A DNA stretch of 38,127 nt, taken from the NCBI GenBank assembly GCA_036000965.1, contig DASYUT010000293.1:1-38127 (forward strand), read 5' to 3'. Below are positions 1-38,127 of the stretch, piece by piece; position 1 is the stretch's first letter, and every line of letters begins with the position of its first letter. This DNA is from Actinomycetes bacterium. GTDB lineage: Bacteria; Actinomycetota; CALGFH01. The notes under the pieces are model-generated. The model was not told the DNA's origin and did not search any database. It saw only the letters and a program-made list of their open reading frames with translations. A program made the translations under genes and the position numbers.

Positions 1-352
1 GGGACGCTCGGCCGCGAACCACGCCCGGGCCTCAGACTCGCCCTGTAGGCCGGGACCGGGGGCTGTGCGCGTGCCGAGCGCCCGAGCCGCACGAGCACCC
101 AGCCTCTTTCCAGCGCTCCTCCAGCGCTTCTCCAGCGCCTGCCTGCAGCATCCGCGCAGCAAGCACCCGCGGGCCCGCGGCTACGTACCCACCGCGGAAG
201 GAGGCGCTCGTGCGGCGATCCGCCCCTCGGCCCCGCCGCACCTACTCGTGCCGGTACCGGCGACGGCCCCGCTCACCGCCGCGGGGCCGTGAGCCTGCGA
301 CACCACTGCCACACCGACCGTTGGGCGTCGCCACGCCCGGCAGGGAGCATCG
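1..352. other. Leader region with no convincing gene
   Basis: No ORF here looks like a real protein; the open frames are GC-rich shadows. The stretch holds a short direct repeat of ccagcgc(t/c) between about 110 and 140 and a hairpin at 263-290, listed separately. The last bases carry the GGGAG ribosome binding site (343-347) of the peptidase gene that follows. Confidence 0.5.
263..290. terminator. Hairpin, possible terminator of an upstream gene
   Basis: A perfect 9-bp inverted repeat (acggccccg at 263-271, cggggccgt at 282-290) encloses a 10-base loop. No T-run follows, so it is at best a weak intrinsic terminator, or else a 5' leader structure of the peptidase mRNA. Confidence 0.35.
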
Positions 353-1333
353 ATGCGAAGAACCCTGACACCACTGCTCGCACTGGTTTCCCTGATGCTC
401 GTCCTGTTCGGCAGCACCCCGGCCGCCGCCAATGCCTACCCCGGGCTGGTCGAGGCAAACTACAGCAGGACGGTCTCGCCTTCGGGCGACACCTACACCC
501 TCAACGCCCGCATCGCCGTCGAAGTGACCGACGACGGGACCCAGGGCCGGCTCCGGTTCCACCTGCAGTGCTTCCGCACCGACGCAGACACCGGCGGCAC
601 GAGTACCAACGGGTGCGACTTCTACTTCGGCAGCGGCAACAACGCCTTCTGGTGTTATGGCAACCCATCCCCCACCACCTGCGTCGGCAGGGATCTGGAC
701 GACCGGCAGAACAGCGCCGACGAGACCTGGGTCGGCAGCTGGCACAGCCTGTCCGCCGGCACCTCCTACAAGGTGAGAGTCGACGAGTTCAGGGTGGTGT
801 TCAACAACGGCAACGGGCCCGACGGGAGCTGGCACGATCTCAGCTCCAGGGTTCACACCAGACCGCCACGCCGCCCTAGCGGCCTCAGCGACCTCGAGAA
901 CGTGTTCGGTGGCCACTGCAACGCGGCCGCCAACGACGCGCGGGCCTTCTTCCCCTGGGCCAACGACAGCTCCAGCGGGGGCTACATCTACTTTCATCCC
1001 TACATCGCGGGCGTGGTCGCCAACATCCGCAACAAGAACGCCGCCGACGACACCGACGGCGCCTACAACCGGGCGGTGTGGGGCTACGCCTGCCGCACGA
1101 TCGCCGGATCCTCCAACTGGTCCACGCACGCCTACGGCGCGGCCATCGACATCAACAGCGTCCGCAACCCGCAGGGAGACAGTACCTGGGACGGGGTCGG
1201 CTCCGACGGCCACAACTACGGCACCTACCTGCCCAGCATCTGGGAGTCCTCGCTGATCGGCCACTTCTACTGGGGCATCAACTTCTCCTCCAACCCGGAC
1301 CCGATGCACTTCCAGTACGTCACCGGCTACTAA
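353..1333 (+). CDS. Secreted M15 (VanY/D-Ala-D-Ala carboxypeptidase-like) peptidase
   Basis: This 326-residue protein has a signal peptide (MRRTLTPLLALVSLMLVLFG, cleavage near AAANA at 25-28) and so should act in the cell wall. Residues about 180-326 match the zinc peptidase family M15: the STHAYGAAIDIN block supplies His259 and Asp266, and the final PMHFQYV supplies His319, the usual zinc-ligand set. The family cleaves D-Ala-containing peptidoglycan stems. Residues 30-175 form a cysteine-containing beta-rich region that I do not recognise, perhaps a wall-binding domain. The start is fixed by GGGAG five bases upstream. A second secreted protein follows after 15 bases, so the two are probably co-transcribed. 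The exact substrate is inferred only. Confidence 0.85.
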   Translation: MRRTLTPLLALVSLMLVLFGSTPAAANAYPGLVEANYSRTVSPSGDTYTLNARIAVEVTDDGTQGRLRFHLQCFRTDADTGGTSTNGCDFYFGSGNNAFWCYGNPSPTTCVGRDLDDRQNSADETWVGSWHSLSAGTSYKVRVDEFRVVFNNGNGPDGSWHDLSSRVHTRPPRRPSGLSDLENVFGGHCNAAANDARAFFPWANDSSSGGYIYFHPYIAGVVANIRNKNAADDTDGAYNRAVWGYACRTIAGSSNWSTHAYGAAIDINSVRNPQGDSTWDGVGSDGHNYGTYLPSIWESSLIGHFYWGINFSSNPDPMHFQYVTGY

Positions 1334-1348
1334 GAGAGGACTCGCGCC

Positions 1349-2641
1349 ATGCTGCGTCGAAGAACCGCCGCCACCGCGGCCGCCGCGGTGGGTCTCACCC
1401 TCCTGCTCGCCGGGGCCGTATACGGACAGCCCGGTGAGCCCGTCAGCCGACCGCTCCAGGACGGCGCCTGCGCGCCGGCGTCGAAAGGCGGTCACCCCCC
1501 GGCCGCGCACGGCCAGGCCGGGCTCGCCGCCGTCGAGGGCACGACCGCCGTCCTTGTCGGCACCGACCACACGACCCGGACGCTGCCCGCGGCGGCCGTC
1601 CGCGGCGTCGCCCGCCAGGTCGCCCGCCACCCGTCGCGCGGCGTCGCCATGGTCGACGACCTCGCCGGGGCCGACCGCATCGCCATCACCGGCCCAGCCG
1701 GGTCGCGCGCCCTGCTCGGCGGCGGGGAGGTCTCCGACCTCACCTGGACCCCGCGTGGTGAGCTGGCCTGGGCCGTCAACGCTCGCAGCCTGCGCGTCGC
1801 GGACGTTGACGGGCGCAGCATGCGGGCCATCGCCCCGCCAGCCGGAACGCTCGGAGCCTACGCACCGGCGTTCACCCGGCCAGACCAGCTCGTCGCCGTG
1901 ATCGAGGAGGCCCCGCCGGCCGCCTCGCGCCTGCCTGCCGGCGAGTCCACCGTGCTCAACAACCTCTGGAGCTACGACCTGGCCGCTGGGACGTGGACCA
2001 GGCTGACCAGCTTCTCGGTGGCCGGAAGCGTCTGGTCGGCGATCCGCACGCCGCTGGTCGCACCAGGCGGCGACGTGCTCTTCGTCCGCGTGAGCGGCGA
2101 CGCCCAGCGCACCGAGCTGCCCACCTTCACCCAGTGGCGGCTGCACCGCGGGTCCGCCAGGGCCGAGCGCATCCTGCCTGCCGACACCGTGCTCGCCGGC
2201 TGGCTGGGTTCCGAGCTGATCGTCAACCGGCTCGACGCCCGGCGGGGCACGTGGCAGCTCCTGCGCTCGTCAGGCGCCGGCTTCACGCCGATCGGCTGCG
2301 GCAGCGTGCTGGTCGCCTCCATCGCGTCAGACCCCGACGCCAGCGCCGAGGCGACCGCGCCGGTCGCACCCACCCCGGCCATCGAGGAGCCCGGGCTCGC
2401 CGTCGCCATCGGGGACTTCGAGTCGCCGGCCGCGGCCGCCGCGGCCCGGGCACGCCTCGCCGACGGCGCGGCGTGGACCGTTGCCGGTCACCAGGACGCA
2501 CCGTACGCGGTCCGTCCTGGCGCCTGGGTCCTGCTCCAGCCGATCCGCCCGGGGGAGCAGCCAGGCGCGCAGCTCCAGCGGGTGCGGGCGGCCCACCCGG
2601 AGCTCGAGGAACGCTCGTTCGTCGTGCCCGCCGGCCGATAG
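1349..2641 (+). CDS. Exported TolB/PD40-type beta-propeller protein with SPOR-like C-terminus
   Basis: The 430-residue product starts with a signal peptide (MLRRRTAATAAAAVGLTLLLAGAVYG) and an AGAGAGGA-like ribosome site just upstream. Residues about 50-330 show repeated strand patterns such as DLTWTPRGELAW, LRVADVDG and WSYDLAAGTWTRLT, typical of PD40/WD40-like propellers as in TolB. Residues about 350-430 (VAIGDFESPAAAAAARARL, then WVLLQP) resemble a SPOR domain, which binds denuded peptidoglycan glycan strands. It follows the M15 peptidase by 15 bases, so a shared role in wall remodelling is plausible. The SPOR call rests on pattern only, and the function is unknown. Confidence 0.75.
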   Translation: MLRRRTAATAAAAVGLTLLLAGAVYGQPGEPVSRPLQDGACAPASKGGHPPAAHGQAGLAAVEGTTAVLVGTDHTTRTLPAAAVRGVARQVARHPSRGVAMVDDLAGADRIAITGPAGSRALLGGGEVSDLTWTPRGELAWAVNARSLRVADVDGRSMRAIAPPAGTLGAYAPAFTRPDQLVAVIEEAPPAASRLPAGESTVLNNLWSYDLAAGTWTRLTSFSVAGSVWSAIRTPLVAPGGDVLFVRVSGDAQRTELPTFTQWRLHRGSARAERILPADTVLAGWLGSELIVNRLDARRGTWQLLRSSGAGFTPIGCGSVLVASIASDPDASAEATAPVAPTPAIEEPGLAVAIGDFESPAAAAAARARLADGAAWTVAGHQDAPYAVRPGAWVLLQPIRPGEQPGAQLQRVRAAHPELEERSFVVPAGR

Positions 2642-2651
2642 CGCGGCGGGG

Positions 2652-2692
2652 GGCGGTCCCCGGTGGCGACGTGCTGTCGCCCCGGGACCGCC
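2652..2692. terminator. Bidirectional hairpin terminator between convergent genes
   Basis: A two-part stem lies here: ggcggtccc (2652-2660) with gggaccgcc (2684-2692), and ggcgac (2665-2670) with gtcgcc (2676-2681), around a five-base loop. It sits exactly between the stops of the converging genes at 2641 and 2708. No clear U-tract is present, as is common in high-GC genomes. Confidence 0.55.
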
Positions 2693-2707
2693 GCCTGCGT
2701 GAGCGCC

Positions 2708-3664
2708 TCAGTGGCAGCCGGCGGAGACCGCGTCCAGTGACTGCCCATCGGTGGTCTTGAACGCCTGGGTCCACCCGTTCTGGGCGAGCCGCAGCTTGAG
2801 CACGCCGAAGTGGTCGTCGTCACGGTAGGCCGAGTTGGCCGCCACGGCCCCGGTGAAGGCGATGAGCGACCTGCCACCGGTGCCCACGATGGTCGAGCGG
2901 ATCCCGTTGGCGTAACTCAGGGTCCCGTCCGCCAGCATCGGCTTGAACCGCTCGTAGGCGTGGTTGTGGCCGCTCACGACCAGATCCACGCCACGGTCGT
3001 CCATGATGTCCCACAGCGGCCGCATCGCCGCCTTGCCGGCATGCGGCGCCCTGGTGGCAAACAGCGGCTCGTGGAACACCGCCAGCGTGCACGGTGTCGG
3101 GTGCGCGGCCAGGTCCGAGCGCAGCCAGTTCGCCTGAGCGGAGCTGGCGCTGCACAGCGGGGCCGGCGGGTACACGCAGAAGGAGTTCAGCACCACGACG
3201 TGCCAACTGCCGCCGCCGGGCAGGTTGACCCCGAACGAGTAGTAGCTGGCCGCCGAGGGCCGGGCCTTGGCGCCCCAGTAGTCGAAGTAGCCGCCGCCGG
3301 TGGCTGCCCAGCCGTCGTTGGCGCCGTTGCCGTACTCGTGGTTGCCCGCTACCGGGTAGGTCCGGTCGAACAGGTCGGGCCGTCCCCAGCTGCCCGCGTA
3401 GCCCTGCAGATCTCGATAGTCGTCGAGTTGGCCGGCCTCGTACTGGATGTCGCCGGCGACAACCACGGCGTCCGGGTCGATCGCGCGGGCCAGGTCGGCG
3501 GTGCGGAGATGATCGACGGTCCCGGCTCCCAGGTCGGGATCGGGCACCAGGTCGCCCACCAGCACCAGCACGTCCCCGTTGACGTCGGGCGCCGCGGCCC
3601 GCGCCGGGACCGGCCCGAGCGCGAGCGCAACGGCGACGGTAAGGAGCAGCAGTGATCGTCGCAC
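2708..3664 (-). CDS. Secreted purple-acid-phosphatase-type metallophosphoesterase
   Basis: I place the start at GTG 3664, giving 318 residues, because GGAGG lies at 3672-3676 and the first residues (RRSLLLLTVAVALALGPVPARA) form a signal peptide; the frame stays open far upstream but without meaning. Calcineurin-like phosphoesterase motifs appear in order: VLVGD, VVVAGDIQYE, VAGNHEYG, HEPLFATR and SGHNHAYER. The last is the form typical of purple acid phosphatases and supplies metal-binding histidines. The enzyme probably hydrolyses phosphate monoesters outside the cell, for example to gain phosphate. No Pho-box-like element is obvious upstream. Confidence 0.85.
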   Translation of the reverse strand: MRRSLLLLTVAVALALGPVPARAAAPDVNGDVLVLVGDLVPDPDLGAGTVDHLRTADLARAIDPDAVVVAGDIQYEAGQLDDYRDLQGYAGSWGRPDLFDRTYPVAGNHEYGNGANDGWAATGGGYFDYWGAKARPSAASYYSFGVNLPGGGSWHVVVLNSFCVYPPAPLCSASSAQANWLRSDLAAHPTPCTLAVFHEPLFATRAPHAGKAAMRPLWDIMDDRGVDLVVSGHNHAYERFKPMLADGTLSYANGIRSTIVGTGGRSLIAFTGAVAANSAYRDDDHFGVLKLRLAQNGWTQAFKTTDGQSLDAVSAGCH

Positions 3665-3943
3665 GGCTCCGCCTCCTTTTCGGGTTGTTGACAAACGACA
3701 GGGAAGTGGCGGTCGGGCGAGGACGACCGTGCCGGAAGCCGCTGGAGGATCCCTGGAGACCCACTGGAAACCTGCTCCTTCCAGCAACGATCCGGGGGGA
3801 CCTGAAGCGGCGGCTGTCGGATGTGGTCCGGCGGCTGGGCGCCGACCGGCAGCGGCCCGCCCAGCGGTCGATATCGTCCAGCGGGATCTGGGGAGCTGGC
3901 AAGGGCCAAGGACCTGGATCAGCAGGCCCTGGTGATTCTCGAG

Positions 3944-4037
3944 CGGCGGCTCGTCATGGTCGAGTTCCCGAGCGCCGACCACGCCCGGCGCTGGTACGCG
4001 TCCGAGGACTACGTCGCGGCGATCCCGCCGTCGCGAT
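3944..4037 (+). pseudogene. Remnant of a DUF1330 protein
   Basis: Translation gives RLVMVEFPSADHARRWY followed by ASEDYVAAIPPSR. This matches the C-terminal half of DUF1330 proteins, whose usual form is an (I/V)xEFPS block, then a W-Y/S-P/E-Y block, then an alternating A-I-x-x-R end. The N-terminal half of the roughly 95-residue family is missing, and what follows in frame is unrelated. It is a gene fossil; no start or ribosome site supports expression. Confidence 0.6.
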
Positions 4038-4170
4038 GCGATTTGGGCGCGTGGAGCTACGGCGCCGCATTCGTCCTGACGTGTGGGGGAAATGAAGCTT
4101 GGATCCTGGATGGACACGCTTGCGGAGAGGCTGCCACGGCGACGGTGCGCTTCCGGACATTTCTGCATCC

Positions 4171-4200
4171 TTGGGCTTTTCACGCTGCGTGCTCGACAAT
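4171..4200 (+). promoter_or_regulatory. Possible sigma-70-type promoter of the lectin gene
   Basis: TTGGGC (4171-4176) and GACAAT (4195-4200) are 18 bases apart, about 115 bases before the lectin start. Both boxes only partly match consensus, but they lie in a lower-GC stretch of an otherwise GC-rich gap. Confidence 0.25.
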
Positions 4201-4315
4201 GCACGGCCCAGACGCATAGAGTCGCCCCAGCGTGAGGGCGAAAAACAGATCTGCATGCTCGCCCCCCAACCTCCTTGAACCCACCTGCCCGTGCATTGCA
4301 TGCGAAAAGGGATCT

Positions 4316-6208
4316 ATGAGATTGCGAAAGAATATGACTCGCCCGGTGCTGATGCTTCTTGTGGTCGCGATCGTGGGCGTGGCCGGTACGGGGCTCCTCC
4401 CGTCGGATCGGCGCATGAGTCGGTTACTTGCCACCCAGGTCGCGCATGCGGCGACCAATTGCGAATCAGGCACCAAGGCGGCCAATGGCACGGTGCTGGG
4501 CCATGACGGCAGGGCGGTCAACACGCAGGTGAGCATCGACGCCGTGGATGCTGCCGGCCAGAAGCTCAACATGGATGGCACCATCAGGGCAGCGGCTACC
4601 TACACCGCGACGCTGCGGTTGAATGCGACCGTGCCGCCGGAGGGACGAGACCCCCGCCTGGGCGGTAGTGTGACCTGGCAGTTCTGCCTTCCCGCAAACA
4701 CCCACCACGCTGAGGTGGAGGTGTACAGCAAAAACGAGTCCGGGGTGACGACCCAAACCCGCTACGGGAATGCGCGCAGGCCGCTACCGTCGCCCGGCCC
4801 CTGGGCGGGTATTGGTCTTCGCCTCCCCCTGGTCTGCGCGGTCGACCGGGTCAACGGCACTGGCATGGTGCGCGGACAGACCTTTGCGGCCGGGGTTCCT
4901 GTCTTGGCCACGCGCGGGCCAGCCTGGGCGCTCGGGCCGAACTCCCAGGGGATCTGGGGCTTCGCCGGAGGATCCTACTTTACCGCGCCGAACTCCTACG
5001 TGACGCAGCAGCTGGCGCCACGGGCCACCTATGATCTCCGGGTCACCTACAACAATATGACGACACGTCGGACTGACGTCCGGGTGGGTGTCTGCGCGAC
5101 CACGACCTTGAACCTTGACTACATCGGGGACGGGCTACCGAATCAAGCAGTCGTCCGCCGCAGTGACGGGCGAGCCATGATGGTTGCCCGTGGTGGCAGC
5201 AACGAGTTGCTGTATCGCGTCGAAGATCCCACAAAGCGAGATGGCTGGCGTCCCTGGAAAAGCCTCCGAGGCAACCTGACCGGTGATCCTTCGGCGTTGG
5301 TGCAGGCTGACGGCCGGGTGCTTGTGTTCGCCCGGACCGCTGGGAATGCCGCTGCGTACATCGAGCAGGTCGATGCGGCAGGAACCTGGGGCAGGTGGAC
5401 CACGCTCGCCGGAGTCTCGTCTTTGTCGAAGTTCGCCTTGGTGAACGACAACACCAACCTGCCCGAGGTCTTCGTGCGCGGTCGCGGCAGTCATGTATAC
5501 CGGAGCGAGCGAGATGCCTCCGGGGCGTGGGGCGCCTGGGAAAACCTCGGCGGGAGTGTCGCTACCGAGCCGGTCGTAATCAAGAAGGCTGACGGCAGGC
5601 TTGAAGTGTTCGCGGTCCAAGCGCCCTCCGGTGCCGCGAATGATCCCAACGGAGACCACGGGCCACTCGTAAGTCGTGCCCAAACCAGTGCCGGAGGGTC
5701 CTGGGGGACGTGGGAGAATCAGGGCGGCAGGTTAACCGTCACCCCCACGGTCGCCGTAAACAACGATGGCAGCCTCGAAGCCTTCTCCCGCTGGGTTGGC
5801 GGGACCCTGTATCACAATAAGCGATCAAGCAGTGGTTCATGGGCAGGCTGGACAGCCATCGGCAAGGGCATATCCATAAAGCAAGGGGTGGCGGTTGGCA
5901 TGCGGCCCGGTGGCAAGCTTGAAGTCTTCGGGCGTGGTAACGATGACCAGCTCTACCACCTCACCAACAAGTCTGCCAATAGCAGCAAGTTCGGCAACTG
6001 GTCGCTCGTGAGGCCCAGCAGGGTTCACGGGGGGATCTCAACATACCTCGACTCAGCACCGGCGCTTGGCGCGGACTCAGATGGCCACTTCGTGATCGAG
6101 ATGCGAAGCGCAACGGGAAATTTCTGCCAGACGTCGACGAACGGCAGGAGCTGGAGTGCGTGGACCTGCAGCCGGGCTCCAGGCGGGCTCCAGAGGTCCA
6201 GAAGGTGA
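4316..6208 (+). CDS. Secreted protein with a seven-bladed PLL-like lectin propeller
   Basis: I start at ATG 4316 (630 residues) because AAGGG precedes it by five bases and residues 1-45 then form a basic stretch and hydrophobic export signal. Residues about 45-265 are an unrecognised beta-rich region. From about 268 to the end, seven blade-like repeats each carry a W-x-x-W core (GWRPW, TWGRW, AWGAW, SWGTW, SWAGW, KFGNW, SWSAW) preceded by DGRLEVF-type strands. This is the pattern of PLL/PHL-type fucose-binding lectins, which are seven-bladed. It probably binds glycans outside the cell. Its GC content is visibly lower than that of its neighbours, which hints at later acquisition. Sugar specificity cannot be read from sequence. 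Confidence 0.7.
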   Translation: MRLRKNMTRPVLMLLVVAIVGVAGTGLLPSDRRMSRLLATQVAHAATNCESGTKAANGTVLGHDGRAVNTQVSIDAVDAAGQKLNMDGTIRAAATYTATLRLNATVPPEGRDPRLGGSVTWQFCLPANTHHAEVEVYSKNESGVTTQTRYGNARRPLPSPGPWAGIGLRLPLVCAVDRVNGTGMVRGQTFAAGVPVLATRGPAWALGPNSQGIWGFAGGSYFTAPNSYVTQQLAPRATYDLRVTYNNMTTRRTDVRVGVCATTTLNLDYIGDGLPNQAVVRRSDGRAMMVARGGSNELLYRVEDPTKRDGWRPWKSLRGNLTGDPSALVQADGRVLVFARTAGNAAAYIEQVDAAGTWGRWTTLAGVSSLSKFALVNDNTNLPEVFVRGRGSHVYRSERDASGAWGAWENLGGSVATEPVVIKKADGRLEVFAVQAPSGAANDPNGDHGPLVSRAQTSAGGSWGTWENQGGRLTVTPTVAVNNDGSLEAFSRWVGGTLYHNKRSSSGSWAGWTAIGKGISIKQGVAVGMRPGGKLEVFGRGNDDQLYHLTNKSANSSKFGNWSLVRPSRVHGGISTYLDSAPALGADSDGHFVIEMRSATGNFCQTSTNGRSWSAWTCSRAPGGLQRSRR

Positions 6209-6232
6209 CGAGCCCCAGCGCGACGAGGCCAA

Positions 6233-6394
6233 TCAGGTGCGCTGCCGTTCCCGGGCGGCGTCCAGCCGCCGCATGCGGGCGGCCTGGCGCTGGTGGTCGC
6301 ACTCGTTCTGGTAGTCGACCCACAGCAACGCGGCGATCAGGGCGAAACCGGCCACCACGACGATCGCGGTCACGACGATACCGGCGGGGTTCAC
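6233..6394 (-). CDS. Small single-span membrane protein downstream of the permease
   Basis: Reading from GTG 6394 gives 53 residues: VNPAGIVVTAIVVVAGFALI, a continuing helix ending AALLWVDYQ, then a highly charged tail rich in Arg, Gln and Glu. This looks like one transmembrane helix with a cytoplasmic basic tail. A G-rich stretch (ggggggtgg) precedes the start. It lies 73 bases after the permease stop on the same strand, so it could be a small partner of the permease. Function is unknown. Confidence 0.5.
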   Translation of the reverse strand: MNPAGIVVTAIVVVAGFALIAALLWVDYQNECDHQRQAARMRRLDAARERQRT

Positions 6395-6467
6395 ACGGGC
6401 CACCCCCCGGCAGGCTCCTCGACCGGCGTGGCGGTGGGCTCTCCCGCCGTCGGATGACCTACCCGCG

Positions 6468-7612
6468 TCACCATGACGCCTGCTCTCCGAACGAGGCCGT
6501 GTCCTGATCAGACGCCGCGTCCTGGGTGAGGATCTCCTCGGTGGCGGGCTGGCTGGTCATGGCGACCGGCTCGGCGACCCGCATCAGGATGTAGACGACC
6601 GCGCCAAGCGCGACCGCAGCGAGCGCGTAGCCCTGGGCGGGGCGGAACTGCGCGGGAGCGAGCAGGACGACCAGCTCGTAGCCAAGCCACCCCAGCGCGC
6701 CGGTGGCGACCAGGCGCTCCCACCCGCCGAGCCGGAACGAACCCTGCTCGATCAGCGGCATGCGCCGCGCAGTCCAGAGGAAGAGCGTGACCGTGCCCGT
6801 ATAGAGGATGGCAGGAAGCAGCGTGGAGGCGGTGAACAGGGTGGTCAGCGCGTCGGGGTTGCCGCCCAGGGTGACGACGATGAGCGCGCTGGCGCCGGCG
6901 ACCAGCAGCACCGCGTAGACCGGCCCGCTGGTGGCCCGCGGCACCCGCGCGAGGAGCTGGTGGGCTGGGAGCCGCCGATCGCGGGCCATGGCCCAGGCGA
7001 GCCGGGACGCGGTGGTCATGATGACGGTCCCGCAGGTATAGATCGCCAGGCAGATGAATGCCAGGAACAGCTCGATCCGGCCGCCGAGGAAGTCCCGCAG
7101 GATCGCTGCGACCGGGGCCTGCTCGCTGATTCGGTCGGGGTGGGGGATCGCCTGGGCGAGCGCGACAAGGAACAGCATGCCAAGCGCCCCGGAGGCGACG
7201 GCGGCCTGGACCAGGGCGTAGTCGACCGAGACGGTGACGATCACCAGGAACGCCAACGACAGCCACCCAAGCCACCAGCCCACCAGCGGGCCGGCCAGCC
7301 GCGAGGCCCACTGGTATGGGCCACCAGCGACCGGGATCCGAGCTGCCAAGGCGCCGTAGCCGTAGACGTGGGCGACGAGGGTCTGGCCGGCGACGGCGAG
7401 CGGCCAGGTCCAGATCCCCCGCGGCCCTGCTGTCGACAAGAGGAACCCGAAGGTGGTGAAGATGCCGGTGGTGACGGAGATGAACGAGAACGCGACCCCG
7501 AACGACTCGCCCCAGCCGAGGGTGCGGGCGAACCGAGGCCAGTAGCCGAACCGGCGCAGCAGCCCGTCCTCATCGTCGGCGTGGGTGGGGGGTTGATGGA
7601 GCCGGAGGGCAT
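6468..7612 (-). pseudogene. APC-family amino acid permease, internally deleted and frameshifted
   Basis: The frame from 7670 to 6468 encodes APC-superfamily text (GYWPRFARTLGWGESFGVAF, FGFLLSTAGPRGIWTWPL, AGGPYQWASRLAGP) but contains no ATG, GTG or TTG before 7439. An ATG at 7612 with an AGGAG site upstream lies in another frame and would join the body if one base were added to, or two removed from, the six-G run at 7587-7592. A normal APC permease has about 500 residues; here the text passes from the end of helix 3 (VTVSVDY) straight to the late segment ALVQAAVASG near 7205-7217, so about 130 residues or four helices are missing. Both lesions argue for a dead gene. Confidence 0.75.
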
Positions 7613-7706
7613 CGGGAGGGTTCTCCTGGACGGGTGGGGACGCGTTGGGCCAGGCCAGCCCGAACGCTGGTCAGTGCGTGAGGGAGACAGGGGGGTCGGC
7701 CTCGGG

Positions 7707-8531
7707 TCAGCCGCCCCGGTCCGCGGTCGCAGCGCGTGGGGTATCCGCCGCGCCGATGAGGTCCACGACGGCGGGGTGGAGCAGGCAGTTGCTGCCGATC
7801 GCGGGTTGCCCGCCGGTCCAGGGCTGCCCGGCCGGGCCCGTGACCCGCCCGCCCGCCTCCTCGACAAGCAGGATCGGCGCGGCGAGGTCCCAGGGCTGGT
7901 CGGTGTCCTGGCCGACGACGACGTCGACGGCGCCGTCGGCCAGCAGGCACCACATGAGGAAGTCGCCGATCCCCCGGGTCCGCCAGCACCGCCCCGCCGG
8001 TGCCTGGAACCACCGGTCGTGGCGCAGGTCGCCGTAGGCCAGCTGCGCGCCGGCGAGCTCGTTGACGCGGGAGACGGCCAGGGGCCGGGGCCGCGGGTCC
8101 AGCGGCCCGGTCGTGCACGCGCCCTGGCCGCGCACCACCCACCAGCGCCGGCCCAGCGCCGGCGCCGAGACCATCGCGACCTCGACCTGCCCGTGGGCCT
8201 CGAAGGCGAGCAGGGTGCCCCACATGTCGTTTCCGCGGATGAAGTTGCGGGTCGCGTCGATCGGGTCGATGACCCAGCGGATGCGCTGGTCGCCGCTGGC
8301 GCCGCGCTCCTCACCGAGGATGCCGTGGCCGGGGCGGCGCTCGGCGAGCAGCTCGCGCAGCCGGTCCTCGACCGCGCGGTCGGCCTGGGTGACCTCGGTG
8401 AGGTCGGGCTTGCGGGCCACGAGCAGCTCCCCATCGCGGTACAGGGCCAGGCTGACCTGGTCGGCGGCGTCGGCCAGGTCGTGCGCCAACGCCAGTTCCC
8501 CGACATGCTGCGTGTCGCCACGCCCGGTCAC
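7707..8531 (-). CDS. hisN: HisN-type histidinol-phosphate phosphatase (inositol monophosphatase family)
   Basis: The 274-residue protein carries the inositol monophosphatase fold motifs: KPDLTEVTQADRAVE (residues 41-55), the metal-binding GEE at 73-75, DPIDATRNFIRG at 89-100, and a DQPWDLAAPILLVEEAGG block near the C-terminus. The NF(I/V)RG and W-G-T-L pattern is that of HisN, which removes phosphate from histidinol phosphate in histidine synthesis. The usual DPIDGT motif has Ala for Gly. Its GTG start overlaps the stop of the upstream aminotransferase remnant as GTGA, so the two were once one operon. With the aminotransferase broken and no other his gene nearby, its present role is uncertain; it may act on another phosphate ester. 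Confidence 0.75.
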   Translation of the reverse strand: MTGRGDTQHVGELALAHDLADAADQVSLALYRDGELLVARKPDLTEVTQADRAVEDRLRELLAERRPGHGILGEERGASGDQRIRWVIDPIDATRNFIRGNDMWGTLLAFEAHGQVEVAMVSAPALGRRWWVVRGQGACTTGPLDPRPRPLAVSRVNELAGAQLAYGDLRHDRWFQAPAGRCWRTRGIGDFLMWCLLADGAVDVVVGQDTDQPWDLAAPILLVEEAGGRVTGPAGQPWTGGQPAIGSNCLLHPAVVDLIGAADTPRAATADRGG

Positions 8532-9312
8532 GCCAGCACCTCCCCCAGCGCAGCCAGGAACGCTCGGTTGTCGGCCGAGGCGCCGATGGTCACGCGCAGG
8601 TGGCCGGGCAGACTGGCCAGGCCGGACACGTCCCGGACCGCCACTCCATGCCCCAGCAGCCCCCGGCGAACCTCAGCCGACGGGGCGGGGGGTCGCGAAG
8701 CAGAGGAAGTTCGCCTCACTGGGCAGCACCCGCACCCCCGGCAGCACTGCAAGGGCGTCATACAGACGCTGGCGTTCGCGGACCACCAGCGCCACCGTCG
8801 CGGCCACATCATCCAGATAATCCAGGGCGAGCAGCCCGGCGGCCTGCGCGAACCCCGACGGCTGCCAGGGCACCCGCACCCGGGGCAGCACCCCGACCAC
8901 CTCGGGATGGGCGAGCAGGTACCCAAGCCGCAGATCCGCCAGGGCCAGCGCCTTGGAGAACGTCCGCACCACCGCGAGGTTGGTGAACTCGTCCAGCAGC
9001 CCGGCGGCGCTGGGCGCGGCGCTGAACTCCCCGTACGCCTCGTCGACGACGACCAGGCTGGCGGGCTGCCCGGCGCACCGCCGCGCGACCGTCTCCACCG
9101 GGGTCACGTGGCCGCTGGGATTGTGCGGCGAGCACACCACCACCACATCCGCGCGCGAATCGGGCCGGTCGCCGTCGAGGACGGTAGTGGCGGTGGCGGC
9201 GGCGATCTGCCGGTAGCCGCCCCACGCCGGCGTCGAGCACGACCAGGACGATGACCCGGCGGGAAGCTTCGTGGGCGAAAGCCGACACGCTGGCCTCGAT
9301 GGGATCCGAGCA
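8528..9312 (-). pseudogene. HisC-like aminotransferase, frameshifted and N-terminally truncated
   Basis: Pieces of a class I/II aminotransferase lie in three frames. First comes IEASVSAFAHEASRRVIVLV, then (after a shift near 9225-9245) PAWGGYRQIAAATATTV, CSPHNPSGHV, VVVDEAYGEF, the PLP-lysine region RTFSKALALADLRLGYLL and SEANFLCFATPR. A second shift at the six-G run 8687-8692 leads to APSAEVRRGLLGHGVAVRD and LRVTIGASADNRAFLAALG. The order matches histidinol-phosphate aminotransferase, which precedes HisN in the pathway. About 90 N-terminal residues are missing, because an unrelated gene fragment begins near 9310. The gene should be inactive unless both shifts are sequencing errors. Confidence 0.75.
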
Positions 9313-9651
9313 CACCTACATGGGTTCGATGGAGCCTGCCAGATCCGGCTCGGTCACTGGCGCAAGGCGGAAGCACTGCTTTGTCACGCCACGCTCGGCC
9401 TCCCACGGTCGGGAACCGACCGGCAGCGATCCATCATCCTCGCCGACCTCGCCCTGACGAAGGCGAAACTGGGAGACCACGGCCACGCCGCTCATCTCCT
9501 CGGCCAGTCGATCGCGATTGCAGCACGCGTCGGTGGAACCGTCCCCAGTCGACGGATCTACGAGGTACGCCGCGAGTTCGACCCGGCACAGCACGCACCC
9601 CTCGCGCGAGCGCTGGACGAGCAACTCTACGCCGCCGCTCTCCTACGGTAG
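9313..9651 (+). pseudogene. C-terminal stub of an XRE/TPR-type regulator
   Basis: The frame reads DGACQIRLGHWRKAEALL, then DRQRSIILADLALTKAKLGD, then a final REFDPAQHAPLARALDEQL before the stop at 9651. This TPR-like helical pattern is typical of the C-terminal half of actinobacterial helix-turn-helix regulators with tetratricopeptide repeats. The DNA-binding N-terminal half, normally some 250 residues, is absent, and the 5' end runs into the aminotransferase remnant on the other strand. No ribosome site supports a start. Confidence 0.6.
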
Positions 9652-9661
9652 CGAGGAGTGG

Positions 9662-10114
9662 TCACACCGGAACGATGAGGCGCGGCAGCCCCTTGCCTGC
9701 TGCGTAGTCAAGCGTGTACCAGGTCCCGCTCCCATCCTCGCCAGTGCGGGGAAATCCGATCGTGAACTGCGAGCGATCCACCATCCATCGGTTCCTCGCG
9801 TGATACGCCTCGGCGTCCGGGAAGCCGGGATGCCGCAGCTCGACAACCGCAACCAGCGCCTCCCGCTGCGCTCGACGGATCGCGTCTCGAGCTGGATCCG
9901 GCTGCTCCGCAACCGTACTCGGCACGGCCACGGTGACCGGCGCTCCCTGGCTAGCAAGCCAGTGCAGCGCGAGCGTGTCGATGCCGATCGCACCGCCGAC
10001 GAGGAAACCATGGCCCGCCTTGACGAAGGGAGCGAGGTACAGGTCGAAGAGGCGACCGTAGTGCGGCCCCTCATGACCTTCTACCGCTCTGGTGCCGGTA
10101 ATGGTGATGTCCAC
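9662..10114 (-). CDS. SLOG/DprA-like Rossmann-fold protein
   Basis: The 150-residue product starts at GTG 10114. It begins with ITGTR, followed by a glycine-rich FLVGGAIGIDTLALHWLA, a strand VTVAVPST, then RNRWMVDRS, and ends with GSGTWYTLDYAAGKGLPRL. This is the pattern of the SLOG superfamily (DprA, LOG and YspA/cpYpsA relatives), whose Rossmann fold binds nucleotides or nucleotide-derived ligands. It is full length for the single-domain family and has no frame defects, unlike its neighbours. SLOG proteins have been proposed as sensors or effectors in stress and defence systems, but no effector partner lies beside it. Confidence 0.7.
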   Translation of the reverse strand: MDITITGTRAVEGHEGPHYGRLFDLYLAPFVKAGHGFLVGGAIGIDTLALHWLASQGAPVTVAVPSTVAEQPDPARDAIRRAQREALVAVVELRHPGFPDAEAYHARNRWMVDRSQFTIGFPRTGEDGSGTWYTLDYAAGKGLPRLIVPV

Positions 10115-10245
10115 AGCCCCGCCTCACCCCATGCGCAGCTCCGAGCGTACCGACCTGCCCCAAGCCCGGCAGCTCTCCATGGCCACGCTGTCGACCGACG
10201 AACCACGCCGTCCTCCCGACAAACCCGGCCACACCGTCTGCTGCC

Positions 10246-10470
10246 CTATAGCGATGAGCGCCGCGTGCTGAACAAGGAGAGAAGCCGTACCGCCAGGTCC
10301 TCGCGATTCTCAGGCGTCACCGCGATCCGTCGAACATCGGGGCGACGCTTCAGCTCGTCGGTGAAGGGATGTGTGAACACGTCGATCGTCGCGCACACCG
10401 CGACGTCCCGCGCGAACAGCTCATCGATCGCGTCGACGAACTCTGCCGAATCGACGCGCTGCGCTGATGA
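10246..10470 (-). pseudogene. C-terminal stub of a THEP1-type nucleoside-triphosphatase
   Basis: The frame reads SAEFVDAIDELFARDVAV, CATIDVFTHPFTDELKRR and PDVRRIAVTPENREDLAV. This matches the C-terminal third of THEP1/NTPase_1 proteins (EF-elL, h-h, hpf-delk-r, TpENRd-L). The P-loop and DEIG Walker B segments that should precede it are absent; upstream text in the frame is unrelated. The open frame continues to 10527 but shows no family match there. Confidence 0.6.
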
Positions 10471-10541
10471 GTTGCTCACGCCAACGTCAGGCTGCGGCAA
10501 GGAACACTGGCGGCGTGACGGCGGCAATGACGCGCGCCGGG

Positions 10542-10748
10542 TCAGCTTGATGAGGCGTACCAGCCGTCCTGCCCGACCGGCGCGTCCTGAAGGACCCGGG
10601 GCCAGTAGTGGTCGCGGAACACCGTGGCGACCAGCTCACGCCGGCTGCGCACGCCGACCTTGTCGAAGATGGCCTTGAGGTGGTCCTGGACCGTGAACGG
10701 TGACAGGTGCAGCGCGCTGGCGATCTCGGTCGTGGACTGCCCCTGGTC
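10542..10748 (-). pseudogene. C-terminal HTH stub of a LuxR-family regulator
   Basis: The frame gives QGQSTTEIASALHLSPFTVQ followed by DHLKAIFDKVGVRSRRELVA, a complete LuxR-type helix-turn-helix with its recognition helix and the usual K-GVRSR-ELVA end. About 20 further residues lead to the stop at 10542. Normal regulators of this type carry 150-350 residues of sensor domain first; here homology ends abruptly at about 10748, where a plus-strand fragment begins. Confidence 0.7.
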
Positions 10749-10866
10749 CGCAGCACCGAGGAGATCGCCGGGACCTACAGCGACGCGGAGCTCGCCGTCA
10801 TCCACGACTTCCTCGCTCGCTGGCGCACGGCCATCGCCACCCACGGGAAGGCGCTGTCACGAGAGG
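10749..10866 (+). pseudogene. Possible C-terminal stub of a MarR-family regulator
   Basis: The frame reads RSTEEIAGTYSDAELAVIHD then FLARWRTAIATHG, resembling the last helices of MarR-family proteins (a Y/F-S-D-E-E-L-A-x-x-x-x-F-L pattern). The winged-helix part is absent. The fragment starts within a few bases of where the LuxR remnant on the opposite strand ends and runs into a GC-rich tandem repeat. Confidence 0.45.
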
Positions 10867-10889
10867 CGACGACCGCCCGCCCCTCCGAG

Positions 10890-10980
10890 GCGCGCCCGGG
10901 ACCGGCGCGCCCGGGACCGGCGCCTGGGACCGGCGCGCCGGGATCGGCGCGCTCGGGATCGGCGGGGCCGGGAACCGGCG
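10890..10980. repeat. Degenerate 13-16 bp tandem repeat (about 6 copies)
   Basis: Six imperfect units follow each other, with consensus gcgcgcccgggaccg (13-16 bases each). They fill most of the gap before the lipoprotein gene at 11042. There are no spacers, so this is not a CRISPR array. Confidence 0.75.
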
Positions 10981-11041
10981 GCGCCGCGGGAACGTCGAAC
11001 AGGCGCCCAACCAGAACGTGAAACATGAAAGGGGCGTGCGC

Positions 11042-11917
11042 GTGCGACGACTCCTGCTGGCCGCCATTCCGCTGCTCCTGCTCCCAGGGTGCGCCACCGG
11101 CGGCCCGCCCGGCGACGCGCCGGCCCCGACAACCGGGGCCCACCAGCGGCGGTACCAGACGACCGCCACGGTGCTCGAGAGCCCGCGCCACGGGCCCGAG
11201 CTGTGCCTCGGTGCCGTCATGACCTCGTTCCCGCCGCAGTGCGACGGGGTGCCCGTCGCCAACTGGCGCTGGGACCGGGTCGCGGGCGAACAGACGGCCA
11301 ACGGCACGACCTGGGGTGTCTACCATCTCGTCGGGACCTACGGCGGCGCCTCGTTCACCGTCATCCGGGCCGACCAGCCCCCACCAGCGACGTCCCGGCC
11401 GAGCGCCGAGGAGCGGTTCAAGGACGAGCCCAAGTCGCCGTGCCCGGAGCCCGAGGGTGGCTGGAAGGTGCCCGACCCGGCCCGACGCTCGGAACGGTAC
11501 CTCGAGCCGGTGTCCCGGGTCGCCCGGGCCCAGCCGGACTTCGCCGGCCTGTGGCTGTCCTACCTGGAGCCAATGGGCCACGACGTCGCCGAGCACCCGG
11601 GCGAGTTCGTGCTGAACGTGGCCTTCACCGGAGCGCTCGCGCGGCACGAGGCCGAGCTGCGCCCGCGCTGGGGTGGGCGGCTGTGCGTCTCACGCCAACA
11701 GCGGAGCTACCGTGCGCTGGTCCGGATCCAGCGCGAGCTGCAGGGCGCCGCCGGCACCGACCTCGGCCTGCAGGTGCTGAGCACGGGGATCGACGAGTCC
11801 GCGAACGCCGTGGACCTCAGGACCGTGGTGCTCGACGAGCGGACGCGCGCCGCGGTCGACGCACGGTACGGCGCGGGCGCCGTGCTTGCGACGGCCGCGC
11901 TCACCCCCGTCGCCTGA
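11042..11917 (+). CDS. Lipoprotein of unknown function
   Basis: The start is GTG 11042 (291 residues), because AAAGGGG precedes it by about seven bases and the product then opens with a lipoprotein signal: RRLLLAAIPLLLLPGC, lipobox LLPGC, lipidated Cys17. After a proline-rich linker (GDAPAPTTG) comes a globular part with several cysteines and no domain I recognise; YQTTATVLESP and VANWRWDRVAGEQTANGTTW are its most distinctive stretches, and it ends in an alternating charged/hydrophobic segment. It should be anchored on the outer face of the membrane. The TGA stop lies inside the first copy of a 36-bp tandem repeat. Confidence 0.75.
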   Translation: MRRLLLAAIPLLLLPGCATGGPPGDAPAPTTGAHQRRYQTTATVLESPRHGPELCLGAVMTSFPPQCDGVPVANWRWDRVAGEQTANGTTWGVYHLVGTYGGASFTVIRADQPPPATSRPSAEERFKDEPKSPCPEPEGGWKVPDPARRSERYLEPVSRVARAQPDFAGLWLSYLEPMGHDVAEHPGEFVLNVAFTGALARHEAELRPRWGGRLCVSRQQRSYRALVRIQRELQGAAGTDLGLQVLSTGIDESANAVDLRTVVLDERTRAAVDARYGAGAVLATAALTPVA

Positions 11918-11985
11918 TCAGCGCTGCCCGGGTCCACTCCTTGGTACGGCTGATCAGCGCTGCCCGGGTCGGCTCCTTGGTACGG
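11914..11985. repeat. Two tandem copies of a 36-bp repeat spanning a stop codon
   Basis: Copy 1 (11914-11949) and copy 2 (11950-11985) both begin ctgatcagcgctgcccgggt and end ctccttggtacgg. They differ at only two bases. The TGA stop of the lipoprotein gene is part of copy 1. Confidence 0.9.
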
Positions 11986-12017
11986 CGCACACCAGAGGTC
12001 GAGCACCGCGAAGCAGC

Positions 12018-12045
12018 GAGGAGGGCCCCCGCGGGGGCCCTCCTC
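12018..12045. terminator. Strong bidirectional hairpin terminator
   Basis: A perfect 13-bp inverted repeat (gaggagggccccc at 12018-12030, gggggccctcctc at 12033-12045) sits between the convergent genes ending at 11917 and 12074. It is the clearest terminator in the window, although only two T residues follow on the plus strand. Confidence 0.75.
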
Positions 12046-12073
12046 TTCCGCTGACCGGACCAGGCCGTGTGGT

Positions 12074-12541
12074 TCAGCCCTCCTCCTCCGGTGGCGTGCA
12101 GGTCCCGAAGTCGAAGGACGTGAGGTCCCCGTTGGGGCTGACGTGGGCGGTGAGGTTCACCGAGCCGACCGTTCCGCCCCCCTGCTGGACGATCTGGAAC
12201 TTCTCGGTGTCGGTGAACGCGACGCCGCCGGTCTGGGCGTTGAACGCCCCGCCGAACCAGCCAGCCCCGACGATGTCGTAGAGGTTGCCCGCCTCGTCCT
12301 GCGCCACCACGCCCTGCGGGACAATGGTGCCGGTCACGTTGGCGTTGCCCGACGGGGTCTCGTCCTCGTGGAACACGAGGCGGACGCTGCCCGAGATGAC
12401 GGTGTAGGTGGTCGTGGCGCAGGTGAACACGGCCCCCGCCGCGGGCTCCTCGGAGACCACCGCCGGGCTGGCCCCGGCGGATCCGATGCCGAGGGCGAGG
12501 ACAGCCCCGGTGCTGAGCAGGCCGAGCAGCAATCTCCTCAT
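12074..12541 (-). CDS. Secreted protein of unknown function
   Basis: The start at ATG 12541 (155 residues) is set by GGGGGGAAGGA just upstream and by the signal peptide that follows (MRRLLLGLLSTGAVLALGIG, cleavage near AGA). The mature part opens with a TCATTTYTVISGSVRLVFHE stretch and later has VNLTAHVSPNGDLTSFDFGT, a beta-rich sequence with two cysteines (one in TCATT, one in GTCTPP near the end) that may form a disulfide. The acidic tail is PPEEEG. It reads as a small exported beta-sandwich-like protein; I do not recognise the family. Confidence 0.7.
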   Translation of the reverse strand: MRRLLLGLLSTGAVLALGIGSAGASPAVVSEEPAAGAVFTCATTTYTVISGSVRLVFHEDETPSGNANVTGTIVPQGVVAQDEAGNLYDIVGAGWFGGAFNAQTGGVAFTDTEKFQIVQQGGGTVGSVNLTAHVSPNGDLTSFDFGTCTPPEEEG

Positions 12542-12702
12542 GGATCCTTCCCCCCTTCTGGAGCGGGCAGCCCCCGACGTCCAGACTGGATCGGCCGGTT
12601 CAAGGCGCTGCCGCGCTGCACAGATGGTCGCTATGTACAAGGCTTCCGATTCTCGCGGATCAGGAACCCAAGGAAAATACGTAGGATTGCCGCTGTGCCC
12701 GC

Positions 12703-12939
12703 TTACGCCCGCGACCCGCCCATCCACGACCCGATCAGGCCCAGCGCGACCAGGTACAGCCCGATGGCCGGGAGGTCGGCGACGTCGATGCCGTGCTCGG
12801 GCGTGAGGGCGACGAGCACCGCGCCCTCGGGGAGGGGCTCGGCGACCACGGCCCAGGTGGCGACCGCGATCAGTACCATCGCGAGCGCGAGGCGGCGGCT
12901 CCGGCGCCAGCCTCGCGTCCTGCCCGTCGGTGCCGGCAT
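12703..12939 (-). CDS. Small membrane protein, unknown function
   Basis: From ATG 12939 the product has 78 residues: a basic N-terminus (MPAPTGRTRGWRRSRR), a first membrane helix (LALAMVLIAVATWAVVA), a short loop with EHGIDVAD, and a second helix (LPAIGLYLVALGLIGSWMGG). Two helices with short ends suggest a small integral protein. The ribosome site is weak. It is divergent from the DegT gene, sharing a 118-base promoter region, and has no recognisable family. Confidence 0.5.
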   Translation of the reverse strand: MPAPTGRTRGWRRSRRLALAMVLIAVATWAVVAEPLPEGAVLVALTPEHGIDVADLPAIGLYLVALGLIGSWMGGSRA

Positions 12940-13057
12940 GGCGGGCAGTCTACCGGGGAACGACTGGTTCGACAGGTTCGCTGGGGGCGGGCGGCGTGAC
13001 GGGCGGGCCGCGGTGGTGCCACCATGCACCCCACGGGCAGATGAGAGGGAGTGACCG

Positions 13058-14197
13058 CTGGCAGAGCTGACCGTCCCCCTGGCCGACCTGCGGGCCGGCT
13101 ACCAGGCCATGCGCGCCGACCTCGACGCGGCGGTGGCGCGGGTGGTCGAGGCAGGCACGTTCATCCAGGGACCCGACGTGCGCGCGTTCGAGGCCGAGTT
13201 CGCGGCCTTCTGCGGGGCGCGGCGGGCGGTCGGGACCGCGTCGGGCACGGCAGCGCTGCACCTGGCGCTGGTCGCGCTCGGTGTCGGGCGCGGCGACGAG
13301 GTCGTCACCGTGGCGCACACGTTCGCGGCCACGGCCGAGGCGATCGGGCACGCGGGCGCGCGGGCGCGGTTCGTCGACGTCGACGAGGCGACCGGCGGGA
13401 TGGACCCGAAGGCGCTCGCCGGCGCGCTGGACGGCGCCGCGGCGGTCCTGCCCGTCCACCTGTACGGGCTGCCCGCGGACATGACCGCGATCCTGGCGCT
13501 CGCGAGCGAGGCGGGGCTGCCGGTGCTCGAGGACGCCGCCCAGGCGCACGGCGCCAGCGTCACGCCGGCCGAGGGGGCGTCGCCGCGCCGGGCGGGGACG
13601 CTCGGGACGATGGCGGCGTTCAGCTTCTACCCGGGCAAGAACCTGGGCGCGTTCGGGGACGCCGGGGCGGTCACGACCGGCGACGACGAGCTGGCCGACC
13701 GGGTCGCGCGGCTGCGCGACCACGGGCGCACGGCCAAGTACGAGCACGCCGAGGAGGGCTGGGGCGAGCGCCTGGACACCTTGCACGCGGCGGTGCTGCG
13801 CGTGAAGCTCGCGCGCCTCGAGGCGGGCAACGCCGCCCGGGAGCTGGTCGCGCGGCGCTACGACGAGGCGCTCGCGGGCGTGGGCGACCTCGTGCTCCCC
13901 GCGCGGGTGGCCGGCAGGCAGAGCGCGTGGCACCTGTACGTGGTCCGCACCGCCGAGCGCGACGCGCTGCTCGCCCACTGCCGGGCCGCCGGGGTGCAGG
14001 CGGGCGTCCACTTCCCGCTGCCGCTGCACCTGCAGCCGGCGTGGCGGCACCTCGGCTACGCGCGTGGGGACCTGCCGGTCACCGAGGCGTGGGCGGCCGA
14101 GTGCCTGTCCCTGCCGATCTTCCCGGAGCTGGACCAGGCGCGGCAGGACCACGCCGTCGCCACCGTCAGCGGGTTCTTCGAGAGGCGGCAGAGGTGA
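13058..14197 (+). CDS. DegT/DnrJ/EryC1-type sugar aminotransferase
   Basis: This PLP enzyme transfers an amino group to a nucleotide-linked keto sugar. Recognisable blocks are PLADLRAGYQAM, GTASGTAALHLAL, GDEVVTVAHTFAATAEA, VLPVHLYGLP, EDAAQAHGA and the PLP-lysine site SFYPGKNLGAFGDAGA (Lys194 in this numbering). The reading frame has no ATG, GTG or TTG before codon 18; the family N-terminus begins about residue 7, so I place the start at CTG 13058 (379 residues) behind GAGAGGGAG (13043-13050). A GTG at 13051 fits the ribosome site but is out of frame, so a one-base error is possible. It overlaps the next gene as GTGA, linking it to glycan assembly. Confidence 0.85.
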   Translation: MAELTVPLADLRAGYQAMRADLDAAVARVVEAGTFIQGPDVRAFEAEFAAFCGARRAVGTASGTAALHLALVALGVGRGDEVVTVAHTFAATAEAIGHAGARARFVDVDEATGGMDPKALAGALDGAAAVLPVHLYGLPADMTAILALASEAGLPVLEDAAQAHGASVTPAEGASPRRAGTLGTMAAFSFYPGKNLGAFGDAGAVTTGDDELADRVARLRDHGRTAKYEHAEEGWGERLDTLHAAVLRVKLARLEAGNAARELVARRYDEALAGVGDLVLPARVAGRQSAWHLYVVRTAERDALLAHCRAAGVQAGVHFPLPLHLQPAWRHLGYARGDLPVTEAWAAECLSLPIFPELDQARQDHAVATVSGFFERRQR

Positions 14198-15411
14198 GCG
14201 GGCCGGAGCGACGGCGCGCCCGGGCCGGGGCGGCCGCCACCGGGACGGCGGGAGCGCCGCTCTCCCCCACCACCGCCGCAACGCCGGGCCAGGCCGGCGT
14301 GGACGGCAGCACCCCGATCTTCGAGGGGTCGCCGGTCGAGCCGCGAGCCGTGCCGGGGACCCCCGGCGACCTCGCCCCCGCCCCCGCCGCCGCCGCCGCG
14401 CCGGGAAGCCGGGCCGACCACTCCCCCACCACAGCGGCGCCCGAGCCTGGCACGGGCAGCGAGGCAGCGGTGTCGAGCGGGGTGCCCGGCCTCGTCAGCG
14501 TGGTGGTGCCCGCGCACAACGAGGAGGGCACGGTCGCCATCTTCGTGGAGAAGACGGCGAAGGCGTTCGCGCAGATCGGGCGGCCGTGGGAGCTGCTGTA
14601 CGTCGACGACGGGTCGACCGACTCGACCGCGGCACGGGTGCGGGCGGCGTCGGAGGCGGAGCCGCGCGTGCGGCTGGTCCGCCAGCGCCGCAACCTGGGG
14701 CTGACCGAGGCGCTGAACCGGGGGTTCCGGGAGGCGCAGGGCGAGGTGATCGTGTTCCTGCCCGCCGACCTCGAGTCTGACCCTGCGGTCGACATCCCGC
14801 TGCTGCTCGAGAAGCTGGACGAGGGCTTCGACGTGGTCTCGGGGTGGCGCCAGGGGCGCAGGGACGGCAAGCGGGTCGCGTCACGGGTCGCGAACGTGAC
14901 CTGCAGGGTGCTGTTCGGGCTCGACGTCCACGACCTGAACTGGATCAAGGCGTTCCGGCGGGAGGTGACCGACTCGCTCGCGCTGCGCTCGTCGTGGCAC
15001 CGCTACATCCTGGTCATGGCCCAGAACGAGGGCTTCCGGATCGGCGAGGTCAAGGTCCCCTACCAGGCGAGGCAGGCGGGCCGGTCGAAGTTCGGGTTCT
15101 CGCGCCTGCCGGTGTCGCTCATGGACGTCATCACCCTCAAGTTCCTGCTGACGTTCCAGCGCAAGCCGATCCTGTTCTTCGGGGCGGTCGGCTCGGCCAT
15201 GATCGGGGCCGGGCTGCTGCTGTGGGCGTTCCTGGCCTACATGTTCCTGTCCTCCCACACCCAGTACCGGCCGCTGATGCTGGTCGCCGGGATCTCGCTG
15301 CTGGCGGGGCTGCTGGTCGTGCTGGTCGGGTTCCTGGCCGAGCTGGTCGTGAACGTCTCCGAGCGGGTCGAGCGCCTGGAGCGCCGGCTGACCGACGCCA
15401 CCAGACGGTGA
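14194..15411 (+). CDS. GT2 (DPM1/ArnC-like) membrane glycosyltransferase
   Basis: The 405-residue product starts at GTG 14194, overlapping the aminotransferase stop. Residues 1-100 are a proline/alanine-rich, probably disordered extension. The GT-A catalytic domain then shows SVVVPAHNEEGT, LLYVDDGSTDST, RNLGLTEALNRGFREA and the metal-site region FLPADLESDP, with WIKAFRREV further on. Two C-terminal membrane helices (ILFFGAVGSAMIGAGLLLWA and LMLVAGISLLAGLLVVLVGF) anchor it. Relatives of this form move a sugar from a nucleotide donor to undecaprenyl or dolichyl phosphate. The coupled large membrane protein downstream may use that lipid-linked sugar. Confidence 0.85.
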   Translation: MSGPERRRARAGAAATGTAGAPLSPTTAATPGQAGVDGSTPIFEGSPVEPRAVPGTPGDLAPAPAAAAAPGSRADHSPTTAAPEPGTGSEAAVSSGVPGLVSVVVPAHNEEGTVAIFVEKTAKAFAQIGRPWELLYVDDGSTDSTAARVRAASEAEPRVRLVRQRRNLGLTEALNRGFREAQGEVIVFLPADLESDPAVDIPLLLEKLDEGFDVVSGWRQGRRDGKRVASRVANVTCRVLFGLDVHDLNWIKAFRREVTDSLALRSSWHRYILVMAQNEGFRIGEVKVPYQARQAGRSKFGFSRLPVSLMDVITLKFLLTFQRKPILFFGAVGSAMIGAGLLLWAFLAYMFLSSHTQYRPLMLVAGISLLAGLLVVLVGFLAELVVNVSERVERLERRLTDATRR

Positions 15412-17876
15412 GCACGACCACGGCACCGCAGGCGGGGGCCTCGGCAGCTCCTCCCGCAGGCGAGCCGGCCCCGGCCGGCGAGGACCGCCCAGTCGCCGGC
15501 CCGGCCTTCTGGCTGGGTGTGGCCCTGGCCACGCTGCTGGCCTGGGCGGTGCTGACCTGGCCGCTCACGCTCCACCTCGACCACTTCTGGACGATGAAGG
15601 GCAACGTCGAGTCCAGCGCGGAGCCCAACTTCGTCAGCCGCCCAGGCACGGTGACGAGCGGCGACTTCATGCAGACCGTCTTCATCCAGACGGTGGTGGT
15701 CGACAACGTCCGCGACCTGCGCAACCCCTACCTGGACTTGCGCGAGGGGGCGGCCGGCCTGACCGAGCTGCGCACGACCTCCCTGGACCTGCCCTGGACG
15801 CCGCTGTTCGCGCTGCTGTGGCCGGTCATGGGGATGGTGCCCGCCTACAACCTGATCCTGCTGCTGGCCACCGTGGCGACCGGGCTGGCGGCGTTCGGGT
15901 GGCTGCGCCGGCACGTGCGCTGGCCGCTGCTGGCCGCGGCCGGCGCGCTCGCCTACACCTTCACCCCCAACCGCATGTTCCAGCTCACCGTCCACTTCAA
16001 CGCGGTGCTGTGGTGGTCGCTCCCGGCCGCGCTCTGGGCCTTCGAGGTGATGGTCGAGCGGCACCGGGCCGGGCGGCGCTGGCGCGGCCCAGCCGCGGGG
16101 GTGGTCGCGGTGGCGCTCACGATCGCGCTGAGCGGCGAGTTCCACCTGACCCTGTACATGTCGGCGCTGCTCACCTTCATGGCCGTGTGGGCGCTGGTGG
16201 CGGCCCGGATGGAGCGCCGGCTGGTGCCGCTGGCCCCCGCCGCGGTGACGCTGGCGGCGGTCGCGGCCGGCGCCGCCTACGCCGTGCTCGTGTTCAGGTA
16301 CGCGTTCAAGGGCACTGTGTCCGGGGAGAACGGCAGCTTCCAGCAGGTGCTGCTGTACGCGCCCGACTCGCTCTGGGCGCTGGCCCAGAAGACCTTCGGC
16401 ACCCAGGGCGAGGAGCTCATCTACGTGGGCTGGCCGCTGCTGCTGCTGGCCGTGGCCGGGCTGGCCGCGGTGGTGGCCGGGCGCCTGGGCCGTGCCGGCC
16501 TGGGCGAGGGCGCGGCCGGCCTGGGGCAGGGCACGACCATGCTGGGCCGGGGCACGGCCCGGCTAGGCCAGGGGGTGGCCAGGCTGAGCCAGGGGGTCGC
16601 CAGCCCGGGGCAGGGCACGGCCGAGCTGGGGCAGGGGGTGGCCAGGCTGAGCCAGGGGGTTGCCGGCCGCCAGGTCCGGGCCGCGCTCCCCTACGCCGTG
16701 CTCGTGGTTCCGCTGGTGTTCCTCACCTATGGCCCGCGGTCCGACATCGGGCCGCTGCAGCCCTACAGGCTGCTGTTCGACAACGTGTCGTTCGTCTCGC
16801 TGCAGCGGGTGCCGGAGCGGCTCATGTGCCTGACCGCGCTCGTGCTCGTGCTCCTGGCGATCGTCACCCTCGACCTGGCCAGCCTGCGCTGGCCGGGGTG
16901 GGTGGGCGCCGGGCGGACGGACGGAGCGGGCGGGCGGGCGGACGGGGCCGGGGAGGGACCGGCCGGCAGCGGGACTGGGGAGCCGGCCGGGCGGGACCAG
17001 CTCCCGCAGGAGCTGGCCGGGCGGGAGCTGGCCGCCGGGGAGCCGGCCACAGGGGACCCGGCCGGGCGGGACCAGCCCGCGCGGGAACTGGCCGCGCTGG
17101 AGCTGGCCGGCCGGGGACTGGCCGGGCGGGACCAGCCTGCGCGGGAACTGGCCGCGAGCGAGGATCCCGCCCTGGCAGCCGAGGTGGGCATGCCCGAGTG
17201 GATCGCGGAGGCGCAGGCCGCTGCCGAGGCCGACGCGGAGGCGGGCCGGGCACGGACCGGGGCCGGGCTGCCCCCGCTGCCGGACTGGCTGCGGACCTGG
17301 CTCACGCCGGGGCGGGTCGAGGCCGGTCGGCTCGCCGCCGCCGCGCTGGTGCTCGCGACCCTGCTGCTCCTGGCCGACTACCGGGTCTCGGAGAACCGGC
17401 TCCAGCCGGACCTGGCCGGCAACAAGGTGGTGGCCGCGCTGCGGTCGGCCGGCGACCAGGCCGGGCCGGTGCTCGGCCTGCCGGCCCTGAAGCCGCACGT
17501 GACGTGGAACTCGGCCAGCACCTACCTGGCCGCCCAGAGCCGGCGGCGGGTCCTCAACGCCTACAACCAGACCCCGGCCCGCTGGCTGGACGACCGCATG
17601 AAGCGCCTGGAGCCGCTGAACCGGGGGGTGGCCGACCCGGCCGCGCTCGAGGTCCTGCGCACCACCGGCACCCACCAGGTGCTGGTGATCGACGAGCCGC
17701 GGGTGTTCGCCGCCGGCGAGTGGGAGCAGACCCTCGGCGGCCTGATCCGCTCCGGGCGCTTCCGCCTGGCCGAGCGGGACGGGCCCCTGGCCCTGCTCGA
17801 GCTGGTCGGCGGGCAGAGCCCGACCCGCGGCAGCGAGCAGCCCGGCACGGGCTCCGACCCCACCAAAGAGCTCTGA
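15408..17876 (+). CDS. Large GT-C-like membrane glycosyltransferase with two repeat-expanded loops
   Basis: The 822-residue protein starts at GTG 15408 in a GTGA overlap with the GT2 gene. It has about ten membrane helices; the first (FWLGVALATLLAWAVLTWPL) is followed by an exoplasmic loop with SGDFMQ and DLRNPYLDL, the usual GT-C arrangement with acidic residues after helix 1. Such enzymes use lipid-phosphate sugars outside the membrane, which fits the upstream GT2. Two inserts are unusual: eight heptapeptide repeats (LGQGVAR type, residues 365-420) and a Gly/Ala/Arg/Asp-rich stretch (about 500-590) with repeated AGRDQPARELA units. The C-terminal region (about 640-822) is soluble and lacks a domain I recognise. 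Acceptor and sugar are unknown. Confidence 0.75.
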   Translation: MSTTTAPQAGASAAPPAGEPAPAGEDRPVAGPAFWLGVALATLLAWAVLTWPLTLHLDHFWTMKGNVESSAEPNFVSRPGTVTSGDFMQTVFIQTVVVDNVRDLRNPYLDLREGAAGLTELRTTSLDLPWTPLFALLWPVMGMVPAYNLILLLATVATGLAAFGWLRRHVRWPLLAAAGALAYTFTPNRMFQLTVHFNAVLWWSLPAALWAFEVMVERHRAGRRWRGPAAGVVAVALTIALSGEFHLTLYMSALLTFMAVWALVAARMERRLVPLAPAAVTLAAVAAGAAYAVLVFRYAFKGTVSGENGSFQQVLLYAPDSLWALAQKTFGTQGEELIYVGWPLLLLAVAGLAAVVAGRLGRAGLGEGAAGLGQGTTMLGRGTARLGQGVARLSQGVASPGQGTAELGQGVARLSQGVAGRQVRAALPYAVLVVPLVFLTYGPRSDIGPLQPYRLLFDNVSFVSLQRVPERLMCLTALVLVLLAIVTLDLASLRWPGWVGAGRTDGAGGRADGAGEGPAGSGTGEPAGRDQLPQELAGRELAAGEPATGDPAGRDQPARELAALELAGRGLAGRDQPARELAASEDPALAAEVGMPEWIAEAQAAAEADAEAGRARTGAGLPPLPDWLRTWLTPGRVEAGRLAAAALVLATLLLLADYRVSENRLQPDLAGNKVVAALRSAGDQAGPVLGLPALKPHVTWNSASTYLAAQSRRRVLNAYNQTPARWLDDRMKRLEPLNRGVADPAALEVLRTTGTHQVLVIDEPRVFAAGEWEQTLGGLIRSGRFRLAERDGPLALLELVGGQSPTRGSEQPGTGSDPTKEL
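16500..16667 (+). repeat. 21-bp coding tandem repeat (eight heptapeptides) inside the GT-C gene
   Basis: Eight in-frame 21-base units encode heptapeptides of the type L-G-Q-G-(V/T)-A-x. Two adjacent units (LGQGVAR LSQGVA) recur nearly exactly. The block lies between two membrane helices. Confidence 0.85.
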
Positions 17877-17914
17877 CCCCGCGGCGGCCCAGGGTCTGCC
17901 GTCCGCTGGCCCGG

Positions 17915-18027
17915 CCAACCGACCCGCCCGCGCCGCTCAGCCGACCCACTTCCCCCGCTCAATCGACCCCTCCTCCACTCAACCGACCTCCCCCGCTCAC
18001 CGACCCCTCCCGCTCAACCGACCCGCT
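17915..18027. repeat. Degenerate 13-19 bp tandem repeat between convergent genes
   Basis: Imperfect units of the type cgctcaaccgacccctcc follow one another about six times. They fill the gap between the GT-C gene and the flippase-like gene and include the last codons and the stop of the latter. Confidence 0.7.
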
Positions 18028-18958
18028 GGCGCCTGCGGTCCAGGCGCCGCTCGACGGCCAGGGCGACGCCGGCGCCGAGCAGCTCGAAGGCCATCATCCA
18101 CAGGCGGGAGAGCAGCGCGACCAGCAGGGCGGCGCCCGCCGGCATGACCGGGGCGAGGGCCACGGCCAGGACGCTCTCGCGCACGCCGAGGCCGGCCGGG
18201 GTGACCACGGCGAGGAACCCGACCGCGTAGGCGGCGGCGTAGGCGGCCACGGCGAGGAGGACGTCGCCGGCGGCGAGTGGGTGGACGCTGCGGACCAGGG
18301 CCGCGAAGGCCAGGCCGGTCACCGCCCAGTAGCAGGCGTAGCCGGCGCCGAGCAGGACCGCGGTCCCCGGGGCCGGGACGAGGTCGGCCGGCTCGACCCC
18401 CGGGTAGCGGCGCCGCAGGAGCGCGGCGAGCCGGCGCCGGAAGGCCAGCCCGAGCCCGGCCAGGGCGGCCACCGCGACCGCGCCGTACAGGGCGGGCCGG
18501 CCGAGCCGGGCCCACTCGGCGGCGAGCACGGGCAGCCCCACGAGCAGGGCGACACCCACCGAGAGGAGCTGGGTGAGGGCCATGGTGGCCAGGGTGGTCC
18601 GCCTGGCCACGCCCTCCCGCCTGGCCAGCTCGACCGCGCCGACGAAGCTCCAGACGTTGCCGGGCACGTACCTGGCCAGGTTTGCGAGGAACCATATCCG
18701 CACCCCGCGGGCGACCGGCAGCCCCGCCGCCCGGCGCAGCGCAACGGCCCACAACACCGCGACGAGGGCGTAGGAGGCGGCCAGCAGGACCGACGCGAGT
18801 GCGAAAAACCCGGGCTCTAGACTCCATTTGCGAGAGGTAACGTCCTGCCAGCGGGAGAACAGGGCGATCCCAAAAAATGCGACCACCACCACGGCGGCGG
18901 CAACGGTCCGCCAGCGGGAACCGCTCAAACTGCTCGGGACCGGACGCCTCACCGCCAC
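18014..18958 (-). CDS. Flippase-like membrane protein (LPG synthase TM / UPF0104 family)
   Basis: I start at GTG 18958 (314 residues) because GGAGGT (18965-18970) lies six bases upstream; the frame continues to an ATG at 19021 without a ribosome site. Eight or so membrane helices show the features of the lysylphosphatidylglycerol synthase transmembrane family: LANLARYVPGNVWSFVGAVE after helix 2, a charged AFRRRLAALLRRRYPG loop, and TPAGLGVRESVLAVAL in the later half. No catalytic synthase domain follows. Stand-alone members often sit in glycan loci and are thought to help move or handle lipid-linked intermediates. It faces the glycosyltransferase genes, so a joint role in surface glycan export is likely but inferred. 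Confidence 0.8.
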   Translation of the reverse strand: MAVRRPVPSSLSGSRWRTVAAAVVVVAFFGIALFSRWQDVTSRKWSLEPGFFALASVLLAASYALVAVLWAVALRRAAGLPVARGVRIWFLANLARYVPGNVWSFVGAVELARREGVARRTTLATMALTQLLSVGVALLVGLPVLAAEWARLGRPALYGAVAVAALAGLGLAFRRRLAALLRRRYPGVEPADLVPAPGTAVLLGAGYACYWAVTGLAFAALVRSVHPLAAGDVLLAVAAYAAAYAVGFLAVVTPAGLGVRESVLAVALAPVMPAGAALLVALLSRLWMMAFELLGAGVALAVERRLDRRRQRVG

Positions 18959-19007
18959 ATTAGGACCTCCTTCGATAAACTTCTCGCATCGTAGCCGCTG
19001 CCGGACG

Positions 19008-19037
19008 TTGCTTGGACGCATATCGTTCGTCTACCTT
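19008..19037 (+). promoter_or_regulatory. Possible promoter of the 178-residue protein gene
   Basis: TTGCTT (19008-19013) and TACCTT (19032-19037) are separated by 18 bases in a relatively AT-rich stretch about 48 bases before the start codon. The spacing suits a sigma-70-like promoter; each box only partly fits consensus. Confidence 0.3.
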
Positions 19038-19084
19038 TACCTCCAACGCAGGGGACGCGTTTTCCCAAGGAGGAACCTACGCTG

Positions 19085-19621
19085 ATGGCAGTGAAGGTCG
19101 TCCACGTCTCGGACATTTCCGGCAAGGAGGCAGAGGAACAGTCGCTCGGGCGGCTCGTGGTCCACGAGCACCCCGAGTACGCTGACCTGCCTGTCACGCT
19201 CGAGGTTCTTCCCGAAGAGGTGGAATCTCTCAAGTCCTCTTCCCGGTTCGTGACGATCGAGGTGTTCCAGCCGGGAGCACGCAAGGGCGAGCGCCTCACC
19301 GTCGCCCTCGACGACTTCAACACCCTGGCCACCCCCGGTGTGATGGACTCCGCAATCCAGGACGCGCTGATCGCCAAGCACCGCACCCGCCCGTCGCGGC
19401 CCTCGGCGAGCACCACGGGCGACGGCGCCTCCCGGAGCCGGAGCAAGGTCAACTACGCCACCCTCGAGCACGCCGGGGAGCCCCACCGCGGCCGCATCAC
19501 CGAGGCCGAGAAGGAGCTGGTTCGCGACAACCTCGAGAAGATCAACAAGCGCCTGCGCGAGAGCGACAAGCGCGAGATCGACCCCGAGAACGCGGAGATG
19601 CGCGATCGCTACGGCCTCTAA
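19085..19621 (+). CDS. Conserved soluble protein of unknown function
   Basis: The 178-residue protein has an AAGGAGG ribosome site (around 19067-19073) and no signal or membrane segment. Residues 1-105 form an alpha/beta-looking part (VKVVHVSDISGKEAEEQSLG, LTVALDDFNTLATPGVMD). A Ser/Arg/Thr-rich linker follows (about 106-125). The C-terminal part is highly charged: HRGRITEAEKELVRDNLEKI then REIDPENAEMRDRYGL. I have an impression, not verified, of similar charged tails ending in RYGL in actinobacterial proteins of unknown role, but cannot name the family. The size, charge and linker suggest a cytoplasmic, perhaps nucleic-acid- or ribosome-associated protein; that is inference. Confidence 0.7.
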   Translation: MAVKVVHVSDISGKEAEEQSLGRLVVHEHPEYADLPVTLEVLPEEVESLKSSSRFVTIEVFQPGARKGERLTVALDDFNTLATPGVMDSAIQDALIAKHRTRPSRPSASTTGDGASRSRSKVNYATLEHAGEPHRGRITEAEKELVRDNLEKINKRLRESDKREIDPENAEMRDRYGL

Positions 19622-19646
19622 CCGGCAATAGCCCGGACAGGGTTCC

Positions 19647-19740
19647 GCAAACCTCCTGCAACCGCGCTGGGATGCGCTGCGAAAGGCAAGGCGTACCCAG
19701 CCGAGCCGCCACCAGCGCGGCATGTTGCAGGAGGTTTTGC
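19647..19740 (+). promoter_or_regulatory. Long hairpin masking a ribosome binding site (or large terminator)
   Basis: The left arm (19647-19670, gcaaacctcctgcaac then cgcgctgg) pairs with the right arm (19712-19740, ccagcgcgg, catg, ttgcaggaggttttgc) apart from a four-base bulge and one extra T; the loop is 41 bases. The right arm contains AGGAGG at 19728-19733, seven bases before an ATG at 19741, and the left arm contains its exact complement. It begins 26 bases after the stop of the preceding gene. It could switch translation of the small ORF, or act as a terminator, since four T residues lie in the right arm. Confidence 0.5.
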
Positions 19741-19788
19741 ATGAGCGGCTGCCCCGGCTTCGGCATCTTCGTGTCCAAGGACGGGTAG
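19741..19788 (+). CDS. 15-residue micro-ORF behind a strong ribosome site
   Basis: ATG 19741 to TAG 19788 encodes MSGCPGFGIFVSKDG. The AGGAGG site seven bases upstream is among the best in the window, which makes chance less likely. It may be a leader peptide or a small functional peptide, or the surviving 5' end of a decayed gene, since a truncated DUF427 frame follows. No homology can be claimed for so short a sequence. Confidence 0.35.
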   Translation: MSGCPGFGIFVSKDG

Positions 19789-19831
19789 TCTCGGCCCAGG
19801 CCGCGCGACGCCCCCGGGCCCGCCCGGGGAC

Positions 19832-20134
19832 GTGCGCCTGGATCTGCTCGTCCCCTCCCGGCGGCCGTCGACCTACTGCGAGTTCAAGGGCGAGGCGATC
19901 TTCTACGACACCGGCGACCGGGTCGGGATCGCCTGGTCCTACCCGTCCCCGAGTCCCGGCTACGAGGCGCTCACCGACCACGTGGCGTTCTACCCGGGCA
20001 AGGTGGACCGGGCCACCGTCGACGGCGAGGTGGTCGAGGCCCAGGACGGGGACTTCTACGGCGGCTGGATCACCGCCGACGTGGTCGGCCCGTTCAAAGG
20101 CGCCCCGGGCGCCTCGGGCGCCCCGGGCTTGTAG
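19832..20134 (+). pseudogene. N-terminally truncated DUF427 protein
   Basis: The frame from GTG 19832 gives 100 residues opening directly with VRLDLLVPSRRPSTYCEFKG, then IAWSYPSPSPGYEALTDHVA and FYPGKVD. These match the core and end of DUF427, in particular the C-x-(F/Y)-K-G-E-A and A-W-x-Y-P blocks. The family normally begins 30-60 residues earlier, with a strand and a PPEDV turn; upstream in this frame there is only proline-rich filler and no ribosome site. The short reading frame might still be made, but it lacks part of the fold. Confidence 0.6.
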
Positions 20135-20136
20135 CC

Positions 20137-20192
20137 GCCGCGCCGGTCCTGGTCGGCACCTCGGGCTGGCAGTACCGCGACTGGCGGGGCTG
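20137..20192 (+). pseudogene. N-terminal scrap of a DUF72 protein
   Basis: The frame reads PVLVGTSGWQYRDWRG, the unmistakable start of DUF72 proteins (VGTSGW-Y-xW-G-FYP). Homology stops after about 17 residues, and the sequence then runs antisense into the CGNR gene. No start codon is in frame. Confidence 0.6.
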
Positions 20193-20222
20193 GACCCGAC
20201 CCGGGTCGGCTGACGCCCCGGG

Positions 20223-20501
20223 CTACGGCCCGGAGCGGGCGGCGGCAGCGGCACGCTCCCGCTGGCGGAAGGCCCGCACCTTGGCGCGGTTGCCGCAGAC
20301 GCTCATGGCGCACCAGACGCCCGAGCGGTTCCTGGAGCGGTCGTAGAAGACCCAGCGGCAGCGAGGCTCCGAGCAGGCCTTGAGGCGCCGCCAGGTGCCG
20401 TCCTTGCCGGCGGCGACCACCACCGACAAGAGCCGGGCGACGGCCGCGTCCACGCCCGGCTCGGCCGGGCGCAGCTCCGGCCGGCCGGCCGGCCCCCTCA
20501 C
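20223..20501 (-). pseudogene. CGNR zinc-finger protein lacking its N-terminal domain
   Basis: From GTG 20501 the frame gives 92 residues with a complete CGNR zinc-finger: RRLKACSEPRCRWVFYDRSR, WCAMSVCGNRAKVRAFRQR. Its C-x4-C and C-x4-C pairs should bind zinc and probably nucleic acid. Family members normally have about 180-200 residues with an N-terminal stress-response (ABATE) domain; here a TGA lies three codons upstream and no ABATE-like sequence follows beyond it. There is no clear ribosome site. It is probably a remnant, although a stand-alone zinc finger of this size could be functional. Confidence 0.6.
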
Positions 20502-20823
20502 CGGTTCTCATCGAAGGTCAATCAGGCTCTCACTTGTATCTGGGCGGCCGGTTGCATGCTCTGCCCAGTCGTCTACGCGGCCCTCGACCCGCGGGTCCGC
20601 TACAGCTGACGGCCGGCTCTTCAGCCTGGAAGCACCCGCACGCGGCCGGGGACGGCCGACTCTTCAGCCCGGCGCTTCAGTGCAAGGCGCGGCCGGCGCT
20701 CCGGCGCCACCGGCAATCATCAAACGCCGTAGTTCGGTCCATGCAGCCGGCCGTCGCGGGCTCATCCGTCCGGGGGGATGCTCACCTCTGCAGGAAGGGG
20801 CGAACACGCGGGGGGGAAGCCGG
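20502..20823. other. Gene-free leader of the beta-helix protein gene
   Basis: No convincing ORF lies here. It holds an 18-base direct repeat, acggccg(g/a)ctcttcagcc, at 20609-20626 and 20652-20669 (43 bases apart), and the purine-rich ribosome site ggggggaag ahead of ATG 20824. I could not match the stretch to a known riboswitch class. Confidence 0.45.
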
Positions 20824-23607
20824 ATGGCGTCGTGCTGGAGCTGGTCGTGGCGGTCGAGGACCGTGCTGGTCGTCCTCGTGGTCCTGGTCGGAGTGGTGCT
20901 CGCGACGGCGGGGCCCGCCAGGGCCGCCGCGGCCTACTGGGTGGCCCAGGGGCCGGGGTGCAGCGACGCCGGACCGGGCACGCAGACGCAGCCCTTCTGC
21001 ACGATCGCGAAGGCGGCGAAGGTCGCGGGTCCCGACGCGACCGTAACCGTGTCCGCCGGCACCTACCGCGAGAAGGCGACCGTCGTGCTCGGCGGAGCGC
21101 CCGGGCAGCCCGTGACGTTCCAGGCGCAGGGCGAGGTGGTCGTGCTCGGCACCATCGACGCGTCCGCCCGGCCGTGGACGCCGGCGTCGGGGAGCGCGTA
21201 CAGCACCCCGTGGAGCGAGGCGGTCGCGCCGAAGCAGGTGTTCGTCGACGGCGTGCTGCTCGCCCCGGCCACCGCCCCCGACGCGATGGGGCCGGGCACC
21301 TGGTACCACGACGCGGCCGGCCTGGTCCTGTACGTGCACACGGCCGACGGGTCGAGCCCGGCGGGCCACCAGGTCGAGGTCGGCCGACAGACCCAGGGGT
21401 TCCAGGCCACCGGCAAGTCCGACGTGGTGATCGACGGGTTCACCTTCGACGGGCAGAACGGCAGCGCCGTTGACCTGCGCGACGGCGCGCGCCTGACGGT
21501 CCGCGGCGTGACCGTCCGCAACAGCGGTTCGTACGGGATCCTCCTGTCCAACACCACCGCCTCGTCGGTGACCGGGTCGGAGGTGCTCGACGCGGCGAGC
21601 CACGGCGTCCTCGTGCACGGTGGGTCCCAGGCGACCGTCGCCGGCAACCGCACCCACGACAACCGCTTCCACGGCATCGCCCTGCAGGGGCTCGCCGACT
21701 CGGTGATCGAGGCGAACCAGAGCTGGGCCAACGCCAGGCCGAGCGTGCGCTCCGCCGCGGGCATCTCGGTCGACCAGGACGCGGCCACGGGCCACCGCTC
21801 CGCCAACCTGGTGCTGCGCCGCAACGTCCTCCACGACAACCAGGACTCCGGCATCAGCACCCTGGGCGACACCCAGGGCTGCCGGTACGAGGACAACCTC
21901 TCCTACGCCAACGGCGACCACGGCTTCGACGTGCTGAACAGCCCGAACAACACCTTCTACGCCAACACCTCGGTGGGCAACCACAAGGACGGCCTCAGCG
22001 TCGAGGGCAGCTCGACCGGCACGCGCATCCTCGGCAACGTCGCGGTCGACAACGGCACCACCACCAGCGAGTACGACCTCTACGTGGACGCCTCGTCGGG
22101 CCCGTCGGTCGTGTCCGACTCGAACCTGTTCTTCAACACCGACCCGGCGGTGCCGCCGGTGAAATGGAACGGCGTCGTGTACCCGACGGTCGCCGCCTAC
22201 GCGTCGGCGAGCGGGCAGGACACGCACGCACGCTCGGCCGACCCGCTCTTCGCCGACCGCGCCGCAGGCGACTTCCACCTGCTCGCCGGCTCGCCCGCGG
22301 TCGACTCGGGCACCAGCGTGCCGGGCGACTACCCCGCCACGGACCTGGAGGGAAGCTCGCGGGTCAACGACGACTCGGCGCCCAACACCGGCCAGGGCCC
22401 GACCGCCTGGTACGACATGGGCGCCTTCGAGCGCCAGGGGCACGAGGTGGTCGTCCCGACCGCCCCGACCGGGGTGACCGCGACCGCGGGGGACGAGTCC
22501 GCCACGGTGAGCTGGACAGCGCCGCCCGCGCCGCCGGGCGCCCCGATCCTCTCCTACACGGTGCGAGCCAGCGCCGGCGGCCCGACCGTCACCGCCCCGG
22601 GTCCGGCGACCAGCGCCACCGTCGGGGGGCTCACCAACGGCAGCAGCTACACCTTCACGGTCAGCGCCACCAACGAGGTCGGCGAGGGGTCCGAGTCGGA
22701 CCCGACCGGGCCGGTCACCCCGACCGACACCAGCGCACCTGGGCCGGTGAGCGGCTTCTCGGCGACCGCGTCCGAGGGCCAGGTCGCGCTCTCCTGGGCC
22801 AACCCCGGCGACACGGACCTCGCCGGCGTGGTCGTGCAGATGGCCCAGGGCGCGACACCGCCCGCCTCCCCGGCCGAGGGCACCCGCGTCTACCAGGACA
22901 CCGGCACGGCGGCGACCGTGACCGGCCTGTCGGCCGGCACCACCTACAGCTTCGCGGCGTTCGCCTACGACGAGGTGCCCAACTACAGCGCGGCGGCCAC
23001 CGCGACCGCCACCACCCCGGTGCCCACCAGCCTGCAGGCGACCGCCTCACCGTCGGTCGTCAGCTACGGCCAGGCGGCCAGCGTCTCCGGCACCCTCACC
23101 GAGGGCGCGGGGGCGGCCCCGGTGGCCGGCGCGACCGTCACCCTGCGCGCCCGGCCGGCCGGCGGCTCGGCCTGGAGTCCCGTCGGCACCGGCACCACCT
23201 CGGCGAGCGGGGCGGTCACCATCGGCCACAGCCCTACTGAGAACGTGGAGTACCAGCTCGCCTATGCGGGCGGGCCAGGCCTGCTCGCCAGCACGAGCGC
23301 GACCGTGCCCGTCGGCGTGCGGCCGCTCCTCACCGCCTCGCTCAGCCCGAAGCAGATCAAACCGGGCAAGACCGCGACCATCGCCGGGACGGTCACCCCC
23401 GCCCACGCCGGGCAGCAGGTGCAGCTCCAGCAGCTCGTCGGGGGCGCCTGGCAGGTCGCGCAGCAGGCCGTCCTGTCCGGCACCGGCACCTACAGCTTCC
23501 GGGTGCAGGGCACGGCCACCGGGGTGTTCACCTACCGGGTCGCCAAGCCGGCCGACGCCGACCACGTCGCGACTGAGAGCGCGCCGCTGCAGCTGACGGT
23601 GCGCTAG
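20824..23607 (+). CDS. Large secreted right-handed beta-helix protein with FN3 and Ig-like domains
   Basis: The 927-residue protein starts at ATG 20824 after ggggggaag and has a long signal peptide ending near ARAAA (residue 36). Residues 37-85 show the DUF1565-like entry to a beta-helix (PFCTIAKAAKVAGPDATVTV, SAGTYREKA). Residues about 190-420 are parallel beta-helix repeats with NNTFYANTSVGNHKDGLSV-type rungs, as in pectate-lyase-like polysaccharide enzymes and lectin-like proteins. FN3 domains follow at about 545-633 and 634-740, then two Ig-like modules (about 741-840 and 841-927). It probably binds or cleaves polysaccharide outside the cell. I cannot identify catalytic residues with confidence. 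Confidence 0.85.
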   Translation: MASCWSWSWRSRTVLVVLVVLVGVVLATAGPARAAAAYWVAQGPGCSDAGPGTQTQPFCTIAKAAKVAGPDATVTVSAGTYREKATVVLGGAPGQPVTFQAQGEVVVLGTIDASARPWTPASGSAYSTPWSEAVAPKQVFVDGVLLAPATAPDAMGPGTWYHDAAGLVLYVHTADGSSPAGHQVEVGRQTQGFQATGKSDVVIDGFTFDGQNGSAVDLRDGARLTVRGVTVRNSGSYGILLSNTTASSVTGSEVLDAASHGVLVHGGSQATVAGNRTHDNRFHGIALQGLADSVIEANQSWANARPSVRSAAGISVDQDAATGHRSANLVLRRNVLHDNQDSGISTLGDTQGCRYEDNLSYANGDHGFDVLNSPNNTFYANTSVGNHKDGLSVEGSSTGTRILGNVAVDNGTTTSEYDLYVDASSGPSVVSDSNLFFNTDPAVPPVKWNGVVYPTVAAYASASGQDTHARSADPLFADRAAGDFHLLAGSPAVDSGTSVPGDYPATDLEGSSRVNDDSAPNTGQGPTAWYDMGAFERQGHEVVVPTAPTGVTATAGDESATVSWTAPPAPPGAPILSYTVRASAGGPTVTAPGPATSATVGGLTNGSSYTFTVSATNEVGEGSESDPTGPVTPTDTSAPGPVSGFSATASEGQVALSWANPGDTDLAGVVVQMAQGATPPASPAEGTRVYQDTGTAATVTGLSAGTTYSFAAFAYDEVPNYSAAATATATTPVPTSLQATASPSVVSYGQAASVSGTLTEGAGAAPVAGATVTLRARPAGGSAWSPVGTGTTSASGAVTIGHSPTENVEYQLAYAGGPGLLASTSATVPVGVRPLLTASLSPKQIKPGKTATIAGTVTPAHAGQQVQLQQLVGGAWQVAQQAVLSGTGTYSFRVQGTATGVFTYRVAKPADADHVATESAPLQLTVR

Positions 23608-23618
23608 GCAGCAGCTCA

Positions 23619-23682
23619 GAAGTCCTGCTCGTAACGCAAGGCGGTGCCCAGGAAGGACTCGGAGGGTTACGGGCAGGACTTC
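23619..23682. terminator. 17-bp inverted repeat after the beta-helix gene
   Basis: gaagtcctgctcgtaac (23619-23635) and gttacgggcaggacttc (23666-23682) pair over 17 bases with a single G-T wobble, around a 30-base loop. It begins 12 bases after the stop codon. It could be a terminator; the long near-perfect arms also resemble a small inverted-repeat element. Confidence 0.5.
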
Positions 23683-23757
23683 CGGGGACCCGCTTGGGCA
23701 GGACTCTGTGCGTCGTCCCGCCGGCCGATGACTGGCGGCAGGGACTGGTGCAGCATG

Positions 23758-23840
23758 GTGTGGACACCCATGGCGTGGACCCACGGCGTGGGCGGCTACG
23801 GCGTGGACCCACGGCGTGGACACCCACGGTGTGGGCACCA
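23758..23840. repeat. Degenerate 13-15 bp tandem repeat before the ABC genes
   Basis: About six units of the type ggcgtggacccac follow one another, ending about 50 bases before the ABC ATPase start. They contain no gene and no spacers. Confidence 0.75.
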
Positions 23841-23891
23841 GGCGGACCGGGACAGGGCGCCCGAGGAAGGCTGGAGGAAGGAAGGACGACG

Positions 23892-24821
23892 ATGTCGGTC
23901 ATCGCCGTGCACGGGCTCGGCAAGCGCTTCGGGGAGGTCGTCGCCGTCGACGACCTGTCCTTCGAGGTCGACGAGGGCAAGGTGACGGGCTTCCTCGGCC
24001 CCAACGGGGCCGGGAAGACGACCACGCTGCGGATGCTCCTCGGGCTCGTCACCCCGACCACCGGCACCGCCACCATCGGCGGCCGGACCTACCGGGAGCT
24101 GGACGAGCCGATCCGGGAGGTCGGCGCGGTGCTCGAGGCGACCGGCTTCTACCCCGGCCGCAGCGCCCGCGACCACCTGCGCGTCCTGGCCGTCGAGGGC
24201 GGCCTGCCCGACGCGGAGCGCCTGGCCGACGAGGTCCTCGGCCTGGTCGGCCTGACCGACAGCGCACGCCGGCGGGTCGAGGGGTTCTCCCTCGGCATGC
24301 GCCAGCGGCTCAGCCTCGCCGCAGCGCTGCTGGGCGACCCGAGGGTGCTGATCCTGGACGAGCCCGCCAACGGCCTGGACCCCGAGGGGATCCACTGGCT
24401 GCGCGGGTTCCTGCGCCACATGGCCGACCAGGGCCGCACCGTGCTGGTGTCGAGCCACGCGCTGGCCGAGGTGGCCCAGACGGCCGACGAGGTCGTGATC
24501 ATCGCCCGGGGCCGGATGGTCGCCCACTCCACCCTGGAGGCGCTGACCGCCCGGGCGACCCCGTCGGTGCTGGTGCGTTCGCCGGACGCCGGCGCCCTGC
24601 ACGGCCTGCTCACCAGGAACGGCATCAAGGCGGAGCTGGACGGCGACGACCGGGTGGTCGCCACCGACACCACCACCGAGGCGGTCGGCCGCCTGGCCGG
24701 CTCCGCCTGCCTGGTGCTCTACGAGCTCCGCATGGACCGCTCCAACCTCGAGGAGGTCTTCCTCGAGCTGACCACCCACGAGAACGAGGAGACCCAGGAG
24801 GAACGGCCATGGGGCGCCTGA
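23892..24821 (+). CDS. ABC transporter ATP-binding protein (ABC-2 type exporter)
   Basis: The 309-residue ATPase starts at ATG 23892 behind GGAGGAAGGAAGG. It shows Walker A GPNGAGKTT (residues 36-44), the signature SLGMRQR (133-139), Walker B RVLILDEP (151-158) and the H-loop His189, followed by a C-terminal regulatory part of about 100 residues typical of DrrA/CcmA-like exporters. The membrane partner begins 13 bases before this gene ends, so the pair is translationally coupled and should form a dimeric drug, lipid or peptide exporter. The substrate cannot be predicted. Confidence 0.9.
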   Translation: MSVIAVHGLGKRFGEVVAVDDLSFEVDEGKVTGFLGPNGAGKTTTLRMLLGLVTPTTGTATIGGRTYRELDEPIREVGAVLEATGFYPGRSARDHLRVLAVEGGLPDAERLADEVLGLVGLTDSARRRVEGFSLGMRQRLSLAAALLGDPRVLILDEPANGLDPEGIHWLRGFLRHMADQGRTVLVSSHALAEVAQTADEVVIIARGRMVAHSTLEALTARATPSVLVRSPDAGALHGLLTRNGIKAELDGDDRVVATDTTTEAVGRLAGSACLVLYELRMDRSNLEEVFLELTTHENEETQEERPWGA

Positions 24822-25570
24822 TCGCGGGGGAGCTGCTGAAGCTCCGCACGACCCGGATGCCGCTGGCGATGCTGGCCGGGATGCTCGGGCTCGCGCTGCT
24901 GGCGGTTGTCGCCGGCATCCTCACCGCCGACCGGGTCGCCGAGCAGGGCCAGGGGTTCCCGCTCGATACCGACGAGGGGGTGCGCAACATCGTCCGCTCG
25001 GCCGGATCCGGCATGTTCTTCGTGCTCGTGCTCGGCATCCTGGGGTTCGCCGGGGAGGTCAGGCACAAGACGATCACCAGCACGTTCCTGGTCTGCCCGA
25101 ACCGGGGGCGGGTGGTCGCGGCCAAGCTGGTCGTGTACGCGCTGGTCGGCCTGGTGTTCGCCGCCGTGTCGTCGGCGCTCACCCTGGCCGTCGCCGTGCC
25201 CTGGCTGTCGATCGAGGGGGTCGAGCTCGGCAGCCGCGCCGGCGACGTCGCCCTCACCGTGCTCGGGGTGATGCTCGCGAGCGCGCTGTACGGGATGATC
25301 GGCGTCGGCGTGGGCGCGCTGGTCCCCAACCAGATCGCGGCCGTCACCGTCTCGCTGCTGTGGCTGCTGATCGCCGAGGGCCTGCTGGTCGGGCTGCTTC
25401 CGTCGGTCGGCAAGTGGCTGCCCAGCGGGGCGGCCACCGCCCTCACCGGGGCCGCGATCACCAACGGCGAGCTGCTGCCCATGTGGGCCGGCGGGCTGCT
25501 GCTGGCCGCCTACGGCCTGGTGTTCGCCGCCTTGGCCACCCGCTTCACGGTGCGCCGCGACATCACCTGA
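24809..25570 (+). CDS. ABC-2 type permease subunit
   Basis: The 253-residue protein has six predicted membrane helices, with LIAGELLKLRTTRMPLAMLA at the N-terminus (the usual amphipathic entry of ABC-2 permeases), EVRHKTITSTFLVCPNRGR after helix 2 as the likely coupling segment, and a final helix LLLAAYGLVFAALATRF. It overlaps the ATPase gene by 13 bases and is the partner of that ATPase. It ends only four bases from the convergent acyl-CoA dehydrogenase gene, and no terminator fits between them. Confidence 0.9.
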   Translation: MGRLIAGELLKLRTTRMPLAMLAGMLGLALLAVVAGILTADRVAEQGQGFPLDTDEGVRNIVRSAGSGMFFVLVLGILGFAGEVRHKTITSTFLVCPNRGRVVAAKLVVYALVGLVFAAVSSALTLAVAVPWLSIEGVELGSRAGDVALTVLGVMLASALYGMIGVGVGALVPNQIAAVTVSLLWLLIAEGLLVGLLPSVGKWLPSGAATALTGAAITNGELLPMWAGGLLLAAYGLVFAALATRFTVRRDIT

Positions 25571-25574
25571 CCGG

Positions 25575-26723
25575 TCAGAGCCCCAGAGAGCGGGCGATCA
25601 GGATGCGCATGACCTCGCTGGTCCCCTCGCCGATCTCGAGGATCTTGGCGTCGCGGTAGAAGCGGGCGACCGGGAACTCGTTCATGTAGCCGTAGCCGCC
25701 GTGGACCTGGACCGCCTCGCGGGCGCAGGTGACGGCCGCCTCGGACGCGTGCAGCTTGGCGATGGCCGCCTCGCGGGCGAACGGCTGCCCGGCGTCCAGC
25801 TTGGCGGCGGCCTGCCGCCAGGCCAGGCGCGAGGTGTGGGCGCGCAGCTCCATGTCGGCGATCTTGAACGCCACGGCCTGGAACGACGAGATCGGGCGGC
25901 CGAACGCCTGGCGCTCGCGGGCGTACTTGACGCTCTCGTCCACGCAGCCCTGGCAGAGCCCCGTGGCGAGCGCGGCGACCGCGATGCGGCCCTCCTCCAG
26001 GATGCGCAGGAAGTTGGCCAGGCCCGCGCCCTGCTCGCCCAGGGTGTTCTCGACCGGGACCCGGCAGCCCTCGAAGGAGAGCTCCCGGGTGTCGGACGCG
26101 TGCCAGCCGACCTTGGAGTACGTCCTGCCCAGGGTGTAGCCCGGCGTGCCGGTCGGCACGATCACGTTGCTGATCTCGGGGCGGCCGTCGGGCCGCTCGC
26201 CGGTGGCGGCGGCCAAGACGACGAAGCCGGAGCGGGGCAGCCCGGCGTTGGTGATGAACGCCTTGGTCCCGTCGACGACCCAGTCGTCGCCGTCGCGCAC
26301 GGCCCGGGTCCGCAGCGCCCCCGCGTCGGAGCCGCCGCCCGGCTCGGTCAGCCCGAACGCGGCGATCCGCTCGCCGGTGGCCAGCGGCCGGAGCCAGCGC
26401 TGCTTTTGCTCCTCGGTCCCGAACCGGTAGACCGGCATGGCCCCGAGGCCGACGGCGGCCTCCAGGGTGATCGCGACCGACGAGTCCACCCTGGCCAGCT
26501 CCTCGACGGCCAGGCACAGGGTCAGGTAGTCGGCCCCCATGCCGCCGTACTCCTCGGGAAACGGCAGGCCGAACAGGCCCATCGCGGCCATCTGGTCGAG
26601 CACGGCCTCGTCCAGCTCCTCGGCGCGGTCCATCGCCTCGGCCCTGGGCGCGACCACCTCCTCGGCGAACTCCCGGACGATCTTGGCGAACTCCTGCTGT
26701 TCGGGTGCGAGCTCGAAGTCCAT
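25575..26723 (-). CDS. Acyl-CoA dehydrogenase (possibly isovaleryl-CoA type)
   Basis: This 382-residue flavoprotein oxidises an acyl-CoA to the trans-2-enoyl-CoA, passing electrons to ETF. Seen in order are the N-terminal helical domain (EQQEFAKIVREFAEEVVAPR), the FAD-binding AAFGLTEPGGGSDAG block, FGRPISSFQAVAFKIADME, the HGGYGYMNEFPVARFYRDAK region and the C-terminal IGEGTSEV with catalytic Glu366. Length and motifs are normal. Carboxylase subunits and an HMG-CoA-lyase-like gene lie 4-9 kb away on the same strand, so a role in leucine breakdown (isovaleryl-CoA) is plausible, but other short branched acyl-CoAs are possible. Confidence 0.9.
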   Translation of the reverse strand: MDFELAPEQQEFAKIVREFAEEVVAPRAEAMDRAEELDEAVLDQMAAMGLFGLPFPEEYGGMGADYLTLCLAVEELARVDSSVAITLEAAVGLGAMPVYRFGTEEQKQRWLRPLATGERIAAFGLTEPGGGSDAGALRTRAVRDGDDWVVDGTKAFITNAGLPRSGFVVLAAATGERPDGRPEISNVIVPTGTPGYTLGRTYSKVGWHASDTRELSFEGCRVPVENTLGEQGAGLANFLRILEEGRIAVAALATGLCQGCVDESVKYARERQAFGRPISSFQAVAFKIADMELRAHTSRLAWRQAAAKLDAGQPFAREAAIAKLHASEAAVTCAREAVQVHGGYGYMNEFPVARFYRDAKILEIGEGTSEVMRILIARSLGL

Positions 26724-26817
26724 GAAGGCTCCCTCGTGGGGCGGCGTCGGGTATGGCGCTGGTGGCGCGCGGCCATGCTAACGGCGGCCGGCGCCGCAGC
26801 GCCCCAACCGCCGCGAG

Positions 26818-26864
26818 GAAGTCGACGGAGGCGTGGAAGTCGACGGAGGCGTGGAAGTCGACGA
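26818..26864. repeat. 18-bp tandem repeat, 2.6 copies
   Basis: Two perfect copies of gaagtcgacggaggcgtg (26818-26835 and 26836-26853) are followed by a partial third (to 26864). It lies between the acyl-CoA dehydrogenase start and the phosphatase stop. Confidence 0.9.
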
Positions 26865-26951
26865 TTGGCCGTCGCCGGTCACGGCGGGGAGGCGGCCCGG
26901 CCGTCCCCGCCCGGCCCGAGGAGGCGCCTCAGGTACTCCGTTGCCACGGAG

Positions 26952-28484
26952 TCACTGGTCGGGGGCGTACTCGAGGCCGAGCAGGGCCAGGTCGTCGGCC
27001 CGGTAGTCGGCGCTGTGCTCGTTGACCATCGCGACCAGGCGGTCCAGGGCGTCGTCGAGGGTGCCGGACCGCACCGCCTGCTCGAACCCGGCCCGGTCGA
27101 TGAACGCGCCGGCCGCGTTGCGCGCCTCGACCAGGCCGTCGGTGTAGCAGACCAGGCGCTGGCCCGGGTGCAGCCTCACCTGCGCCTCGGCCGCCCGGGT
27201 GCCGAGCCCGAGAGGCGCCCCGACCGCGGCGGGACGGGGCCCGTCCCCGAGCGGGTACGGGTGCCCGGCCGAGGCGAGCACGAACTGCCCGCCCGGGTAG
27301 GCGCGGCCGGCCAGCGCGGTCACGAAGTCCTCGTCGCCACCCTCGCGGGCGACCACGCGGTCCAGCCGGCCGAGGAGGCGGGCCGGGCTGGTCCCCTCGC
27401 CGGCCAGGCTGCGGAAGGCACCCTTGAGCACCGACGCGAGCGAGCTGGCCTCGAGCCCCTTGCCGCGGGCGTCGGCCAGGATGAACGCCAGCCCCTTGCC
27501 GTCGTCGACCTCGATCAGGTCGTAGAAGTCCCCGCCGATCTGGGCGAGGCCGCTGGCCGACTGGTACCTGACCCCGACCCTGTACCCCTGGGCCCAGCCG
27601 GGCGGGGTGGAAAGCAGCAGGGCCTGCACCCGCTCGAGCACCTCGGCCTGGGCCCGCGCCCGCTCGGAGCCCGAGATGGCCCGTGCGCCCAGGTCGGCGA
27701 ACTGCTGCGACCCGGCGAGCGCCTCGGCGGTCAGGCGCGGGTCGCGCCGGCGCCAGGCGAGCGCGATGGCGCCGGTCTGCACGCCGTCCGGGTCGAGGAG
27801 GGGGAGCCAGAGCAGGCTGCCGAGCCCGCGTGCCTCCAGCATGGCCGCCTCGGGCGCGGCGGCCGAGCGGACGCTCGCCTCGACCGGCCGGGAGGCGAAC
27901 GCGCCGGGTGTGCCAGCCCTGGACAGGCGGCTGGGCATGGGCGGGATCAGCTCGTGCCGGTCGCCCGCCTCGAGCAGCAGGCGCTCGCCGTCGCGGCGGT
28001 ACACCGCGGCCGCGTCGGCCGCGTACAGGCTGCGCGACGAGCGGGCCAGCAGCCGGTAGGCCTCCTGCGGCTCGACCCCGGCGACGAGCAGGGCGGCCAT
28101 GGTGATGGTGTCGACCGACCGCTCCAGGGCCGACTGCTCCCGCCGCACCGCGCCCTGGTTGATGAGGGCGACCAGGGTCCCGACCACGATCAGCACGAGC
28201 CTGGCGATCTGCTGGGCGCTGGCCAGCTCGTGGTTGAGCTCGCCGAGCACGACGCCGGCGCCCAGGGCGGCCACCCCGGCGGCGAGCACCTGGCGCCGGT
28301 CGGTCGAGAGCCGGCTGGCCAGCAGCGGGCTGAGCACCAGGAACGGGACCGTGCTGAGGTTGCCGCCGGCGACCAGGTCGGCCGCTGTCACGACCACGAT
28401 CACGAGGTACGGCAGGAGCCAGCCGCGGGTCAGCGCACGCATGGCCGCGCCCAGCCGGGCCGGCGGCTCCGCCACCTGTTCCAT
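26952..28484 (-). CDS. Membrane-bound SpoIIE-type (PP2C) serine/threonine phosphatase with GAF-like domain
   Basis: I start at ATG 28484 (510 residues) because GAGGGGAGGGGC precedes it; the frame stays open further upstream through repeat DNA. Residues about 15-115 contain three or four membrane helices. A GAF-like sensor occupies about 125-290 (AADAAAVYRRDGERLLLEAG, LGSLLWLPLL). The C-terminal phosphatase core shows IGGDFYDLI, AFILADARGKGLEASSLA, DDFVTAL-like DEDFVTALAG and CYTDGLVEARN, with the metal-binding aspartates of the SpoIIE/RsbU family. Such enzymes dephosphorylate anti-sigma-antagonists. An RsbW-like kinase lies 2 kb away and could be in the same circuit. Confidence 0.9.
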   Translation of the reverse strand: MEQVAEPPARLGAAMRALTRGWLLPYLVIVVVTAADLVAGGNLSTVPFLVLSPLLASRLSTDRRQVLAAGVAALGAGVVLGELNHELASAQQIARLVLIVVGTLVALINQGAVRREQSALERSVDTITMAALLVAGVEPQEAYRLLARSSRSLYAADAAAVYRRDGERLLLEAGDRHELIPPMPSRLSRAGTPGAFASRPVEASVRSAAAPEAAMLEARGLGSLLWLPLLDPDGVQTGAIALAWRRRDPRLTAEALAGSQQFADLGARAISGSERARAQAEVLERVQALLLSTPPGWAQGYRVGVRYQSASGLAQIGGDFYDLIEVDDGKGLAFILADARGKGLEASSLASVLKGAFRSLAGEGTSPARLLGRLDRVVAREGGDEDFVTALAGRAYPGGQFVLASAGHPYPLGDGPRPAAVGAPLGLGTRAAEAQVRLHPGQRLVCYTDGLVEARNAAGAFIDRAGFEQAVRSGTLDDALDRLVAMVNEHSADYRADDLALLGLEYAPDQ

Positions 28485-28564
28485 GCCCCTCCCCTCGCGC
28501 TGCCACACCCTCGCCCCCCTCCACCCCGCGTACCCTGCCCGACCGAGGGGTCGGCGACAAGAGA

Positions 28565-28680
28565 AGCGGGACCGGGAGTTTGCCACGGGCCGGGGGTGGC
28601 GGCAGCGCGGGACCGGGAGTTTGCCACGGGCCGGGGTGGCGGCAGCGTGGAGCTCCCCACGGGCCGGGCGTGGGGTAGAG
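28565..28680. repeat. 41-bp tandem repeat, about 2.7 copies
   Basis: A unit beginning gcgggaccgggagtttgcca and ending ggtggcggca recurs at 28565 and 28606, nearly perfectly. A third diverged partial copy ends near 28680. Confidence 0.85.
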
Positions 28681-28775
28681 GTGGGAGCTACCGGTGTGCA
28701 TCCCGGTCGCGCCGGTAGGATGGCGCCGATCGCCGCCGCCGGCCGGGACCCGAGGGTCGCGGCCGCGCGGCCCTA

Positions 28776-28930
28776 CCCGACCCTGAGACCCTGGCCCCCG
28801 GCCCCGACCCTGGCCCCGACCTCGACCCTGGCCCCGACCCTGGCCCCGACCCTGACCCCGGCCTCGGCCCTGGCCCCGACCTCGACCTTGGCCCCGACCT
28901 CGACCTTGGCCCCGAGACCTGGCCCCGACC
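28776..28930. repeat. 12-bp tandem repeat (ccctggccccga type), about 12 copies
   Basis: Units of ccctggccccga and ctcgaccttggc type (6/12-base periodicity) continue for about 150 bases up to the ribosome site of the epimerase gene. The period is a multiple of three, so all frames stay open, but the peptides are low complexity and not credible genes. Confidence 0.85.
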
Positions 28931-28947
28931 GGCTGAGAGGCTGACCC

Positions 28948-29916
28948 ATGCGCACCCTGGTAACCGGCGGCGCCGGGTTCATCGGCTCCGCCCTGGTCGA
29001 CCGCTTGGCTCACGACGGGCACGAGGTGACCGTCCTGGACGACCTCTCCACCGGCAAGCTCGACAACCTGGCCGACGCGTTCGCCTCGGGCCGGGTCGAG
29101 CACGCCGGGGCGGACGTGGCCGGGCCCGAGCTGGCCGGGGTGGTGGCCGAGGTCCGCCCCGAGGTCGTGTTCCACCTGGCCGCCCAGATCGACGTGCGCC
29201 GCAGCGTGGACGACCCGGTGCACGACGCCCGCGTCAACGTGCTCGGTTCGGTCGCGCTGGCCAAGGCGGCGGCCGAGTGCGGCGCCCGGCTGCTGTTCGC
29301 CGGGTCGGGCGGCACCGCCTACGGCGAGCCGGACCCGGCCGACCTGCCGATCGGCGAGGACTACCCGCCGCGGCCCACCAGCCCCTACGGCGTGGCCAAG
29401 CGGTCGGTCGAGGACTACCTGGCCAGCTTCCGCGACCTCCACGGGCTCGAGTGGGTCAGCCTGCGGCTCGGCAACGTCTACGGCCCCCGCCAGGACCCCC
29501 ACGGTGAGGCAGGGGTGGTGGCGATCTTCTGCAACCGGCTGCTGTCCGGCGAGCCGGTGACGGTCTTCGGGGACGGCAGGCAGACCCGGGACTACGTGTT
29601 CGTCGAGGACGTCGTGGACGCCTTCGTGGCCGCCGCCGAGGGGCACGAGGCCGCGGTGGGGACCAGGCTGAACGTCGGCACCGGCACCGAGACCTCGGTG
29701 CTCGAGCTGTACGCGGCCCTGCGCGAGGTGACCGGGTTCGGCCCCGACCCGGTGTTCGCGCCCGCCCGTCCGGGCGAGCTGCAGCGCATCTCGCTGGACT
29801 CGCGGCGGGCCGAGGAGCTGCTCGGCTGGCGCCCGCGGGCCGACCTGGCCAGCGGCCTGCGCCATACCTGGATCTGGGCGTTCCAGGAGGTCAACGCGGG
29901 GAGCGTCGGCGGGTGA
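28948..29916 (+). CDS. NAD-dependent nucleotide-sugar epimerase (GalE-like extended SDR)
   Basis: The 322-residue enzyme belongs to the extended short-chain dehydrogenases. The NAD-binding motif is GGAGFIGS with Gly7, Gly10 and Gly13; Asp31 (LDDLSTG) should bind the adenosine ribose. The catalytic Tyr147-x3-Lys151 lies in PYGVAKRSVEDY, with serine in FAGSGG (about 120) and the substrate loop RLGNVYGPRQ. The family includes UDP-glucose/UDP-GlcNAc 4-epimerases and related dehydratases. GAGAGG lies eight bases ahead of the start. It probably supplies a nucleotide sugar for glycan synthesis, perhaps for the locus at 13-19 kb; the precise substrate is open. Confidence 0.85.
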   Translation: MRTLVTGGAGFIGSALVDRLAHDGHEVTVLDDLSTGKLDNLADAFASGRVEHAGADVAGPELAGVVAEVRPEVVFHLAAQIDVRRSVDDPVHDARVNVLGSVALAKAAAECGARLLFAGSGGTAYGEPDPADLPIGEDYPPRPTSPYGVAKRSVEDYLASFRDLHGLEWVSLRLGNVYGPRQDPHGEAGVVAIFCNRLLSGEPVTVFGDGRQTRDYVFVEDVVDAFVAAAEGHEAAVGTRLNVGTGTETSVLELYAALREVTGFGPDPVFAPARPGELQRISLDSRRAEELLGWRPRADLASGLRHTWIWAFQEVNAGSVGG

Positions 29917-29970
29917 GCCCGGCGCCGCCCGCGAGCGGGCGTTCTGCGCGGGCGCCGACTTGAAGCAGCG

Positions 29971-30073
29971 GGTCGGCTCGTAGCCGGGGTCGGCTCGTGG
30001 CTGGGGTCGGCTCGTAGCCGGGTCAGCTCGTAGCCGGGTCAGCTCGCGGCCACGGTCAGCTCGCGGCCGGGAG
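29971..30073. repeat. 17-bp tandem repeat, about 6 copies, spanning a stop codon
   Basis: Units of the type ggtc(g/a)gctcg(t/c)(a/g)gccgg follow each other six times. The last overlaps the stop codon of the minus-strand gene ending at 30056. It lies between convergent genes. Confidence 0.85.
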
Positions 30074-30481
30074 GGCGCGGCGGAGCTGGTCGCGGACCTG
30101 GGCCAGGTAGGCGGTGCGGTAGGCCTTCACCTCGGGCGACGCCTCCAGGATGGCCAGGTCGGAGTCCATGGCCCAGCTGTCGAGGTCGTCGAGCAGGCGC
30201 TCGAGCTGGTCGCAGGCGTCGAGCGCGTCCGGCACCAGCTCGTCGGCGATCTCGACGCGGGCGGTGAAGGCGGGCTCGCCGGCGAGGTAGGCACGGTCGA
30301 CGATCGGGTCGACCGGATCGGGGGGGAACTGCCGGCGGAGACGGTCGAGGAGGTCCTCGTACCTATGCGGCGGGGTGTCGGGCAGCAGATCGAGCAGCTG
30401 GGCCTCCCGCCGGACCGCTTCGTAATGGTCCCTGCTCCGAACGTGGAGTGCCGGGTCGAACGGGCCCACCTCCAGCTCCAT
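30056..30481 (-). CDS. Soluble protein of unknown function downstream of the RsbW-like gene
   Basis: The 141-residue product starts at ATG 30481 with a near-ideal AGGAGGTAGGGG site. It is acidic and helical, with RDHYEAVRREAQLLDLL, a DLLDRLRRQFPPDPVDP segment and a C-terminal helix AYRTAYLAQVRDQLRRAL. There is no signal peptide or membrane segment and I do not recognise a family. Its start lies inside the 3' part of the RsbW-like gene (119-base overlap), so the two are coupled. A role as regulator or partner of the kinase is a guess. Confidence 0.7.
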   Translation of the reverse strand: MELEVGPFDPALHVRSRDHYEAVRREAQLLDLLPDTPPHRYEDLLDRLRRQFPPDPVDPIVDRAYLAGEPAFTARVEIADELVPDALDACDQLERLLDDLDSWAMDSDLAILEASPEVKAYRTAYLAQVRDQLRRALPAAS

Positions 30482-30905
30482 CCCCTACCTCCTCATGGTG
30501 CACGTCGAGCTCGAACCACACCACCCGGCCGTCCGGGCCCCCCTCGACGCCCCAGCGGTGGCACAACGCGTCGAACAGGTCGAGTCCACGCCCGGTGACC
30601 GACTCCACGTGGTGGACGCGCCGCCGCGGCTCGGTGGGGGCGCCGCCGTCGCGCACCTCGACCCGGAGGGTCCCGTCGGTCAGGACGTACTCGACGGTCA
30701 GGGTGCCCTCCTCGTGGCCCGACGCGGTGTGGAGCACCGCGTTGGTGACCGCCTCGCTGGTCAGCAGCGCGGCGACCTCACGGGCGGGAGCGCCACGGCC
30801 GAGCGCGGCAGCGACGAAGCTCCGGGCCGGCCCGACCTGGTCGGGACGGCCCGGGAAGACCCGGTACGCGCGCTTCCTGTCCATCCTCGCCTTCGACGCC
30901 GGCAT
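30363..30905 (-). CDS. RsbW-like ATP-binding anti-sigma-factor kinase (HATPase_c_2)
   Basis: The 180-residue frame starts at ATG 30905 (a second ATG is at 30884). It has the GHKL ATP-binding boxes of RsbW-type kinases: LLTSEAVTNAVLHT (N box), VEVRDGG (G1) and GRGLDLFDALC (G2). Family members are about 130-145 residues, and the match ends at WFELDVHHEE (about 139); the last 40 residues are a Gly/Pro/Arg-rich tail lying over the next gene, so a one-base error that hides an earlier TAG is possible. It starts 13 bases after the carboxylase alpha stop. Such proteins bind sigma factors and phosphorylate antagonists; the SpoIIE-type phosphatase at 26952-28484 is a possible counterpart. Confidence 0.8.
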   Translation of the reverse strand: MPASKARMDRKRAYRVFPGRPDQVGPARSFVAAALGRGAPAREVAALLTSEAVTNAVLHTASGHEEGTLTVEYVLTDGTLRVEVRDGGAPTEPRRRVHHVESVTGRGLDLFDALCHRWGVEGGPDGRVVWFELDVHHEEVGDGAGGGPVRPGTPRSEQGPLRSGPAGGPAARSAARHPAA

Positions 30906-30918
30906 ACCGGCGGCCCCC

Positions 30919-32679
30919 CTATGCTCGCCCGCTCTCCGACAGGGGATCGGCTTCCGGGCCGCCTTCCAGTACCACTACCGGCTGGCCGGCGGAGACCGCA
31001 TCCCCGGCAGCGTACTCTACCGCGATCACGGTCCCGGCGAATGGCGCCCGCAGCGGAGTCTCCATCTTCATCGCCTCGACCACCGCGAGCAGCGTCCCCG
31101 CGGCCACCGCCTGGCCGGGCGCGACCTCGAGCCGGACCAGGGTGCCGGCCAGGGGAGAGACGACCTTGGCCAGTTCGTCGGCGCCCTTCGCAGCCAGGTC
31201 CGAGGGCCGGTGGCGGTAGAGGCGGACCGGCCACGCCGCGCCGTCCACGGTGACGGTGAAGTCCGGCTCGCCGCGCGGCTCGCCGCCGGGCGCGACCGCG
31301 GCCAGGTCGGTGAGGTCCAGGGTCTCCTCGAGCCAGGTCGTCCAGTGCCGGGACCGGCCGAAGTCCTCGGACGCGAGGATGCGCCGGAGCGCGGGCACGG
31401 TGGAGGCGACGCCCTCGACCCGGGTGGCATCCAGGGCCCGTGCCATCCTGGCGATCGCCGCGGCCCGGTCGGGGCCCCAGGCGACCACCTTGCCGAGCAG
31501 GTCGTCGTAGAACGGGGAGACCACGTCGCCGGTCTCGTAGCCGGCGTCCACGCGCACGCCCGGGCCGCCGGGCCAGGCCAGTGCCGTGACCGGGCCGGAG
31601 GTGGGCAGGAAGCCCCGGCCCGGGTCCTCGGCGTTGACGCGGCACTCGATCGCGTGCCCGGTCACCCGGACGTCCTCCTGGGCGAGCCCGAGCGGCTCGC
31701 CGGCGGCCACCCGGAGCTGGGCCTGGACGATGTCGACCCCGGTGACCAGCTCGGTGACCGGGTGCTCGACCTGGAGCCGGGTGTTCATCTCGAGGAACCA
31801 GGCGCCGCCCGACTCCGGCTCCCAGAGGAACTCCACCGTGCCCGCGCCGACGTAGCCGCACGCCTTGGCCGCGGCCACCGCCCAGGCGGTCAGCCGTTCC
31901 CGCACCGCGGCGGGCAGGCCCGGCGCCGGGGCCTCCTCGACCAGCTTCTGGTGGCGGCGCTGCACCGAGCAGTCGCGCTCGCCCAGGTGCACGATGGTGC
32001 CGTGGCCGTCGGCGAGCACCTGCACCTCGACGTGGCGGGGCCGCTCGAAGAAGCGCTCGAGGTAGCAGGCGGGGTCGCCGAACGCGGCGGCCGCCTCGCG
32101 CGCGGCCGCGGCCAGCGCCTCGGCCGCCTCCCCGGGGGCGCGCACCACCCGGATGCCGCGGCCGCCGCCGCCGGCGGCGGCCTTGACCGCGACCGGCCAG
32201 CCGTGCCGCTGGCCGAACGCGACCACCTCGCCGGGCCCGGCCACCGGCTCGGTCGTCCCCGGCACCGGCTCGACCCCGGCTGCCAGCACCGCCCGGCGGG
32301 CGGCCAGCTTGTCGCCCATCTGCTCGATGGCGTCGGCGGGCGGGCCGATCCAGACCAGCCCGGCCGCCTGGACTGCCCTCGCGAACGCGGCGTTCTCGCT
32401 GAGCAGCCCGTAGCCGGGGTGGACCGCCTGCGCCCCGGCCTCGCGGGCGGCGGCGAGCAGGCGCCCGGCGTCCAGGTAGGACTCGGCGACCGCGGCGCCG
32501 CCGATGGCGACCGCGCGGTCGGCCTCGCGGACGTGCAGTGCCCGCGCGTCCGGGTCGGAGTGGACTGCGATCCCGACCAGGCCCGCCTCGCGGCAGGCGC
32601 GCAGCACCCGCACGGCGATCTCGCCCCGGTTGGCGACCAGGACGGCGCGGAACGGGCGCCGGGAGCCCGACGGCCTCAC
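30919..32679 (-). CDS. Acyl-CoA carboxylase alpha subunit (biotin carboxylase + BCCP)
   Basis: This 586-residue protein carries biotin carboxylase (residues about 10-455) and a C-terminal biotinyl domain. Motifs include VLVANRGEIAVRVLRACRE, the ATP-grasp glycine loop AAAGGGGRGIR, ERDCSVQRRHQKLVEEAP and FLEMNTRLQVEHPVTE. The biotin site is EAMKMETP, with biotinylated Lys538. The enzyme uses ATP and bicarbonate to carboxylate biotin, which the beta subunit then transfers to an acyl-CoA. The start is GTG 32679, 34 bases after the beta gene, in one operon. Methylcrotonyl-, propionyl- or acetyl-CoA specificity is not visible here; the neighbouring lyase favours methylcrotonyl-CoA. Confidence 0.9.
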   Translation of the reverse strand: MRPSGSRRPFRAVLVANRGEIAVRVLRACREAGLVGIAVHSDPDARALHVREADRAVAIGGAAVAESYLDAGRLLAAAREAGAQAVHPGYGLLSENAAFARAVQAAGLVWIGPPADAIEQMGDKLAARRAVLAAGVEPVPGTTEPVAGPGEVVAFGQRHGWPVAVKAAAGGGGRGIRVVRAPGEAAEALAAAAREAAAAFGDPACYLERFFERPRHVEVQVLADGHGTIVHLGERDCSVQRRHQKLVEEAPAPGLPAAVRERLTAWAVAAAKACGYVGAGTVEFLWEPESGGAWFLEMNTRLQVEHPVTELVTGVDIVQAQLRVAAGEPLGLAQEDVRVTGHAIECRVNAEDPGRGFLPTSGPVTALAWPGGPGVRVDAGYETGDVVSPFYDDLLGKVVAWGPDRAAAIARMARALDATRVEGVASTVPALRRILASEDFGRSRHWTTWLEETLDLTDLAAVAPGGEPRGEPDFTVTVDGAAWPVRLYRHRPSDLAAKGADELAKVVSPLAGTLVRLEVAPGQAVAAGTLLAVVEAMKMETPLRAPFAGTVIAVEYAAGDAVSAGQPVVVLEGGPEADPLSESGRA

Positions 32680-32713
32680 GGACGGCCCCCCGGCGGGACC
32701 CGGACGCGGCCCA

Positions 32714-34246
32714 TCAGACCGGGGGGACGCCGTGGCGGCGGCGGGAGAACTCGCGCTCCTTGCCGCGGGCCGCGGCCAGGCGACGGGCCACCTCGGCGCG
32801 CAGGTCCTCGGGGTCGACCACCGCGTCGACGACGAGGTCGGAGGCGAGCCGCACCAGGTCGACGTCCTCGCGGTACTCCCGCTGCAGGCGGGCCGTTTCG
32901 GCCGGGCGCTCGGCCTCGGGCAGGGCGGCGATCTTGTTGTAGTAGACCGCGTTCACCGCGGCCTCCGGTCCCATGACCGCGATGGAGGCGGTGGGCAGGG
33001 CGATGGTGGCGTCGGGTTCGAAGCCAGGCCCGGCCATGGCGTACAGCCCGGCCCCGTACGCCTTGCGCACGACCACGCAGATCTTGGGGACGGTCGCCTC
33101 GCTGACCGCGGTGATCATCTTGGCGCCGTGGCGGATGATCCCCTGGCGCTCGACGTCCTTGCCGATCATGAAGCCGGGCACGTCAGCCAGGAACACCAGA
33201 GGGATGTTGAAGGCGTCGCACAGCCACACGAACCGGGCCACCTTGTCCGCCGAGTCCACGAACAGCACTCCGCCCTTGGCCAGCGGCTGGTTGGCGACGA
33301 CGCCGACCGCGCGGCCCTCGACGCGGGCCAGGCCGGTGACCACCTCGGGCGCGAACTCCCGCTTGACCTCGAAGAAGCTGGCCTCGTCGCAGATGGCGGC
33401 GAGCAGCGGCAGCATGTCGAACGGCTCGCTCTCGTCCAGCGGGATGAGCGGGGCCACCGGGCCGGTGTAGGCCGGGCCCCTGGGCTCCTCGACCGGAGGT
33501 TCGCCGCGCCAGTTGCCCGGGAAGTACGACAGGTAGCGGCGGGCGGCCTGCAGCGCTTCGTCCTCGTCGGCGGCCAGCAGGTCGCCGCACCCCGACACCC
33601 GGCAGTGCATGGCCGCCCCGCCCATCTCCTCGAGGGTGGTCCGCTCGCCGATCACCATCTCAGCCATGCGCGGCGACCCCAGGTACATCGAGGCGTTCCC
33701 GTCCACCATGAAGACCACGTCGCAGAAGGCGGGGATGTAGGCGCCGCCCGCCGCCGACGGCCCGAACAGGCAGCACACCTGGGGCACCCGGCCCGAGAGC
33801 CTGACCTGGTTGTAGAAGATCTTGCCGGCCCCGCGGCGGCCCGGGAACATCTCGACCTGGTCGGTGATGCGCGCCCCGGCCGAGTCCACCAGCCACACCA
33901 TCGGGAGTTCGTGGCGGAGGGCGTACTCCTCGATGCGGATGATCTTCTCCACGGTGCGGGCGCCCCAGGAGCCGGCCTTGACCGTCGAGTCGTTGGCCAT
34001 CACCGCGACCGTCCGGCCGCCCACCGCGCCGACCCCGGTCACCACCCCGTCGGCGGGCAGGTCGCCGGCCATGGCGTTGGCGAGCAACCCGTCCTCGACG
34101 AAGCCGTCGGCGTCGTCGAGCAGGCGGCGCAGGCGCTCGCGCACGAACAGCTTGCCCTGCTCCCGCGCCTTGGCGTGGTAGCGCTCGTCCCCGCCGGCCA
34201 CCGTGTCCTTGGCGAGCGCGCGGAACGCGGGCTCGGGCCGGGTCAT
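32714..34246 (-). CDS. Acyl-CoA carboxylase beta subunit (carboxyltransferase)
   Basis: I start at ATG 34246 (510 residues), which forms an ATGA overlap with the lyase gene; the frame continues upstream only as a shadow. The carboxyltransferase fold shows GSWGARTVEKIIRIEEYALR, LVDSAGARITDQVEMFPGRR and GPSAAGGAYIPAFCD in the N-domain, and FVDSADKVARFVWLCDAFNI, DVPGFMIGKDVERQGIIRHG and YGAGLYAMAGPGFEPD in the C-domain. These oxyanion-hole glycines and the length match methylcrotonyl-/propionyl-CoA carboxylase beta chains. It pairs with the alpha subunit just downstream. Placement after an HMG-CoA-lyase-like gene suggests methylcrotonyl-CoA as substrate. Confidence 0.9.
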   Translation of the reverse strand: MTRPEPAFRALAKDTVAGGDERYHAKAREQGKLFVRERLRRLLDDADGFVEDGLLANAMAGDLPADGVVTGVGAVGGRTVAVMANDSTVKAGSWGARTVEKIIRIEEYALRHELPMVWLVDSAGARITDQVEMFPGRRGAGKIFYNQVRLSGRVPQVCCLFGPSAAGGAYIPAFCDVVFMVDGNASMYLGSPRMAEMVIGERTTLEEMGGAAMHCRVSGCGDLLAADEDEALQAARRYLSYFPGNWRGEPPVEEPRGPAYTGPVAPLIPLDESEPFDMLPLLAAICDEASFFEVKREFAPEVVTGLARVEGRAVGVVANQPLAKGGVLFVDSADKVARFVWLCDAFNIPLVFLADVPGFMIGKDVERQGIIRHGAKMITAVSEATVPKICVVVRKAYGAGLYAMAGPGFEPDATIALPTASIAVMGPEAAVNAVYYNKIAALPEAERPAETARLQREYREDVDLVRLASDLVVDAVVDPEDLRAEVARRLAAARGKEREFSRRRHGVPPV

Positions 34247-35148
34247 CGGCTCGCCCGCCTGGTGCGCGGGCCGGCGACCAGCACCTGGCTCCGGAGGGGG
34301 TGGGCGACCAGTTCCCCGGCCACCCGGGCGGCGGCGAGCAGGGCGTCCAGGTCGACGCCGGTGGTCACGCCCATGTCCTCGACCATGTGGACGACGTCCT
34401 CGCTGGCCACGTTGCCAGCCGCGCCGGGCGCGGTCGGGCTGCCGCCGAGCCCTCCGACCGCGGTGTCGACGTCGGCGCACCCGGCCTGCAGGGCCACGAC
34501 CAGGTTGGCCAGGCCGGTGCCGCGGGTGTCGTGGAAGTGGCAGTTCACCGCCGGGACCCGGCCGGCCAGCGCGGCCAGCAGCGCCTCGACCCGCGTCGGG
34601 GTGGCCATGCCGGTGGTGTCGCCGAGCGAGACCGCCCGGCAGCCCAGGCCCGCCAGCCGCTCGGCCAGCCCGACCACCCGCGCGGGTGGCACCTCCCCCT
34701 CGTACGGGCAGCCCCAGGCGGTGGACACGGTCGCCTCGACCGGGGTGTCACCGGCCAGGCGCACGACCCCACCGATCTCGTCCAGGGTCTCGGCCACGGT
34801 GCGGTTCACGTTGGCCTTGTTGTAGCTCTCCGAGGCGGCCACCACGACCTGGAGCTGGTGGGCGCCGGCGGCCAGGGCCGCCTCGGCCCCGCGCCGGTTG
34901 GGCACCAGCGCCGAGTAGACCACCCCCGGCCGGCGCCGGATGGCCGCGAAGACCTGGTCGGTGCCTGCCATGGCGGGCACCGCCCTGGGGGAGACGAACG
35001 AGCCGACCTCGATCCGGCCGACACCGGTGGCCGACAGCGCGTCGACCAGGCGCACCCGGCCGTCGACGGGCACCGGCGGCTCGCTCTGGAGCCCGTCGCG
35101 CGGGCCCACCTCGCGGATGCTGACCGACGCTGGGAGCTGCACCGCCAC
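34243..35148 (-). CDS. HMG-CoA-lyase-like protein (HMGL/DRE-TIM family)
   Basis: The 301-residue form starts at GTG 35148; GTG 35142 is an alternative with GAGGTGG closer to a good spacing. The DRE-TIM barrel shows VSIREVGPRDGLQ (metal-binding Asp, catalytic Arg), EVGSFVSPRAVPAMAG, ANVNRTVAETLDEI, LGDTTGMATP and the metal-ligand pair NCHFHDTRGTGLAN. True HMG-CoA lyases have a catalytic Cys in GLGGCP; this protein has GGLGGSPTAPGAAGN with Ser instead. It leads the operon with the two carboxylase subunits, consistent with leucine degradation. The Cys change makes either altered kinetics or another substrate possible. Confidence 0.85.
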   Translation of the reverse strand: MAVQLPASVSIREVGPRDGLQSEPPVPVDGRVRLVDALSATGVGRIEVGSFVSPRAVPAMAGTDQVFAAIRRRPGVVYSALVPNRRGAEAALAAGAHQLQVVVAASESYNKANVNRTVAETLDEIGGVVRLAGDTPVEATVSTAWGCPYEGEVPPARVVGLAERLAGLGCRAVSLGDTTGMATPTRVEALLAALAGRVPAVNCHFHDTRGTGLANLVVALQAGCADVDTAVGGLGGSPTAPGAAGNVASEDVVHMVEDMGVTTGVDLDALLAAARVAGELVAHPLRSQVLVAGPRTRRASR

Positions 35149-35187
35149 CTCGGACAGGGAACGCGGTCCGGACGCCACGATCGTACC

Positions 35188-35287
35188 CGCCCACCCGGCG
35201 GGCACGCCCCACTGGCGGGCACGCCCACTGACGGGCACGCCCACTGGCGGGCACGCCACCACCCGGCGCGCACGCCCCACCAGGGCG
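35188..35287. repeat. Degenerate 16-19 bp tandem repeat, about 6 copies
   Basis: Units of the type gcccactggcgggcac follow one another between the start of the HMG-CoA-lyase-like gene and the stop of the PH/SHOCT gene. They take up most of that 143-base gap, so any promoter of the lyase operon must lie in or beside them. Confidence 0.8.
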
Positions 35288-35291
35288 GCGG

Positions 35292-35942
35292 CTACAGGCG
35301 GTCGAGGAGGTCGCGCTTCTTCTGCTCGAACTCGGCGTCGGAGAGGGCGCCGCGCTCGCGCAGGGCGGCCAGCCGCTCGAGGTCGTCGAGGGCGCTCGGA
35401 GCCCGGCCGTACGCCTGGGGCTGGGGCGGGGTGGCGTGATGGGCCAGCATCCGCTGGCCGTTCTCCTCCATGCGGTGGTAGATCTCGAGCTGGACCGCCT
35501 CGGGGTTGCGGATGTTGTAGAAGGTGTTCTGCCCGTGCTCGCCGGCCGACTCGATGACCAGGTCGCCGGCGCCGAGCAGCCGCTCGAAGACCGACTGCGA
35601 GAAGGTCACGTCGTTGATGCGCTCGAGCGGGATCTCCCGGGCATACCTGGACAGGAAGCCGCGGCGGAAGATCAGCCGATCGGTGGTGAGCACGAAGTGG
35701 GTGGTGGCCCAGCGCACCACCCGGGGCGCGACCCAGAACAGCAGAGCGGCCAGCCCGACCGCCTGGACGCCGAGGCGGGCCGGGCCCTGGAGGTTGCCGC
35801 CGGGCATGAACCCCCAGGCCAGGCTGGTCACGACCACGATGAGCAGGGCCAGCAGCGCGGGGCCGACCAGCGTCCACCAGTGCGGGCGCAGGTCGTAGAC
35901 GACCTGCTCGTTCTCTCCCAAGAGCCGCTCAGGGAACGGCAC
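35292..35942 (-). CDS. Membrane PH-like domain protein with C-terminal SHOCT motif
   Basis: I start at GTG 35942 (216 residues) because GAGGAGGT precedes it by seven bases. The opening LLGENEQVVYDLRPHWW leads to two membrane helices (LVGPALLALLIVVVTSLAWG and AVGLAALLFWVAPRVV), followed by a bacterial PH domain (THFVLTTDRLIFRRGFLSRY, EIPLERINDVTFSQSVFERL). A proline-rich linker joins this to a SHOCT motif (LERLAALRERGALSDAEFEQ, KKRDLL). Such proteins are membrane-associated; SHOCT motifs are short oligomerisation modules. Function is unknown. It is upstream of the lyase operon but separated from it by repeats. Confidence 0.85.
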   Translation of the reverse strand: MPFPERLLGENEQVVYDLRPHWWTLVGPALLALLIVVVTSLAWGFMPGGNLQGPARLGVQAVGLAALLFWVAPRVVRWATTHFVLTTDRLIFRRGFLSRYAREIPLERINDVTFSQSVFERLLGAGDLVIESAGEHGQNTFYNIRNPEAVQLEIYHRMEENGQRMLAHHATPPQPQAYGRAPSALDDLERLAALRERGALSDAEFEQKKRDLLDRL

Positions 35943-36130
35943 GCTGGCGACCTCCTCTGACCGACACCCCAGAACCGCTGACCGACGCCCAGGACCGCAC
36001 GGAGCGTAACAACGGTCTCGTTCCCCCACAAGGAACCGCGGCCCCCCCACCAAGGAAACCGCGGCTCAACCAGGTTCGGTCGCACAGTCCCGCGCCCGGT
36101 AACCGTTCGGGGCCAGATCGGGGCCGTACC

Positions 36131-36146
36131 GTTGCGGATTCGCAAC
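36131..36146. promoter_or_regulatory. Palindromic operator-like site
   Basis: GTTGCG-GATT-CGCAAC is a perfect 16-bp palindrome with a four-base spacer. It lies 67 bases before the TTG start of the GerMN lipoprotein gene, in the divergent gap shared with the PH/SHOCT gene. The form suits a dimeric helix-turn-helix repressor. Confidence 0.35.
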
Positions 36147-36212
36147 CAACCGGGGGAACCGTAAGGGCGGTACCGGGGCTGTCGTGGCCCCCGGCGGGCA
36201 CCAGGAGGCCGG

Positions 36213-37133
36213 TTGGGCGTACGGCGGGTGATTGCGGAGCTGGCCGGACTCATGGTCGTGGTGCTCGCCACGGGGTGCACGTCCTGGGTCGACTCGGCGT
36301 CGCCGCCGGAGGCGACCGGGAAGCGCCCGGATGCGGTGGCGGCGGTCCCGTCACCCACGTTCACGGCACCGGCTCCGGGCACGGCCGGCCGCCGCACCCC
36401 GTTGATCATCTACTACCCCCGGAGCGTGAAGGGCCGCTGGTACCTCGTGCCCGAGCGGCACCAGGTCGCGCTCGCCACCCAGCGGGTCGAGGCGGCGCTC
36501 ACCGAGCTGCTGGCCGGCCAGCCTGTCTACCCCGGCTCGACCAGGCCCTTCCCCGCCGGCTCCCGGCTGCTCGGCCTGACCGTTGAAGGGGGTACCGCAA
36601 CCGTCGACCTCTCCCGCGAGGCCGTGGGGGTGCGACGCGGCGAGCCCACCCGCTACGCCGTGCAGGCGCTGGTGTGGACCGTCACCCGGGCCGAGGACGT
36701 CCGGCGCGTGCTGGTCCAGGTCGAGGGGCGGACCGCCGGGGAGGTCGACGGCCGCTCGCTCGCCGACTTGTGGGGCGGGCGGGGCAGCCCGGCCGGGCTG
36801 GTCAGGGACCGGGCGGTCCGCCTCGCGCCCGTGGGGCTCACCGAGCCGCACCCGGGCGCGCGGGTGGAGGGCGACCGCATCGTGATCAAGGGGGAGGCCT
36901 GCGTGCCCGAGGGGGTCGTGAGCCTGCGCCTGTGGGACTCGACGGGCAGGGTGGCGGCGCAGGGGTTCACCACCACCGGTGGGGGCGCGCGCAGGCGGGT
37001 GCCGTTCACCGCCTCGCTCGCGTTCGACCCGCCGGCTACAGCCGGCGACTGGACGCTCGAGGTGTTCGAGGCGAACCCGCACGACGGGTCGGCCCGCTAC
37101 TCGGTGCACGTCCCGGTCAAGGTCGGCCGGTGA
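36213..37133 (+). CDS. GerMN/Gmad2-domain lipoprotein
   Basis: The 306-residue product starts at TTG 36213, four bases after AGGAGG; a GTG at 36228 is too far from it. A lipoprotein signal ends LATGC (Cys22). After a Pro/Thr-rich linker comes a GerMN domain (about 70-195: VALATQRVEAALTELLAGQP, GTATVDLSREAVGVRRGEPT, YAVQALVWTVT), then a Gmad2 Ig-like domain (about 210-306: EPHPGARVEGDRIVIKGEA, FEANPHDGSARYSVHV). GerMN/Gmad2 lipoproteins occur in spore formers and, in actinobacteria, as LpqB-like or stand-alone envelope proteins. It should be anchored outside the membrane; the role is unknown. Confidence 0.85.
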   Translation: MGVRRVIAELAGLMVVVLATGCTSWVDSASPPEATGKRPDAVAAVPSPTFTAPAPGTAGRRTPLIIYYPRSVKGRWYLVPERHQVALATQRVEAALTELLAGQPVYPGSTRPFPAGSRLLGLTVEGGTATVDLSREAVGVRRGEPTRYAVQALVWTVTRAEDVRRVLVQVEGRTAGEVDGRSLADLWGGRGSPAGLVRDRAVRLAPVGLTEPHPGARVEGDRIVIKGEACVPEGVVSLRLWDSTGRVAAQGFTTTGGGARRRVPFTASLAFDPPATAGDWTLEVFEANPHDGSARYSVHVPVKVGR

Positions 37134-37226
37134 CCAGCGCGGGCGCACCGCCACCCTTGGGCGCACCCCCGACCTGCGTGACTGGCTCCTCCAGGGCCAC
37201 CTCGCGCTGTACCGCCGCGCCAGTCG

Positions 37227-37262
37227 GGTCCGGTGCCGCCGGAGCGACAGCGGCACCGGACC
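37227..37262. terminator. Bidirectional hairpin terminator between convergent genes
   Basis: A perfect 13-bp inverted repeat (ggtccggtgccgc at 37227-37239, gcggcaccggacc at 37250-37262) with a 10-base loop lies between the stops at 37133 and 37284. No long T-run follows. Confidence 0.7.
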
Positions 37263-37283
37263 GGCTGGCCGCTGCAGCGGCGG

Positions 37284-38010
37284 TTAGCTCGCCGCCTCGA
37301 TCGCGCCGAACAGGCCGTGGGTCTCGTCGGCGATGCCGGCGGTGAACAGCAGGGTGGTCGGGTTGCCAGTGATGCCGTTGCCGAAGCGCAGCGCCCACAG
37401 GCCGTCGATCTCGACCGGGCTGCCGTCCTCGTGCCTGAGGCGCCCGCGGAACTCGCCGGTCGTCGGGTCGTAGGCGTTGATGCGGCCGTTGCCGAAGTTG
37501 CCCACCAGCAGCGCGCCGCTGAAGCGGCCGAATCCCGCCGGGGCCAGCGCCAGGCCCCACGGGGCGTTCAGCTGGCCCCGCTCGATCAGGTGGCGCAGCA
37601 GATGGCCGCTGGTGCTGTAGACGTCCACGAAGCCGAGGCTCGGGCCGGCGACCTCGTCCTCACCGGCGGCGTCCTGCTTGGCGTAGGCGACGTACAGCAG
37701 GCCGCCGAGCTCCTGGACGTTGAACGGCGCGAAGCCGGGTGGGATGTCGGCGTCTGCGAAGCCGCCCGACAGGAGGACTCGGTTGAAGCTCGAGTCGAAG
37801 ACGTCGATCCGCCCCTGGTGGAAGTTGGCCGCGTACAGCAAGGTGCCGGCTGCCGTGTCGGCGATCGCCAGGCCCTTGTAGATGGCGTCGGGCACGCTGG
37901 CGCCGACCTGCGCCTGGGTGGAGGGGGGCGGCGGGGGCACAGCGGGGCTCCAGCCGGTGACCAGCCCGGCCTCGGAGTCGAAGATGAACCCCTCTTCCTT
38001 CGCCCAGGCC
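37284..38010 (-). pseudogene. C-terminal part of a TIGR03118-type beta-propeller protein, N-terminus missing
   Basis: The frame ends at the TAA 37284-37286 and matches the second half of TIGR03118 proteins: EEGFIFDSEAGLVTGWSP, AIYKGLAIADTAAGTLLYAA, NFHQGRIDVFDSSF, FAPFNVQELGGLLYVAYAKQ, GPSLGFVDVYSTSG, LNAPWGLALAPAGF, VGNFGNGRINAYDPTTGEF and DGLWALRFGNG. The family normally has a signal peptide and about 120-150 further residues before this. Upstream of about 38010 the frame stays open to the window end but no longer looks like the family, and an alternative GTG start at 37940 would give 218 residues. It may be truncated or frameshifted; the window edge prevents a decision. Confidence 0.55.
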
Positions 38011-38127
38011 CGGCAGTACGCTTCCCAGGGCTGGCCGGAGGCTGGGTGCGCCTTCCGGGCGGAGGGCGGCGGGTATAGCGTCGGCGCGGATCGAGCACCG
38101 GTCAGCGGCTGAGGGGCGTCCCATGGA

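Follow-up and report, generated by a model that had tools for sequence, protein, structure and literature searches.

The window, meaning the whole stretch of 38,127 nucleotides that was analysed, carries behind a gene here called gene X a hairpin that folds over a ribosome-binding site. This hairpin is intergenic, occludes the ribosome site and belongs to the gene X-DUF4397 neighbourhood, with a single locus in each of three genomes. It probably lies between gene X and a DUF4397 gene whose body was deleted in the lineage of the window, leaving the 15-codon open reading frame (ORF) behind the hairpin as a relic. The original prediction of a translational switch holds with regard to an occluded ribosome site in the neighbourhood of gene X, but not with regard to the 15-codon ORF as the product. 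Overall, the locus is a case of ordinary gene decay beside a modest regulatory hairpin.

Table: Positions of the hairpin, its parts and the flanking genes in the window
Feature	Position	Strand	Remark
Gene X, 178 aa, no Pfam family	19085..19621	+	almost wholly confined to the window's class
Hairpin (outer 14-bp helix and further inner helices)	19647..19740	+	between gene X and the putative relic
Left arm, complement of the ribosome site	19649..19662	+	CCTGCAACCG core invariant in G001 and G002
Right arm	19724..19737	+	GTTGCAGGAGGT invariant in G001 and G002
AGGAGG ribosome-binding site	19729..19734	+	6 nt upstream of ATG 19741
15-codon ORF	19741..19788	+	start codon ATG apparently fused in frame to the C-terminal codons of a deleted DUF4397 gene
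DUF427 (PF04248) remnant without the first 49 residues	19820..20134	+	open frame from GTG 19832
DUF72 gene, first codons, cut off	20140..20236	+	collinearity with G002 stops at 20236

The inverted repeat, the AGGAGG, the correctly spaced ATG and the 15-codon ORF were all found where they had been described, and the arms AAACCTCCTGCAAC and GTTGCAGGAGGTTT, with 61 nucleotides between them, form a perfect 14-nucleotide inverted repeat. The calculated fold pairs the Shine-Dalgarno sequence of the window with the upstream arm. The hairpin strand folds with -67.9 kcal/mol (z -4.2), which none of 200 shuffles equals, and a longer stretch around the hairpin has a z of -3.06, equalled by 2 of 200 shuffles. 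The arm length by itself is unremarkable, because a perfect inverted repeat of at least 14 nucleotides also turns up in 11 of 100 windows simulated with a Markov model. The hairpin stands out by covering a ribosome site with proper spacing; among the 21 GGAGG-plus-start sites of the window (6 on the plus and 15 on the minus strand), only the AGGAGG before ATG 19741 has an upstream complement longer than 7 nucleotides, namely 11. The Rfam search of the window gave no match above the gathering cut-off, and the hairpin was on this ground rejected as a known RNA family.

The sample of the class comprises three genomes, the window genome and two others (G001 and G002), which are near relatives from one genus, so the comparison is scarcely independent. 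In both relatives, gene X is succeeded within about 25 nucleotides by CCTGCAACCG...GTTGCAGGAGGT and a GTG that starts a DUF4397 gene, and the pattern CTGCAAC-gap-GTTGCAGGAGG has a single locus per genome in all three, each time behind gene X. The earlier proposal of a hidden ribosome site, with the hairpin forming part of the neighbourhood of the upstream gene, is thus supported, as two relatives have both arms at the corresponding position. Scanning genome contigs for the pattern confirmed one locus among 16 matching stretches, in an uncultured actinobacterium (CALGFH010000409.1), probably the same record as G001.

The three-sequence alignment (A3) has an outer helix of 12 pairs, where 94.4% of the 36 cells are paired, compared with 28-56% when the arms are slid. 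The arms had been expected to be conserved with compensatory base changes; they are indeed kept in G001 and G002, but none of the 12 pairs is altered on both sides in the three sequences, leaving the outer helix without proof by covariation. The pairs opposite the AGGAGG are partly G-U in the relatives, with one mismatch. Invariant columns make up 21 of 24 in the arms versus 17 of 44 ungapped columns between them, and 9 of 12 in the left arm alone (Fisher p 0.027, a small sample). This conservation supports a function without proving it. Folds compared by eye suggest an inner-stem difference between G001 and G002 in which both strands changed in a matching way. Neither relative has a fold that clearly outperforms its shuffles (z -1.4 and -1.2, equalled by 14 and 30 of 200). 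Arms conserved without covariation would equally suit a DNA-level protein-binding site with no RNA element. However, the arm spacing varies, from 61 nucleotides in the window to 44 in the relatives, and the right arm coincides with the ribosome site, making such a site highly improbable.

The covariance model built from the three sequences returned three strong matches in 246 genomes (80-92 bits), which are the training sequences themselves, and the next best match reached 25.4 bits. Matches with E-values up to 0.1 were found in 32 of the 246 genomes versus about 25 matches expected by chance; a wider hairpin family was rejected, the matches beyond the training sequences being near chance level. 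A mobile or repeated element was likewise rejected, the stretch being single-copy in the window genome and without a DNA match in 40 other genomes.

Gene X has orthologs with 77% identity in G002 and 75% in G001. It had been described as a conserved protein of unknown function, and it is conserved, but narrowly so, being present in all three genomes of the class and in 4 of the 396 phylum genomes searched, these three included. The window genome has a second gene X copy (L003, 1501-2076) with 53-56% identity. By eye, the hairpin is absent behind this paralog and behind a more distant gene X copy of G002 (L006).

The right-arm AGGAGG opens a full secreted DUF4397 gene in both relatives, with 232 residues in G002, and the gene order there is an LPG-synthase-like gene on the opposite strand, gene X, the hairpin, DUF4397, DUF427 and DUF72. 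Pfam assignments in the relatives refer to the G002 proteins only, where DUF4397 (Pfam ID PF14344) is matched with an E-value of 6e-36. The DUF4397 proteins of G001 and G002 end in ...YPGFDVFVSVDG, also given as DYPGFDVFVSVDG, directly before the stop. The window ORF MSGCPGFGIFVSKDG ends in ...CPGFGIFVSKDG, which is identical to the last 12 residues of DUF4397 at 8 of 12 positions, in frame and with the stop (TAG, last base 19788) at the same place. This is the single best match among all six-frame 12-mers of the window, the next best having 6 identities, and on the DNA level 30 of 39 bases match the DUF4397 end from 19746 on. The approximately 0.86 kb between the hairpin and the DUF427 core in G002 correspond to some 80 bases in the window, and elsewhere the window genome has no close DUF4397 copy, its only match being a paralog with 36% identity. 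The tail match, the lack of another close copy and the truncation of both DUF427 and DUF72 strongly suggest that a deletion left the 15-codon ORF as a relic, the C-terminal remnant of a DUF4397 gene, and that it is not a leader peptide.

The ORF had been proposed as the product of the switch, to be conserved in relatives. It does have a good ribosome site, proper spacing and an in-frame start, as would be expected if the hairpin switched the translation of a functional leader or small peptide. However, its residues correspond to the C-terminal end of a larger protein, whose full gene is opened by this site in the relatives, the short form occurs in neither G001 nor G002, and the gene behind it is itself truncated. 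A leader-peptide attenuator would have a short peptide conserved as such and regulatory codons; the ORF is not so conserved and contains no run of such codons. A functional peptide is therefore extremely improbable.

The window locus is a decayed operon, with the 15-codon ORF as its debris. The DUF427 match in the window begins only at residue 50 of 150, and the blocks collinear with G002 are 14442-16562, 16943-19700, 19819-20236 and 25571 onward. The DUF4397 deletion is read from one draft assembly (358 contigs), in which an assembly chimera could conceivably have produced the short ORF, but the collinearity with G002 on both sides argues against a gross misjoin. Positions 20236-25571, starting at the broken DUF72 gene, form a 5.3-kb stretch between collinear blocks that is not collinear with G002. 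Beside the cut-off DUF72, a CGNR zinc-finger fragment (Pfam ID PF11706, E-value 3.6e-20) lies on the minus strand at 20223-20501 in a 92-residue open frame, and looks like another truncated gene. In locus L016, between the DUF4397 stop and the DUF427 start (about 1488-1499, minus strand), G002 reads GATCGGAAGAGC, which equals the start of a common Illumina adapter and may be chance or an assembly trace. No literature on DUF4397 in actinobacteria was found. Deletion of a gene body can yield a convincing layout of a switch plus a tiny ORF, which is a trap for small-ORF and riboswitch searches, and the locus is a small and testable example of a ribosome-site hairpin that has survived the loss of its gene.

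Opening the AGGAGG at 37 C is calculated to cost 18.4 kcal/mol in the window, 11.3 in G002 and 10.1 in G001, while seven further AGGAGG-start sites for which the cost was calculated in the window, not all of them known genes, need 0.3-9.2 kcal/mol. In the relatives, the 3' arm bears the ribosome-binding site of the secreted DUF4397 gene and pairing with the 5' arm would keep it shut, lowering translation, so that DUF4397 would be produced at a lower level than gene X, or only on opening of the helix. Initiation of DUF4397 is there probably held low unless the helix is opened, because opening the AGGAGG costs about 10-11 kcal/mol. In the window lineage, a deletion would have taken nearly all of DUF4397 and fused its start codon to the last dozen or so codons, and adjoining deletions or rearrangements would also have truncated DUF427 and DUF72.

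The hairpin begins about 26 nucleotides past the gene X stop codon in the window, its fold is very stable, and the TTTT noted at its 3' edge lies at 19735-19738, directly after the AGGAGG. These features would fit a hairpin that is mainly a terminator or 3'-end stabiliser of gene X, also in the relatives, with an incidental overlap of the ribosome site. However, neither relative has a T run past the arm (GGAGGTCATG, GGAGGTCGTA), and the arm directly opens DUF4397 in both, which makes this explanation rather unlikely. A terminator scan found none, but it was blind to this hairpin because its loop sizes were limited to 3-8. For the window genome, a terminator-like role for gene X is possible, and a 3'-end role is plausible, since the TTTT adjoins the arm. 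With the DUF4397 gene lost, the tighter window helix would most likely serve mainly to give the gene X transcript a stable 3' end, or would be a locked site. It is doubtful that the hairpin tightened into the fully closed form after the gene loss and was retained as a cis-acting element for gene X, serving as a 3' end or as the target of a regulator, possibly the product of gene X itself.

RNA thermometers bury a ribosome site in a hairpin, as is the case in the window, and open in the physiological temperature range. In contrast, the window helix is still closed in the calculation at 70 C, where opening costs 10.7 kcal/mol (4.6-5.6 in G001 and G002). The proposed thermometer is contradicted by this energy and is unlikely, because the window site is effectively locked. 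Intergenic attenuating hairpins lie just past the stop of one gene and cover the region where the next gene starts; the hairpin has the same placement between operon genes, but this next gene is lost in the window. Hairpins sequestering ribosome sites are also described in actinobacterial mRNA leaders, for example, in the translational T-boxes of ileS (PMC1262725). Unlike these, the window hairpin has no T-box or other Rfam match, and it is intergenic, at one locus in three genomes, whereas T-boxes lie in mRNA leaders. Like the ileS elements as described there, its helix pairs the Shine-Dalgarno box and should reduce translation initiation.
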